This document shows positions 1 through 57,350 of a stretch of 57,350 bases of DNA, piece after piece (positions within the stretch are counted from its first letter, which is position 1; every line of letters starts with the position of its first letter). Where the stretch lies: NCBI GenBank assembly GCA_003576845.1, contig QEVJ01000031.1, positions 1 to 57,350 on the forward strand. Direction: 5' to 3'. The DNA is from Planctomycetota bacterium (GTDB taxonomy: Bacteria > Planctomycetota > Planctomycetia > Pirellulales > PLA5). Both the position numbers and the translations under genes were made by a program. The notes beneath the pieces are model-generated. The model saw only the letters and a list, made by a program, of their open reading frames with translations. It had not been told where the DNA came from and made no database searches.

Positions 1-483
1 ATCGACCACAGCCTGCAAACCCGGTGGCTGGTCGCGCAGGAAATCGAGCGCGGCGGCTTCGGTATCGGACATGTTGACAAAGACCACGTCGTAGGCGTGA
101 GCGTCCGGCGCCAGCGCGACCTGGGCCAGATGCGGGAACTCGATCCGGCAGGGCGGGCACCACGACGCCCAGAAGTTCAGCAGCACCGGGCGCGTCAGGT
201 GCTGCGAGCTAAACTCGTCGGAATCGCCCAGCCCCGGCAGCACGAAGGGTTCGAAGCGGTCGCCCAGCGCCGAGAGGGGCGGCATCTGGCGGGGGTTTCC
301 GAGCTGGCCGCCCAGCCAGAGGGTCTTGTTTCCGGTGCGCAGATTTTGCAGATGCGCTTGCAGCGCCAGCGCCTCGACCTGCGCGGCGGGTGAATCCTGC
401 GCCAGCGCCGGGATCGACGCCAGGAGCAGCGCCGCCAGCAGCAACAGCGTTGCGAACAGACGAGGGCAGGGGAAGGCGGGCAT
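1..483 (-). CDS. TlpA-like exported thioredoxin, partial (runs off the left edge)
   Basis: Read on the minus strand from an ATG at 483, the frame stays open to base 1, giving 161 residues with no stop. Residues 1-29 form a signal peptide (hydrophobic core LLLLAALLLASIPALA, likely cut after ALA). After a linker of about 70 residues comes a thioredoxin fold start, LLNFWASWCPPCRIEFPHL, with the redox motif WCPPC at 108-112. This is the TlpA/ResA arrangement: an exported thiol-disulfide oxidoreductase, usually reducing apocytochromes or cysteine pairs outside the membrane. The C-terminal part of the domain, with its cis-proline, lies outside the window. The partner is unknown. Compare the note on 970-1070: this gene may not belong to the same genome as the rest. 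Confidence 0.85.
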   Translation of the reverse strand, partial: MPAFPCPRLFATLLLLAALLLASIPALAQDSPAAQVEALALQAHLQNLRTGNKTLWLGGQLGNPRQMPPLSALGDRFEPFVLPGLGDSDEFSSQHLTRPVLLNFWASWCPPCRIEFPHLAQVALAPDAHAYDVVFVNMSDTEAAALDFLRDQPPGLQAVVD

Positions 484-661
484 GATGAATCGCTCCGTTC
501 CTCGGTCTCCCGGATGGAAAACATGGAACAGAGTGTACCACGCCCGCGCCGAATTCGCGCACGCGCCGCTTGACTTGTCGAGATGGGCTGCCCCGCTCAT
601 AATTCTGGGGGAGGGATGATCGCCCTCGAACCGGTCACAGAGACACGTGAGGGTGGCACTC

Positions 662-1069
662 ATGCAGCATCACAGGGAGATGATCACCGGGCTGGGTGGG
701 CTGGCACTCTTCACGCAGACCTGGCGCCCCGACGGCGCCCCACGCGGGATCGTGCTGCTGGCGCACGGTGTCGGGGAGCACAGCGGGCGCTATGAGCACG
801 TCGCCGCCTATCTGGTGGAGCGCGGCTACGCCGTGTTCGCGCTCGATCACCGGGGGCATGGCCGCTCCGAGGGCCGGCGCGCGTCGGTCCGCCGCTTCGA
901 CGAATACGTCGTCGATTTGCGCCTTTACTTCGAGCATATCCGGGCGTGCGAGCCGGAACCGCGCGGGCCGCTCGCATCGGTGCGGGATTATAGGTTGCGT
1001 GCCGGCGCGACCCAATACGGAATCCGCTCGCCGCGACAGCATCGCTGGCGAGGCGGCTGCGGACCTTGA
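662..1069 (+). pseudogene. Alpha/beta hydrolase (monoacylglycerol lipase/lysophospholipase type), truncated
   Basis: The first 100 or so residues read like a serine hydrolase of the monoglyceride lipase group: an early strand, the oxyanion stretch LLAHGVGEHSGRYEHVA, then VFALDHRGHGRSEG and a helix with FDEYVVDLRLYFEHI. In the family the next element is a GHSMGG nucleophile elbow. Here homology stops after EPEPRGP (about base 970) and an unrelated tail of about 30 residues runs to a stop at 1069. The Ser, Asp and His of the triad and the lid are all absent, so the product cannot be a working lipase. The ATG at 662 has GAGGG 9 bases upstream; a GTG at 647 and an ATG at 680 are alternatives. It is either a real truncation or the point where two different sequences were joined. 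Confidence 0.7.
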
Positions 1070-1228
1070 AAGCCATTTGTCCCAACGGGTTACGTCGACC
1101 CTGGTAAACGCCCCGGCCACCGGATACGATTTTAGTTGAATGCGCTTCGCTGGCACTTATGCCGGCGGTCGCGCGCGTTCGGTTCGCGGCATTTTTCACT
1201 TGAACGACGTTTGCACGGGAGAAGGACT

Positions 1229-1780
1229 ATGATCCGCACAGAGAAGAGCACGATGAATTCATGGCGACCGGCGTTGGCGTCGGTTCTCGCGGGAGCAGCA
1301 GTCTGTGCCGCGACGGCGTCGACCGCCTCCGCCACCGGCACGGACAAGACGCAGAACTTGATTCTCGCCACCGGCTTGCTCGACGGTCAAAACGAAATCG
1401 TCGTTTGCCTCGACGTCGTGTCCGGAACGCTCAAAGGCTTCGTGATCAACACGAACACCCGGCAGTTCTTCGCCACGTACACCGCGCCGTCGGTCGCTGG
1501 CGACTTGAACGTCGCCAAGGGCCGCGATCCGAAGTACACCCTCGTCACCGGCATGTCGGGCTTCAAGCCCGGACCCGGCGGCGCGAAGCTCGGCCAATGC
1601 GTGATCTACGTCGCTGAGGAATCGAGCGGCAACATGGTGGCCTACGCCGTCCCGTGGGATGCGGGCGCGATGTCGCGGGCGGGGGCCAAGATCAACGCCG
1701 CGTTCGTGAAGATCGGTGTCGTCAAGGTCGGCGCGGGCGGACCCGCGGCCGGCGGCGCGGTTGAAGAAGGCGGGAAGTAG
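1229..1780 (+). CDS. Small exported protein of unknown function
   Basis: 183 residues. The ATG at 1229 follows a strong GGGAGAAGGA ribosome site; an in-frame ATG at 1253 is a second possible start. Residues about 9-35 form a signal peptide ending ATASTASA. The mature part begins with NLILATGLLDGQNEIVVCLD, then repeated beta-rich stretches (GFVINTNTRQFFATY, YVAEESSGNMVAYAVPW), and ends in a Gly/Ala-rich tail GGPAAGGAVEEGGK. I do not recognise a named family. The pattern of short strands naming a quantity and its display suggests a small periplasmic beta protein, but that is only an impression. A heptamer tandem repeat begins 4 bases after the stop codon. Confidence 0.7.
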   Translation: MIRTEKSTMNSWRPALASVLAGAAVCAATASTASATGTDKTQNLILATGLLDGQNEIVVCLDVVSGTLKGFVINTNTRQFFATYTAPSVAGDLNVAKGRDPKYTLVTGMSGFKPGPGGAKLGQCVIYVAEESSGNMVAYAVPWDAGAMSRAGAKINAAFVKIGVVKVGAGGPAAGGAVEEGGK

Positions 1781-1783
1781 CGG

Positions 1784-1864
1784 GAGGTTAGGGGTTAGAG
1801 GTTAGAGGTTAGAGGTTAGAGGTTAGAGGTTAGAGGTCGGAGGTTAGAGGTCGGAGGTTGGAGG
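1784..1864 (+). repeat. Heptamer tandem repeat (GAGGTTA/GAGGTCG), about 11 units
   Basis: A run of 7-base units, mostly GAGGTTA with GAGGTCG and GAGGTTG variants, fills the whole 86-base gap between two convergent genes, ending 3 bases before the stop codon of the sugar transferase. The period is exact over most of its length. The same unit recurs at 28461-28490. It is too short and has no spacers for a CRISPR array. Confidence 0.9.
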
Positions 1865-1866
1865 CG

Positions 1867-2649
1867 TTAGTATGCCCCTTTGCCCGTGATGACCGACAGC
1901 GGCGTGCGGACGAGGAGCGACAGGTCGGTCCACAGGTTCTGATTCTCGACGTACCACACGTCCATCCGAATCCAGTCGTCGAAGCCGATGTTCGAGCGGC
2001 CGCTGACTTGCCACAGGCACGTCAGGCCCGGCATCACGGCCAGACGGCGGCGTTGCCACGGCTCGAACTGCGCGACTTCCTCGACGCGGAGCGGCCGCGG
2101 ACCGACGAGCGACATGTCGCCGGCGAGCACGCTGAAAAGCTGCGGCGTTTCGTCGATGCTGAACTTGCGGAGGTACCTGCCGATGCGCGTGATCCGCGGG
2201 TCGCGGCGATTCTTGAACACCGGGCCGTCGACTTCATTGGCCACGGTGTGCTGAAGCTTGTCGGCGTCGAACCGCATCGTGCGAAATTTCCACATCCGGA
2301 ACACGCGGCCCCGATAGCCGACGCGGTCTTGATAGAAGAGCGGTCGGCCCTTGGTCGTGATCGCGAGCACGACGAGCGTCGCGAGCATGACGGGCGAGAG
2401 CAGGGCGAGAACGACGAGCGCGCCCGCGATGTCCATAGTCCGTTTGGCAAAGCGGTAAGCGGCCGTGAGATTGCCTTCCGCCGGCACGAAGAACGCATCG
2501 GCCTTCGGGCGGGTGGCGTGCTTTTTGGGCCGCGGCACGGGATGCGGATGGACCAGCGCCTCGACGCGACGGGTTCCGGCAAGATCGTGAAACGTTGGAG
2601 CGAACGCGGTTTCGGCTTCCGGGGCGTCCAACAGGGCGGCAGAACTCAT
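1867..2649 (-). CDS. Sugar transferase (polyprenyl-phosphate glycosyl-1-phosphate transferase, WcaJ/PglC catalytic type)
   Basis: 260 residues from an ATG at 2649 that has CGAGGAAG just upstream; the frame is open to 2697 but without a better ribosome site. After a Pro/Lys-rich lead of about 65 residues comes AYRFAKRTMDI and a single hydrophobic segment (about 74-98), then the cytoplasmic catalytic region: PLFYQDRVGYRG, MWKFRTMR, RDPRITRIGRYLRKFSIDE, TPQLFSVLAGDMSLVGPRPL and GLTCLWQVSGRS. These are the bacterial sugar transferase signatures. The enzyme moves a sugar-1-phosphate from a UDP-sugar to undecaprenyl phosphate, the first step of exopolysaccharide or O-antigen repeat assembly at the inner membrane. 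The multi-helix N-terminus of WcaJ is missing, as in small PglC-like members. No polymer genes adjoin it. Confidence 0.9.
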   Translation of the reverse strand: MSSAALLDAPEAETAFAPTFHDLAGTRRVEALVHPHPVPRPKKHATRPKADAFFVPAEGNLTAAYRFAKRTMDIAGALVVLALLSPVMLATLVVLAITTKGRPLFYQDRVGYRGRVFRMWKFRTMRFDADKLQHTVANEVDGPVFKNRRDPRITRIGRYLRKFSIDETPQLFSVLAGDMSLVGPRPLRVEEVAQFEPWQRRRLAVMPGLTCLWQVSGRSNIGFDDWIRMDVWYVENQNLWTDLSLLVRTPLSVITGKGAY

Positions 2650-2934
2650 TGAGCTTCCTCGGGACGGCATGGCGGTGGTACGACGGGCGGAACGCAATGC
2701 ACTTTGGCAAGCTCCGTACCGCGCGTGAAAAGCCGCCGGGCAAGCGAACGCGAGTGCCGCAACATCCCACGCCGCAATGACTTGCGATTAATCGCAACCG
2801 ACGAGCGGTTCGCACGGACTGGGCCGATTCGCAACGGCCCACGTTGCCAAACGGCAACAAGCGAAGTGTCCGCGGGCGGGGCGATCGGCTTGCGCGAGGG
2901 TTTAGAGTGCCGCCGACATTCGTTCGCCTACCCG

Positions 2935-2963
2935 TTGACAAACGGCAGAGGCGTCGGCAGAAT
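2935..2963 (+). promoter_or_regulatory. Candidate sigma-70-type promoter for the DinB gene
   Basis: TTGACA (2935-2940) matches the -35 consensus exactly; after a 17-base spacer comes CAGAAT (2958-2963), four of six matches to the -10 box. Initiation near 2970 would give a leader of about 65 bases before the ATG at 3035. The rest of the 385-base gap from 2650 shows nothing else that I can name. Prediction only. Confidence 0.45.
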
Positions 2964-3034
2964 GTGTGAACTTTTGGACACTATCCGCCGCCCGCCGAGA
3001 GTCGGGCAACGCCTTTCCTTGCAAGGAGCCCGCG

Positions 3035-3514
3035 ATGAACGCCATAGGCGCAATCAAGCTGTCGATCGACACGGCCACCATGGTCTGGAAGATGTACTTG
3101 GAAGACTTGACCGATGCTGAAATGCTCAAGCGGCCGTGTCCGGGCTGCAACCACATCAACTGGCAGCTCGGACATTTGATCGTATCGGAGAACGAGATGC
3201 TCGGCTGGGCGGGCGGGCCGGTGGTTCCGCTGCCCGACGGCTTCAAGGAGCGGTACACGAACGACACGGCGGCCAGCGACGACCCGAAGACGTTCTGCAC
3301 GAAGGCCGAGCTATTGAAGGTCTTCGAGCAGCAGCGCGCCGCGACGCTCGCCGGGCTGGAAAAGGTTTCCGAGGCGGACTTGGACAAGCCGACCGGCATC
3401 GAATGGGCGCCGACCGTAGCCACGCTCTATTCCTTGCAGGGTGGCCACTACCTGATGCACGCCGGGCAATGGGCCGTCGTGCGGCGGATGCAGGGGCGCA
3501 AACCGCTGTTCTAA
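3035..3514 (+). CDS. DinB family protein
   Basis: 159 residues, started at the ATG at 3035 because AAGGAG lies 7 bases before it; the frame is open further upstream without support. The protein reads as the four-helix DinB/YfiT bundle, with the three metal-binding histidines at H47 (NWQLGHLI), H138 and H142 (GGHYLMHAGQW). DinB-like proteins are cytoplasmic metal-binding proteins, some of them thiol-dependent S-transferases, many of unknown substrate. The gene stands alone, divergent from the sugar transferase and convergent with the sialidase-like gene. The substrate cannot be told from the sequence. Confidence 0.85.
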   Translation: MNAIGAIKLSIDTATMVWKMYLEDLTDAEMLKRPCPGCNHINWQLGHLIVSENEMLGWAGGPVVPLPDGFKERYTNDTAASDDPKTFCTKAELLKVFEQQRAATLAGLEKVSEADLDKPTGIEWAPTVATLYSLQGGHYLMHAGQWAVVRRMQGRKPLF

Positions 3515-3557
3515 ACGGCTGCGCGACGGCTTCGGCGGGTGCTTTCGGCCGACGCCG

Positions 3558-4643
3558 TTACAGCCCCGGCCAATTGCCGTTTTGCGTGTATTCGCCCAGT
3601 TTGAGCTTCGCCGGGTCGACCACTACGTGTTTCACGCGCTGGCGGTGGTGCGTGTACGTGATGTGGACGAGCCCGTCAGGCGCTTGGATCGCGGCGGGAT
3701 AGGAGAATTCGCCCTTTTCGTTTTCGAGCACGAGCGCGGGACGCCATTTTCGGCCGTCCTCGCTTACGGCGACGTTGATCATCTCGCGGCCGCGCGGGCG
3801 CGTGAGCTTGACGAGCGGCGTGTGGTTGTAAACTAACAACGCACGCCCGTCGGCGAGCTTCACCGCGTCGATGCCGGAGTTCGGGTTCGGCAGCACCGTT
3901 TTCTCGAGCGGCGACCAGGTTTTGCCGTCGTCGGTCGACCAGCTTTCGACGATCCTCGATTGCTGGCTCCGGCAGAGAATCTGAATCTTGCCGCCGGGCC
4001 ATTCGAGAATCGTCGGCTGGATCGCGCCGATCGACTTGCCGTCGTTGAGCGGGCCGACGAGCGAAAAGGTCTTGCCGCTATCCGTGCTCCGCTCCATATG
4101 GACGCGCCAGCCTTTGTGCTCCGTGCTGCTGCCGGCGAGCACCGTGCCCGACGAAAGCTGCACGGCCTTGTTCTTGACGGGTCCGAGGAAACCGTCGGGC
4201 AAACGTTTGGGCTTGCTCCAGGTGCGGCCGTCGTCGGTCGAGGACATTTTCATGCCCCACCAGGCGTCCGGGCTGGGGCCGACCTTGTAATACAGGTCGA
4301 GCGGTCCGTCCTTCGCTCGGAAAAGCACGGGGTTCCAGCACGGATGGCGCTTGCCGTCGGCTCGCACGCCGTTGGCGACTTCGACGACTTGCGACCATTT
4401 CTCGCCGTCGTGCCGCGAAACCCAAATGCCGACGTCGCGATCGCCCTCGTCGCTGCCGCCGAAGAGGGCGCAGACGAGGCCCGACTTCGTGGCGACGATC
4501 GTCGACGCATGACACGAGGGAAACGGGGCCTTGTCGTAGATGAATTCCGATTTGACCACGCCGGGAAGCGATTCGGCGGCGGGAGCGGCGCTGTGGGCGG
4601 CGAGGTTGGCGACAAGCAACAGAGCTGTGCGATAAAGTCGCAT
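3558..4643 (-). CDS. Exported sialidase/BNR-repeat protein
   Basis: 361 residues from an ATG at 4643, chosen because MRLYRTALLLVANLAAHSAAPAAE then forms a signal peptide. Four Asp boxes (S-x-D-x-G-x-T-[WF]) occur near residues 76-83 (degenerate), 134-142, 186-193 and 236-243, with a fifth weak copy SEDGRKW, which is the six-bladed propeller pattern of the exo-alpha-sialidase (neuraminidase-like) family. The first blade has FPSCHASTIVATKSGLVCALFGGSDEG, the usual start of planctomycete members. Such proteins cut or bind sugars outside the cytoplasm, but the sialidase arginine triad cannot be confirmed by eye, so the substrate is open. The gene is followed, on the same strand, by no other sugar gene within 40 bases. 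Confidence 0.85.
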   Translation of the reverse strand: MRLYRTALLLVANLAAHSAAPAAESLPGVVKSEFIYDKAPFPSCHASTIVATKSGLVCALFGGSDEGDRDVGIWVSRHDGEKWSQVVEVANGVRADGKRHPCWNPVLFRAKDGPLDLYYKVGPSPDAWWGMKMSSTDDGRTWSKPKRLPDGFLGPVKNKAVQLSSGTVLAGSSTEHKGWRVHMERSTDSGKTFSLVGPLNDGKSIGAIQPTILEWPGGKIQILCRSQQSRIVESWSTDDGKTWSPLEKTVLPNPNSGIDAVKLADGRALLVYNHTPLVKLTRPRGREMINVAVSEDGRKWRPALVLENEKGEFSYPAAIQAPDGLVHITYTHHRQRVKHVVVDPAKLKLGEYTQNGNWPGL

Positions 4644-4709
4644 GATGAAGCCCGGGAAAGTTAATGATGAGTGATGAGCGATGAACGGAGTGCTCGCCAC
4701 GATCTGGGT

Positions 4710-6110
4710 TTATGCGAATCGCCGCGCGACGTGGGCGAAGCGATCGTGCATGGCGTCGAGGTATTCTTCGGCTTCTTGCAGCGGCAACACGAGCGGCGGG
4801 CTAACGCGAATGACTTTGCCGGCGAGCGGACCGAGCAGGTGAATCGCCCGGCCGCGCTCGTCGCCGAGGTAACACGCTTCGACGCAGGCATTGGCGACTT
4901 GGGCGGCGGAATGCTTGCCGATCGCTGCACATTCGACGCCCCAGACAACGCCTTCGCCGCGCACGTGCGCGACGGCGCCGGTATCCATCAGCCGCAATAG
5001 TCCGCGTTCGAGAATTTCCGCGAGCTTTGCCGCGCGGGCGAGGACGTCGGTCGACTCGAATTCGTCGAGCGTGGCGAGCACGGCCGCGGCCGACAGGGGA
5101 TTCGCGCTCCACGTATCGGACGCCTGCCCGTAGTTAAGCGATGCGAACACATCGGCGCGGCCCACGGCGGCGCTCACCGGTATCCCATTCCCCAACCCTT
5201 TGCCCAGGCAGACGATGTCCGGCTCGATGCCGTAATGCGTGAAGGCATACATCGGCCCGGTGCGGCCGAAGTTCGATTGAATCTCGTCGAGGATGAACAC
5301 GATGTCGCGAGCGCGGCAGAACTCGGCGAGCAATTGCAGGTACTCGCGCTGCGGGTGCATCGAACCGCCGCCGCCGAGATACGGTTCCGTACACAGGCAC
5401 GCGATGCGATTGCCGTACTCGCTCCACAAGCGCTCCAGCTCCGCGCGGTACGGCGCGAGGTCGATCGGCTCGCGCCGCCGGGCGACGTTCCGACATTCCG
5501 CGACGGGAAAGCCGACGAAGCGAACGCGCGGGTCGCGGTCGGGATCGTTCTCCGTGCCCGTGATCGCGCCCGCGAGGCCCTTCTTACCGTGAAAGCCTTG
5601 CCGCGTGGCGAGAATGATGTCGCTCGCGGGGCGACGCGCGAGGCACGCCCAGAGGGCCTTCTGGATCGCCTCGCTGCCACTGGCGGACCACAGGACTTGG
5701 TCCATCCGCGCACCGCCGGGCTGCGAGCGGAGATTCGCGAGCAACCGTTCGCAAGCGAGCACTTCCAGTTCAGTCGCCGCGTTATAGGCGGTCAGCGGAG
5801 TCGCGGAGAAAAACTCGCCGCCGGACTGTGTCGCATTGCCCGCGGTCAGGCCGAGATAGTGCCAAACCCGCTCCCACCACCGCCGCGGGTTGTGGCCGAG
5901 ATTCGCGACCAGAACGCCCGAGGTGAAGTCGGCGAGCTTGCGTCCGTCGACGGTCCAATGATAGCAGCCCTCGCTCCGCGCGATGACGGCGAGGCTTGGC
6001 GTGTACGTGCGAAGGGAACGCGGTTCGACGGCGGCGAGCCGGCGGCGAAGTTCGTTGCCGCGCGGTTCGTTCGGGTGTTCGATCGGCAATTCGGACGGCA
6101 TTTCGGTCAT
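4710..6110 (-). CDS. Class III PLP-dependent aminotransferase
   Basis: 466 residues from the ATG at 6110; an ATG three codons later is equally possible, and the open frame beyond 6110 has no coding look. Fold type I class III signatures are complete: GxxxHNP near 72-75, the SGSEAIQKAL phosphate-binding turn (144-152), ATRQGFHGKKGLAGA, the aspartate of FILDEIQS (D275) that pairs with the pyridine nitrogen, and the Schiff-base lysine K304 in CLGKGLGNGIP. The family includes acetylornithine, ornithine, GABA and 4-aminobutyrate-type aminotransferases. The N-terminal 50 residues and the sequence TPSLAVIARSEGCYHWTVDGRKLADF fit the general group, but the amino donor is not evident. It stands upstream of the sialidase-like gene, same strand, 66 bases apart. 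Confidence 0.92.
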   Translation of the reverse strand: MTEMPSELPIEHPNEPRGNELRRRLAAVEPRSLRTYTPSLAVIARSEGCYHWTVDGRKLADFTSGVLVANLGHNPRRWWERVWHYLGLTAGNATQSGGEFFSATPLTAYNAATELEVLACERLLANLRSQPGGARMDQVLWSASGSEAIQKALWACLARRPASDIILATRQGFHGKKGLAGAITGTENDPDRDPRVRFVGFPVAECRNVARRREPIDLAPYRAELERLWSEYGNRIACLCTEPYLGGGGSMHPQREYLQLLAEFCRARDIVFILDEIQSNFGRTGPMYAFTHYGIEPDIVCLGKGLGNGIPVSAAVGRADVFASLNYGQASDTWSANPLSAAAVLATLDEFESTDVLARAAKLAEILERGLLRLMDTGAVAHVRGEGVVWGVECAAIGKHSAAQVANACVEACYLGDERGRAIHLLGPLAGKVIRVSPPLVLPLQEAEEYLDAMHDRFAHVARRFA

Positions 6111-6244
6111 GGGCAGGAATGGCTGGCGTCGATAGCGGACAACAGCAGGCAGACAGTCGCGAGGCCCCAACGGTTCGGGTCTGCCGACCGCCGCCATGAT
6201 AACAAGCGGGCGGCGGGAAATGCAGGCATCCGCGCATCGGAGCA

Positions 6245-7570
6245 TTAGGCCGCGCGATGCCGCTGTCTCGCGGCGAGTAGCTCGCGATAGAGGTGGAGAT
6301 ACGCCTCGGCCTGGCGCTCTTGGCGGAAGTGGGCGAGGACGTAGTCGCGGCCGCGTTCGCCCATGCGGCGCGCGGCGGCGGGGTCGTCGATGAGAATTCC
6401 AAGTTTTTCCGCCAGGTCGGCCGAGTCGCCGACGCGGGCCAAGAGGCCCGTTTCGCCGTGAACGACGAAGTCGGGGATGCCGCCCGTGTCGAAGCCGACG
6501 ACGGGCGTGCCGCAGGACAGCGCCTCGAGCCCCGTCAGGCCGAAGCCTTCTTGCAGCGAGGGAATCACGAAAATGTCGGCGGCCGAATAGACCATCGCCT
6601 GCCGCCGCGGATCGTCGACGTAGCCCACCGCGAGCATCGCCGGAAGCTGCAGATTCGTCGGCGGCGGTTCGCCCGCCCCAAACAATAGGCCCAGAACTCG
6701 CGACTGGTCGTGCAGCCGGGCGAGCGCTTCGAGCAACTGCCGTAAGCCCTTGCGGAGGTTGTCCAGATCGACTGCGCCGAACGCGACCACGATCGCGTCC
6801 TCCGGCACGCCGAGCGTTTGGCGGGCAAACGCGCGATCGACCGGCGAGAACAGTTCCGTGTCGATGCCGTAGGGGATCGTGTGGAACGAGCGGGCCGCGG
6901 CCAGAATCGGGCTGCGCTGGGCTTCGCGGGCGAGCCAGCGGCTCGGGCCGACGACGTGCAGGTTCTTGCCCGCGACCGCGGTCTGTTTGACCGCGAAAGA
7001 GCGTTGGGAAAGGTCGCGTTCGCCGCGGAGTCCCAACAGCGGACAGTTGCCGCAACCGTCGACGAATTGTTCGCAACCGGCCGTATAGTGACAGCCACCG
7101 GTGAGCGGGTTCATGTCGTGCAGCGTCCAGACGACCGGAAAGTCGTTCGGAATCGACTCGAAGAACGTCGGATAGTCGATCAGCTTGGCGGTCCAGTGCA
7201 GGTGGACGATATCGCTGCCGCGAGCGGCGACGTCGAACCGCGTCGGCCGATGCCCGATCGGAATGCTGAAGTACTCGAGTTCCGGGGGATGGCCGGTCAG
7301 ATGGCGGCGGAGGTCGTGCTTCTGCTGCAATTTGCGGCCGATTTCGAGACACCGCGTGACCACGCGGCGAACGGTCGCCATGTCGCCGCGGCCCCATTCG
7401 ATGTGGTGCAGCGATTCGTCGGCCAGGTCGGTGTGCTTTGAGTGCCAGAAGCGGCTTTCGATCCCCAGTTTGCGCAGCGAGCGATGAATCCGCCGCGCGG
7501 CCGACGCGGCGCCCCCTGCGAGCAACGTGTTGAAGTGGTCGACGATCATCGCACGGGCGATAAGTAGCAT
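6245..7570 (-). CDS. GT4-family glycosyltransferase
   Basis: 441 residues from an ATG at 7570; an ATG at 7549 (MIVDHFNT) is closer to the usual N-terminus and may be the true start. The GT-B fold is clear: a donor-side domain with the nucleotide-sugar motif SLQEGFGLTGLEALSCGTPVV, carrying the E-x7-E pair at E341 and E349, then TGGIPDFVVHGETGLL. The acceptor side has WTLHDMNPLTGGCHYTAGC and four cysteines (C160, C166, C173, C176) as in many GT4 members of this type. The enzyme adds a sugar from an activated donor to a lipid- or polymer-linked acceptor at the cytoplasmic face. With the sugar transferase at 1867-2649 it may serve surface polysaccharide, although they are 3.6 kb apart. Confidence 0.9.
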   Translation of the reverse strand: MLLIARAMIVDHFNTLLAGGAASAARRIHRSLRKLGIESRFWHSKHTDLADESLHHIEWGRGDMATVRRVVTRCLEIGRKLQQKHDLRRHLTGHPPELEYFSIPIGHRPTRFDVAARGSDIVHLHWTAKLIDYPTFFESIPNDFPVVWTLHDMNPLTGGCHYTAGCEQFVDGCGNCPLLGLRGERDLSQRSFAVKQTAVAGKNLHVVGPSRWLAREAQRSPILAAARSFHTIPYGIDTELFSPVDRAFARQTLGVPEDAIVVAFGAVDLDNLRKGLRQLLEALARLHDQSRVLGLLFGAGEPPPTNLQLPAMLAVGYVDDPRRQAMVYSAADIFVIPSLQEGFGLTGLEALSCGTPVVGFDTGGIPDFVVHGETGLLARVGDSADLAEKLGILIDDPAAARRMGERGRDYVLAHFRQERQAEAYLHLYRELLAARQRHRAA

Positions 7571-7719
7571 AAATGGCCGCCGGGAACAACGCCAAGGTTG
7601 GTAGGGGTTTTTATCGGCTTTTTGGTGTTCCCGCGGGTCGGATTGCAGGGAAGCCGTGCCCCTCGGCGAAAAGCTGGGAAAATGGGAGAATCGACGCAGC
7701 GTGGCCGATTGGCCGAATC

Positions 7720-7815
7720 AATGCAAAAGGCAAAATGAAGAATGAAGCTCGTGTGTTCTTGAGTCGCCGCCGGCGTTTCGACGCTGTCCTCCGTGTTTCC
7801 ATGCCTTTGCCTCTC
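7720..7815. repeat. Composite A-rich intergenic repeat, upstream of the helicase
   Basis: AATGCAAAAGGCAAAATGA starts at 7720 and is followed by AGAATGAA. About 60 bases later, CTCCGTGTTTCC (7789-7800) and ATGCCTTTGCCTCTCG are the reverse-complement forms of units seen at 45255-45290. The piece therefore looks like one inverted pair of the family described for 37566-37649, 43405-43509, 45255-45426 and 46281-46386, here with a short right arm that ends only a few bases before the helicase ATG. Confidence 0.6.
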
Positions 7816-7821
7816 GCCTAG

Positions 7822-10008
7822 ATGACCACTGCGCTGCTGACGCTTGACGCCTTGCCGCCCAAAGTGGGCGTGGGCGCGATCGTGCGGTTTGTTTGCGACA
7901 CTGCGGGCGTCGATTCGCAGCGCCTCGGCAAGGTCGATCTCGCCGGCCGGCGGGCGACGGTGGAGGTTCCTGCCGAATGGGCGGCGCGGCTGGTCAGGCT
8001 GCTCGACGGGGCTCGATTCAACGAGTCCAACGTTCGCGCGCGCTGCGACGTGCCCAGCGACGGCGGGCCAAAGCCGGTTCGACCGGGAAGCGAGGACCAC
8101 TTCGCCCGGCTAGCTCGACTGTTGCGATTGGAGTCCGAAGCCGCGGCGGAAAAGGCTCGCGAAGACGCCGCAAGACGTACCGGCGAAGCTGCCGAGCGAA
8201 CCGGCGAGAGTCTCGTGGGCCTGGTCGTGCGCGATGAAGAAACTGGACTGGGTGGCCGCGCGCTCGTGACGCTCGGCAAGCGCGACGTGAATCGGCGCTT
8301 GCCGTGGACGCGGCTGGGCGTCGGCTCGCCCGTCGTGCTGTCGGAAGAGGGCGCGAAGGCGGCGCTGGGCTGGCGCGGCGTCATCGCGGATCGTTCGGCG
8401 AATACGATTCAAGTGGCGCTGGCCGACTTCCCGGAGCTCTCCGACGATCGGGCAACGTTGCGGCTCGATGCGTCGGTCGACGAGATTGCGCGGCAGCGGC
8501 AACTCGATGCTCTGTCGCGTGCCACTGCGGCCCGCGGCGAACGGTTGGCGGAGCTGGTCCGCGTTTTGCTCGGGGAGAGGTCGCCAAAATTTCGCGACGC
8601 GACGCGCATCGAAACGGCGGAGCGGGCGGCGACTAGTTTACTCAACGACTCCCAGCGCGAAGCCGTCCGGCTGGCTCTGGCGGCCGGCGACGTGGCGATC
8701 ATTCACGGTCCGCCGGGGACGGGCAAGACCACGACCGTCGCCGAGTTGATTCGCCAGGCCGTCGCGCGGGGCGAGAAGGTTCTCGCCTGCGCGCCGAGCA
8801 ACCTCGCCGTCGACAATGTCCTCGAACGCTTGCTGGCCTTGAACGTGCGGGCCGTTCGATTGGGACATCCGGCGCGCGTCTTGCCGGAGTTGCGGGCCCA
8901 CACGCTCGACCTGCTCGTCGACGAGCACGAAGACGTTAGGCTCGCTCGCAAGCTGGTGCAGCAGTCGCGCAAGCTGTTCGACAAAGCGGGGAAATACACG
9001 CGGGCCAAACCGGCGCCGGGCGCGCGGCGCGAGATGCGCGACGAAGCCAAGGCGCTGCTCGCCGATGCCCGGCGGCTCGAAGCGCAAACCGTCGAGCAGA
9101 TTCTCGACGGGGCCGACGTGTTGTGTGCGACGCTTACGGGCATCGACAGCGAAGTCGTCGGTCGGCGGCGGTTCGACCTGGCCGTCATCGACGAAGCGTG
9201 CCAGACAGTCGAACCGGCGTGTTGGATTCCGCTGCTCCGCGCCGAGCGGGTCGTGCTGGCCGGCGATCATTGCCAATTGCCGCCGACGATCGTTTCGGTC
9301 GAGGCGGCCCGCGAAGGATTCGGCGTGAGCCTGCTCGAACGGATGGTCGCGATGCACGGCGCGACGATTACCCGGCGGCTCGACGTGCAATACCGCATGC
9401 ACGCGTCGATCGCCGATTTTTCATCGGCGGAGTTCTACGACGGGACCCTCGCCGCGCACGATTCGGTCGTCGGGCACCTGCTCGCCGATTTGCCGGGCGT
9501 CGAGTCCTGCGAGTTGACGACGACGCCGGTCGAGTTCATCGACACGGCGGGCGCCGGCTACGACGAAACGCAGGAGGACGAAGGCGCAAGCCGCCTCAAC
9601 CGCGAAGAGGCGGAGCTCGTCGCCAAGCGCGTCGCCGCGTTGCGCTCCGCGCGGGTTGCGGCACGAGACATCGCCGTGATCTCACCCTACGCGGCACAGG
9701 TCCGATTGCTGCGGGACCGGATCGACGCGGCGATCGAAGCAGGCGACGCGATCGAAATCGACACGGTCGACGGCTTTCAAGGCCGCGAAAAGGAAGCGGT
9801 CGTCATCTCGCTCGTCCGCTCGAACGCGACGGGCGACATCGGCTTCCTCGCCGACACCCGCCGCATGAACGTCGCTCTCACCCGCGCGCGGCGGAAGCTG
9901 ATCGTCATCGGCGACAGCGCGACGATCGGGGGGCAGGCGTTCTACGGGCGGTTTCTCGAGCACGTCGAGCGCATCGGAGCGTATCGGACGGTGTGGGAGG
10001 AATGTTAG
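7822..10008 (+). CDS. UPF1/SMUBP-2-like superfamily 1 helicase with a DbpA-type RNA-binding N-terminus
   Basis: 728 residues. A TAG stop lies directly in frame before the ATG at 7822, so the start is fixed. Helicase motifs run in order: GPPGTGKTTT (Walker A, about 296-305), VIDEACQTVEP (motif II, about 453), GDHCQLPPTI (motif III), VQYRMH (motif IV), DTVDGFQGREKEAVVIS (motif V) and NVALTRARRKLIVIG (motif VI). This is the IGHMBP2/UPF1 group of ATP-driven RNA/DNA 5'-3' helicases. Residues 11-75 (VGVGAIVRFVCDTAGVD, LGKVDLAGRRATVEVP, then LVRLLDGARFN) fit the small RNA-binding domain found at the C-terminus of DEAD-box DbpA, an unusual place for it. The two domains are joined by a charged helical linker (about 92-130). 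It may act on structured RNA such as rRNA; that is inference. Confidence 0.88.
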   Translation: MTTALLTLDALPPKVGVGAIVRFVCDTAGVDSQRLGKVDLAGRRATVEVPAEWAARLVRLLDGARFNESNVRARCDVPSDGGPKPVRPGSEDHFARLARLLRLESEAAAEKAREDAARRTGEAAERTGESLVGLVVRDEETGLGGRALVTLGKRDVNRRLPWTRLGVGSPVVLSEEGAKAALGWRGVIADRSANTIQVALADFPELSDDRATLRLDASVDEIARQRQLDALSRATAARGERLAELVRVLLGERSPKFRDATRIETAERAATSLLNDSQREAVRLALAAGDVAIIHGPPGTGKTTTVAELIRQAVARGEKVLACAPSNLAVDNVLERLLALNVRAVRLGHPARVLPELRAHTLDLLVDEHEDVRLARKLVQQSRKLFDKAGKYTRAKPAPGARREMRDEAKALLADARRLEAQTVEQILDGADVLCATLTGIDSEVVGRRRFDLAVIDEACQTVEPACWIPLLRAERVVLAGDHCQLPPTIVSVEAAREGFGVSLLERMVAMHGATITRRLDVQYRMHASIADFSSAEFYDGTLAAHDSVVGHLLADLPGVESCELTTTPVEFIDTAGAGYDETQEDEGASRLNREEAELVAKRVAALRSARVAARDIAVISPYAAQVRLLRDRIDAAIEAGDAIEIDTVDGFQGREKEAVVISLVRSNATGDIGFLADTRRMNVALTRARRKLIVIGDSATIGGQAFYGRFLEHVERIGAYRTVWEEC

Positions 10009-10058
10009 ACGGATACGTCTATTGGGTGACGTCGCACTTACGGCCATTCGTCACATTC

Positions 10059-10087
10059 TTGACTCAGTCCAGGTTTAGACATACCAT
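10059..10087 (+). promoter_or_regulatory. Candidate promoter of the Fur-family gene, predicting a leaderless transcript
   Basis: TTGACT (10059-10064) and TACCAT (10082-10087) are separated by 17 bases. The -10 box ends 6 bases before the ATG at 10094, so transcription would begin at or very near the start codon. No Shine-Dalgarno sequence precedes this ATG. A CCAG...CTGG half-palindrome spans the promoter, but it is too weak to call a Fur or Per operator. Confidence 0.4.
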
Positions 10088-10093
10088 CTGGTC

Positions 10094-12903
<2,810 letters not shown>

Positions 12904-13186
12904 CGCACCACGACGCACCACGTCGAGCGGCCTTCGACCGCCGAGTGGGTTCGCGGTGGAAGGCCAATGCGAAGCACGGATGGGAGAACGCCGGCGCTGC
13001 GCGGGACGCACGCGGCGCCGGCGAGGTCTGGATCGTTTCTTGATTCGCGAGGTGGCCGATTTTGCTTCTGGCGGAGCCAATTATCTGGTAAAATGAGGCC
13101 GCGGCGTGGGGGAATCAATCCGCACAACCCCCCGTTGTTTCTAAGGGGTGCTGCGGATTAATTCGCTCCGTCGAGGGGTTCGCACG

Positions 13187-16090
13187 ATGGGCGGTTGTCG
13201 GCGACTTCGCTGGAGCGTGAGTCTTTGTGCCCTGGTCTTGGTGGCGTCGCGCACCGTGGCGGCGGAACCGGCGGCGGAGGTCGATTACAACGCGGCGATC
13301 GGACCGCTGTTCGCCAAATACTGCGTCGCGTGTCACGGTGCGGAGGAGCCCGAGGGCAAGCTCGTACTCGAAAGCTACGAGGCGCTGCTTCGCGGCGGCG
13401 CGAAAGGCGCGGTCATCTCGCCGGGCAAGGCGGACGACAGCCGCATGGTTCGGATGCTGACGGGAGCGGCCAAGCCCGTCATGCCGCCGGACGACAGCGA
13501 GCGACCGACCGCCGAGGAGATTGCCGCGCTCAAGAGGTGGATCGACGCCGGGGCGAAAGGTCCGTCGGGCGCCGCGCCCGACCCGACGGTGCTCGTCGTG
13601 CCGAAGATCGAGCCGAAGGGAACCGCCGCGCCGGCGATTTCGGCGCTGGCGGCGTCGGGCGACGGGAAGCTGCTGGCGATCGCGCGGCGGAAGGAAGTCG
13701 AGATCGTCGAGGTTGGCGGTTCGCGTCGCGTGCATGTGTTGTCGGGATTCGCCGGGTCGGCGAGCTCGCTGGCGTTTTCGCGAGACGGCAAGCACGTCGT
13801 GGCGGCCGCCGGCGAGCCGGGCTTGTTCGGCGAGGCGGTCGTGTGGAACGTCGGAGACGGCAAGGCGACGGCGAAACTGCGCGGACATCGTGACGCGCTG
13901 TATGCGGCCAAGCTCAGCCCCGACGGGGCGCTGCTCGCCACGGGCAGTTACGACCAGAAAGCGATTCTGTGGGATGTTGCGACCGGCAAACCGCGGCACA
14001 CGATCGACCGCCACAACGGCGCCGTGTTCGATCTCGATTTCAGTCCGGACGGCAAGCTGTTGGCGACCGCGAGCGCGGATCGGACGGTGAAGCTCTGGAA
14101 CACCGCCACGGGCGAGCGGCTCGACACGTTTGGGCAGCCGCTCAAGGACGTCTATTGCGTGGCGTTCAGTCCCGACGGCCGCCGCGTTGCGGCCGGCGGC
14201 GTCGATCGGCGGGTGCGCGTGTGGGAAATCGCGGCGGAAGGGCGCGAGGGGACGAACCCGCTCGTCTATTCGCGGTTCGCCCACGACGGCGCGGTGCTCA
14301 AGCTCGCGTATTCGGCCGACGGCAAGACGCTCGTCACGGCCGCGGAGAATCGCACCATCAAGATTTGGAACGCCGCGACGATGACGCCGCGGCGAACACT
14401 GGAGTCGCAGCCGGACATTCCTTCCGGCGTCGCGCTGTCGGCCGATGGGAGCAAGCTGTACGTCGGACGGCTCGACGGTTCGCTGAAGACGTATGAGCTT
14501 GGCGGTGATGCAGTCGCGGCGGCGGCGGTCGATGCGGCAGTTGTCGAGGACGCGAACGCATTTCCACTGGGATCATTGCCGGCGGATGTTCCGGCGCCGG
14601 CGCTTGCCGATCCCGTCGCGGAAGTCGAGCCGAACGATGCACCGGTGAATGCGACGACGCTGGCGTTGAGCGCGAACGGCGCGGTGGCGACGGGGCGGAT
14701 TCATGTGGGCGACGGAGCGAACGTCAGGAAGGTCGACGCCGATCTGTATCGTTTAGCGGCAAAGCAAGGCGAAACGTACTTCATCGAAACGAGCGCGGCC
14801 CGCGAGCAGTCGCCGTGCGACACGAAGATCGAAGTGCTCGACGCGATGGGCAAGCCCGTGCCGCGGATGCTGCTGCAAGCAGTGCGCGATTCGAGCGTCA
14901 CGTTTCGCTCGGCCGATGCGAATCAGACCGGCTTTCGGATCACGAACTGGGAAGAGATGGAACTCAACCAGTACCTTTACGTCGGCGGCGAGGTTTGCCG
15001 GCTATTTCGATTTCCGCAAGGGCCGGATAGCGACTTTTTGTTTTACGAATCGAACGGCCGCCGGCGGGCGTACTTCGACACGACAGCCACGGCCCACTAT
15101 CTCGACGAGCCGGCTTATATCGTGCGGCCGCTTGCCGTCAGCTCGAACCCGATACCGACGGGCTTGCCCGTGTTCGAGCTGGGCTACGTGAACGACGACA
15201 GCGGCGACCGCAAGCTGGGGACGGACTCGCGATTGACGTTTACTGCGCCGGCCGACGGTGATTATCTCGTCCGCGTGAGCGACACGCGCGGCTTTGGCGG
15301 CGAGAAGTTCGGGTATCGGCTTACGGTGCGGCGGCCGCGTCCCGATTTCGCGATTTCCTTCGGCGACCGCAATCCGACCGTCAACGCGGGAAGCGCGAAG
15401 CGGTTCGTCGTGCGGGCGGAGCGGATCGACGGGTTCGATGGCGAGATCCGCGTCGACATTACGGGCGCGCCGCCGGGATTTGCGATCGCTTCGCCGCTGG
15501 TTATCGAGGCGGGGCAGGACCGGGCGTGGGGCGTCGTTCATGCCGCCGCGGAAGCGTCCGCGCCGAGCAAGGAGAATGCGGCGGGGAGCAAAGCGACGGC
15601 GCGGGCGACAATCGGCGGGCGCGAGATTACGAAGACCGTCGACGCGCTCGGCGAGATCAAGCTGGCCGCGAAGCCGAAGCTGCTCGTGCGGCTCGAACTG
15701 GATCGCCCGGAATTGACCGCCGCTTCCGGCGATGCGGCGCCGAAAGCGCCAAAACCGGGCGAAGGCGCGGTTGCCGAAACGACGGCTAGCGAACCGCCGA
15801 CCGTCTTGATCGCGCCCGGTACGACCGTTACCGCGCGGTTGGTGATCGAGCGCAACGGATTCGAGGGCGAAGTGAAGTTCGACGTCGACAACCTGCCGCA
15901 CGGCGTGATCGTCGACAACATCGGCCTGTCGGGCATTCTGATCACCGCCGACCGCTCGGAGCGGCAATTGTTCCTCTCGGCGCGCGATTGGGTTGGCGAG
16001 CAGTCGCGGCCGTTTCAGGCCGTCGCGCAAGCGGAAGGAAATCAGGCTTCGCTGCCGCTGCTGCTCAAGGTGGCCAGACCGGGCCAGTGA
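13187..16090 (+). CDS. Exported cytochrome c-like (PSCyt1 type) WD40-repeat protein
   Basis: 967 residues from the ATG at 13187, with GAGGGG 8 bases before it. Residues 1-26 are a signal peptide. A c-type heme site CVACH lies at 46-50, in VDYNAAIGPLFAKYCVACHG, and VMPPDDSERPTAEEIAALKRWIDAGAKGP closes the domain, as in planctomycete PSCyt1 proteins. WD40 repeats follow from about residue 150 to 450 (units such as LAFSRDGKHVVAAA and LDFSPDGKLLATASADRTVKLWN), then a region with VEPNDAPVNAT, like pre-peptidase C-terminal domains, and two or three beta-sandwich-like stretches. The protein is probably periplasmic, but its electron partner and function are not known. It ends 13 bases before the convergent giant gene. 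Confidence 0.9.
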   Translation: MGGCRRLRWSVSLCALVLVASRTVAAEPAAEVDYNAAIGPLFAKYCVACHGAEEPEGKLVLESYEALLRGGAKGAVISPGKADDSRMVRMLTGAAKPVMPPDDSERPTAEEIAALKRWIDAGAKGPSGAAPDPTVLVVPKIEPKGTAAPAISALAASGDGKLLAIARRKEVEIVEVGGSRRVHVLSGFAGSASSLAFSRDGKHVVAAAGEPGLFGEAVVWNVGDGKATAKLRGHRDALYAAKLSPDGALLATGSYDQKAILWDVATGKPRHTIDRHNGAVFDLDFSPDGKLLATASADRTVKLWNTATGERLDTFGQPLKDVYCVAFSPDGRRVAAGGVDRRVRVWEIAAEGREGTNPLVYSRFAHDGAVLKLAYSADGKTLVTAAENRTIKIWNAATMTPRRTLESQPDIPSGVALSADGSKLYVGRLDGSLKTYELGGDAVAAAAVDAAVVEDANAFPLGSLPADVPAPALADPVAEVEPNDAPVNATTLALSANGAVATGRIHVGDGANVRKVDADLYRLAAKQGETYFIETSAAREQSPCDTKIEVLDAMGKPVPRMLLQAVRDSSVTFRSADANQTGFRITNWEEMELNQYLYVGGEVCRLFRFPQGPDSDFLFYESNGRRRAYFDTTATAHYLDEPAYIVRPLAVSSNPIPTGLPVFELGYVNDDSGDRKLGTDSRLTFTAPADGDYLVRVSDTRGFGGEKFGYRLTVRRPRPDFAISFGDRNPTVNAGSAKRFVVRAERIDGFDGEIRVDITGAPPGFAIASPLVIEAGQDRAWGVVHAAAEASAPSKENAAGSKATARATIGGREITKTVDALGEIKLAAKPKLLVRLELDRPELTAASGDAAPKAPKPGEGAVAETTASEPPTVLIAPGTTVTARLVIERNGFEGEVKFDVDNLPHGVIVDNIGLSGILITADRSERQLFLSARDWVGEQSRPFQAVAQAEGNQASLPLLLKVARPGQ

Positions 16091-16103
16091 GCAACAGCGT
16101 CGC

Positions 16104-19100
16104 TCACGGTCGCGCGCGGACGCGGGAAGCGCGCTCGATCTTCGACGACGTTCCCACCGCCAGTTGCGTCGCCTGGTCGAGAGCACGGTCCGCGAGCTCG
16201 GGAACAATGCGCCGCCGCGCGGGCGCCGCGAGCGGGCTCGTCGAACGCGGCGCGACGATCGCGGCCGCGACGCGCTTCCACGCGACGACCGCCGCCGCCG
16301 CTGGCGACAGAGCGGGCAGCGAACGTCCGAAGTTGCGGGCGAGAATGGCGGCGTCTTGGCGATTCACGGCGCCGTCGCCGTTGAAGTCGCCCGTCGCGCG
16401 GGTCGCGCCGCTGGCCGTGCCGAGCGAGCGTTGCACGATCGCAAGATCCGTGAGGTCGACCCGGCCGTTGCCGTCGGCGTCTCCGGGAACGAAGTCATCG
16501 CTGCCCGGCGAGCCGCCGATCGCGAAGCTCGGTCTCCACGATGCCGGATCGCTCCACGTGCTCGTCGGCGCGAGCGGGTCGACGATGACGAGCGAATAGC
16601 CGTCGCCGTCGGTCGTCGGATGCCAGCCGGGACCGGTGTCGTCGTAGGTGAAGTCGAGAATCGCCGCGCCGCGGTTGTCGACGAGCGCGACGCGCTCGCC
16701 GGCGTTGTTGAGCTGGCCCGTGTATTGCCCGGCGACGGGAATGCCCGGGTAGCGCGCGGCGAAAGCGATCTCGTCGACGGCGAGCACGATCCGGCCGAGC
16801 GGGGGCAGCGTTCCTCCGATGAACGTGAACTCGACGCCATTGGCAAGCGAGACGCCGCCCAGATCGAGCGTTTGCGTCGGGCTGACGTTCAAGAGCTCGA
16901 TGAACTCGAATTGATCGGCGTCGACGAAACCGGCGGTGATTTCGTCGGGCGACGGATCGGCCGGGTGATACATCAACTCGCTAATGCGGAGAAACTCGAC
17001 GAGGGGCACAGGCACGGTGCTGGTCACGGTGATCGTGTCGCTGGCTACGAGCGCGCCTTGATAGTTGAATGCCTCGAACGCAAGCGGGTTGGCGCCCTGC
17101 GAGACCGGCACGACGACCCGCCACGAGTCGAAGTCGAGCCACTCGACGTCGAGCGGATTATCGTTGCCGCTCAAGCGAATCTCGCGGACGTTGATCCAGC
17201 CGTTGCCCTCGATTGTCACGGTCGGTTCGTTTACCGTAAAATCCGCGCCGCCGTTCGTGGTGATGACGAACGGAACCTGGGCCGGGAGTTGCGACGTGAC
17301 GAAGTTGGCGCGCTGCGTGATGTAGTTGAGCACCCAACTGTAATCGCGGCCGGCGACCTGGCCATAATGATTCGTCCATCGCGACATGTACGCCGCGTTG
17401 AAGCTCGTGGCGATCATGTCCTGCATGTGGCCGTAATACGCGCGGAGGTTCTGCGGGCGGTTGATGATTTTGGCGAGGTTGGCGCCGCCGACGAGCGGGC
17501 CGGTCGGAGAGTTGAAGATGTTGTCCCAGTCCCAAGGCAACGGCACGACCTTGCCGTCGTCGGGCCGGGCGAACAGCCGCAGGTTGTGGTGGTTGTCCCA
17601 ATTGTAGGCGTCGCGGATGCCGGAGAGCGAATTGAGGGCGAACACGCGCAGCCACTGGTCGACGTCGAGGTATTGCTCGGCGGCCGCATCGAGCGTCGTG
17701 CCGGCAAGGCTGAACGTCTGCACCGCCGGAATAATGTCGCCGTAATCGTCCTCGGTGCGGTTGTTGGTCAAGAGGAACAGCCAGCGATAGTCTTCCTTGT
17801 CGAGGCCGAGGTTTTGCAGGTCGACGTTGGCGTAGCCGTTGCCCGCGTTCGGCGACGCTTTGAGGCTTTCGGGATTGCCGTCGACGGTGGTCGTCGCCCA
17901 GCGGATCACTTCGAACTCGTATTGCTCGCCGTCGCTGCCGTTCTCGTACTCTTCGTCCAAGAACACTTCGTCGTAGCCGGCCATCCGCAAGTGGGCGACG
18001 CTGGTTTGGGCCGAGCGCGGGGCAATCACGTAGATGAGATCGTCGTAGCGGCTCGGCAAACCGCCGGCCTGATTGGCCATGTGGAACATCAACACTTCCG
18101 TCGGACTGATGGCCGTCGCGGTTTGCGAACGGTCGACGGCAACCTTGTCGTGGACGCCGCGGAAGAGCTGGTCCGGATTGAAGGAGATGTTGAACCCGAC
18201 GCGCGATACGTCGCGGCCGACGAAACTCCCTTTGAGCCGCACACCGGCGTCGTAGAAGATTTCGCTCTCGTTGTAGATGATCGTCGCCCCGAGCCGTTCG
18301 TTGCTGAGGACGTTGGTGCTCAAGTGCATCAAGTCGGTATCGGCCTGGGTCATCAAAATGCGGAAGTTGGTCGCCAGGCCCGTGCTGGCCTGGCCGTCGT
18401 TCCAGCGGACGAGGGCGCGGGAATTGGGACCATCGCTGGGAAATGTCGACGTTGCGCCGAGGGCATCCTGGCCTTGTACGTAGAACTGGGCGAGGACGCC
18501 CGCGGCCTGTCCGGGAATCGTGCCGGTATATCGGCCGTTGCCCTGATGCGTCATCGCGGCGTTCGCGAATGCGCCGCCGGCAATTGCGTAGCGAAGCGTG
18601 AGGTTGCCGATGCCGTCGGGATCGGCTGCGCGAACGGAAACGGTAACCGCTTCGCCGGGCGACGGAACGGCCGGGCTGTGGACGAGGTCGCTGTACGTCG
18701 GGCCGAGATTCGCGACGCGCGTGGAATTCTCCGCGCCGGGCGTGCCGCCGCCCTCGGGCGTGACCAGGGGCGTCGTGCGGGCGAGACGATTGAAGTACAG
18801 CCGCGTATTGAGCTGCGACGAGCCGGCGATCCACTTCGCGCGGAACGAAATCTCGTACTCGCGGCCGTCGACGATCGTCGCGCCGCCGCCGAACGTCGTT
18901 TCGATCTGGTTGCCTTGGTATTCCGTCGCGCCGCTGGCGATGAGGCGGAGAATCTGGTTCGCCGGATTGCCCGGCTCGGCGGTGACGCTGCTCCGTTGGT
19001 GGTTGCCGAGCAACCGCCAATGCGCCGCGCCGGCGGAGAAGTTGCCGTTCTGGATTCGCTCGATGTTCGTGGTCGCCGGGCTATCTTTCACGCTGATATC

Positions 19101-22100
19101 GTCGAGCCAGACTTCCCCTTCGCCGTCGAGCAGGCCCAGGGCGAACTCCTGCCAGAGTGTCGGCGAGCCGGGAATGGTCTGTTCGGCGATGCCGCGGTAG
19201 GTGTATGTCTGCCACTCGCTGCGGGCGCCTTCGTTGCTGGCGGCCCACGCGCCGCCGAGCGCGTTGTCCGCATCGGGGTCGCGCAATTCCAGGCTCGCGC
19301 CGCTGCCGTCGCTCAAGCTGGGCCACTGCCCGCCGTCGAAGTAGTGCACTTCGTCGGCCGGATTGCCCGCCGCGTCGTCGAGGAGGATGCGTTCGTCCGA
19401 ATTCGACAGTGAACCGCGGAACGGTCCAACGACGGATACACCGGGATGCGCGGCGGCAAAGGCCGGCACATCGCTGGCTACGACGAGATACTCGCCCGGA
19501 GCAAGCATCGTGCCCGCGGGGAAGTCATATTGGACGGCTTCCTTCAGCTTCCAACCGGTCAAGTCGACCGTCGTCGTGCCGCGGTTGTAAAGCTCGATCC
19601 ATTCGTCGCTGTTTTCGGAGTAGGGTGTGCCGGGAATCGGCGGCGTAAGCTGCACGGCGGCGGAAACTTCCACGCCGAACACGATGTCGCTGCTGGTCGT
19701 CGCACCGGCTTGATGGACTTCCACGGACAGCACGTTCGTGCCCGCAACGAGCAGCGCTGGATCGACTGTAATGGGTCCGACATAAACGGCCTCGCCGACT
19801 CCGGGACTGGCGATCGTCGCATACATCACGGGGCCGCTGGGCATGTTGAACCGCAGCGATTCGATCTCGACGCCGTTGAGATAGAACACCGCGCCGTCGT
19901 CGATGATGTGCCGAAACTGCAGCGCGTCGATCGCGGACGGATCGGCGATGTCGAACGTCGTTTGAAAGTAATACGCGCGAATGAACGGATTGGCCGGCGG
20001 GCTCGAGGTCGGAGGCAACTGCGTGCGAATCGGCTCGGGAATCGTGTTCTGCTCGTAGCCGATCAGTGCCAGACCCTCGTCCCAGTCGCCGAGACACGTT
20101 TGAGACGCATGATCTCGACGGATGGTTTGATACCAGGCCGCCCCGAGGTCCGTCCCACTCGCCTCGTAGCACCACTCGGTTGTCGCGTCGATGCCGAGAA
20201 TCTTCGTCGTGGCAAACGTGGCCGGCGTTCCCGGCGTGGCGAGATTCGGCCGGGCGTGGTACATGATCTCGTTCACGACGATCTCGTCGCGGAAGTCGAA
20301 CAAGTTCGCGCTGCCGGGGGTCGCTGCGTCGGGGAATCGCCAATCGCCCGTTCCTTCCGGCGAGCGGCCGCGGAGACGATCTTGAACCACGACCGCGTCG
20401 ATGACGGACGTCTTGCCAGGTGCATAGAGAACCAGGCGGTCGCCGGCGGCCGGTTGAAACCCAAGTTCGGCTTCCGTAATCGCGCGGCGCTGGCCGGGAT
20501 TGAGCGCGCTCGTTGCGAGGACGTGCTCGGCGTCGATCGCGCCTTGGCTGGCGACGACGTAACCGGCGAGCGACGTCGGGTTGTCGCCGTGGTTGATGAT
20601 TTCGAACCAGAAGTCCTGCTCCGTCGCCGCGGCGACTTCGTTGAGCGCCACGCGAACCGTCGCCGGATCGGGCAGCGTCTCGCGGGTTACGACTTCGACG
20701 CCGAACACCACGTCGTCGAGCGCCGGGCCCGAGCCACCGCCGCTCGCGAAGGCCGCCTGGTAATGGGCGGTCACTTCGGCCGCCGAGAGCGCGCGGTCGT
20801 AAATCGCCACTTCGTCCACCACGCCGTCGAAATTGAGATCGTAGTTCGAGGAGTTGGCGTTCTTCCGTGCGCCGATGCTGACTTCATGCGTGTTGTTGAC
20901 GATCGTGGCGGGCGGAGTCGCCGCGCCGACTTGCTGGCCGTTTACGTAGAGCCGCATGACGAGAGCCGCCGAGTCGAGCGTGCCGACGACGTGCTGCCAG
21001 GCGCCGTTGGGCGTGACGCCGCTTTGAATCACGGTGGGCGTATTGGGCACGCCGCCATTCCACAGGAAGAAACGGTACGCGCCGTTCACCAGGTCGATGG
21101 CGAACTGCTCGCCGCCGCCGCCAGTGCCTTTGGCGAGGATCGCGCCGCCACCTTCTTGTGCGCCACCTAGCGGCGCTTTGACCCACGCTTCGAGCGAGAA
21201 GCGGCGGCCCGTGGCGAAGTTGAGCGGCGCGGCCCCGGGAATCAGCACCACGTCGTTGCCGCCGTCGGCTTCGCCTTGAAAATCTGGGGCGCGATTGTCC
21301 GACTCGAAGCCGATGAGGGCCTGGCCGCCGATAAGGTCCGACGGCCGCGGGCCGGGCTGGCCGAGATTGGCGGCGTTGAAGTTCGTGAACGTGCCGTTCT
21401 GCGGACCGGACTGCGGCGCGCCGACGGCGCCGGCCGAGTCGATGACGGCTCCGGCGGCCGTGCTCGTTTCGCCGAGCCGCCAGTAGCCGACGGGATTCGC
21501 GGCCAGAATCGTCTGGCTATAGTTCGAGCCGCCCTGCGGACCTTGATGTACCTCGACGGCGAGCACGTTCTGGCCCGCGATCAGGCTCGGCGCTTCGACG
21601 ACGAAGGGTCCGGCAAAGTTCGCATCGCCGACCACGCCGGTCGAGAGCGTGTCGTAGTCGACCGGGCCGGCCGGCATGTTCTGACGGAAGATCTCTACGC
21701 CGTTGAGATAGTAGATCGCGCCGTCGTCGATGACCGGCCGAAGCTGAAGCCGCGTCGCGCTCGTGTCGCCGCTGAAGTTGAACGTGGTGCGGAAATAGTA
21801 CGTCGTTCGCCCGGGAGCAAGCGGCGTGTTCTTGGCGGCCGGGAGCGCGGCCGTTTCGTCGTAGAACAGGGCGTTGCCAGAAGACCAAGCCCCGTCGTCG
21901 AACGCGGTGTCGTTCCACGTCGTACCGAGGTCGATGCCGCCGTCATGATACTTCCAGGCGCCTTCGATCGCTGCGGCCGTCGTTTGCACGACGACCGGCA
22001 TCGCGGGCGGAAAGTTTTCGGCGCCGGGCGTGCCGCCGATCTGGGCGCTGGCCCACCAGTTGGCCGCGAGGTCGCTGGCCGAGTTCTCGTCGCGCTTGGC

Positions 22101-22523
22101 AAGCGTCGCGCCGGTTCCATCGGCCGCGACCGGCCAGCCGCCGTCGTCGCCGTAGTCGAGCCGGTTGAGCAACCGGTCGCTGTTGTTGACGAGATCGATC
22201 CGTTCGCCGTCGTTGTCGAGCGATCCGGTCCACGGGCCAAGCGCGCCGGCATAGCCGCGACTGGCCAGCGCCGCGGGGTCCGCCGAGATCACGACGTAGC
22301 CTTGCCGCGGAACGATCGTGCCGGGCGGGAAGTCGAAGTTCACGCCGCCGCGCAGCCGCCACGCTGACACGTCCATGTCGACCGCCATCTGGTTGTGCAG
22401 CTCGATCCACTCCGGCGTGCCATCGCCGGCGGGGTTGTACATCACTTCGTTAAAGACGACCGTGCTGTCGAGCGTGAGGCGAGCTTCGAGCCGTTCCAGA
22501 AACCGCCGACGTTTGCCGCGCAT
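16104..22523 (-). CDS. Giant secreted lamin-tail/LamG/CotH/dockerin protein
   Basis: 2139 residues. The start at 22523 is fixed by AGGAG 8 bases upstream and by the typical lead RRRFLERLEARLTLDSTVVFNEVMYNP. Domains in order: lamin-tail domain (about 17-165), a galactose-binding-like sandwich (about 175-325), a LamG/concanavalin-like module (about 330-585), further lamin-tail domains near 610 and 974, a second sandwich between them, a CotH-like kinase region (about 1384-1675, with the acidic motif PLPWDWDNIF), a final lamin-tail domain near 1844, and paired dockerin-type EF repeats (GDADGNGRVDLTDLAIV and GDFNGDGAVNRQDAAIL, about 2011-2065). A 100-residue basic tail follows. CotH kinases phosphorylate proteins in spore coats; the role here is unknown. 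Dockerins bind cohesins or calcium; cohesins were not seen nearby. Confidence 0.9.
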   Translation of the reverse strand: MRGKRRRFLERLEARLTLDSTVVFNEVMYNPAGDGTPEWIELHNQMAVDMDVSAWRLRGGVNFDFPPGTIVPRQGYVVISADPAALASRGYAGALGPWTGSLDNDGERIDLVNNSDRLLNRLDYGDDGGWPVAADGTGATLAKRDENSASDLAANWWASAQIGGTPGAENFPPAMPVVVQTTAAAIEGAWKYHDGGIDLGTTWNDTAFDDGAWSSGNALFYDETAALPAAKNTPLAPGRTTYYFRTTFNFSGDTSATRLQLRPVIDDGAIYYLNGVEIFRQNMPAGPVDYDTLSTGVVGDANFAGPFVVEAPSLIAGQNVLAVEVHQGPQGGSNYSQTILAANPVGYWRLGETSTAAGAVIDSAGAVGAPQSGPQNGTFTNFNAANLGQPGPRPSDLIGGQALIGFESDNRAPDFQGEADGGNDVVLIPGAAPLNFATGRRFSLEAWVKAPLGGAQEGGGAILAKGTGGGGEQFAIDLVNGAYRFFLWNGGVPNTPTVIQSGVTPNGAWQHVVGTLDSAALVMRLYVNGQQVGAATPPATIVNNTHEVSIGARKNANSSNYDLNFDGVVDEVAIYDRALSAAEVTAHYQAAFASGGGSGPALDDVVFGVEVVTRETLPDPATVRVALNEVAAATEQDFWFEIINHGDNPTSLAGYVVASQGAIDAEHVLATSALNPGQRRAITEAELGFQPAAGDRLVLYAPGKTSVIDAVVVQDRLRGRSPEGTGDWRFPDAATPGSANLFDFRDEIVVNEIMYHARPNLATPGTPATFATTKILGIDATTEWCYEASGTDLGAAWYQTIRRDHASQTCLGDWDEGLALIGYEQNTIPEPIRTQLPPTSSPPANPFIRAYYFQTTFDIADPSAIDALQFRHIIDDGAVFYLNGVEIESLRFNMPSGPVMYATIASPGVGEAVYVGPITVDPALLVAGTNVLSVEVHQAGATTSSDIVFGVEVSAAVQLTPPIPGTPYSENSDEWIELYNRGTTTVDLTGWKLKEAVQYDFPAGTMLAPGEYLVVASDVPAFAAAHPGVSVVGPFRGSLSNSDERILLDDAAGNPADEVHYFDGGQWPSLSDGSGASLELRDPDADNALGGAWAASNEGARSEWQTYTYRGIAEQTIPGSPTLWQEFALGLLDGEGEVWLDDISVKDSPATTNIERIQNGNFSAGAAHWRLLGNHQRSSVTAEPGNPANQILRLIASGATEYQGNQIETTFGGGATIVDGREYEISFRAKWIAGSSQLNTRLYFNRLARTTPLVTPEGGGTPGAENSTRVANLGPTYSDLVHSPAVPSPGEAVTVSVRAADPDGIGNLTLRYAIAGGAFANAAMTHQGNGRYTGTIPGQAAGVLAQFYVQGQDALGATSTFPSDGPNSRALVRWNDGQASTGLATNFRILMTQADTDLMHLSTNVLSNERLGATIIYNESEIFYDAGVRLKGSFVGRDVSRVGFNISFNPDQLFRGVHDKVAVDRSQTATAISPTEVLMFHMANQAGGLPSRYDDLIYVIAPRSAQTSVAHLRMAGYDEVFLDEEYENGSDGEQYEFEVIRWATTTVDGNPESLKASPNAGNGYANVDLQNLGLDKEDYRWLFLLTNNRTEDDYGDIIPAVQTFSLAGTTLDAAAEQYLDVDQWLRVFALNSLSGIRDAYNWDNHHNLRLFARPDDGKVVPLPWDWDNIFNSPTGPLVGGANLAKIINRPQNLRAYYGHMQDMIATSFNAAYMSRWTNHYGQVAGRDYSWVLNYITQRANFVTSQLPAQVPFVITTNGGADFTVNEPTVTIEGNGWINVREIRLSGNDNPLDVEWLDFDSWRVVVPVSQGANPLAFEAFNYQGALVASDTITVTSTVPVPLVEFLRISELMYHPADPSPDEITAGFVDADQFEFIELLNVSPTQTLDLGGVSLANGVEFTFIGGTLPPLGRIVLAVDEIAFAARYPGIPVAGQYTGQLNNAGERVALVDNRGAAILDFTYDDTGPGWHPTTDGDGYSLVIVDPLAPTSTWSDPASWRPSFAIGGSPGSDDFVPGDADGNGRVDLTDLAIVQRSLGTASGATRATGDFNGDGAVNRQDAAILARNFGRSLPALSPAAAAVVAWKRVAAAIVAPRSTSPLAAPARRRIVPELADRALDQATQLAVGTSSKIERASRVRARP

Positions 22524-22610
22524 TGCCAAACTCCTGTTGCGCCCTCGCGGGAAGCTACACGAACGCAAGCGCGACGACGAAAGTTTCGCCGCCGCGCTTG
22601 ATTTTAAGGT

Positions 22611-22700
22611 GGGTGCCACGGCTGGCTTCTCCAGCAGTGAACATCAACGTTTGGCGTTGGCGCGCGAATCGCACTGCTGGACAAGCCAGCAGTGGCACCC
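22611..22700. repeat. Palindromic intergenic element with 29-base inverted arms
   Basis: Left arm 22611-22639 starts GGGTGCCACGGCTGGCTT; right arm 22672-22700 ends AGCCAGCAGTGGCACCC. The arms are near-perfect reverse complements and each holds its own hairpin (CTGCTGG...CCAGCAG). The 32-base centre (AACATCAACGTTTGGCGTTG...) resembles that of 35843-35930, so the two are copies of one element. It lies between the two LamG-type genes. Confidence 0.85.
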
Positions 22701-22724
22701 GAATTCCTTGGCGTTGACAAAGCA

Positions 22725-24425
22725 CTAGCGTCGCCGCACGCGCCGCAGCACGCCGGCCGCAAACAGGCCCGACAGCAGCGCCGCGTAGGAAGCCGGCTCG
22801 GGAACGAAGGCCGCGTTGAAGTGACTTTGGATTTGCTCGGGCGACAGGGCGTAGCGGTAGACGGATACTTCGTCGATGAGTCCGTCGAAATTGAGATCGT
22901 AGTTTGCCGAGCCCTGATTGCGGCGGCCGCCGATGCTGATCGGGTCGAGGTTGTCGATCATCGTGGCCGGCGGAACGACCGAAGCGGCCTCCTGACCGTT
23001 GACGTAGAGCTTCATCAGCCCCTCGACGGAATCGAACACGCCGACGACGTGCTGCCATTCGCCGCTAAGCTGAACGGCCGACTGCGCGACGGTGGGCGTG
23101 TTGGGCGCGCCGCCATTCCACAGGTAGAAGCGAAACGCACCATTGACGATGTCGAGGGCGAACTGTTCGCCGCCGCCGCCGGGACCTTTGGCGAGGATCG
23201 GACCGCCGGCTTCCTGTTGCGGGAGGCCCTTGACCCAGGCTTCGAGAGAAAACGTCAGGCCCGGGGCCATGTTCAAGTTGCCGTCGTCGGCAAACAGGGC
23301 CACATCGTCGCCGAAGCCCTCGTTGCCCTGGAAGTCGATCGCCTTGTTGTCGGCCGCGAACCCCCGCAGCGGCTGACCGTTGACCGTGTCCGTCGGGCGG
23401 GGACCGGGCTGGGCCAGATTGAAAATGCTGATGTTCTGATACGCGCCGTTTTGCGGGCCGAACTGCGGGAAACCGGGGGCATCGGCCGAATCGGTCGGCG
23501 GCGCGTCGTTCGTTTCGAGCCGCCAGTAGGCCACGGGCGACGACGCGAGCACTGCGGCGCCATAGTTGCCCAGCGCCGACGGAACGGCCGACGGCGGCGG
23601 AGGCAGCGCGGCGATCGCGTATTCGTTGCGGAGGTAGTTCTCGACGGCTTCCACGTCGGTCGACGAAAGCTGTCCGCTGTAGATGATGAGCTCGGCCAGA
23701 TCGCCGTTGTAGAATCCGTTGCCGCCGTTGTTGATCGTGCCGATGTTCGGCCCACCCGAACCGCCGAAAACGACCGGATTCGTGTTGCCGGTCGCGGAAA
23801 CGGAGTTCATGCCGAGCGCCGAAATCTCGCGGACCTCCATTACGCGGTTGCCGCCGGCGTTGTCGTAACCGCGGAGCGAGAGGACGGAACCGCTCGCGTT
23901 GAGCGACACGGCGACCGCCGGGGAACGATCCCAGAACTCGACCGCGTTGTTCGGGTTAGGAAACGGCGGTCCGAAGGCGCCGAAGCGGAATGTGTTTTGC
24001 GCTGCGGGGGCGCTGTCGAAGAGCGCAAGCGGATTCGTCGCGTTGTGCGTGACGGCGAAGAACGTAAACGGCAGGGCGTCCGGCAAAACCAAGCCCGCGC
24101 CGACGTCGAGCCAATCGGTCGAACCGTCGAAGCGAACGACGCCGCGTCCGCCGAGGGCGCCGTCGACGAACGTCGGTTGGCGATTGCCGTCGGTCTGGAA
24201 AAAGCTATTGCCCAGGCCGGAAAGATCGTTCCACTGGCTCACCACGCCACCGGCGCCGAGAACGAGATTCGCCTGGTCGGCCTTGAGGTGCACGAGCGGC
24301 GTGCCCGAGCCAACGACGGGCAGAACGGCGTGGGCGGCGCGCGTACAAAACGCGAGCACAGCGAAGCACACTGCGGCAAGCGCCGCGCGAGCGGCTTTCG
24401 AATGCAGTTGAAGTTCGGCATTCAT
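22725..24425 (-). CDS. Exported LamG-domain protein with a PEP-CTERM anchor
   Basis: 566 residues from the ATG at 24425, with GGAG 11 bases upstream. Residues about 10-33 form a signal peptide (LAAVCFAVLAFCTRAAHA). The first half starts LVHLKADQANLVLGAGGVVSQWNDLSG, a concanavalin-like lectin fold; the second half (about 290-535) is a LamG module nearly identical in order to that of the neighbouring giant protein. The C-terminus VPEPASYAALLSGLFAAG followed by RRVRRR is the PEP-CTERM sorting signal (PEP motif, hydrophobic span, basic end), recognised by exosortase and linked to the cell surface or extracellular matrix. No exosortase gene is in the window. Carbohydrate binding is likely from the fold but unproven. 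Confidence 0.9.
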   Translation of the reverse strand: MNAELQLHSKAARAALAAVCFAVLAFCTRAAHAVLPVVGSGTPLVHLKADQANLVLGAGGVVSQWNDLSGLGNSFFQTDGNRQPTFVDGALGGRGVVRFDGSTDWLDVGAGLVLPDALPFTFFAVTHNATNPLALFDSAPAAQNTFRFGAFGPPFPNPNNAVEFWDRSPAVAVSLNASGSVLSLRGYDNAGGNRVMEVREISALGMNSVSATGNTNPVVFGGSGGPNIGTINNGGNGFYNGDLAELIIYSGQLSSTDVEAVENYLRNEYAIAALPPPPSAVPSALGNYGAAVLASSPVAYWRLETNDAPPTDSADAPGFPQFGPQNGAYQNISIFNLAQPGPRPTDTVNGQPLRGFAADNKAIDFQGNEGFGDDVALFADDGNLNMAPGLTFSLEAWVKGLPQQEAGGPILAKGPGGGGEQFALDIVNGAFRFYLWNGGAPNTPTVAQSAVQLSGEWQHVVGVFDSVEGLMKLYVNGQEAASVVPPATMIDNLDPISIGGRRNQGSANYDLNFDGLIDEVSVYRYALSPEQIQSHFNAAFVPEPASYAALLSGLFAAGVLRRVRRR

Positions 24426-24632
24426 GACATTAGCGTCTCCGGAACGCTGTGGTACACCATCGTTGCGTGGCAGGTCCGACAAGCAGCAAGCGTAACTGAA
24501 TACCCACGGAATTTCAAACTTTTTTGGCGGTCGCTTTGAGGTTTTTTGGATCTTTTACCCGTCGGTAGGGTCGCCGTACCCAATTCGAGACAGCAATAGG
24601 CCGCGCCGGCGGAAAGCTACGCTCGCGACAGG

Positions 24633-27182
24633 TCAGGGCGCGAGGTCAACTGTGTCCTTGCCTTGCGACGTCACGTCGACGATTCGCCGGCCATCGACGA
24701 TCACCTGGTAGCGCGTGCCGGCAATTCCGTCGATAATCGCCCGATTCTCGTCGATCCGGACCGGAAACGGGGCGACGACGTGCCGCTCTTTGGACCGAGC
24801 CACCGCCAGCGAGTCGACCTTGCCGTCGAGCAGCCGCTCCAGGCTGACGAGGGCACAGGGATTGATGTTCCAGGGCCGCCGCTCCTGCTCGGAGAGGGCG
24901 AACGAGTCCGGCAGCGTCCCGGCATTCGGCCCATCGGGATACTGCATCTGCCGGGCGGCGATCAGGATGCCGCGGGCCACGTTCCGCCAGTCGAGCGTCG
25001 CGTCATGTGGCGCGAGCAACCCGAGGGCATAGGCATACACGCCGCCGACCCACTGCACCGGCAGTCCGATCCAATACGGCGCTTGCCAGTTCGTCGCCCC
25101 GAGCACCGCGATCGTGCTGTACGCCATCACGGGCCGATCGCTCCATTGATACACGAACGGCATGCCGGAGAGCGCCCAGCGTCGGGCTTCGGCCAGGTAC
25201 GACTTGTCGCCCGTCAGTTCGTAGCCGCGAACGTAGACCCAAACGAGGTAGGCCGAGCCGAGCAAGTCCGGCGTGTGCAGCGGCACTTCCCACGTCTGCG
25301 CCCCGCGGGGCACTCGGAAACGCTTCATATAGTCGAGCGTCCGCACGCCGGCCGCGAGCGCTTCTTTGTTGCCGGTCAAGTGGGCGAGTTCCAACAGCCG
25401 CGCCGCGTGCGTTGCGCAAAGCCCGCTCGCCGTGTTTTCGAAGTGCCCGCGGCGATACGGCCCGTCGTAGCGATAAGAACCGTCCGGCTGTTGGGCGGCA
25501 ATGTGGCGGGCAATCTCGGCCTTCGCTTGCCGCAGCCATTCCTCCGCCCGGCCGCTGGCGAAATAGATGCTGTCGTTGCGGATGTGCGCGCCGCCGGGGA
25601 CGATCCGCGGCAATTCGGGCACTTCGCCGCCAAGTCGCCACAGCGTCGACGCCATGTCGCCGAATGGCGCGCGGCCCCAGTGCGGCTCGATGCAGTGGCC
25701 CCAACCGTCGCGCGTTCGCAGCGGTCCATTGAGCGTCGCCAGATCGAGCGCCTGCTGTGCCTGGGTCGAGCGCGGCGGAGCAGGCAGCGACGGTAACCCG
25801 CGACGCTTTACCGCCCAGAGAATCGCCTCTTCGATGCCTCCCCGCTCGTCGCCATGCTCGCTTGCTCCCGCGAAGAAGCGAATCGTCGCGACAATCCGCT
25901 TGCCGCGGAGCGCGATCCGGTGATCGGCCGTGCCGTCGTACACGTTCGGCGACGCGAATACCGGCTGCAACGTCATGTCGTCCCACGCCATCGCCGCGAC
26001 GCAGCGTTCGGTCGCCACCGCGGCGAGCGGCATCGTGACGTGCCTCAGCGGCGGCGCGAACCGCAGATGCTCCTCTGTCTCAACGTCGAGCTGCGAACTG
26101 CTGGTGTCGCCTAGTTCCATGTATTCCAAGCCCGCGAACACTGCCTGTCGCATATCCCCCACGACCCGCAGACACGGGCCTTCGCAGACCGCGCGGCTTT
26201 CGATCTCGGTCCGCAGCTCGTCGCCCTCTAGAAGCAGACGCACGCGCACCGCACCGCTTTCCAAGCGAATCGCGTCGCCGTCGTCACGCGCCGCGAATGT
26301 TGGGATTTCTCCGCCGACGTGAACGATCGGACCGAGCACGGCCGTCAGCTTGCCGCTGCGAAAGACGCGCGCCAGCGAACCGTCGCGGGCGACGCGCAGC
26401 TCCAACGGTCCCGCTTTGCGCACGAGCCAGTCGGCCTCGACCGCCGGCCGATGAAAGGACACTGTCCGCTCGATGGCCGGCAAGCCCGGCGACTGCACCA
26501 AAACGCGAATCCGTTCGAGCGGCCGCTTGCCCTCGGGAACGACGTCGAACCGCACAGCGGCTCCCGGTGCGATGTCCGCGCTCTGGCCGTTGACGTTTAC
26601 GTTGCGTCCGGCGTTGTCGTCGTTGCGGACGAAAATGGCGAGCGCGTCGTCGCTCGATTCGATGCGCTCGATCGCGAGCGGGTGCTGCCGCCAGCGGGTG
26701 ATGCGCATCCAATCGACCTCGACCGTTCCGGCTGCGGTTCCGGGATCGAGCCGCAACGTGCGCAAACGACCGTCGACGCGAAACCGCACGGCCACTTCGC
26801 GCCACGCGCCGTCGTGAACCAGCGGCACGGTCACGCGCCGCCCTTCGCCGATCGGCGCCTTGTCGGTCGCCCAATAGATCGCTCCCGCTCCGCCGGCCTT
26901 CGCGCGAACGCGAAGCGTCAGCTTGAGCGGCCCGCCGTCGATATCGGCCGGAGCGAGCAAGTAGGGATCATCGCCACGGGACGTAATCGCCAGCACGCCG
27001 TCGCGCGACTCGGCCGAGCAGTCGTGCGTCGCGTGCCAGACCGGTTCAACGGGCCGGTCGAATTCCCAGCGGACGGCGAGTTCGTCGCTTTCAAGAATCT
27101 CGCGCGCGGCCGGATTTTCGGCCTCCGCCCATGCGGCGTTCGCGGAGACCACAACGGTCAATAGAATCCGTGCAATGCGCAT
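24633..27182 (-). CDS. Large exported protein, glycoside hydrolase-like C-terminal region, function unknown
   Basis: 849 residues from the ATG at 27182; MRIARILLTVVVSANAAWA is a signal peptide. The first 500 residues are beta-rich, with segments that look like carbohydrate-binding sandwiches (FRVDGRLRTLRLDPGTAAGTVEVDWMRI; VEADWLVRKAGPLELRVARDGSLARVF). The last 350 residues are helical with repeating pairs (AKAEIARHIAAQQPDGSYRY; ASGLCATHAARLLELAHLTG; SAYLVWVYVRGYELTGDKSY), the pattern of an alpha/alpha toroid as in several glycoside hydrolase and lyase families. I cannot assign a family or catalytic residues. It is probably a secreted polysaccharide-acting protein. The 207 bases before the PEP-CTERM gene show nothing I can name. 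Confidence 0.65.
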   Translation of the reverse strand: MRIARILLTVVVSANAAWAEAENPAAREILESDELAVRWEFDRPVEPVWHATHDCSAESRDGVLAITSRGDDPYLLAPADIDGGPLKLTLRVRAKAGGAGAIYWATDKAPIGEGRRVTVPLVHDGAWREVAVRFRVDGRLRTLRLDPGTAAGTVEVDWMRITRWRQHPLAIERIESSDDALAIFVRNDDNAGRNVNVNGQSADIAPGAAVRFDVVPEGKRPLERIRVLVQSPGLPAIERTVSFHRPAVEADWLVRKAGPLELRVARDGSLARVFRSGKLTAVLGPIVHVGGEIPTFAARDDGDAIRLESGAVRVRLLLEGDELRTEIESRAVCEGPCLRVVGDMRQAVFAGLEYMELGDTSSSQLDVETEEHLRFAPPLRHVTMPLAAVATERCVAAMAWDDMTLQPVFASPNVYDGTADHRIALRGKRIVATIRFFAGASEHGDERGGIEEAILWAVKRRGLPSLPAPPRSTQAQQALDLATLNGPLRTRDGWGHCIEPHWGRAPFGDMASTLWRLGGEVPELPRIVPGGAHIRNDSIYFASGRAEEWLRQAKAEIARHIAAQQPDGSYRYDGPYRRGHFENTASGLCATHAARLLELAHLTGNKEALAAGVRTLDYMKRFRVPRGAQTWEVPLHTPDLLGSAYLVWVYVRGYELTGDKSYLAEARRWALSGMPFVYQWSDRPVMAYSTIAVLGATNWQAPYWIGLPVQWVGGVYAYALGLLAPHDATLDWRNVARGILIAARQMQYPDGPNAGTLPDSFALSEQERRPWNINPCALVSLERLLDGKVDSLAVARSKERHVVAPFPVRIDENRAIIDGIAGTRYQVIVDGRRIVDVTSQGKDTVDLAP

Positions 27183-27224
27183 CGTTCGAACCCCCAGGAC
27201 ATGGGCGGAGATACCAGCCTGACT

Positions 27225-27292
27225 GTAGGAGGCGAATCCTTTCGCCGATTGCGGCCATAACCGACGCTTCGGCGAAAGGATTCGCCTCCTAC
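27225..27292. repeat. Perfect 24-base inverted repeat
   Basis: Left arm 27225-27248 reads GTAGGAGGCGAATCCTTTCG and CCGA; right arm 27269-27292 is its exact reverse complement; the loop is 20 bases. It stands 43 bases upstream of the ATG of the exported protein. There is no T tract next to it, so it is not a classical terminator. It resembles a REP- or MITE-like element. No gene is supported in 27183-27705, and nothing else is visible there. Confidence 0.9.
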
Positions 27293-27705
27293 CGTTCGCA
27301 TTCGCGACAATACCTTCTGGATAGCCTCTAAGTGGATGACGGCATCCAGATTAACAATACGGAGCCGCGGCGTCGACCGCGAGCTAGGCTTATGCGTCAT
27401 GCTTCGTCGCGCGGCCGGTGTCGCCATCTCGCCGTCGCTCCGGCCGCGCGGCGTGACGCTCTCGCCGGCCGGCAAACTCGCCGACGGCGGCCGGCGGGCG
27501 GCAACCAGGTGTCCGGCACGGCCGGAACGCTCGGCACATTCGCCAGAGCCTGCGCAGGCGGCAGCGATTGCGGGACTTTTTCGCGGCGCGGCCCCGCCGC
27601 GCATCTACCGAGCATGCGACCGGGGCGTTTAGACTGATAGACTGGCGGTAGCGGCACACGCGCCGAGCCGTTCCTCTCACCGCCGCCTGCCCCCCGGTCT
27701 GGCTC

Positions 27706-28482
27706 ATGATCCACGTCTGGCAGCTCACCAAGACCTACGCCGACCTGCGACGCGGCAAGATCGTTGCCCTCGACGGTTTGTCGTTCGACGCCTGGGAAGG
27801 GCAGATCTACGGGCTGCTCGGTCCCAACGGCGCGGGCAAGACGACCGCCCTGCGGATTCTCAGCACGGTCCTCCAACCCACCTCTGGCTCTGCGACCGTC
27901 AATGGCTTCGACGTCGTCCGGCAGAGCGGGGAAGTCCGCCGTCAGATCGGCTTCGTTTCGGCCAACACGGCCGTGTACGACCGGATGACGGCTTGGGAAA
28001 TGGTCGAATACTTCGGCCGGCTCCACGACATCGAGCGCGACGAACTCCGCGACCGCATGGAGCGGATATTCACGCGGCTGCAGATGCAGGAAATCCGCGA
28101 TCTCTTGGGCGCGAAGATGTCGACCGGCATGAAGCAAAAGGTGTCGATCGCCAGAGCGCTGGTCCACGACCCGCCGGTGCTGATCTTCGACGAAGCAACG
28201 TCCGGACTCGACGTGCTCGTGGCTCGGGCGTTGCTCGACATCGTGGCGCAGCTTCGCGAGCAGGGCAAGTGCATCATTTTTTCGACGCACATCATGCGCG
28301 AGGCGGAACGGCTCTGCGACCGCCTGGCGATCATGTTCCACGGGCACATCCTCGCCGAAGGCACGCTGGCCGAACTCCGCGACGAGCACAGCGAAGCGGA
28401 TCTCGAAGAGTTGTTCTTCCAGTTGATTTCGAAGCACGAACAAGCGAATCGCTCCAAGGAGAGGTTGGAGGTTGGAGGTTAG
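27706..28482 (+). CDS. ABC transporter ATP-binding protein (NatA-like)
   Basis: 258 residues. Walker A GPNGAGKT lies at 39-46, the Q-loop area is [19 protein letters not shown], the signature is a variant [16 protein letters not shown], and Walker B is [12 protein letters not shown], then the H-loop FSTHIM. With the permease 62 bases downstream it makes an exporter of the Na+ efflux NatAB type; what it moves is not shown. The last codons, RLEVGG and stop, are encoded by a GAGGTTG heptamer repeat, which even gives the TAG stop at 28480-28482, so the C-terminus may have been altered by repeat growth. Start at 27706 is the natural N-terminus ([13 protein letters not shown]). Confidence 0.93.
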
Positions 28483-28490
28483 AGGTTGGG
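28461..28490 (+). repeat. Heptamer repeat over the end of the ABC ATPase gene
   Basis: Four units of GAGGTTG/GAGGTTA, the same unit as at 1784-1864. Units run from inside the reading frame past the stop codon, which is the TAG within GAGGTTAG. Confidence 0.85.
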
Positions 28491-28506
28491 CGATGGCGTT
28501 CGCCGT

Positions 28507-28544
28507 TCCCTGACCCCCGATCCCTGGGCCCCGACCCCTGCCCC
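28507..28544 (+). repeat. C-rich repeat directly before the permease start codon
   Basis: A run of CCC blocks with TGA, GAT and CTG between them ends in CGACCCCTGCCCC, directly followed by ATGAAAC at 28545. The reverse strand matches the G-rich heptamer array at 46058-46121. No Shine-Dalgarno sequence precedes this ATG. Confidence 0.75.
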
Positions 28545-30896
28545 ATGAAACTCCAGAACATCAAACTCATCCTCGCCCGCGAGGTTCGCGATCAGCTTCG
28601 CGACCGGCGGACGCTGTTCATGATTGCGGTCCTGCCGGTGTTGCTTTATCCCTTGTTGGGAATGAGCTTCTTGCAGGTGTCGCAGTTTCTCAAGGAGCAT
28701 CCCACGCGGGTGCTGGTCGTGGGCGGCGGCGAATTGGCAAATCACCAAAGCACGCCGCGGCTCTTCGACGTGCCCGCCCGCCGCTTCGATCGTGCATTGT
28801 TCCATCGCGAGGGCGAGGCCGACCTCGTGGAACTGACGTTTGCCGACGCCGATGTGCTGCTGCCGTCCCGAGGCGCGGGCGACAAGGCATCGGCGGACCA
28901 GTTAGCGGCCGCCGCGCGAGCCAAGATGCGGGCCGGACATTACGACGCGGTGGTCTATTTCCCGAACGACTTCGCCGCTCAACTCGCGGCGTTTCGCGCC
29001 GAGCTCAAATCGAGGGCCAGGCGGACGTCGGATGCCCCGGTCGCTCCTGAACCACGACCGGCCGCCAACGCGAACGTTGTTGCCGAGCGGACGAAGATTC
29101 CCAGCCCTGTGATCTACAACAACACGTCCCGAGAAGCGTCGCAGATCGCCCGCTCGCGGATCGAAACCGCGCTATTCAACTGGACGACAAAGGTGGGCGA
29201 ACAAAACCTGATCGACAGCGACGTGCCGAAGATCGCCGCCCGGCCGTTTTCGCTCGAATCGAACGACGTGGCGGAAGCGGGGGGGCGCGAAGCCGTCACC
29301 TGGGCGAAAATTCTGCCGTTCGTCCTGATGATTTGGGCACTCACCGGCGCGTTCTATCCGGCCGTCGACCTGTGTGCCGGCGAAAAAGAGCGCGGCACCC
29401 TCGAAACGCTGCTGTCCAGTCCTGCCGAGCGGAGCGAAATCGTCGTCGGCAAACTGCTCACCGTCATGGGCTTCAGCATGGCTACGGCCGTGCTGAATCT
29501 CGCCAGCATGGGCATGACCGGCGCGATCGTGCTCGCCGCGCAACCGCAACTCGGAGAGGCACTACAGCTTGGCCTGCCGCCGGTCGAATCGCTGTTCTGG
29601 CTGGGCATCGCGTTGCCGCCCGTGTCGGCGCTGTTCAGCGGTCTCGCCGTCGCGCTGGCCGCGTTCGCCCGCAGCACGAAGGAAGGCCAGTATTACCTGA
29701 TGCCGCTGATTCTCGTCTCGATGCCGCTGATGATCCTACCGATGCAGCCGAGCATGGAGTTGACGCTGGGCACGTCGCTCGTGCCGGTGACGGGGCTGAT
29801 GTTGTTGCTGCGCGAACTGGTGATGGCGAACTACGCCGTGGCGGCGACGTACGCCGCGCCCGTCGTCGGCGTCACCCTGGCAGGTTGCTTCTTTGCCGTC
29901 CGCTGGGCGATCGACCAATTCAACAGCGAGTCCGTATTGTTCCGCGAAAGCGAGCGCCTCGACCTCGCCCTCTGGCTGCGGCATTTGCGCGCCGACCGCC
30001 TGGCGACGCCGACCGCCGGCATGGCCGTGGCGTGTGGTGTACTGATTCTGCTGATTCGGTTCTTTACCGGCATCGTGCTGCCGATGCCGGAAACGACGGA
30101 CGGCCTGATCGTCATGCAGGCCGTGACGCTGATCGCGTTCGTCGCCGCGCCGGCCTTGATTATGACGTGCGTTTTGACGCGCGATCCTCGGGCAACGCTG
30201 TCGCTGCGCTTACCGCGATGGCAAACGATTCCGGCGGTCGTGTTGCTGGCCGTTTCGGTCCATCCGCTCGCCACGCTCTTGCAGCACGTGCTCAAGACGC
30301 TCTATCCGATCGACACGGAAAGCCTCAACGCGGTCATGGCCCGCTATGCGGACATCCCGTTCGGCTGGATGCTGCTGGTGCTGGCGGTTTTGCCGGCGCT
30401 TTGCGAAGAATTGGCGTTTCGCGGCTTCGTGCTGTCCGGATTGCGCGACGCCGGACATCCTTGGCGGGCGATTCTCGTATCAAGCGTGTTCTTCGGGCTA
30501 GCACATGCGTTCCTGGTGCAACAGACGATCTCGGCGATGATCTTCGGCGTGCTGCTGGGATATCTGGCGGTTCGTTCGGGGAGTCTGCTGTGTCCCGTAT
30601 TGTTCCACATGATCCACAACGCAATGCTGTTTGGTCTGTTCGCGCTCGGGGATAAAACGGCCGCGGCGCCGGAATGGACGAAGTGGCTGTTCGACCCGAC
30701 CGGCGACGCCGAGGCCGCGTATCGGCCGCCCGTGATGATTGCCGCGGCGGGTTTGGCCGTTATGGCGTTCGTCTGGTTCCGCCGAGCAACGCGGCAAGCG
30801 CCAGCCGCGGAGCCGATAAGCGAAACGCCCTCGGGAGGCGAACAAACGGCAGCGCAGATTCCGCCGCCAATCCCCCGCGAGCACGCAACGGCCTGA
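28545..30896 (+). CDS. ABC-2 type permease fused to a CPBP intramembrane protease
   Basis: 783 residues. The N-terminal 440 residues are a NatB-like ABC-2 permease: a first helix (FMIAVLPVLLYPLLGMSF), a long extracytoplasmic loop (about 55-260), then a helix bundle with YPAVDLCAGEKERGTLETLLSSP, the usual ABC-2 cytoplasmic helix. The C-terminal part (about 530-745) holds the CPBP/CAAX protease motifs EELAFRGF, then FGLAHAFL and LFHMIHNAMLFG, in that order. The fusion is known in this phylum. It probably works with the ATPase at 27706-28482, while the protease part may process or guard a membrane or peptide substrate; the cargo is unknown. The ATG follows a C-rich repeat rather than a ribosome site. 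Confidence 0.92.
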   Translation: MKLQNIKLILAREVRDQLRDRRTLFMIAVLPVLLYPLLGMSFLQVSQFLKEHPTRVLVVGGGELANHQSTPRLFDVPARRFDRALFHREGEADLVELTFADADVLLPSRGAGDKASADQLAAAARAKMRAGHYDAVVYFPNDFAAQLAAFRAELKSRARRTSDAPVAPEPRPAANANVVAERTKIPSPVIYNNTSREASQIARSRIETALFNWTTKVGEQNLIDSDVPKIAARPFSLESNDVAEAGGREAVTWAKILPFVLMIWALTGAFYPAVDLCAGEKERGTLETLLSSPAERSEIVVGKLLTVMGFSMATAVLNLASMGMTGAIVLAAQPQLGEALQLGLPPVESLFWLGIALPPVSALFSGLAVALAAFARSTKEGQYYLMPLILVSMPLMILPMQPSMELTLGTSLVPVTGLMLLLRELVMANYAVAATYAAPVVGVTLAGCFFAVRWAIDQFNSESVLFRESERLDLALWLRHLRADRLATPTAGMAVACGVLILLIRFFTGIVLPMPETTDGLIVMQAVTLIAFVAAPALIMTCVLTRDPRATLSLRLPRWQTIPAVVLLAVSVHPLATLLQHVLKTLYPIDTESLNAVMARYADIPFGWMLLVLAVLPALCEELAFRGFVLSGLRDAGHPWRAILVSSVFFGLAHAFLVQQTISAMIFGVLLGYLAVRSGSLLCPVLFHMIHNAMLFGLFALGDKTAAAPEWTKWLFDPTGDAEAAYRPPVMIAAAGLAVMAFVWFRRATRQAPAAEPISETPSGGEQTAAQIPPPIPREHATA

Positions 30897-30963
30897 GAAG
30901 AACGGCAAAGCCCGGCGCCGTTTTCCCGCACCCAGCGCCCCGAGTCCCGCGCACCTCTCCCCG

Positions 30964-31569
30964 CTACAACGCCCCAAACCGCCGCAAGATCTCCAGCCCC
31001 TGCGTCTGGCTCTTCTCGGGGTGAAACTGCGTAGCGAACAGATTGTCGCGCCAGACCATCGAACAGAACTTGCCGCCGTAGTCGGTGGCCGTCGCGATGA
31101 CGCTTTCGTCCTTGGGCACGACGTAATACGAATGGACGAAATAGCAGTGCGTGCCGGAAGGCATGTCGCCCAAGATCGGGGCGCGGCGGCGGATGTCGAG
31201 TTGGTTCCAGCCCATGTGCGGCACTTTGTACTCGTGCGGCAGGTCGAATCGGACGACGTCGCCCGGCAGGATGCCCAAGCCCTCGTGGCGGCCGCCTTCG
31301 AAACCCACATCGAACAAGAGTTGCAGGCCGAGGCAGATTCCCAAGAACGGCCTTCCGGCATCGATGGCCTCGCGAATCGGTTCGACCAAGTTCCGCCGCC
31401 TTAAGGCCGCGATAGCATCCTCGAACGCCCCCACGCCCGGCAGGACAACCTTGTCGGCCTTGCGAACCATGTCCGGGTCGCTAGTAATCGTCGCGGCGTG
31501 CCCCACGCGCTCAAAGCCTTTCTGGACGCTGCGGAGGTTGCCCATTTCGTAGTCGATGATCGCGAGCAT
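30964..31569 (-). CDS. hisH: Imidazole glycerol phosphate synthase glutaminase subunit HisH
   Basis: 201 residues, the usual length, from the ATG at 31569. It is a class I glutamine amidotransferase that supplies ammonia to HisF in histidine synthesis. The triad is visible: C79 in [16 protein letters not shown]183 and E185 in [11 protein letters not shown]. The start [20 protein letters not shown] and [13 protein letters not shown] are the family's standard motifs. hisF and other his genes are not in the window, so the pathway is scattered here. A G-rich heptamer array (31575-31605) lies 5 bases upstream of the start, with its C-rich side as the sense strand. Confidence 0.96.
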
Positions 31570-31574
31570 GAACC

Positions 31575-31605
31575 GGGGCTGGGGGCTGGGGACTAGGGGC
31601 TGGGG
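31575..31605 (+). repeat. G-rich heptamer array upstream of hisH
   Basis: Four GGGCTGG-type units, one of them GGACTAG, on the plus strand; the four or five GGGG tracts meet the usual pattern for a G-quadruplex. hisH starts 6 bases away on the opposite strand, so the array would be template-strand DNA in front of its ORF. Confidence 0.85.
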
Positions 31606-31621
31606 AATTCAACGCCATTTA

Positions 31622-31645
31622 GCCCCCGGTAAACACACCGGGGGC
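31622..31645. repeat. Short perfect hairpin GCCCCCGGT-6-ACCGGGGGC
   Basis: A 9-base perfect stem around the loop AAACAC. It lies between hisH and the hydantoinase gene, which diverge. There is no T run. It looks like a small REP-like palindrome rather than a terminator. Confidence 0.75.
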
Positions 31646-31836
31646 AATGCGCCCAACTTCGCAAACGAGCGCAACGCGCCGTTAACGCCTCCATTTTGAT
31701 ATGCAACGTCAATGTCGGCTACGGGCGCCCTTTCGCGACGGAAGCAACACGTCGCGTGTTGGGAATCGAGGCTTGGAAACTGAGCATTTACCCTCGAACC
31801 TTGAAACTTATCAGCCCGTCCGCGAAACTCGTGCGG

Positions 31837-34800
31837 ATGACAACCACCTCCGCTTCCCGTTGGCAGTTCTGGATCGACGTCGGCGGCACGTTTACCGATT
31901 GTTTCGGCCGCATGCCCGACGGCGAGCTCCGCCGCCACAAAGTGCTCAGTTCCGGCATCACGAAGGGTTCGGCGGCCGCCGATTCGAGCGCCGCGGCGAT
32001 CGTCGATCCGCTTCGCCGCAACGATCCGGCCGACTTCTGGACCGGCTACCGGTTCCGACTGCTCGACGCCGAAGGCCGGGCGGTGGCCGAAACGACCGTC
32101 GCCGCGTTCGACGCCCGGCACGGTCGGCTCTCTCTCGCCGAACCGCTTGCAGTCAATCCAGCGCCCAACCAGGCCTATGAACTCGACGGGGGCGAAGAAT
32201 CTCCGATCCTCGCCATCCGCTATTTGCTCGGCCTGCGACTATCCGACACGATCGAGCCGGTTGCGGTTCGCCTGGGAACGACCCGCGGCACGAATGCCCT
32301 GATTACCCGCCGCGGCGCTCGGACCGCGCTAGTGACGACCAAGGGTTTCGGCGACGTCTTGCGCATCGGCTATCAGAACCGCCCGCGGCTCTTCGATCTG
32401 GCTATTCGAAAGCCGCCGCCGCTGTTTGCGCACGTGGTGGAAATCGACGAGCGGATCGCCGCCGACGGCAGCGTCCTCGTCGCGCCGAATGCCGACGCCG
32501 TCCGCCGCGATTTGGCCGCACTCAAGACAGAAGGCATCGACTCGCTCGCGATCTGCCTGATGCACGCCTATCAGTCGGCCGAGCACGAACAGATTGTCGC
32601 CCGCATCGCCCGCGAGGTCGGCTTCGACGAAATCAGCGTGTCGAGCCAGGTGGCGCCGCTCGTCAAGATCGTCTCGCGCGGCGACACGACCGTGATGGAC
32701 GCATATCTGAATCCGATCCTGCGGCGCTACGTCGCCGCGCTGCGGACCAAGCTCGGCGATAGCGACCTTCGCGTCATTACGTCGGCCGGCGGACTTGTGA
32801 CCGCCGACAAATTCGTCGGCAAGGACAGCATTCTCTCCGGTCCGGCCGGCGGGGTCGTCGGCTTTTCGCGCGTCGCCCAGGCGGCCGGCTTCGACGCGGC
32901 CATCGGTTTCGACATGGGCGGAACGAGCACCGACGTCGCACGGTTCGATGGGCGATATGAGTTGGAGTATGAAACGGAGAAAGCGGGCGTCCGCGTCGTC
33001 GCGCCGATGATGTCGATCGAAACGGTCGCCGCCGGCGGCGGGTCGATTTGCGCCTTCGACGGCGTTAAGCTCGTCGTTGGTCCCGACAGCGCCGGCGCCA
33101 ATCCCGGCCCGGCGTGCTACGGGCGCGGCGGTCCGCTGGCCGTCACCGACATCAACTTCTATCTCGGCAAGATCCCGCCGGAGTTCTTTCCGTTCCCGCT
33201 CGATCGCCCGGCGGTCGAACGCCGTCTCTCTGCGCTCATCGACGAAATCGCCGCGGCCACCGGCAAGCGTTACGAGCCGGTCGAACTCGCCAACGGCTTT
33301 CTGCGCGTGGCCAACGCCAACATGGTCAAGGCGATTCGCTCGATCTCCGTCGCCAAGGGCTATAACCCGCGGGATTACGTGCTCGTCGCGTTCGGCGGAG
33401 CGGCGGGGCAACATGCCTGCGCCGTGGCGCGCGAACTCGGCATGGAACGCGTGCTGCTCCATCCCGACGCGGGCATTCTGAGCGCCTACGGCATCGGCAT
33501 GGCCGAGATCGCGCGGCACGGCATGGCGGGTGTGTATCGGCCCTATAGCGAAGGAGCGGTTGCCGCGCTCGGCGACACGTTCGCCGAGTTGGCCGCGCCG
33601 CTCGCCGCGGAAGTCGAATGCGAAGGCATCGCCCGCGAGCGGATCGAAGTCCGCCGCGCGCTCGATCTACGCTACCGCGGGCTGGATGCGTATTTGACCG
33701 TTCGGGAACCGAGTAACACTGGCTCGAATACGATGTGGGGTGGCACTGGCTCGGCCAGTGCGAGAACATACGCCGACGCCTTCGCGGCGGAACATCGCCA
33801 GCTTTACGGCTACGTCCACGAGAATCGCCCACTGGAAATCGTCGCCGCTCGCGTGGAGGTGGTCGGCCATAGCGCCGATGCTCCTCGGCGTTCGCAGTCG
33901 GTCGAGCCTCGCACCGTTCGCGGCGAGCGCACGGTCACTGCCTGGTTCGATGCAAAGTCATGCGCGACGGACGTGCATCGCCGCGACGACCTGCGGCCCG
34001 GCGACCGGATCGTCGGTCCGGCGATCGTACACGAGTCGACGTCGACCGTGGTAATCGACCCAGCGTGGCAAGCGGACGTCCTCTCCGGCGGCGAACTGCT
34101 GCTGTCATTCGACAAGGACGCTGCCAGGCAAGCGGAGCCGGTTGGCGGCTCAGCACTGGCCAAGCCAGTGCCACCCCACGAGAAAGAAACGAGCGTCGAA
34201 GCCGATCCCGTCCTGCTCGAAATCTTCAACAACCAGTTCGCCGGCATCGCCGAGCAGATGGGCATCACGCTCCGCAACACGTCGAGCAGCGTGAACGTGA
34301 AGGAACGCCTCGACTTTAGTTGCGCGATCTTCACCGCCACGGGCGATCTGGTCGTCAACGCGCCGCACATCCCCGTCCATCTCGGTGCGATGAGCGAAAC
34401 GGTGAAGCGGATCATTGCCGACAACGCCGAGATTCGTCGCGGCGACGTGTTCGTCACGAACGACCCGTACCGCGGCGGCTCGCACTTGCCCGATGTCACC
34501 GTCGTCACGCCGGTCCACGACGAAGCCGGTGGCGAGCTGTTGTTCTTCACCGCCAGCCGCGCCCACCACGCCGAGATCGGCGGGATTACGCCCGGCTCGA
34601 TGCCGCCGTTCTCGAAGAATCTCGCGGAAGAGGGCGTGCTGATTCGCAACTTCAAGCTCGTCGACGCCGGCCGATCGCGGGCTGATGTCTTGCGCGAACT
34701 ACTTGTCACCGCGCCGCATCCGACGCGCTCGGTCGACGATAATCTCGCCGACATTGCCGCGCAAGTCGCGGCGAACAACCAAGGCGTCCGCGACTTGGGC

Positions 34801-35814
34801 CGCATGGTGGCTCGGTACACGCTGCCGGTCACGCTCGCCTATATGCGGCATATCCAAGCGGCAGCCGAACGCAAAATGCGGACGGCATTGGCTAAACTCA
34901 ACCCTGGCCGCCGCGAGTTCACCGACCATCTCGACGACGGCTCGCCGATTCGCGTGGCGATCACCGTGGGTGGCACTGGCTCAGCCAGTGCTGCGTCAAA
35001 AGGGGATTGCCCTTCTGGTGCACCACTGGCAAAGCCAGTGCCACCCGACGCGATTATCGACTTCACCGGCACTGGTCCCGTGCTCGCCGGCAATCTCAAC
35101 GCCAATCGCGCGATCACCAGCGCCGCGGTGCTTTACGTGCTCCGCTTGCTCATCGCGGAAGACATCCCGCTCAACCAGGGCGTTCTCGCGCCGGTGTCGA
35201 TCGTGCTTCCGGAGTGTTTCTTGAATCCGCCGGAGAAGCCGACCGCCGCCGAGTGCGCCGCGGTGGTCGGCGGCAACGTCGAAACGTCGCAGCGGATCGT
35301 CGATACGCTCCTGGGCGCGCTCGGCATCGCCGCCGCGAGTCAAGGCACGATGAACAACCTGCTCTTCGGCGACAAGACCTTCGGCTATTACGAAACGATC
35401 TGCGGCGGCAGCGGCGCGACGGCCAACGCCGACGGCGCCGACGCGGTCCACACGCACATGACCAACACGCGGCTGACCGATCCCGAGGTGCTCGAACGCC
35501 GGTATCCGGTCCGGCTCGTCGAGTTCGCCATTCGCCGCGGCTCCGGCGGTGCGGGCAAACATCGCGGCGGCGACGGCGTCGTGCGGCGCATCGAGTTCCT
35601 CCGCCCGCTCGACCTGTCGATTCTCTCCCAACGCCGCGGCCCCTACGCGCCCTATGGCCAGAACGGCGGTCAGCCCGGCAAGCTCGGCCGCAACACGCTC
35701 GTTCGCCGCGACGGCACGATCGAAGTTCTTCCCGCCCTCGCCGCCCGCCAAGTCGAAGCGGGCGACACGCTCGTCATCGAAACGCCCGGCGGCGGCGGTT
35801 GGGCGATGAGCTAG
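31837..35814 (+). CDS. HyuA-HyuB fusion, 5-oxoprolinase type (hydantoinase), with in-frame palindromic inserts
   Basis: 1325 residues from the ATG at 31837; the frame is open upstream, but the conserved start [16 protein letters not shown] argues for this ATG. The HyuA-like ATPase half (about 1-770) has [47 protein letters not shown] and [15 protein letters not shown]. The HyuB-like half (about 785-1325) has [51 protein letters not shown] and [10 protein letters not shown]. The fusion matches ATP-dependent 5-oxoprolinase (opening of 5-oxoproline or hydantoins); substrate is not fixed by the motifs. Three palindromic pieces encode extra residues at about 634-642, 772-781 and 1044-1070, all outside the core motifs. 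The frame is intact throughout, so the gene is likely functional. Confidence 0.92.
33737..33761 (+). repeat. Palindromic element half, inside the 5-oxoprolinase-type gene (insert 1)
   Basis: GGGGTGGCACTGGCTCGG continuing CCAGTGC; the core CACTGGC-TCG-GCCAGTG is a hairpin. It is read as GGTGSASA within the segment [19 protein letters not shown], between LTVREP and [16 protein letters not shown], where other family members have only a few residues. Confidence 0.85.
34152..34177 (-). repeat. Palindromic element half, inside the 5-oxoprolinase-type gene (insert 2)
   Basis: GCACTGGCCAAGCCAGTGCC followed by ACCCC, the reverse complement of the unit at 33737. It is read as ALAKPVPP in the linker between the HyuA-like and HyuB-like halves. 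The opposite orientation still gives an open frame. Confidence 0.85.
34966..35046. repeat. Complete palindromic element inside the 5-oxoprolinase-type gene (insert 3)
   Basis: Left arm GGGTGGCACTGGCTCAGCCA plus GTG (34968-34990); right arm CACTGGCAAAGCCAGTGCC plus ACCC (35024-35046). The outer arms pair perfectly over 14 bases (GGGTGGCACTGGCT with AGCCAGTGCCACCC). The centre is 33 bases. It encodes about 25 extra residues (GGTGSASA, then a short linker, then PLAKPVPP) between IRVAITV and IIDFTGTG of the HyuB-like half, in a region where the family has a short turn. Confidence 0.9.
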
Positions 35815-35842
35815 GGCACTGTCAAGACTCGGTTTTGGCTTT

Positions 35843-35930
35843 GCGTGCCACTGCTGGCTTGTCCAGCAGTGAGGGTTACCGTTTGACGTCGCCTCGCGAG
35901 TTGCACTGCTGGACGAGCCAGCAGCGACGC
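35843..35930. repeat. Palindromic intergenic element, copy of 22611-22700
   Basis: Left arm 35843-35871 (GCGTGCCACTGCTGGCTTG...) and right arm 35904-35930, reverse complements except for a 2-base gap, each with an internal CTGCTGG/CCAGCAG hairpin. The centre (AGGGTTACCGTTTGACGTCG...) aligns with that of 22611-22700. It lies just after the 5-oxoprolinase-type gene, in the convergent gap before the kinase. Confidence 0.85.
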
Positions 35931-35969
35931 CCGGCGACACCCGGCCTGAGGACAGGATTCGAACGTGCG

Positions 35970-37556
35970 TTAGAACAGCATCCAGAACAGCAACGCGACG
36001 ACGACGGCGACGAATGCGGCGCAAAGCGCGATGGTCACTTTGAGCGGCGTTGGAATGGCCGCGACGAACGCGCTCGTACTCGCAACGGCGACGCTTGCCT
36101 TGCGTGCGGTCCACGGCAGGACGGCGTAAATGCGCTTCGCGCAGCGCAACGTCGCTCGGCCGCACCAGCGCAACGCTGCCGCAATGCCGCGCGGGATCGC
36201 CAAGAGCCATCGCGGCCACGCCTTCGCCTTCTTCGCCTCGACCGGCAACGGCTCGGCGGCGGTTGCGATGCCCCCGTCGTCGCCGAGCGCTCCCGCGAGG
36301 AACGTCGGCCCCAGGGCTTCGGTTTCCTGGTTGACCTGCGCCGCGACCGTCGCCTGCGACACCTGGCTCGGGCTGTCCTGTCGGTCGAAATCGAACGCCG
36401 GGAAGTCGAGCACGTCGGAATCGGTGTCGTGCAGGCCCGGCGGCGCATCGGGCGGAGCCGCGGGCGGCATGATGCTCCGGACCGTCGCGGTGACGAGCGT
36501 CGCTTCCGCCGGTTCGCCCAACCACTGGGCGAGGCGAGCGACGACGTCGGCTGCGGTCTGCAATCGCCGCGTGGGATCCTTCTCCATCATGTCCGCGATC
36601 GCGTCGACGAAGGCGTCGTCGAGGGCCGGGTTGAAGTGCCGCGGATGGAGCGGCGTGTCTTCGCAATGCCGCCGAGCCTTTTCTTTCGCCGTGCCGCCGG
36701 GATAAGGCACTTTGCCGGTCACGGCGTAGTACAGCGTGCAGCCGAGCGCGTAGATATCCTGCGACGGGCGAATCTCGCGCGGGCTCTTGATCTGCTCGGG
36801 CGCGAGGTAGTCGGCCGTGCCCACGATCTTGCCGGCCCGCGGGTCTTGCCATTCTTCGAGCGACGAAAAACCCGCGAGGCCCAAGTCCGAAACCTTGCAC
36901 GTGCCGTCGGGGGTGACGAGCAGGTTGCCCGGCTTGATGTCGCGATGGACGAGTCCCTGGGCGTGGGCGTAGTCGAGGGCCTCGGCTGCCTGGGCAATGA
37001 GCCGCGCCGCAGTGTGCATGTCGAGCGGGCCGTTCGAGCGGACGTACTGTCGCAGGTCGACGCCGGGGACGTACTCCGTGACGAGGAAATGGACGTTGCG
37101 GTCGAAACCCGCATAGGAGACGCGAACGAGGTTCGGATGATCGAGCCGGGCCTGGGCGCGGATTTCGTGCTTGAACGCGGCAATCGACTCGCTGGTCGAC
37201 TTGTCGCGCGGCAGGACCTTGATCGCCTCGACGCGGCCCAGGAGCGTGTGGACCGCCTTGAACACCTGGCCCATGCCGCCCTGGCCGATGCAGTCGATGA
37301 TCTGGTAATCGCCGAGAACGAACCGCGTCCGGCCGGCAATGAGCTGGTCGGCCTGCCAGCGGTTCAGGTGGCCGAGTTCGACGAGCTTGGCGGCGAGTTC
37401 CTCGTCGGTGAACGTCGCCGCGGAGCCGCTCGACGGCGCGTCGCCGAGCGCCAAGAGCTGCGCAGCCTCGTCGACCTGCTCGGCCGTGACGAGGTCGCTA
37501 GCCAAGGCCGACGTGCGAAACAGCGATTCGTTCCAGCGGTCCACGCGTTGGTCCAC
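35970..37556 (-). CDS. Membrane-anchored serine/threonine protein kinase
   Basis: 528 residues from the start at 37556. The first 80 residues (DEELAAKLVELGHLNRWQADQLIAGRTRFVLGDYQI) are the phylum's usual lead into the kinase. Kinase motifs: IGQGGMGQVFKAV (about 90-102), catalytic lysine K113 in EAIKVLP, HRDIKPGN (204-211), DLGLAG (224-229) in place of DFG, and APEQIKSPREIRPSQDIYALGC. After a low-complexity region rich in Pro, Ala and acidic residues (about 360-455), a single transmembrane helix at the extreme C-terminus (VTIALCAAFVAVVVALLFWMLF) makes a tail anchor, so the kinase domain is cytoplasmic. No sensor domain is present outside. The partner is unknown. Confidence 0.95.
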   Translation of the reverse strand: MDQRVDRWNESLFRTSALASDLVTAEQVDEAAQLLALGDAPSSGSAATFTDEELAAKLVELGHLNRWQADQLIAGRTRFVLGDYQIIDCIGQGGMGQVFKAVHTLLGRVEAIKVLPRDKSTSESIAAFKHEIRAQARLDHPNLVRVSYAGFDRNVHFLVTEYVPGVDLRQYVRSNGPLDMHTAARLIAQAAEALDYAHAQGLVHRDIKPGNLLVTPDGTCKVSDLGLAGFSSLEEWQDPRAGKIVGTADYLAPEQIKSPREIRPSQDIYALGCTLYYAVTGKVPYPGGTAKEKARRHCEDTPLHPRHFNPALDDAFVDAIADMMEKDPTRRLQTAADVVARLAQWLGEPAEATLVTATVRSIMPPAAPPDAPPGLHDTDSDVLDFPAFDFDRQDSPSQVSQATVAAQVNQETEALGPTFLAGALGDDGGIATAAEPLPVEAKKAKAWPRWLLAIPRGIAAALRWCGRATLRCAKRIYAVLPWTARKASVAVASTSAFVAAIPTPLKVTIALCAAFVAVVVALLFWMLF

Positions 37557-37565
37557 CCCGGAGGA

Positions 37566-37649
37566 AATGCAAAAGGCAGAACGAAAAATGAAGAATGCCG
37601 ACTTAGGCCGTCACCTTTTTCATTTTGCCTATTGCATTTTTCATTTTGC
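37566..37649. repeat. Inverted pair of A-rich arms, between kinase and lipoate ligase-like gene
   Basis: Left arm 37566-37598 (AATGCAAAAGGCAGAACG, then AAAAATGAAGAATGC); right arm 37615-37649 reads TTTTTCATTTTGCCTATTGC and more, the reverse complement of the same units. The centre is only 16 bases. Confidence 0.8.
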
Positions 37650-37740
37650 GGTCGCCGTTGCCTGCGGTCAGAACACTCGTACCGTTTATTCTACTTTATT
37701 CCCCAAAACGTGCGTGGCTTTGGCGGTTCGTTTGCCCGTG

Positions 37741-38514
37741 TCAAAGCAGGTTCGTCCACTGCGGTGTGGCGTACTTTTCGCGGGTCAGACGGGTGGTCTC
37801 TTCGCGGGGCCAGTCGGTTGCGGCTTGCGTGGCCCCGAACGCCGCCGCGACCGCGCTGCGAAGGGCTTCGCCGCTTACCGGCAGGTTCGTCATGAAGTCG
37901 CCGTGGGTGCGGCCGCGGCGGTATTCGGGCTGGCGGGCAGGCATTCGGAGCAATCGGCCCACAAGGTCGAGCGGAAAGTCGTACAGAAGCGTGCCGTGAT
38001 AGACCAGGAAGTCGCGGCGGCAGCGCATCGAGTTGCCCGAGATCTTTCGTTCCCCACCGGCCGAATCGACGACGGCCAGGTCGCTGGTTCCCACGCGCTT
38101 AATGCCGGGCACGAGCGGCCGCAATGCCTCCGCCAGAGTGTCGAGCACGAAGCGATGGGCGGCGTCGATCGACCTCAATTCCGGCCGCAAGCGGTAGCTG
38201 AGGACGACGGCGTACATCAGGCACCCGGGCCCTGTGACGATGGTCGCGCCGCCGCTGGCGCGGCGGACGATATCGACCCCGACCGCCCGACATACTTCGA
38301 CGTCGACTTCGGCGGCCACGCGGCTGGAACGACCGAGGACGACCATCGGCCGAGGCGGTTCCCAAAGGCGCAGAATCTCGAACTCGCGGCCGTCGCAATC
38401 GGCGGCCATCCCGGCGAGCTCGGCGTCGGCCGTTTCGACCAGCGCATCGTCGAGGGCCACGTTCGCCGCCGCGTCGTCGGACGTGAAGTCGATCGTAAGA
38501 TCGAGCAGCTTCAT
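37741..38514 (-). CDS. Lipoate-protein ligase A-like (biotin/lipoate ligase family)
   Basis: 257 residues from the ATG at 38514. The family pattern is clear: FEILRLWEPPRPMVVLGRSSRVAAEVD, then the substrate-binding RRASGGATIVTGPGCLMYAVVL (RRxxGGG-like) and the lysine motif KRVGTSDLAV plus RKISGNSMRCRRDFLVYHGTLLYDF, where K of RKISG is the usual catalytic lysine. These enzymes attach lipoate or octanoate to lipoyl domains. The ATG overlaps the TGA of ogt as ATGA, so the two are probably translated together. Whether it is a ligase, an octanoyltransferase or an amidotransferase cannot be told from this. Confidence 0.85.
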   Translation of the reverse strand: MKLLDLTIDFTSDDAAANVALDDALVETADAELAGMAADCDGREFEILRLWEPPRPMVVLGRSSRVAAEVDVEVCRAVGVDIVRRASGGATIVTGPGCLMYAVVLSYRLRPELRSIDAAHRFVLDTLAEALRPLVPGIKRVGTSDLAVVDSAGGERKISGNSMRCRRDFLVYHGTLLYDFPLDLVGRLLRMPARQPEYRRGRTHGDFMTNLPVSGEALRSAVAAAFGATQAATDWPREETTRLTREKYATPQWTNLL

Positions 38515-39149
38515 TTGGCAAATAGCGTGGTCCGCGCGTCGGCGGCTTCCATCGCCAGGAGCCGGCGTTTCATGGCCAGGCCCTGCGGCGCCGAGTAGCC
38601 GCCGAGTCCGCCGCCGGACGCGAGCACGCGATGGCAAGGCACGACGAGCGGGTAGCGGTTGGTGGCCATCACGCGGCCCACCGCCCGCGCAGCGCCGGCT
38701 CGACCGACTTTCGCCGCAAGCTGGCCGTAAGACATCGTTTCGCCATAGGGAATCGCGCGGCACGCCTTCACGACCGACCGCTCGAACGCGGTCAGATGGC
38801 TCTCGTCGATAGCGACGTCGCGAAAATCTTCGAACTCGCCGCGGGCGAAGGACCGAAACCGCTCGCGAAGATCGGCAAGCCACGCCTGCGAGTCGCCGGT
38901 GGGCGAAACGCCGATCATCCGATGGTTCTTGGCCGCCGCCAAGGCATCGGCCCGGCGCGCGTGGCCAAATGTGACGCCCAGCAAGCGGCGGTCGACGGCC
39001 GAGACGGCGATCCAGCCCAGGTCGGACTCGAAGACGTCGAGCGTCGCCACGCCGGCATTGACCGGAACGCAATTGCCCCGCGGATTCGTTGCCGCGCCCA
39101 CAATTCGACGCGAACGGACGCGAGACAGAGCAACCGTCGTGGATGGCAT
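38511..39149 (-). CDS. ogt: Methylated-DNA-protein cysteine methyltransferase
   Basis: 212 residues from the ATG at 39149, which has AGGAG 8 bases before it. The protein repairs O6-alkylguanine by moving the alkyl group to its own cysteine. Motifs: FERSVVKACRAIPYGETMSYGQLA, then AVGRVMATNRYPLVVPCHRVL with the acceptor cysteine in PCHRV, then GGLGGYSAPQGLAMKRRLLAME. The N-terminal half has LGVTFGHARRADALAAAK, as in Ogt. Its stop codon overlaps the start of the lipoate ligase-like gene. It is divergent from the amidohydrolase at 39354; the 200-base gap has no recognised operator. Confidence 0.93.
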   Translation of the reverse strand: MPSTTVALSRVRSRRIVGAATNPRGNCVPVNAGVATLDVFESDLGWIAVSAVDRRLLGVTFGHARRADALAAAKNHRMIGVSPTGDSQAWLADLRERFRSFARGEFEDFRDVAIDESHLTAFERSVVKACRAIPYGETMSYGQLAAKVGRAGAARAVGRVMATNRYPLVVPCHRVLASGGGLGGYSAPQGLAMKRRLLAMEAADARTTLFAK

Positions 39150-39353
39150 CGTGGGATCTCCTGAATTCTCGTGGATCGGCGGGAGCGCGACGCCTTTCAA
39201 CTTAACCGACGGATGGCATGCGTTCCAGCCGCCTTCCGAGAACGACCAACGCTCGCCAATCTTGTCGTGCCCCGTTGCTGCATTTCCGACGCGAGCAAGG
39301 TACATTTGGGCGTCTCTCCAACAATCCTCCCGCGTCCAGAAAGGCACTCGACG

Positions 39354-40661
39354 ATGAAAAGACGCATGGCTTATCTCACCGCGACGTTGCTGCTTGCGTT
39401 CGCTTCGTTCGTGTGCGCCGCCGAGCCGGCCGAATGGGCCGCGGCGAACCTCGACGACCTCGTCGCGCTCTATCAGCACTTGCACCGCAATCCGGAGTTG
39501 TCGTTCGCCGAAAAAGAAACGTCCGCCCGGATCGCCGAGGAGTGGCGCAAAGCCGGCGCGGAGGTGACGGAGCGCGTCGGCGGCTACGGCGTCGTCGGGA
39601 TCGTCAAGAACGGCGCCGGCCCGACGCTGATGCTGCGGACCGATCTCGATGCCTTGCCCGTCACGGAACAGACTGGCCTGGCTTATGCCTCGAAAGTCGT
39701 CGTCAAAGACGCGGCCGGCAAGGAAGTCGGCACGATGCACGCCTGTGGGCACGACATCCACATGACGAACCTCGTCGGCGTCGCGCGGTATCTTGCGGCA
39801 AACAAGGACCGCTGGCAAGGCACGCTGATGCTCGTTGGCCAACCGGCCGAAGAGCGCGGCAGCGGCGCGCGGGCGATGCTCGCCGACGGGCTGTTCAAGC
39901 GGTTTCCCAAACCCGACTTTGCCCTCGCGCTGCACTGCGACTCGACGCTCGCGACCGGCAAGGTCGCGTTTCGCGCGGGCTACGCGCTGGCGAACGTCGA
40001 CAGCGTGGACATCATCGTCCGCGGCCGCGGCGGACACGGCGCGTTTCCGCACACGGCGATCGATCCGGTCGTGCAGGCGGCGCACTTGATCGTCGACTTG
40101 CAAACGATCATCACCCGCGAGTTGCACCCGAGCGAACCGGCGGTGATTACGGTCGGCTCGATTCACGCCGGCACGAAACACAACATCATTGCCGACGAGT
40201 GCCACTTGCAGCTCACGGTCCGCAGCTATACGGACAAGGCCCGCAAACACTTGCTCGCCGCGATCGAGCGTAAGGCCAAAGCGGCGGCGGCCAGTTTCGG
40301 CGCGCCCGAGCCGAAGATCACGCTTTCCGACGGCACGCCGGCGATGTTCAACGACGAAAAACTCGTCCGCCGCGTTGCGCCGGTGTTCGAGCAGGTGCTG
40401 GGCAAGGAAAACGTGCAGGACCGCGAACCGCAACTCGGCGGCGAGGATTTCAGCGAGTATGGCCTGGCGGGAGTGCCGATTTTCATGTACTGGCTCGGGA
40501 CGGTCGATGCACGGCGGCTCGCGCCGTTCGTCGATCGCGGATTGCCGCCGCCGAGCTTGCATTCGCCGAACTACTATCCCGACGCGCCCGACGCGCTCAA
40601 GACCGGCATTGCGACGATGGCGACCGCGGCAATCGAATTGCTCAAGCGCGAGGCAAAGTAA
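39354..40661 (+). CDS. Exported M20-family amidohydrolase
   Basis: 435 residues from the ATG at 39354 with AAAGG 9 bases upstream. Residues about 5-23 form a signal peptide ending FVCAAEPA. Metal-binding motifs of the M20D (IAL/HipO) family are visible: LRTDLDALPV, HACGHDIHMTNLVGVA, VGQPAEERGSGARAML and, at the end, LGGEDFSEYG. The lid domain has GRGGHGAFPHTAIDPV. Such enzymes split N-acyl amino acids (hippurate, indole conjugates and similar); here it would act outside the cytoplasm. The histidine and the two carboxylates for both zinc ions are present. The exact substrate is not known. Confidence 0.92.
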   Translation: MKRRMAYLTATLLLAFASFVCAAEPAEWAAANLDDLVALYQHLHRNPELSFAEKETSARIAEEWRKAGAEVTERVGGYGVVGIVKNGAGPTLMLRTDLDALPVTEQTGLAYASKVVVKDAAGKEVGTMHACGHDIHMTNLVGVARYLAANKDRWQGTLMLVGQPAEERGSGARAMLADGLFKRFPKPDFALALHCDSTLATGKVAFRAGYALANVDSVDIIVRGRGGHGAFPHTAIDPVVQAAHLIVDLQTIITRELHPSEPAVITVGSIHAGTKHNIIADECHLQLTVRSYTDKARKHLLAAIERKAKAAAASFGAPEPKITLSDGTPAMFNDEKLVRRVAPVFEQVLGKENVQDREPQLGGEDFSEYGLAGVPIFMYWLGTVDARRLAPFVDRGLPPPSLHSPNYYPDAPDALKTGIATMATAAIELLKREAK

Positions 40662-41192
40662 TCGTAGCCCAACATGAATGCCCCGCGCGGCAGAGTATCA
40701 TCCGGCAGCGCGCAATACCGCTTGACCGGAGTTTCTCGCCCGTCTGACGGACCTTCTGGTGCGTCAACCGCGCCAGAAAAAAACCTTGCGCCGCAAACCT
40801 CCCGAACGCCCCAAAACCCCGCCTTTCGCACCGCCTACGCGAGGGAGTTATTAAACAAACTCCTGGGGGGCCCCAGGGGTAACGTTCAAAAACCCTCGAC
40901 GCCGCCCGGTCAATGAAAAAACCCACCCGGATGAACGTTTCGCTCCAAAAAACAAACAAATTGCCAAACGGCACGCGTCCTGGCCACCGCCGAGCCGGAA
41001 CGCTTTTCCCCGCACCGGCGCAGCATCTCCCCCACGACCTTTCTTGATACCAACGGAGTGGCCTGCTTTCAAGCCACAAAATGTCCCGCGTCGCAGTGAA
41101 TCCACAGGCGCGAAGACACGCGGCCCAGCCGCCCGTCATGGTCGCCCCGCATCGCCCGCCCGTCGGACCGCTGCACGATAACCCTTAGTGCC
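40662..41192. other. 531-base gap without a supported gene
   Basis: The plus strand is rich in C and A runs. A CCTGGGG-GG-CCCCAGG inverted repeat (40862-40877) is the one clear structure; its two-base loop makes a terminator doubtful. Several short frames are open, but none has a ribosome site, a motif or a natural start. No RNA gene could be recognised. Confidence 0.6.
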
Positions 41193-42521
41193 TCAGCGGC
41201 TCACCAGCACCTTGCCCACGAGTTTCCGGTCCGGGAAGTTGACCATCACGTAGGTGTTCTGACCGTCGACGATCTCAATCGCGGCCGTCTCCGCGCTGCC
41301 GATCGCCTGTTCGCCTCGCGCAGGCGCGAACGACACGACGTGCTCGCCCGCCGGTAGCTCGAATCGCAACACCTGAATCTTGTCCGGCAACAAACCCCAG
41401 CACCGCGTGTCGGCCGCCTCCGCCGCGCCCCAGGCGAACTCGGCCGCCTCGAACAAAAGATTGAGCGCGTTGCGGTCGTCCACGCCGGCGATGGCCTTCG
41501 CCCCTTCCGTGACGCCGCGCTTCACGATCCGCCGCACGACCGCCCGCGCGACGACCTGCGGATAGATCGCGTCGTACTGCTCGACGGCCATGCGGCTCAC
41601 GTCGGTGATCGTTTCGGTACGGCCCGCGACCTGTCCGCCCACGCTGACCGCAACGTTGTCGATGTCGTTCGGCATGGCGACGACTTTGGGCGCCTTGACC
41701 GGGGCGACGGACGTAGGAAGCGAGTATTTGTTTTGCGATTTGAGCACGATGTCGGCGATCAGCAATGCCGCGGTGGACGGGACTTCGGTCGTTTCGACTT
41801 TGTAAGGTCCGCGGCCGACGAGGGCGAAGACGTACAGGGCGCCGTGTCCGCGCTGCGAGTGATGGCCGTTCCGCGCCCGTTCCAGGTCCCAGCGGCCCAT
41901 GCGAAAGTCCGGCTCGAAGTAGACGACCTGCTGATACGCCCGCGCTGCGTCGGCATAATCGACGTGCGTTTCCTCGCGCAACATGCCGTGGATGTACGGC
42001 CCGAGGGCAACTTGCTTGTAGGAGAGTTTGGGATTCTGGCCGTCCTTGTCCGCGGCCGCCGCGACGATCTCTTGTTGCTTGGCGTTGATCTGATGGGCAT
42101 AGGCCACCGCGTCGCTGCCGCCCGTCATCAGGTTCGACAGCGCGAGCATCGAGCGGATCAGCACCTTTTCGTAGTCTTCGCCCGTGTAGCTGCGGCGGTT
42201 GTCGTCGCTGAACATCGACCAGGCGGTCTCGCCGGCGGTCGGCTTGTCGAGCTCGTCGAAGCGGTCGCGGACTTCGCGGAGGGTTTGCTCGGCATCCTGG
42301 GGCTTGCCCGCCGCGAGATCGACCATCGCCTTTTCGAGCTTGAGGACGTCGGCGGCGTCTTTGGCCTTGGCGAGGTCGTCGTTGAGCAGGTGCTCCGCCG
42401 CGGCCAGATCGCCCGCCTGATAGAAGGAGCGGACCTTGACGAGCCGGTCGGCGTGCGTGGCGCAGCCGACGAGAGCGGGCAGGATAAGGACACCGACGGC
42501 AACGGCGACGCGGCGAAGCAT
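41193..42521 (-). CDS. COG3014-like lipoprotein with helical repeats
   Basis: 442 residues from the ATG at 42521. The signal peptide VAVAVGVLILPALVGCATHAD ends in the lipobox LVGC, so the mature protein should be lipid-anchored at its first cysteine. The front half shows TPR-like pairs (LVKVRSFYQAGDLAAAEHLL; LRSM...LALSNLMTGGSDAVAYAHQ). The middle has YVFALVGRGPYKVETTEVPSTAALL, and NVAVSVGGQVAGRTETITDVSRMAVEQYDAIYPQVVARAVVRRI close to the end, typical of a conserved lipoprotein group that sits beside LpoB-like genes in gammaproteobacteria. Its neighbour here is also LpoB-like. The biochemical role is unknown. Confidence 0.75.
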   Translation of the reverse strand: MLRRVAVAVGVLILPALVGCATHADRLVKVRSFYQAGDLAAAEHLLNDDLAKAKDAADVLKLEKAMVDLAAGKPQDAEQTLREVRDRFDELDKPTAGETAWSMFSDDNRRSYTGEDYEKVLIRSMLALSNLMTGGSDAVAYAHQINAKQQEIVAAAADKDGQNPKLSYKQVALGPYIHGMLREETHVDYADAARAYQQVVYFEPDFRMGRWDLERARNGHHSQRGHGALYVFALVGRGPYKVETTEVPSTAALLIADIVLKSQNKYSLPTSVAPVKAPKVVAMPNDIDNVAVSVGGQVAGRTETITDVSRMAVEQYDAIYPQVVARAVVRRIVKRGVTEGAKAIAGVDDRNALNLLFEAAEFAWGAAEAADTRCWGLLPDKIQVLRFELPAGEHVVSFAPARGEQAIGSAETAAIEIVDGQNTYVMVNFPDRKLVGKVLVSR

Positions 42522-42528
42522 AGGAAGT

Positions 42529-42669
42529 CTCAAGGCTTAAGTATCAAGGCTCAAATAAGGCCCAAGTTTCAAGGTTTAAGGCGTATCGCCAACGGCCCGG
42601 CGCCGAATCGCATGGAGCCTTAAGCATTAAGCCTTATTTGAACCTTGAGCCTTAGAACTTGAACCTTCG
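42529..42669. repeat. Inverted pair of CAAGGCTTAAG-type arms between two lipoprotein genes
   Basis: Left arm 42529-42581 has CTCAAGGCTTAAG, then TCAAGGCTCAAATAAGGC; right arm 42618-42669 has CCTTAAGCATTAAGCC, then TTATTTGAACCTTGAGCC, a degenerate reverse complement. The centre of 36 bases is unrelated. It fills the gap between the LpoB-like gene and the COG3014-like gene. Confidence 0.8.
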
Positions 42670-42672
42670 CGT

Positions 42673-43344
42673 CTACGCGCCCAGGTTTTTGATCTTCGCC
42701 CACATCGACTTGTTATATCCCTTGCGCAGCTCCGCCGATTCCTTGTCGGTCTGGCCGGTGCGGACGTTGATCACTTCGAGCGTGAGCATGTAGTCGCGCT
42801 GATAGTCCTTGTTGCTCGTCGTCGTGCCGGACGTAATCGTCGCATACATCAGATAGTCGACGGGCTGGCCTTCTTGTTCGAGCACCGCCGCGAAGGCCCG
42901 CATGTTGGCGGGCACGAAAAGCTGGTCCGGTCGAAGCCGCGTCTCGCGCAGGCCGGCTTGGACGAAGCGCTGGTTGATCGCGGTAAACGACCCGGATTCG
43001 AGGATCTTCGTGTCGATCGCCTGATAAATCTGGTCCTTGAAGTCGCCGATCTCTTCCGCGCTCTTGTTTTCGACGCCGACGAAGCAGATCGTCTTGGGCG
43101 GCGGCGGGAGCTGGTTGTGGGCGACCATTTGGAATTGCGACTGCTGGCGCCCGAGGAGCTTGCCGACCGCCTCCTGCACGAGCGGCTTGAACGTTTCCGC
43201 GCCGGCGGCGTGGCTGCCGACCATGTCGGCCTTGTCGTCGGTGAGCACCTGTGCCGTTTGCCGGCCGCGGCAGCCGAGCGACGCGACGAGGCCGAAGCCA
43301 ACGAGGGAAACACCGGAGCGGGCCAAAAACGCGCGTCGATCCAT
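42673..43344 (-). CDS. LpoB-like (penicillin-binding protein activator) lipoprotein
   Basis: 223 residues from the ATG at 43344. The lead MDRRAFLARSGVSLVGFGLVASLGCRGR carries an RR motif of the Tat type and a possible lipobox ASLGC. The body follows the LpoB family: KTICFVGVENKSAEEIGDFKDQIYQAIDTKIL, then FVPANMRAFAAVLEQEGQPVDYLMYATIT and YMLTLEVINVRTGQTDKESAELRKGY. LpoB activates PBP1b in enteric bacteria; no PBP gene is visible here. Together with the COG3014-like gene it makes the same two-gene neighbourhood known from gammaproteobacteria. A role at the cell envelope is plausible but not shown. Confidence 0.75.
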   Translation of the reverse strand: MDRRAFLARSGVSLVGFGLVASLGCRGRQTAQVLTDDKADMVGSHAAGAETFKPLVQEAVGKLLGRQQSQFQMVAHNQLPPPPKTICFVGVENKSAEEIGDFKDQIYQAIDTKILESGSFTAINQRFVQAGLRETRLRPDQLFVPANMRAFAAVLEQEGQPVDYLMYATITSGTTTSNKDYQRDYMLTLEVINVRTGQTDKESAELRKGYNKSMWAKIKNLGA

Positions 43345-43404
43345 GCGAATCACATCCTTGTGCTGAGATGAGAAGGGCCGAGCGGTCCGTCGCCCGGGGC
43401 CGGA

Positions 43405-43509
43405 AATGCAAAAGTCAAAATGAAGAATGAACATTGCGAAGCGTCGACGTTGCGAAGGGCGTCGCATTCTGCATTTTTCATTTTGCCTTCTGCATTCTGC
43501 ATTCTGCCC
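43405..43509. repeat. Inverted pair of A-rich arms before the LpoB-like gene
   Basis: Left arm AATGCAAAAGTCAAAATGA... (43405-43431); right arm GCATTCTGCATTTTTCATTT... (43464-43509) in reverse-complement orientation. The centre is about 30 bases. No gene was found in 43345-43698. Confidence 0.8.
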
Positions 43510-43698
43510 CACACCAACGAAGGGGCCGGATTATATCGGTCCGGCGCTCTCACGAAAGATCGGTAATTATTGACGCGAAAATCAATGACAAGCGTCGGGC
43601 GGGGGCGACGCCGGGCATGGCCGGTGCCAAGATGCTAAACTTGAGAACCTGTCAAAGCGCCTACACTTCCTCGTTTGCCCGCGATGGGCTTGGGTGCC

Positions 43699-45210
43699 AT
43701 GCGTTTTCTACGCGGCTTGCCGCCAGCGTTGCTGGCAACTGCGGCGGTCGTCGGCAGTATCTGCCCGAGTGCGGCTGCCGCCAACGAGCAACTTACGATC
43801 AAAGTCGCCGACCGCGACACCGGCAAACCGATCGCCGTGCGGATGCACCTTAAGAACGCCAAGGGTGTCGCGGTGAAGCCGCCCGGCGCGCCGTTCTGGA
43901 AAGACCACTTCGCGTTCGAGGGCGAGATCACGCTCAAATTGCCGCGGGGGAACTACACGTTCGAGATGGAACGCGGGCCGGAATACCTCGACCGCACCGG
44001 CTACTTCACGATCGAACCGTTCGCCAACGACACGAAGGCGATCGACATGAAGCGGTTCATCGACATGCCCAAGGCTCTCTGGTACGCCGGCGATCTGCAC
44101 GTGCATCGCCCCGTCGAGCAGATCGAACTGTTGATGAAAGCCGAAGATCTGCACGTCGCGCCGGTCATCGCGTGGTGGAACGCGAAGAACGGTTGGACCG
44201 GCAAGAAACTGCCCGAAAGCCTCGTCACGAAGTTCGACGGCAACCGTTTCTATCACGTTCTCGCCGGCGAGGACGAGCGCAAGGGCGGGGCGCTGTTATT
44301 CTTCAACCTCGATAAGCCGCTCGACATCGCCGACGCCAGGCCGGAGTTTCCGTCGCCGATGAAGTATCTTCTCGCGGCCAAGGAGCAGGGCGCACACGTC
44401 GACGCCGAAAAACCGTTCTGGTGGGATTTTCCCGTCTGGCTCGCGAGCGGCAAGCTCGATTCGGTGGGCCTTGCCAACAACCATCAACAGCGCTCCGGCA
44501 TGATGGACAACGAAGCCTGGGGCAAACCGCGCGACCGGACGCTGTTTCCCGCGCCGCGGGGCAACGGCCGCTGGTCGCAGGAGATTTATTACCACGTGCT
44601 CAATTGCGGGATTCGTCTGCCGCCGTCGGCCGGAAGCGCGTCGGGCGTGCTGCCCAATCCCGTCGGATACAACCGCGTCTACGTCCACGTCGACGGCGAA
44701 CTGACGTGGGAAAAATGGTTCGAAGGCTTGCGCGCCGGGCGCGTCGTCGTGACGAACGGGCCGCTGTTGATTCCTTCCGTCCGGGGCCAATTACCGGGCC
44801 ACGTGTTTCGCGTCGACGCAGGCGAGACGGCCGAGTTCGAGATTGGCCTGACGATGTCGACCCGCGACAAAGTTGAATACCTCGAAGTCATCCAGAACGG
44901 CCAGGTTGCGAGCGAAGTGCGGCTGGCCGATTGGAAGGCTGCCGGCGGAAAGCTGCCGCCGATCAAGTTCGAGCGGAGCGGTTGGTACAAGGACACATAC
45001 CGCTTCGCATCGACCGGGCCGTACTATGTGGAGGTCGGCTACGAGCGCCGGATCAGCCGCCGCAGCGCCCAGTTCTTTCTCGACTGGGTTCGCGAGCGGA
45101 TGAAGAAAGTCGAACTGCCCGACGCCGCCGAACAGCGCGAGGTCCTGCAATACCACCAGGCCGCGGAGGCGTATTGGCAGGCACTCGTCGAAAAGGCGAA
45201 CGCCGAGTAG
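43699..45210 (+). CDS. CehA/McbA-like exported metallohydrolase
   Basis: 503 residues from the ATG at 43699, chosen because MRFLRGLPPALLATAAVVGS is then a signal peptide; an ATG at 43684 is an alternative. The PHP-like metal motif is WYAGDLHVHRPVEQIELLMKAEDLHVAPVIAWW, followed by FYHVLAGEDERKGGALLFFNL and GKLDSVGLANNHQQRSGM. The front part has DRDTGKPIAVRMHLKNAKG, a carboxypeptidase-regulatory-like strand region. The C-terminal third, from FEGLRAGRVVVTNGPLLIP, is the usual tail of the CehA/McbA family, which includes carbaryl hydrolases. The substrate is unknown; many members in this phylum have no known role. Confidence 0.88.
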   Translation: MRFLRGLPPALLATAAVVGSICPSAAAANEQLTIKVADRDTGKPIAVRMHLKNAKGVAVKPPGAPFWKDHFAFEGEITLKLPRGNYTFEMERGPEYLDRTGYFTIEPFANDTKAIDMKRFIDMPKALWYAGDLHVHRPVEQIELLMKAEDLHVAPVIAWWNAKNGWTGKKLPESLVTKFDGNRFYHVLAGEDERKGGALLFFNLDKPLDIADARPEFPSPMKYLLAAKEQGAHVDAEKPFWWDFPVWLASGKLDSVGLANNHQQRSGMMDNEAWGKPRDRTLFPAPRGNGRWSQEIYYHVLNCGIRLPPSAGSASGVLPNPVGYNRVYVHVDGELTWEKWFEGLRAGRVVVTNGPLLIPSVRGQLPGHVFRVDAGETAEFEIGLTMSTRDKVEYLEVIQNGQVASEVRLADWKAAGGKLPPIKFERSGWYKDTYRFASTGPYYVEVGYERRISRRSAQFFLDWVRERMKKVELPDAAEQREVLQYHQAAEAYWQALVEKANAE

Positions 45211-45254
45211 CCGCGACGCACTGCAGGCAGTTGGCCGAAACGAAGCGTTTTATT

Positions 45255-45426
45255 GAAACACGGAGGCGCGGAGACACGGAGGAATGCAAAAGGCAGAATG
45301 AAAAATGAAGAATGAAAAATGAAGAGTGCGGCGGCGGGCGGCATCGGCTCGCCGTTCGCAGGCAAGGCGCGGCGCGCCGCGTGACGTGTTGTGATCTCCG
45401 CGTCTTTGCGCCTCGGCGGTTCGCCA
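45255..45426. repeat. Composite inverted repeat between metallohydrolase and PD-(D/E)XK gene
   Basis: Left part: GAAACACGGAGGCGCGGAGA and onward, then AATGCAAAAGGCAGAATG and several AAAAATGAAG units (45255-45325). Right part: GATCTCCGCGTCTTTGCGCC and onward (45394-45426), the reverse complement of the GCGCGGAGA-type unit. The A-rich unit has no right-hand partner here. It overlaps no reading frame that I could support. Confidence 0.7.
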
Positions 45427-45450
45427 CGATCCAGTCAGGCCGCGCGGCGG

Positions 45451-46056
45451 TTAGAAATCGAGTTCGCTCGCTGCAAAGTCATCTTCGGCATCGAGCGCGG
45501 CGGACACGGCGACGAGGGCATCGTCTCGGCCGCCTTCGGTCGGAGGCGCATCGTGCGGCACGAACAGCGCATCGACCGGCCGGGCCAGCTCGCGGAACCG
45601 GGCCGTCGGCATGGCGACCGTATCCCAGCGGGGCGAGATCGCCCGCGCGTGGGCGGCGTAGGATTCGAGCGGAATTGCCACGAAACCGTACCGCCGCCCG
45701 CCGTAATCAAACAATCGCTCGGCCGGCAGCGGGGCCCGATCGCCGAGCACGCCGTAGGCGAACACGAACATCGCCGCGAAGTTGCCGCCGAACAGCCGCT
45801 GCCATTGGGTAAGCGAGGTGAGGTCGTCGCGGGTCGACCAGTTCTTCCAGTACTGCTTCTGCTCGCCCGAGGGGAACAAGCGGCCCTTCACGTCGACCAG
45901 CCACGAACCCTCGCCGGTCGACACGATGAAGTCGAGGCTCTTGAGCGAGCGGTCGCCGAGCAGCGCCCGCTTGGCCTCGTCCACGGCGACGTAGGGAATT
46001 CCCCGGTCGCGGAGGAAAGCCTCGAACGCGCGCTCGTAGTGGTTGTCGCGTTTCAT
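45451..46056 (-). CDS. Putative PD-(D/E)XK nuclease-like protein, unknown
   Basis: 201 residues from the ATG at 46056. The N-terminal YERAFEAFLRDRGIPYVAVDEA followed by SLDFIVSTGEGSWLVDVKGRLFPSG has the acidic helix, then D...D-V-K pattern of the PD-(D/E)XK nuclease fold: glutamate in the first helix, D of LDFIV, and D/K of VDVKG. The family name in use is hypothetical; no partner methylase, toxin or phage gene is near. The C-terminal half (WDTVAMPTARFRELARPVDALFVPHD) has no motif that I know. A C-rich heptamer repeat runs right up to the start codon on the sense strand; no ribosome site precedes it. Nuclease activity is inference from five residues. Confidence 0.6.
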   Translation of the reverse strand: MKRDNHYERAFEAFLRDRGIPYVAVDEAKRALLGDRSLKSLDFIVSTGEGSWLVDVKGRLFPSGEQKQYWKNWSTRDDLTSLTQWQRLFGGNFAAMFVFAYGVLGDRAPLPAERLFDYGGRRYGFVAIPLESYAAHARAISPRWDTVAMPTARFRELARPVDALFVPHDAPPTEGGRDDALVAVSAALDAEDDFAASELDF

Positions 46057-46057
46057 C

Positions 46058-46121
46058 GGGCAGGGGTCGGGGATCAGGGGTCGGGGATCAGGGGTCGGGG
46101 GTCGGGGGTCGGGGGTCGGGG
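46058..46121 (+). repeat. G-rich heptamer array abutting the start of the PD-(D/E)XK gene
   Basis: About eight units of GGGGTCG with GGGGATCA variants on the plus strand. GGGGG runs separated by TC repeat at least four times, which fits a G-quadruplex pattern. The sense strand of the neighbouring gene reads CGACCCCTGCCCG and then ATG, the same junction sequence as at the ABC permease start. Confidence 0.9.
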
Positions 46122-46280
46122 ATGCGCTGCTTTTATAGCCGACGTTCGGGCTCGTGGGCAACGGTGGGGTGTTGCTCGCCCGGAATGCGGAATCCGAGCC
46201 GGGAATGCGAGAATTCGGTTAGGCGTGGCCCGTCCGCCTTGACCCGGCCGCGCGCCGCAAACAAACATGGAGAGCGGGGA

Positions 46281-46386
46281 GGGGAAGGTCGGAATGCAAA
46301 ATGCAAAATGAAGAATGAAAAATACCGAACAATTCACGGCATTCCCAAACATTCTCCATTCTTCATTCTTCATTTTGCCTTTCCCC
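46281..46386. repeat. Inverted pair of A-rich arms upstream of the phosphatase gene
   Basis: Left arm 46281-46323: GGGGAAGGTC, then GGAATGCAAAATGCAAAAT and more. Right arm 46351-46386: ATTCTCCATTCTTCATTCTT and then CATTTTGCCTTTCCCC, its reverse complement with changes. It ends 38 bases before the phosphatase ATG, so it lies in the leader or promoter region. No gene was found in the rest of 46122-46424. Confidence 0.8.
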
Positions 46387-46424
46387 CCGTCCTTGTTCGC
46401 GCTCGTCCTCAGGAACCCCCCGAA

Positions 46425-48089
46425 ATGTCGCTTCGTCATCGTGTGTTGCAGGCGGCGCTGGCCGCGTGGATGTTGTGCCTGGCGTTCTGGCCGGCGACGT
46501 GCCCCGCGGCAGCGGCCGAGAAGCCGCGGCTGGTCGTCGTGGTGAGCATCGACCAGTTTCCGTTCGAGTATCTCGAACGTTTCCGCCACAATTTTTCGCC
46601 GGACGGGCTGTTCCTGGAGCTCGTCGACAAGGGCCTGGTCTATTCCAACTGCCACCACGCGCACGCCTTCACGTTCACCGGGCCGGGACACGCCTCGCTG
46701 CTCACGGGAGCCTATCCGGCGACCCACGGCATCATCGCCAACGAATGGTACGACCGGGCGACCGACAAGACGATCAATTGCGTGTCGGACAAGGACGCCG
46801 CCATCGTCGGCGACGACGCGGCCGGCGGCATCTCGCCGCGGAATCTGCTCGCGCCGACCGTCGGCGACGTGATGAAACTCGAATCGGCCGGCCGCAGCAA
46901 GGTCTTCGGTATCGCGCTTAAGGATCGGGCCGCGATCCTGATGACCGGCCGGGCCGCCGACGGCGCGTTCTGGATGCACAAGAACATGTGGGTGACGAGC
47001 AAATACTATCGCAGCGACCTGCCGGGCTATCTTCGCGTGCTCAACGAATCGGGAGTCGCCAAGCAACAGGCCGGCAAGGAATGGCCCCTGCTCCTCGACC
47101 GCGCCAAATACGCCGACCACCGCCCGGACAACAGTCCCGTCGAGAATCCGCCGGACGGCTTCGGCCGCGACTTTCCGCACAAGTTCGCCGCGGCAGACGA
47201 CAAGAAATACGAGGGCCAGTTCAACGTCTCGCCGTTCGCCAACGAGTACATTCTGCTCGGCGCGGAGCGGCTCATGCAATACGAGCAACTCGGCCGCGAC
47301 GAGCATGTCGATCTGCTCTGCGTCGGGCTCTCGCCGAACGATTTGTGCGGCCATGCCTTCGATCCGTATAGCCTCGAAGTCGAGGACATGACGTATCGCA
47401 CGGATTTGATGCTCGGCGCGTTCAAGCGGGCGGTCGACGCGCACATGGACGGCCGGCCGTGGCTGTTGGTGCTCACCTCGGACCACGGCATCGCGCCGAA
47501 TCCGCTGTTCGCCGCCGACCGCCGGCTAGGGGCGAAAGCCGATCCGCTCGGCAAGAAAGACGAACTGCAAGCCAAGATCGACGCCGCGCTCGCTCGCCGG
47601 TTTCCCGCGCCGTTCGGCGCAAAGAGCTACGTTCAGAAAATCGAGAATCACCAGGTGTTTTTGCTCCGCGACCAGCCCGCCCTGGCCGGGGAGAACTACG
47701 TGACGGCCCAGCAAATCGTCCGCGACGTGCTCGTCGAACAGCCTTCGGTCGCCGTGGCCGCGACGCGCAACGACCTGATCGCCGCCAACGGCCAGACCGA
47801 CATCCTGCGGTCGCTCGCCCGCGCATTTCACGCGCGGCGCTCGGGCGACGTGCTGTTCGTGATGCAGCCCTACCACGTCCACGTCGACAAGACGGGCACG
47901 ACGCACGGGGCGCCCTGGCGGTACGACACGCACGTCCCGTTGATCTTCTACGGTCCCGGCATCGAGCGTGGGACGGTGGATCGCAAGACCCACGTCGCGG
48001 CCCTCGCCCCGACGGTCAGCCGGCTGATCGGCATGCCGGCGCCGCCGGCGTCGGACGAAGAGACGCTCGGAGAAGCCGTCCGTCGTTAG
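46425..48089 (+). CDS. PafA-like exported alkaline phosphatase
   Basis: 554 residues from the ATG at 46425. Residues 1-30 form a signal peptide (LAAWMLCLAFWPATCPAAAA). The alkaline phosphatase fold is shown by VVVSIDQFPFEYLERF (metal ligand D43), the nucleophile loop FTFTGPGHASLLTG with T85, YPATHGIIANEWYD, VGLSPNDLCGH, LVLTSDHGIAP with the second metal cluster, and THGAPWRYDTHVPLIFYGPGI near the end. A threonine nucleophile and the order of motifs fit the PafA group, which releases phosphate from monoesters outside the cytoplasm. No Pho box was seen. The preceding repeat may take part in its leader, but this is speculation. Confidence 0.93.
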   Translation: MSLRHRVLQAALAAWMLCLAFWPATCPAAAAEKPRLVVVVSIDQFPFEYLERFRHNFSPDGLFLELVDKGLVYSNCHHAHAFTFTGPGHASLLTGAYPATHGIIANEWYDRATDKTINCVSDKDAAIVGDDAAGGISPRNLLAPTVGDVMKLESAGRSKVFGIALKDRAAILMTGRAADGAFWMHKNMWVTSKYYRSDLPGYLRVLNESGVAKQQAGKEWPLLLDRAKYADHRPDNSPVENPPDGFGRDFPHKFAAADDKKYEGQFNVSPFANEYILLGAERLMQYEQLGRDEHVDLLCVGLSPNDLCGHAFDPYSLEVEDMTYRTDLMLGAFKRAVDAHMDGRPWLLVLTSDHGIAPNPLFAADRRLGAKADPLGKKDELQAKIDAALARRFPAPFGAKSYVQKIENHQVFLLRDQPALAGENYVTAQQIVRDVLVEQPSVAVAATRNDLIAANGQTDILRSLARAFHARRSGDVLFVMQPYHVHVDKTGTTHGAPWRYDTHVPLIFYGPGIERGTVDRKTHVAALAPTVSRLIGMPAPPASDEETLGEAVRR

Positions 48090-48104
48090 CAAGGGGATGA
48101 GTAA

Positions 48105-48262
48105 CGGAATTACGAAATCTCAGCATCACGAAATCGCGAAAGTGCGACATCGCGAAATCTAGGAAGCGCCAACGTCTTTCCAAAGGGGTTACTGCACGCG
48201 ATGCCGGAAACTTTCGTCCCCGCGATTTTTCTCGCCGTTTCGCCTTTTCGCGCTTTCGCGAT
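48105..48262. repeat. Inverted CGAAATCGCG-type repeat after the phosphatase gene
   Basis: Left part 48105-48160 (ATCACGAAATCGCGAAAGTG and similar); right part 48221-48262 (CGCGATTTTTCTCGCCGTTT, then CGCCTTTTCGCGCTTTCGCG) in the reverse orientation. The 60-base centre is unrelated. The 398-base gap from 48090 to 48487 holds no gene that I can support. Confidence 0.75.
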
Positions 48263-48487
48263 AAGAAGCCGGTCGCTCCCAAAGTTTGAAATCGTCTCGA
48301 ATGGAAAACACGGCAGAAGAGCATCCGTTGATTCGGTGCATGAAGAACCAAGATCACCCGCCAACAAGCCTGGCCAGCGGGTGATTCCGCTTCAGCCACG
48401 CCCGAAACATTCCAGCCGGGCCGTTCCCGTGCCGTGCGACCGTGGAGGCACTGTTCGCCTTGCCGCCCGGTGGGCTATGATGGCGGG

Positions 48488-48997
48488 ATGAATGTCACGT
48501 TCGATTGTCCGCATTGCGAAAGGGCTGCGCGGGTGGACGTGCCCGAGGCGGCGCGGTCGCTCGTTTGTCCGCACTGTCGGCACGCGCTGCGGTTTCCCGA
48601 TGGGGCTTGGAAGGACGGCCGCCTGTCGCGGTGCGTCATTTGTCCGAGCACCGATTTGTTCCTGCGGAAGGATTTTCCACAGAGCCTCGGCGTAGGCGTC
48701 GTTGTGCTAGGGATCGTGTCGAGCACGATCGCCTACTACTTCGGCCACATTTACTGGACGTTTGGGCTGCTCTTTGCGTGTGCGGCGATCGACTTCCTGC
48801 TTTACCACGTCGTCGGTCAGGCGCTCGTTTGTTACCGCTGCCATACGCATTACCGGATCCTCGCGGGCCTGGACGGACACGAACCGTTCAACCTGGAAAC
48901 GCACGAACGCTATCGGCAGGAGGCCGCCCGGCTCGAAAAGTCCCACAATGCCGCGAACGATCGGGCCGCTAACGAACGGGCCGCCGCGAACGGCTGA
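48488..48997 (+). CDS. Zinc-ribbon membrane protein of unknown function
   Basis: 169 residues. Two CPHC pairs, in FDCPHCERAARVDVPEAARSLVCPHCRHAL, make a zinc ribbon at the N-terminus. A second site is RCVICPSTD with VCYRCHTHYRIL. Two hydrophobic spans, SLGVGVVVLGIVSSTIAYYF and TFGLLFACAAIDFLLYHVV, are joined by a short loop. The C-terminus is charged and helical (ETHERYRQEAARLEKS). I do not know its role. It lies 54 bases upstream of the Fe-S oxidoreductase on the same strand, so a shared transcript is likely. Confidence 0.85.
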   Translation: MNVTFDCPHCERAARVDVPEAARSLVCPHCRHALRFPDGAWKDGRLSRCVICPSTDLFLRKDFPQSLGVGVVVLGIVSSTIAYYFGHIYWTFGLLFACAAIDFLLYHVVGQALVCYRCHTHYRILAGLDGHEPFNLETHERYRQEAARLEKSHNAANDRAANERAAANG

Positions 48998-49051
48998 CGG
49001 TTCGATCGCCCCGATGCGATTCTCGACCAACGCCCCGCGTGCGAACACGCC

Positions 49052-52000
49052 ATGGACCACGAGCGCGAGCGGATTCAAGACGACCTGCGGGGCCTGGTGG
49101 CCGGCGAGGTTCGTTGCGACGACTTGACGCTCGCCATGTATGCCAGCGACGCGAGCGTTTATGAGATCTGGCCGCTCGGCGTCGTGTGCCCGCGCGGCGT
49201 CGCCGACGTCGCCGCGTGCGTGCGGTATGCGGCCGAGAACAACCTGCCGGTTCATCCGCGCGGCGCCGGCACGGGCCTCGCCGGCGGCGCCCTCGGTCCC
49301 GGCTTGGTGCTCGATTTCTCGCGCCACATGCGGCGGATCGTCGGCGTCGAGGAAGGCGTGGCGCGCGTGCAGAGCGGCGTCGTGCTGGCGTCGCTCAATC
49401 GGGCGGCCGCGGCGTTCGGCCATCGCTTTGGTCCCGATCCGGCCAACGAAGCCGTGACCACGATCGGCGGCGTCATCGCCGTGAACGCCTCGGGAAGCCG
49501 GTTCGCGCGCAACGGCGCCGCCGGCGACTACGTCCGTTCGCTGCAACTCGTGCTGAGCGACGGCGCGGTGGTCGAAGTCGGCCGCGAATCGCTCGGCCAG
49601 AACGCCGACGACGAAGCGGCGGCGCGGAAGGTCAAGCTTACGTCCGACGTGGCCGAGGTGCTGCTTGCGCATCACGAGACGATCGGCACGCCGCACGCCA
49701 CGACCGGCGCGCGTTCGGCCGGATATCAGCTTCACGGCGCGCTTCGCGACGGGCGGGTCGACTTCGGGCGTCTGCTCGCCGGCTCCGAAGGAACGCTGGC
49801 GATCGTTACCGAAGCGACGCTGGCGACGATTCCGCGGCCGCAGCACGTCGGCGTCGTGCTGCTGTTGTTCGACCGGCTCGAAAGCGCGGCCCGGGCCGTC
49901 GAGGTGTTGCTGCCCGTCGGCTTGTCCGCCTGCGACCTGCTCGACCGGCGGCACTTGGGCCTCGCGCGCGAATCGGACGTGCGGTTCGATCTCCTGGTGC
50001 CGGCCACCGTCGAGGCGGCCCTGGTCGTCGAGGTCGACAGCGACACGCCCGCCGAACTGCGCGAAAAGATCGCCGCGATCGTCCGCTTGGCGCGCGAGGA
50101 GCACCGCCTGGCGGTGGACGCGCGGTCGACGATCGATCCGGAAGAGGTCGAGCTGTATTGGCGGTTGGCGACGCGGGTCGTGCCGCGGCTGTATCGTTTG
50201 CAGGGCGACTCGCGGCCGCTGCCGTTCGTCGAAGACGTCGTCGTGCCCCCGCCGCGGTTGGCCGAATTTCTCGTCGAACTGCAAAACGCGCTCAAGCAGC
50301 GGCACGTAACGGCTTCGGTCTACGGCCACGCCGCGCACGGCCGCATGCACGTCCGGCCGTTTCTCGATCTGGCCAACGACGACGACATCGGCCGCATGCG
50401 CGTGCTCGCCGACGATCTCTACCGCATCGTGCTCGACTTGGGCGGAGCGATCGGCGGCGAACTGGGGGCGGGCTTGAGCCGGACCGGTTTCCTGCGGCGA
50501 CAGCACGGCGCATTGTGCGACGTGTTCGCGGACGTGAAGCGGGCGTTCGATCCCCAAGGCATCTTCAATCCCGGCAAGGTGGTCGGCGACGATCCCGAAC
50601 AGTTGACGCGCAATTTGCGCCGCGTGGGCGCCGCAATTCGGACGACGGAAGTGCCGCCTCAAGCGGTCGAAGGCGTGGAGACCGTCGAGTCCGCGCCCCC
50701 GAGGGCGACGATTGGCTCGCCGAACGTCGTCGAATTGCAGCTCGACTGGCGCGAACCCACGATCGATCGTGCCGCGCGCTCCTGCAACGGCTGCGGTGCG
50801 TGCCGGACGCAGCTTCTGCCGGAGCGGATGTGTCCCATCAACCGCGCCGCGCCGCGCGAAGAGGCGTCGCCGCGGGCAAAGGCCAACCTGCTTCGCGCGG
50901 TGCTCAGCGGCCGCATCGAACGGGACTCGTTGCCGAGCGACGAATTCAAGCAGGTGGCCGACTTGTGCGTGCATTGCCACCAGTGCCGCTTGGAGTGCCC
51001 CGCCGAGGTGGACATTCCCAAGCTGATGGTCGAAGCCCGCGCGGCCCACGTCGCGCACAGCGGGCTGCGGCCAAGCGAATGGCTGCTTACGCGGCTCGAT
51101 CTCGTGGGGAGCATGGGCGGCCTGGTCCGGCCGCTCGCCAATTGGGCGCTCGGCAACCGCTCCATGCGGTGGCTCTTCGAGCGATTCTTCGGCCTCGCGC
51201 ACGGCCGCAAGCTGCCTAAGGTGGCGCGGCGAAGTTTCTTGCGCCGCGCCGCCCGGCGCAAGCTGACGCGCCCCAATCGCGCCGCCGAGCACAAGGTGCT
51301 GTACTTCGCCGACGTGTACGCCAACTACTTCGATCCGCAAATCGGCGAAGCGCTCGTCGCCGTGCTCGAGCACAACGGCGTTTCCGTGTATGTGCCCAAG
51401 GAGCCGATGCAGTCGGGCATGGCAATGGTCGCCATGGGCGCGGTGGAGCGGGCGCGACAACTGGCCGCGGCGAATGTGGCGATTCTCGCCGACGCCGTGC
51501 GGCAAGGTTTTCATATTGTCGCGACGGAACCGGCCGCCGCGCTGTGCCTCACGCACGAATACCCGAACCTGCTCGACGACGACGAAGTCCGCTTGGTGGC
51601 GGCAAACACGAGCGAGGCCTGCACGTACCTCTGGCGAATGCACCTCGAAAAGCGGCTGCGGCTCGACTTGCAGCGGATCGACGCCACCGTCGCGTACCAT
51701 CAGCCGTGTCATTCGAAGGCGCTCCGCGTCGGCACGCCGGCCGAGCATTTGCTGGGTTTGATTCCGGGCCTGACGGTGCTGGCCGAGAAACACGGTTGCA
51801 GCGGCATGGCGGGCACATTCGGCCTCGTGCGCAAGAACTATCGCACGAGCTTGCGGGTGGGTTGGGAGCTGATCTCGTGGCTGCGGCAGGGGACGATGCA
51901 CGCCGGCGTCACCGAATGCAGCACGTGTAAGCTGCAAATGGAACAGGGCACGACGCGGCCGACGATCCATCCGCTCAAGCTGCTGGCGCACGCTTACGGC

Positions 52001-52060
52001 CGCCTGCCGCAGGGCGAGAAACTGCTCGCGGCGCGGAGTTCGGAGTTGATCGTCACGTGA
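49052..52060 (+). CDS. FAD-linked oxidase fused to an Fe-S/CCG domain protein (GlcD-GlpC type)
   Basis: 1002 residues. The FAD-binding PCMH half (about 1-530) has LPVHPRGAGTGLAGGALGPG, DPANEAVTTIGGVIAVNASGSR and the C-terminal GLSRTGFLRRQHG, as in D-lactate/glycolate dehydrogenases. Next comes a ferredoxin-like region with CNGCGACRTQLLPERMCPIN and CVHCHQCRLECP (about 575-655), two 4Fe-4S sites. The last 300 residues hold CCG-type repeats, with the cysteines of VAYHQPCHSKAL, AEKHGCSGMAGTFGL and VTECSTCKLQMEQ. The design is that of a 2-hydroxyacid dehydrogenase that passes electrons through its own Fe-S domain, as in Dld-II, YdiJ and GlpC-like proteins. The substrate is unknown. Confidence 0.93.
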   Translation: MDHERERIQDDLRGLVAGEVRCDDLTLAMYASDASVYEIWPLGVVCPRGVADVAACVRYAAENNLPVHPRGAGTGLAGGALGPGLVLDFSRHMRRIVGVEEGVARVQSGVVLASLNRAAAAFGHRFGPDPANEAVTTIGGVIAVNASGSRFARNGAAGDYVRSLQLVLSDGAVVEVGRESLGQNADDEAAARKVKLTSDVAEVLLAHHETIGTPHATTGARSAGYQLHGALRDGRVDFGRLLAGSEGTLAIVTEATLATIPRPQHVGVVLLLFDRLESAARAVEVLLPVGLSACDLLDRRHLGLARESDVRFDLLVPATVEAALVVEVDSDTPAELREKIAAIVRLAREEHRLAVDARSTIDPEEVELYWRLATRVVPRLYRLQGDSRPLPFVEDVVVPPPRLAEFLVELQNALKQRHVTASVYGHAAHGRMHVRPFLDLANDDDIGRMRVLADDLYRIVLDLGGAIGGELGAGLSRTGFLRRQHGALCDVFADVKRAFDPQGIFNPGKVVGDDPEQLTRNLRRVGAAIRTTEVPPQAVEGVETVESAPPRATIGSPNVVELQLDWREPTIDRAARSCNGCGACRTQLLPERMCPINRAAPREEASPRAKANLLRAVLSGRIERDSLPSDEFKQVADLCVHCHQCRLECPAEVDIPKLMVEARAAHVAHSGLRPSEWLLTRLDLVGSMGGLVRPLANWALGNRSMRWLFERFFGLAHGRKLPKVARRSFLRRAARRKLTRPNRAAEHKVLYFADVYANYFDPQIGEALVAVLEHNGVSVYVPKEPMQSGMAMVAMGAVERARQLAAANVAILADAVRQGFHIVATEPAAALCLTHEYPNLLDDDEVRLVAANTSEACTYLWRMHLEKRLRLDLQRIDATVAYHQPCHSKALRVGTPAEHLLGLIPGLTVLAEKHGCSGMAGTFGLVRKNYRTSLRVGWELISWLRQGTMHAGVTECSTCKLQMEQGTTRPTIHPLKLLAHAYGRLPQGEKLLAARSSELIVT

Positions 52061-52115
52061 TGGCCCTTGGCCTTGAACTCGCGAAATCGTTAACGACCAA
52101 AATCCATTCCCTGCC

Positions 52116-52361
52116 ATGCGCATCACGATTCGATTCTTTGCCGCCGCCCGCGACCTCGTTGGCTGCGATGCGGTTGAACGCGACCTGCCTCCTCATGCCA
52201 CGGTCGCGGACTTGAAGGCCACCCTCGCCGCCGAATTCCCGGCGCTCGCGACGTTGCTCCGGCATTCGATGATCGCCGTCGGGCACGATTATGCGGCGGA
52301 TGCCTTCGTGCTTGCGGACGGAAACGAGGTCGCCGTGATTCCGCCGGTAAGCGGCGGTTAG
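52116..52361 (+). CDS. moaD: MoaD-like sulfur carrier (molybdopterin synthase small subunit)
   Basis: 81 residues ending in VIPPVSGG, the di-glycine tail that carries the thiocarboxylate. The start MRITIRFFAAARDLVGCDAVERDLP and TVADLKATLAAEFP are the usual MoaD motifs, a beta-grasp fold. In molybdenum cofactor synthesis it gives sulfur to MoaE. No moaE, moaA or other cofactor gene is nearby, but mnmA is its convergent neighbour. A ThiS-like role is not excluded. Confidence 0.9.
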   Translation: MRITIRFFAAARDLVGCDAVERDLPPHATVADLKATLAAEFPALATLLRHSMIAVGHDYAADAFVLADGNEVAVIPPVSGG

Positions 52362-52416
52362 ATTCCATGCGCGTCGTCCCTTCCAAACGGCAGTGGACCG
52401 GCGTGACACATCATTC

Positions 52417-53568
52417 CTACTCGATCCACCCGCCGCCGAGCACGCGATCGCCGTCGTAGCACACGACCGCTTGCCCGGGCGAAACGCCTTCGACGCCGGC
52501 GTCGAACGCCACTTCGAGCCGATCGCCGGGAAGCGATTGCACCGTCGCCGGGCGCGGGGACGTGTTGTAGCGAATCTTCGCCAGGCAGCGAATCGGCTCG
52601 ACGGGCGGCGGAACGAGCCAGTTCGCGCGATTGGCCGCCAGGTGCGTGCGGGACAACTCTTCGCGGCGGCCGAGCACCACGCGGCGCGTGTCGGCTTCGA
52701 TCCGGACGACAAAATGCGGTTCGCCGAGCGCAATGCCCAGGCCCTTGCGCTGGCCGACGGTGAACGCTTCGATGCCGTCGTGACGCCCGACCACGCAGCC
52801 GTCGGTCGTCACAAACTCGCCCGACGTGTCGACGTTGTCGCGCACCCGGCGAATGAACTCGGCGTGATGTCCTTCGGTGACGAAGCAAATCTCCTGGCTG
52901 TCCTTCTTGTCGGCGACGCGGAGGCCGATCTCGGCGGCCAGGCGGCGAATCTCAGTCTTCGCGAAATGACCGACGGGCAGCAGCACGCGGGCAAGCACCT
53001 CCGGACGCAACCCGAACAGCACATACGACTGATCCTTCGTCGGGTCGATGCCTCGATACAGCGCGGGCCGGCCTTCGTCGTCGGGAGCGACGATGGCGTA
53101 ATGCCCCGTGGCGACGTAATCGGCGGAGACGCTCTCGGCGTACTCGAACAGCTTGCCGAACTTTATCCAGTTGTTGCACATCACGCACGGGTTCGGCGTC
53201 CGTGCGGCGGTGTACTCGTCGATGAAATAGTCGATGATCCGGCCGAACTCATCCTGAAAGTCGAGGGCGTAGAACGGAATGTCGAGCCGGTCGGCGACAC
53301 GGCGGGCGTCTTCCGCGTCGCTGGCGGTGCAGCAGCCCTGCTTGTGCGGCGAGGCAAACGGACTCGGACCGGTCGCGACGATCGGAAGTTGCGCCGCCGC
53401 GGTAGGATTACCGATCGCGCCCGCAGTCGGCTTTGCGGCACACGCCGTCTCGATGGTGTGGCCGTGCCGCATGAACACGCCGATCACTTCGTGGCCCGCG
53501 CGCAGCAAGAGATGGGCAGCCACGCTGCTGTCGACCCCGCCCGACATTGCCAGAACCACTCGCGCCAT
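52417..53568 (-). CDS. mnmA: tRNA-specific 2-thiouridylase MnmA
   Basis: 383 residues from the ATG at 53568. It thiolates U34 of tRNA for Lys, Glu and Gln. The PP-loop is SGGVDSS at 9-15; the two active cysteines are C128 in NPCVMC and C228 in SQEICFV. The C-terminal half has FTVGQRKGLGIALGEPHFVVRIEADT and VVCYDGDRVLGGGWI. Between RHGH and CCTASDAEDA there is an insertion of about 35 residues rich in Pro, Ala and Thr (about 44-78), which is a loop in most of the family; other planctomycetes have one too as far as I recall. Length is otherwise normal. Confidence 0.96.
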   Translation of the reverse strand: MARVVLAMSGGVDSSVAAHLLLRAGHEVIGVFMRHGHTIETACAAKPTAGAIGNPTAAAQLPIVATGPSPFASPHKQGCCTASDAEDARRVADRLDIPFYALDFQDEFGRIIDYFIDEYTAARTPNPCVMCNNWIKFGKLFEYAESVSADYVATGHYAIVAPDDEGRPALYRGIDPTKDQSYVLFGLRPEVLARVLLPVGHFAKTEIRRLAAEIGLRVADKKDSQEICFVTEGHHAEFIRRVRDNVDTSGEFVTTDGCVVGRHDGIEAFTVGQRKGLGIALGEPHFVVRIEADTRRVVLGRREELSRTHLAANRANWLVPPPVEPIRCLAKIRYNTSPRPATVQSLPGDRLEVAFDAGVEGVSPGQAVVCYDGDRVLGGGWIE

Positions 53569-53724
53569 CGGCTCAATTGCCCGCGTTTTGCCTGCTGCTT
53601 GACACACGAACCGCCCACAACCCATGATAGGTCGACCCGCCGGAAGGGACCAGGGCGAGCCTTCCCCCGCTGCATGACACATTGTGAATTGTTGCTATTC
53701 CTTCGAACGCACGAGGTGCTTACC

Positions 53725-54399
53725 GTGACGCGCCGTTTCGCGACTCTTGCGGTCGGGCCGACCCTGCTGTTCGCCGCTCTGGCTTCCATCGCGTCCCCGG
53801 TCCCGGCGGACGAGAAGGCCGAGACGCCGTTCAACGGCAAGGACCTTACCGGCTGGGTCGTCGAGGGAACCGCCACCTTCGAGAAAGACGGCCGAAAGCA
53901 GCCAAACTGGTTCGCCCAAGAAGGCGAGATCCGCTGCGCCGGCAAAGGATTTGGATTTCTCCGCTACGACAAACCCTTCGCCGACTTCCGCTTCACGCTC
54001 GAATACAAGCTCGTCAAGAACGGTAACAGCGGGATCGGCATCCGCGGCGTGAAATACACGGGAAGAGCCGACACGCGGCCGTCGTTTGCCAGCTACGAGT
54101 TGCAGATTCTCGACGACGGCGGCAAGGAACCGAACAGCCACGGCACGATGTCGCTCTATCGCTACGTCGCGCCGAAAGCAATGGCCGCCCGCAAGGCCGG
54201 CGAGTGGAACCAGGTCGAAATCGAGTGCCGCGGCCCGAAAATTCGCGTCACGCTCAACGGCCAGGTGGTGCAGGACGTAGATCAGTCGACGATCGACGAA
54301 ATCAAGAACAAGCCGCTCAAGGGCTACTTGAGCCTGCAATGCCACGGCAGCGTCGTGGCGTTTCGCAATCTCGAGATCGTCGACCTGACTGGCGAGTAG
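53725..54399 (+). CDS. DUF1080 protein (3-keto-disaccharide hydrolase type), exported
   Basis: 224 residues with a GTG start at 53725, chosen because the signal peptide VTRRFATLAVGPTLLFAALA then begins properly and GAGG lies about 10 bases upstream; the ATG at 53674 is the alternative, adding 17 residues. The domain starts TPFNGKDLTGWVVEG and continues with GFLRYDKPFADFRFTLEYKL, KNGNSGIGIRGVKYTG, ASYELQILDDGG, AGEWNQVEIECRG and GYLSLQCHGSVVAFRNLEI, the standard DUF1080 jelly-roll order. The family is large in this phylum, with reported hydrolysis of 3-keto-sugars. No catalytic residue can be named here with certainty. Confidence 0.9.
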   Translation: MTRRFATLAVGPTLLFAALASIASPVPADEKAETPFNGKDLTGWVVEGTATFEKDGRKQPNWFAQEGEIRCAGKGFGFLRYDKPFADFRFTLEYKLVKNGNSGIGIRGVKYTGRADTRPSFASYELQILDDGGKEPNSHGTMSLYRYVAPKAMAARKAGEWNQVEIECRGPKIRVTLNGQVVQDVDQSTIDEIKNKPLKGYLSLQCHGSVVAFRNLEIVDLTGE

Positions 54400-54494
54400 A
54401 TCGAGCCAAGCGTCGATTCTCGCTCGTACCCGAAGTCGAGACGGTTCGTTTCTCAACGCAGTCCTGGATGCCGCGGCGCGAGTCCGCCCCTCCT

Positions 54495-55760
54495 TCACTC
54501 GACGAGCCGCGCATCGAGCCAGGCGGCGCGGTCCCATTCGTCGGCGCGGTCGGCGAAGTCGACGATCAAGCTGAGGCGTTTTGCGCCGGCCAGGTCGACG
54601 GCAATGGGCGTTGGCTTGTCGCCGCCCCGGACCGTCTTGCTCGTGTGAAGGAGTTGCCATTTGCCGTCGCCGGCGTCGATGTAAACGCGGAAGACAACGC
54701 TGCCGCGTTGCGAACGGCGAGAACTGGCCGTTGTCGCTGATTCTTCGGCGAACACGCTGTCGTCGACGGCCAGTTCCGCGTCGAACCGGCGGTAGGCCCT
54801 GTCGAGCGCGTACGTGACGCTCGCCGCGCTGTGCATGCCGAGACCCTTGAGATACTCGCGGCCGTCGGCGCGAAGGCGTTCGCCGACGACGCTGCGATCG
54901 TTCGCCAGCGGCCAGGCCATTGCGAGGTAAGGCACGTGCTTGTAGCCGCTCGGTCGCATGTCGGAGAGATACGTGGCGCGGCCGCCGAGCGTCTGAATCG
55001 CGGCGACGTTCTCGCGGGCAAGCGCGATCGTTTCGCCCCAAGTCGTGGTGAGCTGCAGACCCGATTCGGCCATGCGGACTTCCGTCGCCGTGATGCGGCT
55101 GCCGTCGGTTGCGCCGACGACGTAGCGCACGCCGCGCGGGGCACGGCCGTCATCGGCGGAACTTCGGCCGATCGCCAGCGCTCGCACGCGGCCGACGGCG
55201 AGGTCGAGCCTCCCGGCGGGCGTGTCGACGGCGAGCGAGGCCGCGTCCAGCGACGCGAGCGTGCCGAGAACGGCGTCGCCGTTGTCGAGGATGACGCGGA
55301 CGCCGGCACTCGGGTCCTTCGCTCGCCACTGGGCGAGATCGTCGAGCAACCGATCGCGCGCGAGCGCGGCGACCGGCGGGTGAAACACCAACCCGCGGGC
55401 CGCAGCGATCGGGAGTCGCACTTCGCCGCAAACGCCGCCCTTGAGCCGCAGTTTGTCGCCTTCCAGCGCGGCCTGGGAGAATGCGAGCAAATCGCCGCCA
55501 TCCAGAACCGCGAGCATGATCTTGCCCGGCGAAGCGAACGATCCCCAGCGCACGAGATCGTGTCCGTCGGGCACGATGCGCTTACCGGCGGCGGCGAAGG
55601 CGAGTTTCGCGTCGGCCGAAGCATCGGCGAGCGTCGCTGCGACTTTCGTTCCATCGGCGAGCAGCAACTCTTCGGCCTGTGCGGGCCGGCAGCAAGCAAG
55701 CGGAATCAGAACCGCGATGGCAACAATGCGGCAGCACGTAACGTTGAATAAGGCCGTCAT
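54495..55760 (-). CDS. Exported NPCBM/NEW2-domain protein
   Basis: 421 residues from the ATG at 55760. The signal peptide is MTALFNVTCCRIVAIAVLIPLACC, ending near AQA. The middle is a set of repeated beta strands (LLLADGTKVAATLADAS, then RVILDNGDAVLGTLASLD), and the C-terminal 150 residues form an NPCBM domain: YLKGLGMHSAASVTYALDRAYRRFDAELAVD, SVVFRVYIDAGDGKWQLLHTS, KRLSLIVDFADRADEWDRAAWLDARLV. NPCBM domains bind carbohydrate at the side of glycosidase-like proteins. The start overlaps the stop of the amidohydrolase as ATGA, so the two are probably coupled. Confidence 0.88.
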   Translation of the reverse strand: MTALFNVTCCRIVAIAVLIPLACCRPAQAEELLLADGTKVAATLADASADAKLAFAAAGKRIVPDGHDLVRWGSFASPGKIMLAVLDGGDLLAFSQAALEGDKLRLKGGVCGEVRLPIAAARGLVFHPPVAALARDRLLDDLAQWRAKDPSAGVRVILDNGDAVLGTLASLDAASLAVDTPAGRLDLAVGRVRALAIGRSSADDGRAPRGVRYVVGATDGSRITATEVRMAESGLQLTTTWGETIALARENVAAIQTLGGRATYLSDMRPSGYKHVPYLAMAWPLANDRSVVGERLRADGREYLKGLGMHSAASVTYALDRAYRRFDAELAVDDSVFAEESATTASSRRSQRGSVVFRVYIDAGDGKWQLLHTSKTVRGGDKPTPIAVDLAGAKRLSLIVDFADRADEWDRAAWLDARLVE

Positions 55761-56731
55761 GCGAAAAACACCCGCTCGGCCGTGCCGCGGAGCAGCCATT
55801 GCTTGTCGTCGGCGGTAAGAAAATCGAGCCGATCCTTCACCAGCGCGAGCGAATCGGCATAGGTGTGGCCGTCTTGCACCTGGAACGGGCAGTCCGTTGC
55901 CCACATCAGCCGCTTGGGTCCGAAGGCATCGACGAGCCGCCGCGTCATTGCCGCTAGATCATCGTATGGCGCTTTCTTCTTGCCGAGTGCATAAAACGCC
56001 GACACCTTCACCGCCGAGTGTTTGTGCCGCGCGAGCCGGCAGAGGTTCGCCAGATGCTTTTCGGCGGTTGGGCCCTTCATGCCGATTCGCGCGAAATGAT
56101 CGATGACCACGGGCGTGTCGGGAAACCGCTCGCACATCTTGTCGACGCTCGCGAGCGCGTCCGGGTTGATGAGGCAGCACATGGCGAGCTTTTCGTCAGC
56201 GGCGGTTCGCCATATCGCGGCCATCGCGTCGCTATCGAGCCAGCGGGCCGCGTCCTTGCCGTCGGAAACGATCCGAAAACCGCGCACGCCGTGTTTTTTT
56301 AGTTCCCGCATCGTCGCCGCAGGCTTGTCGAGCGGATCGATCACCGCGACGCCCGAAAACACGCCCGGATGAGCCGCCATCGCGTCGAGCATGTAGCGGT
56401 TGTCGAAGCCGTAGTAGCTCATCTGAATGAGCACGATCCGCGACACACCGAGCGGCCGAGCGTGCGCGAACAACTCCTCCGGCGTGAACGACGCTGGCTT
56501 CATGTCGTCCTTTTCGAAGCCCTTAGCGAGCGGGTACTTATCCGTGTCGCTCGTCCAGACGTGGACGTGGGCGTCGATGTAGCCGGATGCAGATTCGTCG
56601 TATGAAACCGCATACGGTTTGGCTTGATCGCCTAATCCATTCGCGGCACCACTTGCTGCGGTCATTGCAAGCGATACGGCTCCTGAAAATGCGCCCTGCA
56701 GCACTTGTCGACGAGACAATAAGGAGATCAT
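55757..56731 (-). CDS. Amidohydrolase-2 family protein with a Tat-like signal
   Basis: 324 residues from the ATG at 56731. The lead SRRQVLQGAFSGAVSLAMTAASG has the twin arginine of a Tat signal. The metal-binding motif YIDAHVHVWTSD starts the TIM barrel, followed by VLIQMSYYGFDNRYMLDAM, GFRIVSDGKDAARWL, VVIDHFARIGMKGP and, near the end, RLMWATDCPFQVQDG with the last aspartate. These fit the amidohydrolase-2/dihydroorotase-like fold, seen in 2-pyrone-4,6-dicarboxylate and related lactonases. It precedes the NPCBM gene with a 4-base overlap. The substrate is unknown. Confidence 0.88.
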   Translation of the reverse strand: MISLLSRRQVLQGAFSGAVSLAMTAASGAANGLGDQAKPYAVSYDESASGYIDAHVHVWTSDTDKYPLAKGFEKDDMKPASFTPEELFAHARPLGVSRIVLIQMSYYGFDNRYMLDAMAAHPGVFSGVAVIDPLDKPAATMRELKKHGVRGFRIVSDGKDAARWLDSDAMAAIWRTAADEKLAMCCLINPDALASVDKMCERFPDTPVVIDHFARIGMKGPTAEKHLANLCRLARHKHSAVKVSAFYALGKKKAPYDDLAAMTRRLVDAFGPKRLMWATDCPFQVQDGHTYADSLALVKDRLDFLTADDKQWLLRGTAERVFFA

Positions 56732-56815
56732 TCGAGAACCCCACTCACGACTCTGTATTGAAAGTAATAGAACCGCGTTGCCAAATGCTGCAAATAAGGA
56801 CGGCGGTCTCCAATC

Positions 56816-57290
56816 TCAATCGCAACCGGATGGTGGGTTTTTCTCGAAGAAGACTTCGGCCGCGTGCGGAAGCCGAGGCATTTGCGCGGGCGGTTGTTTA
56901 ACCTTTGCTCCGCGTGGCGGGCCTCGTAATGGGTAACGTCGCGAAACTCGGTTCCCTTGGGAAAGTATTGGCGGATCAGGCCGTTGGTGTTCTCGGTCAG
57001 CCCCTGCTTGCGAATGTTACGTGCCGCGTTGATCCGGAAAACCGGGATCGGCAAAGTATAACTTCATGCCGAGATGTTTTTCCAGCCGCCCACACCGCGC
57101 GAACTCCGTACCGCGGTCGAGTGTGAGCGAGTGGCGGTGGTCTTCGTCCAACTCTTTGAGCCGCCGTTTGATCTTGTCGTGCACGTGATCGGCGTCTTTC
57201 GATGGAACCTTGCGATGATCGTGAACCGCGACTTGCGATCGACGTGTCCTGCCTCAGTTGAAACTGGAATGTCGGGCTGGTTAGGTTAGC
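56816..57290 (-). pseudogene. Decayed IS30-family transposase, 3' part
   Basis: Reading in three frames gives the IS30 ending in pieces: HVHDKIKRRLKELDEDHRHS, TLDRGTEFARCGRLEKHLGMK and YFADPGF in one frame, then LTENTNGLIRQYFPKGTEFR and ARHAEQRLNNRPRKCLGFRT in another, and AEVFFEKNPPS in a third. The intact enzyme would have DPHAPWQRGTNENTNG; here frameshifts break this stretch. The 5' end is missing, replaced near 57270-57290 by the start of another element. It is a remnant, not an active transposon. Confidence 0.85.
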
Positions 57291-57350
57291 TACAACCTAA
57301 CCGGAGGAGCATTCCCATGCCGAGAACTCGCAGACGCTTTACCGCCGAGC
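57270..57350 (+). mobile_element. Left end of another insertion sequence, running off the right edge
   Basis: Starting near TGTCGGGCTGG at 57270, a 9-base inverted repeat GGTTAGGTT/AACCTAACC (57279-57287 and 57294-57302) lies before GGAGGA and an ATG. TG at the left tip fits the IS3 family. The exact end and any target duplication cannot be fixed from one side. Confidence 0.5.
57317..57350 (+). CDS. IS3-type OrfA transposase, partial (first 11 codons)
   Basis: The ATG at 57317 has GGAGGA 9 bases upstream. The readable start, MPRTRRRFTAE, matches the usual beginning of IS3/IS911-type OrfA proteins in planctomycetes, with a helix-turn-helix to follow. Only 34 bases are in the window, so the call is tentative. 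Confidence 0.5.
   Translation, partial: MPRTRRRFTAE

Follow-up and report, generated by a model that had tools for sequence, protein, structure and literature searches.

We report here a helicase gene of unusual composition in a planctomycete genome, in which profile matches and a predicted structure confirm that an N-terminal RRM of the DbpA type stands in front of an SF1 helicase resembling UPF1 and IGHMBP2. The gene lies in a 57,350-nucleotide stretch of contig QEVJ01000031.1 that was analysed as a whole and that we refer to as the window, and its features are listed in Table 1. The RRM-SF1B fusion is a new architecture assembled from known parts; searches of the open-access literature (subscription papers lay outside this scope) gave no account of an SF1/UPF1-like helicase bearing a DbpA-type RRM, and domain databases may list the arrangement without comment. 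On balance, we favor a model in which an SF1B motor is flexibly tethered to a DbpA-family RRM that would grip guanine-containing RNA, and so load the motor onto structured RNA or hold it there.

The gene encodes a 728-residue product with no internal stops in its translation, and because a stop codon lies immediately 5' of the ATG, an earlier start of the helicase frame is impossible. The earlier note had read the bulk of this product as an SF1 helicase of the UPF1/IGHMBP2 kind, and that reading is borne out by a TIGR00376 (IGHMBP2 family helicase) score of 533.5 bits against a cut-off of 348.9 (534.3 bits in the genome scan), and by scores above the cut-offs for PF13086, PF13087, and PF21138. 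The helicase begins at about residue 90 and includes a 1B domain and both RecA domains as recognized by Pfam, with intact SF1B motifs (I, GPPGTGKT; II, DEAC; III, GDHCQLPPT; V/VI, DGFQGREKEA and TRARRK) whose columns are invariant or nearly so in an alignment of 20 fused rows. The DEAD-box family PF00270 scores 21.5 bits, below its cut-off of 26, and covers residues 276–340 only, the core being of the AAA_11/AAA_12 type. The closest solved structures are those of human SMUBP-2/IGHMBP2 (4b3f and 4b3g), which has the same full SF1B core and 1B domain. Human IGHMBP2 carries C-terminal R3H and zinc-finger domains, whereas neither is seen here and the accessory domain is the N-terminal RRM; an R3H domain was not found among the best 25 Pfam families listed (E≤0.029), and the protein terminates right after the core. 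An R3H domain is not required of prokaryotic members of the family. A scan of this 7.05-Mb genome found this one IGHMBP2-family helicase only.

Table 1. Features of the fused helicase gene, with positions given in the window.
Feature	Residues	Position	Strand	Basis
Whole gene, RRM-SF1B helicase (IGHMBP2/TIGR00376 family)	1–728	7822..10008	+	728-residue ORF and TIGR00376 score
N-terminal DbpA-type RRM	3–76 (Pfam match 14–74)	7828..8049	+	PF03880, AF2, Foldseek, dN/dS
Helix-1 residue at the YxiN G423 position	R22	7885..7887	+	mapping checked on the YxiN chain 2g0c/3moj alignment
Phi-Gly-x-Phi turn	L35-G36-K37-V38	7924..7935	+	equivalent of YxiN I436-G437-x-I439
Flexible linker between RRM and helicase	78–88	8053..8085	+	pLDDT <50; dN/dS 0.74 (residues 77–92)
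SMUBP-2/HCS1-type 1B domain	99–202	8116..8427	+	PF21138 31.4 bits, cut-off 27
SF1B RecA1/RecA2 core	274–728	8641..10008	+	PF13086 and PF13087, each >200 bits

The earlier note had also placed a DbpA RRM at residues 11–75 and had staked this on a profile match and on an RRM fold in structure prediction, both of which were obtained; the domain is real, but its boundaries required correction to residues 14–74 for the Pfam match and 3–76 for the predicted fold. PF03880, the Pfam DbpA family, scores 36.3 bits in the full protein against a cut-off of 25.6 and 40.4 bits with the N-terminal fragment alone (36.3–41.2 across scans), and every one of the 20 rows in the fused-domain alignment matches it (E≤10). 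Of the order's 27 fused genomes, 26 exceed the curated cut-off and one (G476) lies slightly under it. The match starts at profile position 11, leaving strand beta1 of DbpA and its GGKKxK loop unmatched. AlphaFold2 predicts a beta-alpha-beta-beta-alpha-beta arrangement, that of an RRM, from nine homologous N-termini (mean pLDDT 86.8), and the same N-terminal elements in a full-length model from 22 sequences (mean pLDDT 87.0, with residues 78–88 at low confidence), both alignments including archaeal and Bipolaricaulota rows that are nearer to DbpA than the planctomycete rows are. Foldseek places DbpA structures at ranks 1–6 (E 8.7e-5 to 2.5e-4, rmsd 1.7–1.8 Å over 77 columns, 21% identity) and the YxiN-RNA complex 3moj at rank 12. 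VIA-align gives DbpA a Z of 11.7 that is tied with many eukaryotic RRMs, so that fold comparison supports an RRM and the assignment to the DbpA family rests on sequence. The top four PDB matches of the fused-domain profile are DeaD 5b88 and DbpA 7bbb and 7pli (E 0.001–0.008), with the Glorund qRRM in between, and profile-profile comparison with DEAD-box C-terminal domains gives a probability of 97.3 over residues 13–74. That a DEAD-box accessory domain was swapped onto an SF1 enzyme, as the earlier note put it, is something we infer; the fused domain is a divergent DbpA subfamily, and did not come recently from a DEAD-box gene. We also note that in the g2/g4 fused clade (L063–L066, L069–L071, L074, L076, L077, L079, and L080) the start of the RRM is RNP2-like, LHLRGLPPGTNRNQLFKLL in g4, and the loop preceding the last strand is three residues shorter.

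The residues expected to contact RNA suggest which parts of the DbpA mode of recognition may have been retained. In the published structural account (PMC3695512), DbpA-type RRMs have an RNA face centred on helix 1 and the Phi-Gly-x-Phi turn, the main-chain amides of the turn (I436, G437, and I439 in YxiN) read a guanine in both YxiN and Hera, and this is presented as the sole RNA contact common to the two domains. The same account describes a further nucleotide packed against helix-1 residues (G423 and T424 in YxiN), and basic helix-1 residues that drive RNA binding by the Hera RBD, which is structurally similar and yet has GGGPyr as its target instead of the hairpin 92 loop; the DbpA-type fold alone thus does not fix the target. 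The glycine of the turn, G36, is invariant: all 32 planctomycete/Chloroflexota fusions have it, as do all 25 DEAD-box domains and both archaeal/Bipolaricaulota rows. At the G423 position, by contrast with the Gly found in 25 of 25 DEAD-box domains (a reference of 25 of 62 loci, those in which the fused-domain HMM found the domain at E≤0.01, and hence biased towards the fused domain), none of the 32 planctomycete/Chloroflexota fusions has Gly and 24 have Arg or Lys; both of the two archaeal/Bipolaricaulota fused rows have Gly. An LPPRTT-type segment occupies the place of the N-terminal GGKKxK...RPGD loop of DbpA in the fused domains. The contact made by YxiN K427 is uninformative, since even the DEAD-box set does not conserve it. 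Most members have a domain whose net charge lies between near neutral and weakly positive.

These comparisons divide the suggestion of the earlier note, that the enzyme has an RNA and perhaps a ribosomal target by analogy with the binding of DbpA to 23S rRNA hairpin 92. Because the guanine-reading turn is kept, an RNA target is a reasonable inference and on sequence grounds a likely one, and guanine-containing RNA is a fair guess. Specificity for hairpin 92 (the A-loop) is not supported by the sequences, having been lowered by the helix-1 column test and with the GGKKxK loop gone, and a link of the fused helicase to the ribosome is possible.

The RRM is as constrained as the helicase core and is under purifying selection, and the linker is relaxed. 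One genome pair was compared, the window genome and G399 of the same genus, with synonymous divergence near 1; the 73 codons of the domain gave a dN/dS of 0.142, the 636 codons of the core 0.170, and the 16 codons of the linker 0.738. The fusion also recurs in related genomes, where the earlier note had thought it worth looking, and in other phyla. Within the order, 68 of 196 genomes have a close helicase (E≤1e-80), and among the 67 examined (G436 being omitted as a fragment) the domain is directly before the core and in frame in 27 and was not found in 40, one of which (G445) begins at a contig edge such that loss there is indistinguishable. The domain is thus dispensable for the core enzyme. 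Three helicases nested among fused ones, L045 and L047 (G404 and G418) and L046 (G395), start cleanly at the equivalent of residue ~88 with no recognisable RRM remnant upstream, and are apparent clean domain losses.

Searching the phylum with the fused-domain profile at E<1e-20 returned nine genomes only, eight of the order and G130, which also has a fused frame; the weaker matches that were read are DEAD-box C-termini (down to E 5.8e-11), lipoyl domains, and one apparent chance match. Fused helicases are present in Candidatus Anammoximicrobium (L102), Pirellulaceae (L103, identical in sequence to G508), Fimbriiglobus (L106), Gemmataceae (L109), Planctomycetaceae (L113, identical in sequence to G477), and a Chloroflexota MAG (L107), in whose class two of 150 genomes matched, the second fused genome (L291) scoring 35.3 bits with PF03880. 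The archaeon Candidatus Methanohalarchaeum (L124) has a fusion scoring 36.2–39.4 bits, and is the one genome with a fused helicase among 196 sampled from its phylum, 32 of which have a match, most of the others in DEAD-box-sized frames. In Bipolaricaulota, six of 100 genomes have the fusion; L144, L285, and L287 are above the PF03880 cut-off, L288 is slightly under it (25.1), and L286 and L289 have no PF03880 match at E≤1e-4, and an HMM of the DEAD-box domains recognizes all six (15–28 bits). On a helicase-core tree of 103 rows, 34 of them fused, the fused label needs at least seven changes, four of which are forced by well-supported branches, and the archaeal/Bipolaricaulota pair is apart from the planctomycete group. 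The tree was built without duplicates (L099–L101, L103, and L113), the fragment L126, five further Bipolaricaulota, and the second Chloroflexota genome, and remote rows below 43% identity were thinned to every fifth except for 13 chosen. We read it as compatible both with at least two captures of the domain and with one old capture followed by many losses.

The surroundings of the gene are variable. No neighbor recurs widely around 17 fused loci, and none of the neighbors ties the helicase to the ribosome. In the window the helicase is followed at 10094–12903 by a Fur-family regulator and a catalase-peroxidase, KatG (both named by eye from their translations), neither of which is at the corresponding place even in G399; there, the next conserved gene (window 13148–16090) is ~3 kb nearer to the helicase, and the Fur/KatG pair looks inserted or lost. 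At the Bipolaricaulota loci L285, L286, L287, and L289 the fused helicase adjoins a conserved membrane protein on the opposite strand, which by eye is rhomboid protease-like.

Two alternatives concern the nature of the N-terminal domain. In several genomes the fused-domain HMM matches the lipoyl domains that belong to dihydrolipoamide acyltransferases, and the N-terminus might be a decayed lipoyl/biotinyl-type domain and not an RRM. The resemblance is substantial, with an hhalign probability of 96.7 against ten lipoyl domains of the planctomycete phylum, a set picked because the fused-domain model matched them and so favoring this explanation; the controls, which comprised reversed profiles, 40 profiles shuffled by column, and 12 blocks of helicase core, are all at 4.0 or below, and for nine of the 34 fused domains the lipoyl model equals or outscores the DEAD-box-domain model. 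However, no lipoyl family is among the nine Pfam families matched (E≤10) by the alignment in which every row matches DbpA, AlphaFold2 yields an RRM, and the lipoyl alignment ends at residue 61 whereas that with the DEAD-box domains spans 13–74. Helical periodicity is seen in the helix-2 window of 30 of the 32 fused domains and of all 25 DEAD-box domains, as against three of the ten lipoyl domains, and the position of the lipoyl-lysine is Lys in one of 32 fused domains and Arg in this protein. We have mostly rejected a lipoyl origin, which we regard as very improbable, and retain the RRM assignment. The DEAD-box DbpA domains themselves resemble lipoyl domains weakly (probability 66), and at L269, L274, L275, L276, L277, L280, and L282 of the window's order PF03880 and the fused-domain HMM weakly match acyltransferase lipoyl domains; profile comparison indicates that the DbpA-lipoyl resemblance is not compositional, though the folds differ. 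A different proposal accepts the RRM but has it serve as a protein-protein interaction or autoinhibitory module in place of binding RNA. Many RRMs bind proteins, a good number of the fused domains carry a near-neutral charge, and the RNP positions of the beta-sheet are mostly non-aromatic in sequence. We nonetheless think this unlikely, as DbpA-type RRMs bind RNA on a face other than the beta-sheet, that of helix 1 and the Phi-Gly-x-Phi turn (PMC3695512), and the turn is invariant here.

Two further proposals concern the role of the whole enzyme. Were the RRM to target the helicase to 23S hairpin 92 as it does in DbpA, the enzyme would be a large-subunit assembly factor replacing DbpA. The domain belongs to the same family, PF03880, with the guanine turn kept, and a search of this 7.05-Mb genome gave no second DbpA-domain protein, its two short DEAD-box frames (436 and 440 residues) being without the domain. 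The raw count is striking, in that a separate strong PF03880 protein (E≤1e-18 outside the helicase; DEAD-box proteins make up most of such loci read in the phylum) is present in one of 27 fused and 18 of 40 unfused genomes (Fisher p 2e-4), but three phylogenetically independent pairs are too few, the sign test is not significant, and the near-exclusion may reflect shared ancestry. Moreover, 22 of the 40 unfused genomes are also without a strong PF03880 protein, and the helix-1 Gly beside the A-loop uridine is absent from all 32 fused domains, usually being a bulky basic residue, with the GGKKxK loop lost as well. Replacement of DbpA is a doubtful reading on these grounds. Membership of an anti-phage defence system, as for other bacterial UPF1-like helicases, has in its favor matches of the helicase core to the PADLOC MkoA and PDC-S37 models and to NCBIfam PLuB/ProA, together with the combination of UPF1-like helicases and RNA-binding domains described for CoCoNuT systems (PMC11090510). 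These matches are at the level of the core only and far under the NCBIfam cut-offs, the fused loci have no widely recurrent neighbor, and the gene persists by lineage and not in islands; we have rejected this proposal and give it very little weight. CnuH of CoCoNuT, according to that account, is like the fused enzyme a bacterial UPF1-like SF1 helicase linked with RNA, although CnuH has coiled coils and adjoining McrBC-type genes, none of which is seen here.

For the preferred reading of an SF1B motor tethered to an RNA-gripping RRM, several plausible steps can be drawn. The IGHMBP2/UPF1-like helicase would probably be a 5'-3' motor on RNA, or on RNA and ssDNA, to which the DbpA-family RRM would be tethered by the short flexible linker. 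The likeliest ligand of the RRM is guanine-containing single-stranded RNA, which it would grip by means of its Phi-Gly-x-Phi turn and basic helix 1; this grip would load the motor onto structured RNA or hold it there. A divergent or more general RNA (rRNA, mRNA, or other structured RNA) would be a likelier target than the A-loop of hairpin 92. Counted against the model are the near-neutral charge of the domain, the lack of a ribosome-linked neighbor at the fused loci, the lipoyl resemblance, the VIA-align tie, and the 40 of 67 order helicases in which the domain was not found; ssDNA, moreover, is among the substrates of UPF1-like helicases. Two reports (PMC11109757 and PMC9977310) link human IGHMBP2 to translation, and by this analogy a translation or ribosome role for the fused helicase is plausible.

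The model has a counterpart in DbpA, YxiN, and Hera, in which the same kind of domain on an unrelated DEAD-box motor does the job of loading the motor onto RNA or holding it there. Like DbpA and YxiN, the fused protein is a helicase with one tethered PF03880 RRM and a Phi-Gly-x-Phi guanine turn, although the motor is SF1B and not DEAD-box SF2, the RRM is N-terminal where theirs is C-terminal, and the helix-1 Gly and GGKKxK are not kept. The guanine-reading main-chain turn and a basic helix 1 are shared with Hera of Thermus (PMC3695512), whereas Hera has a DEAD-box motor, a dimerisation domain, and a C-terminal basic tail, and reads GGGPyr.

It is tempting to suggest, though we hold this tentatively, that prokaryotic UPF1/IGHMBP2-like helicases captured a DbpA-type RRM at least twice, in Planctomycetota/Chloroflexota and in Bipolaricaulota/Methanohalarchaeum, giving rise to an RNA-guided SF1B helicase in ribosome assembly or RNA surveillance. 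If true, such an enzyme would parallel in prokaryotes what human IGHMBP2 does in connection with translation, having taken its accessory domain from the DEAD-box assembly helicases. Accessory RNA-binding domains decide the substrate of a helicase motor, and a single such domain joined to an SF2 DEAD-box motor and to an unrelated SF1B UPF1-like motor, in lineages that are separate, offers a natural test of the extent to which targeting is set by the domain alone. No assigned function for prokaryotic IGHMBP2-like helicases was found in the open-access literature searched, and the fusion provides a handle both on these enzymes and on the tie of their human relative to translation.
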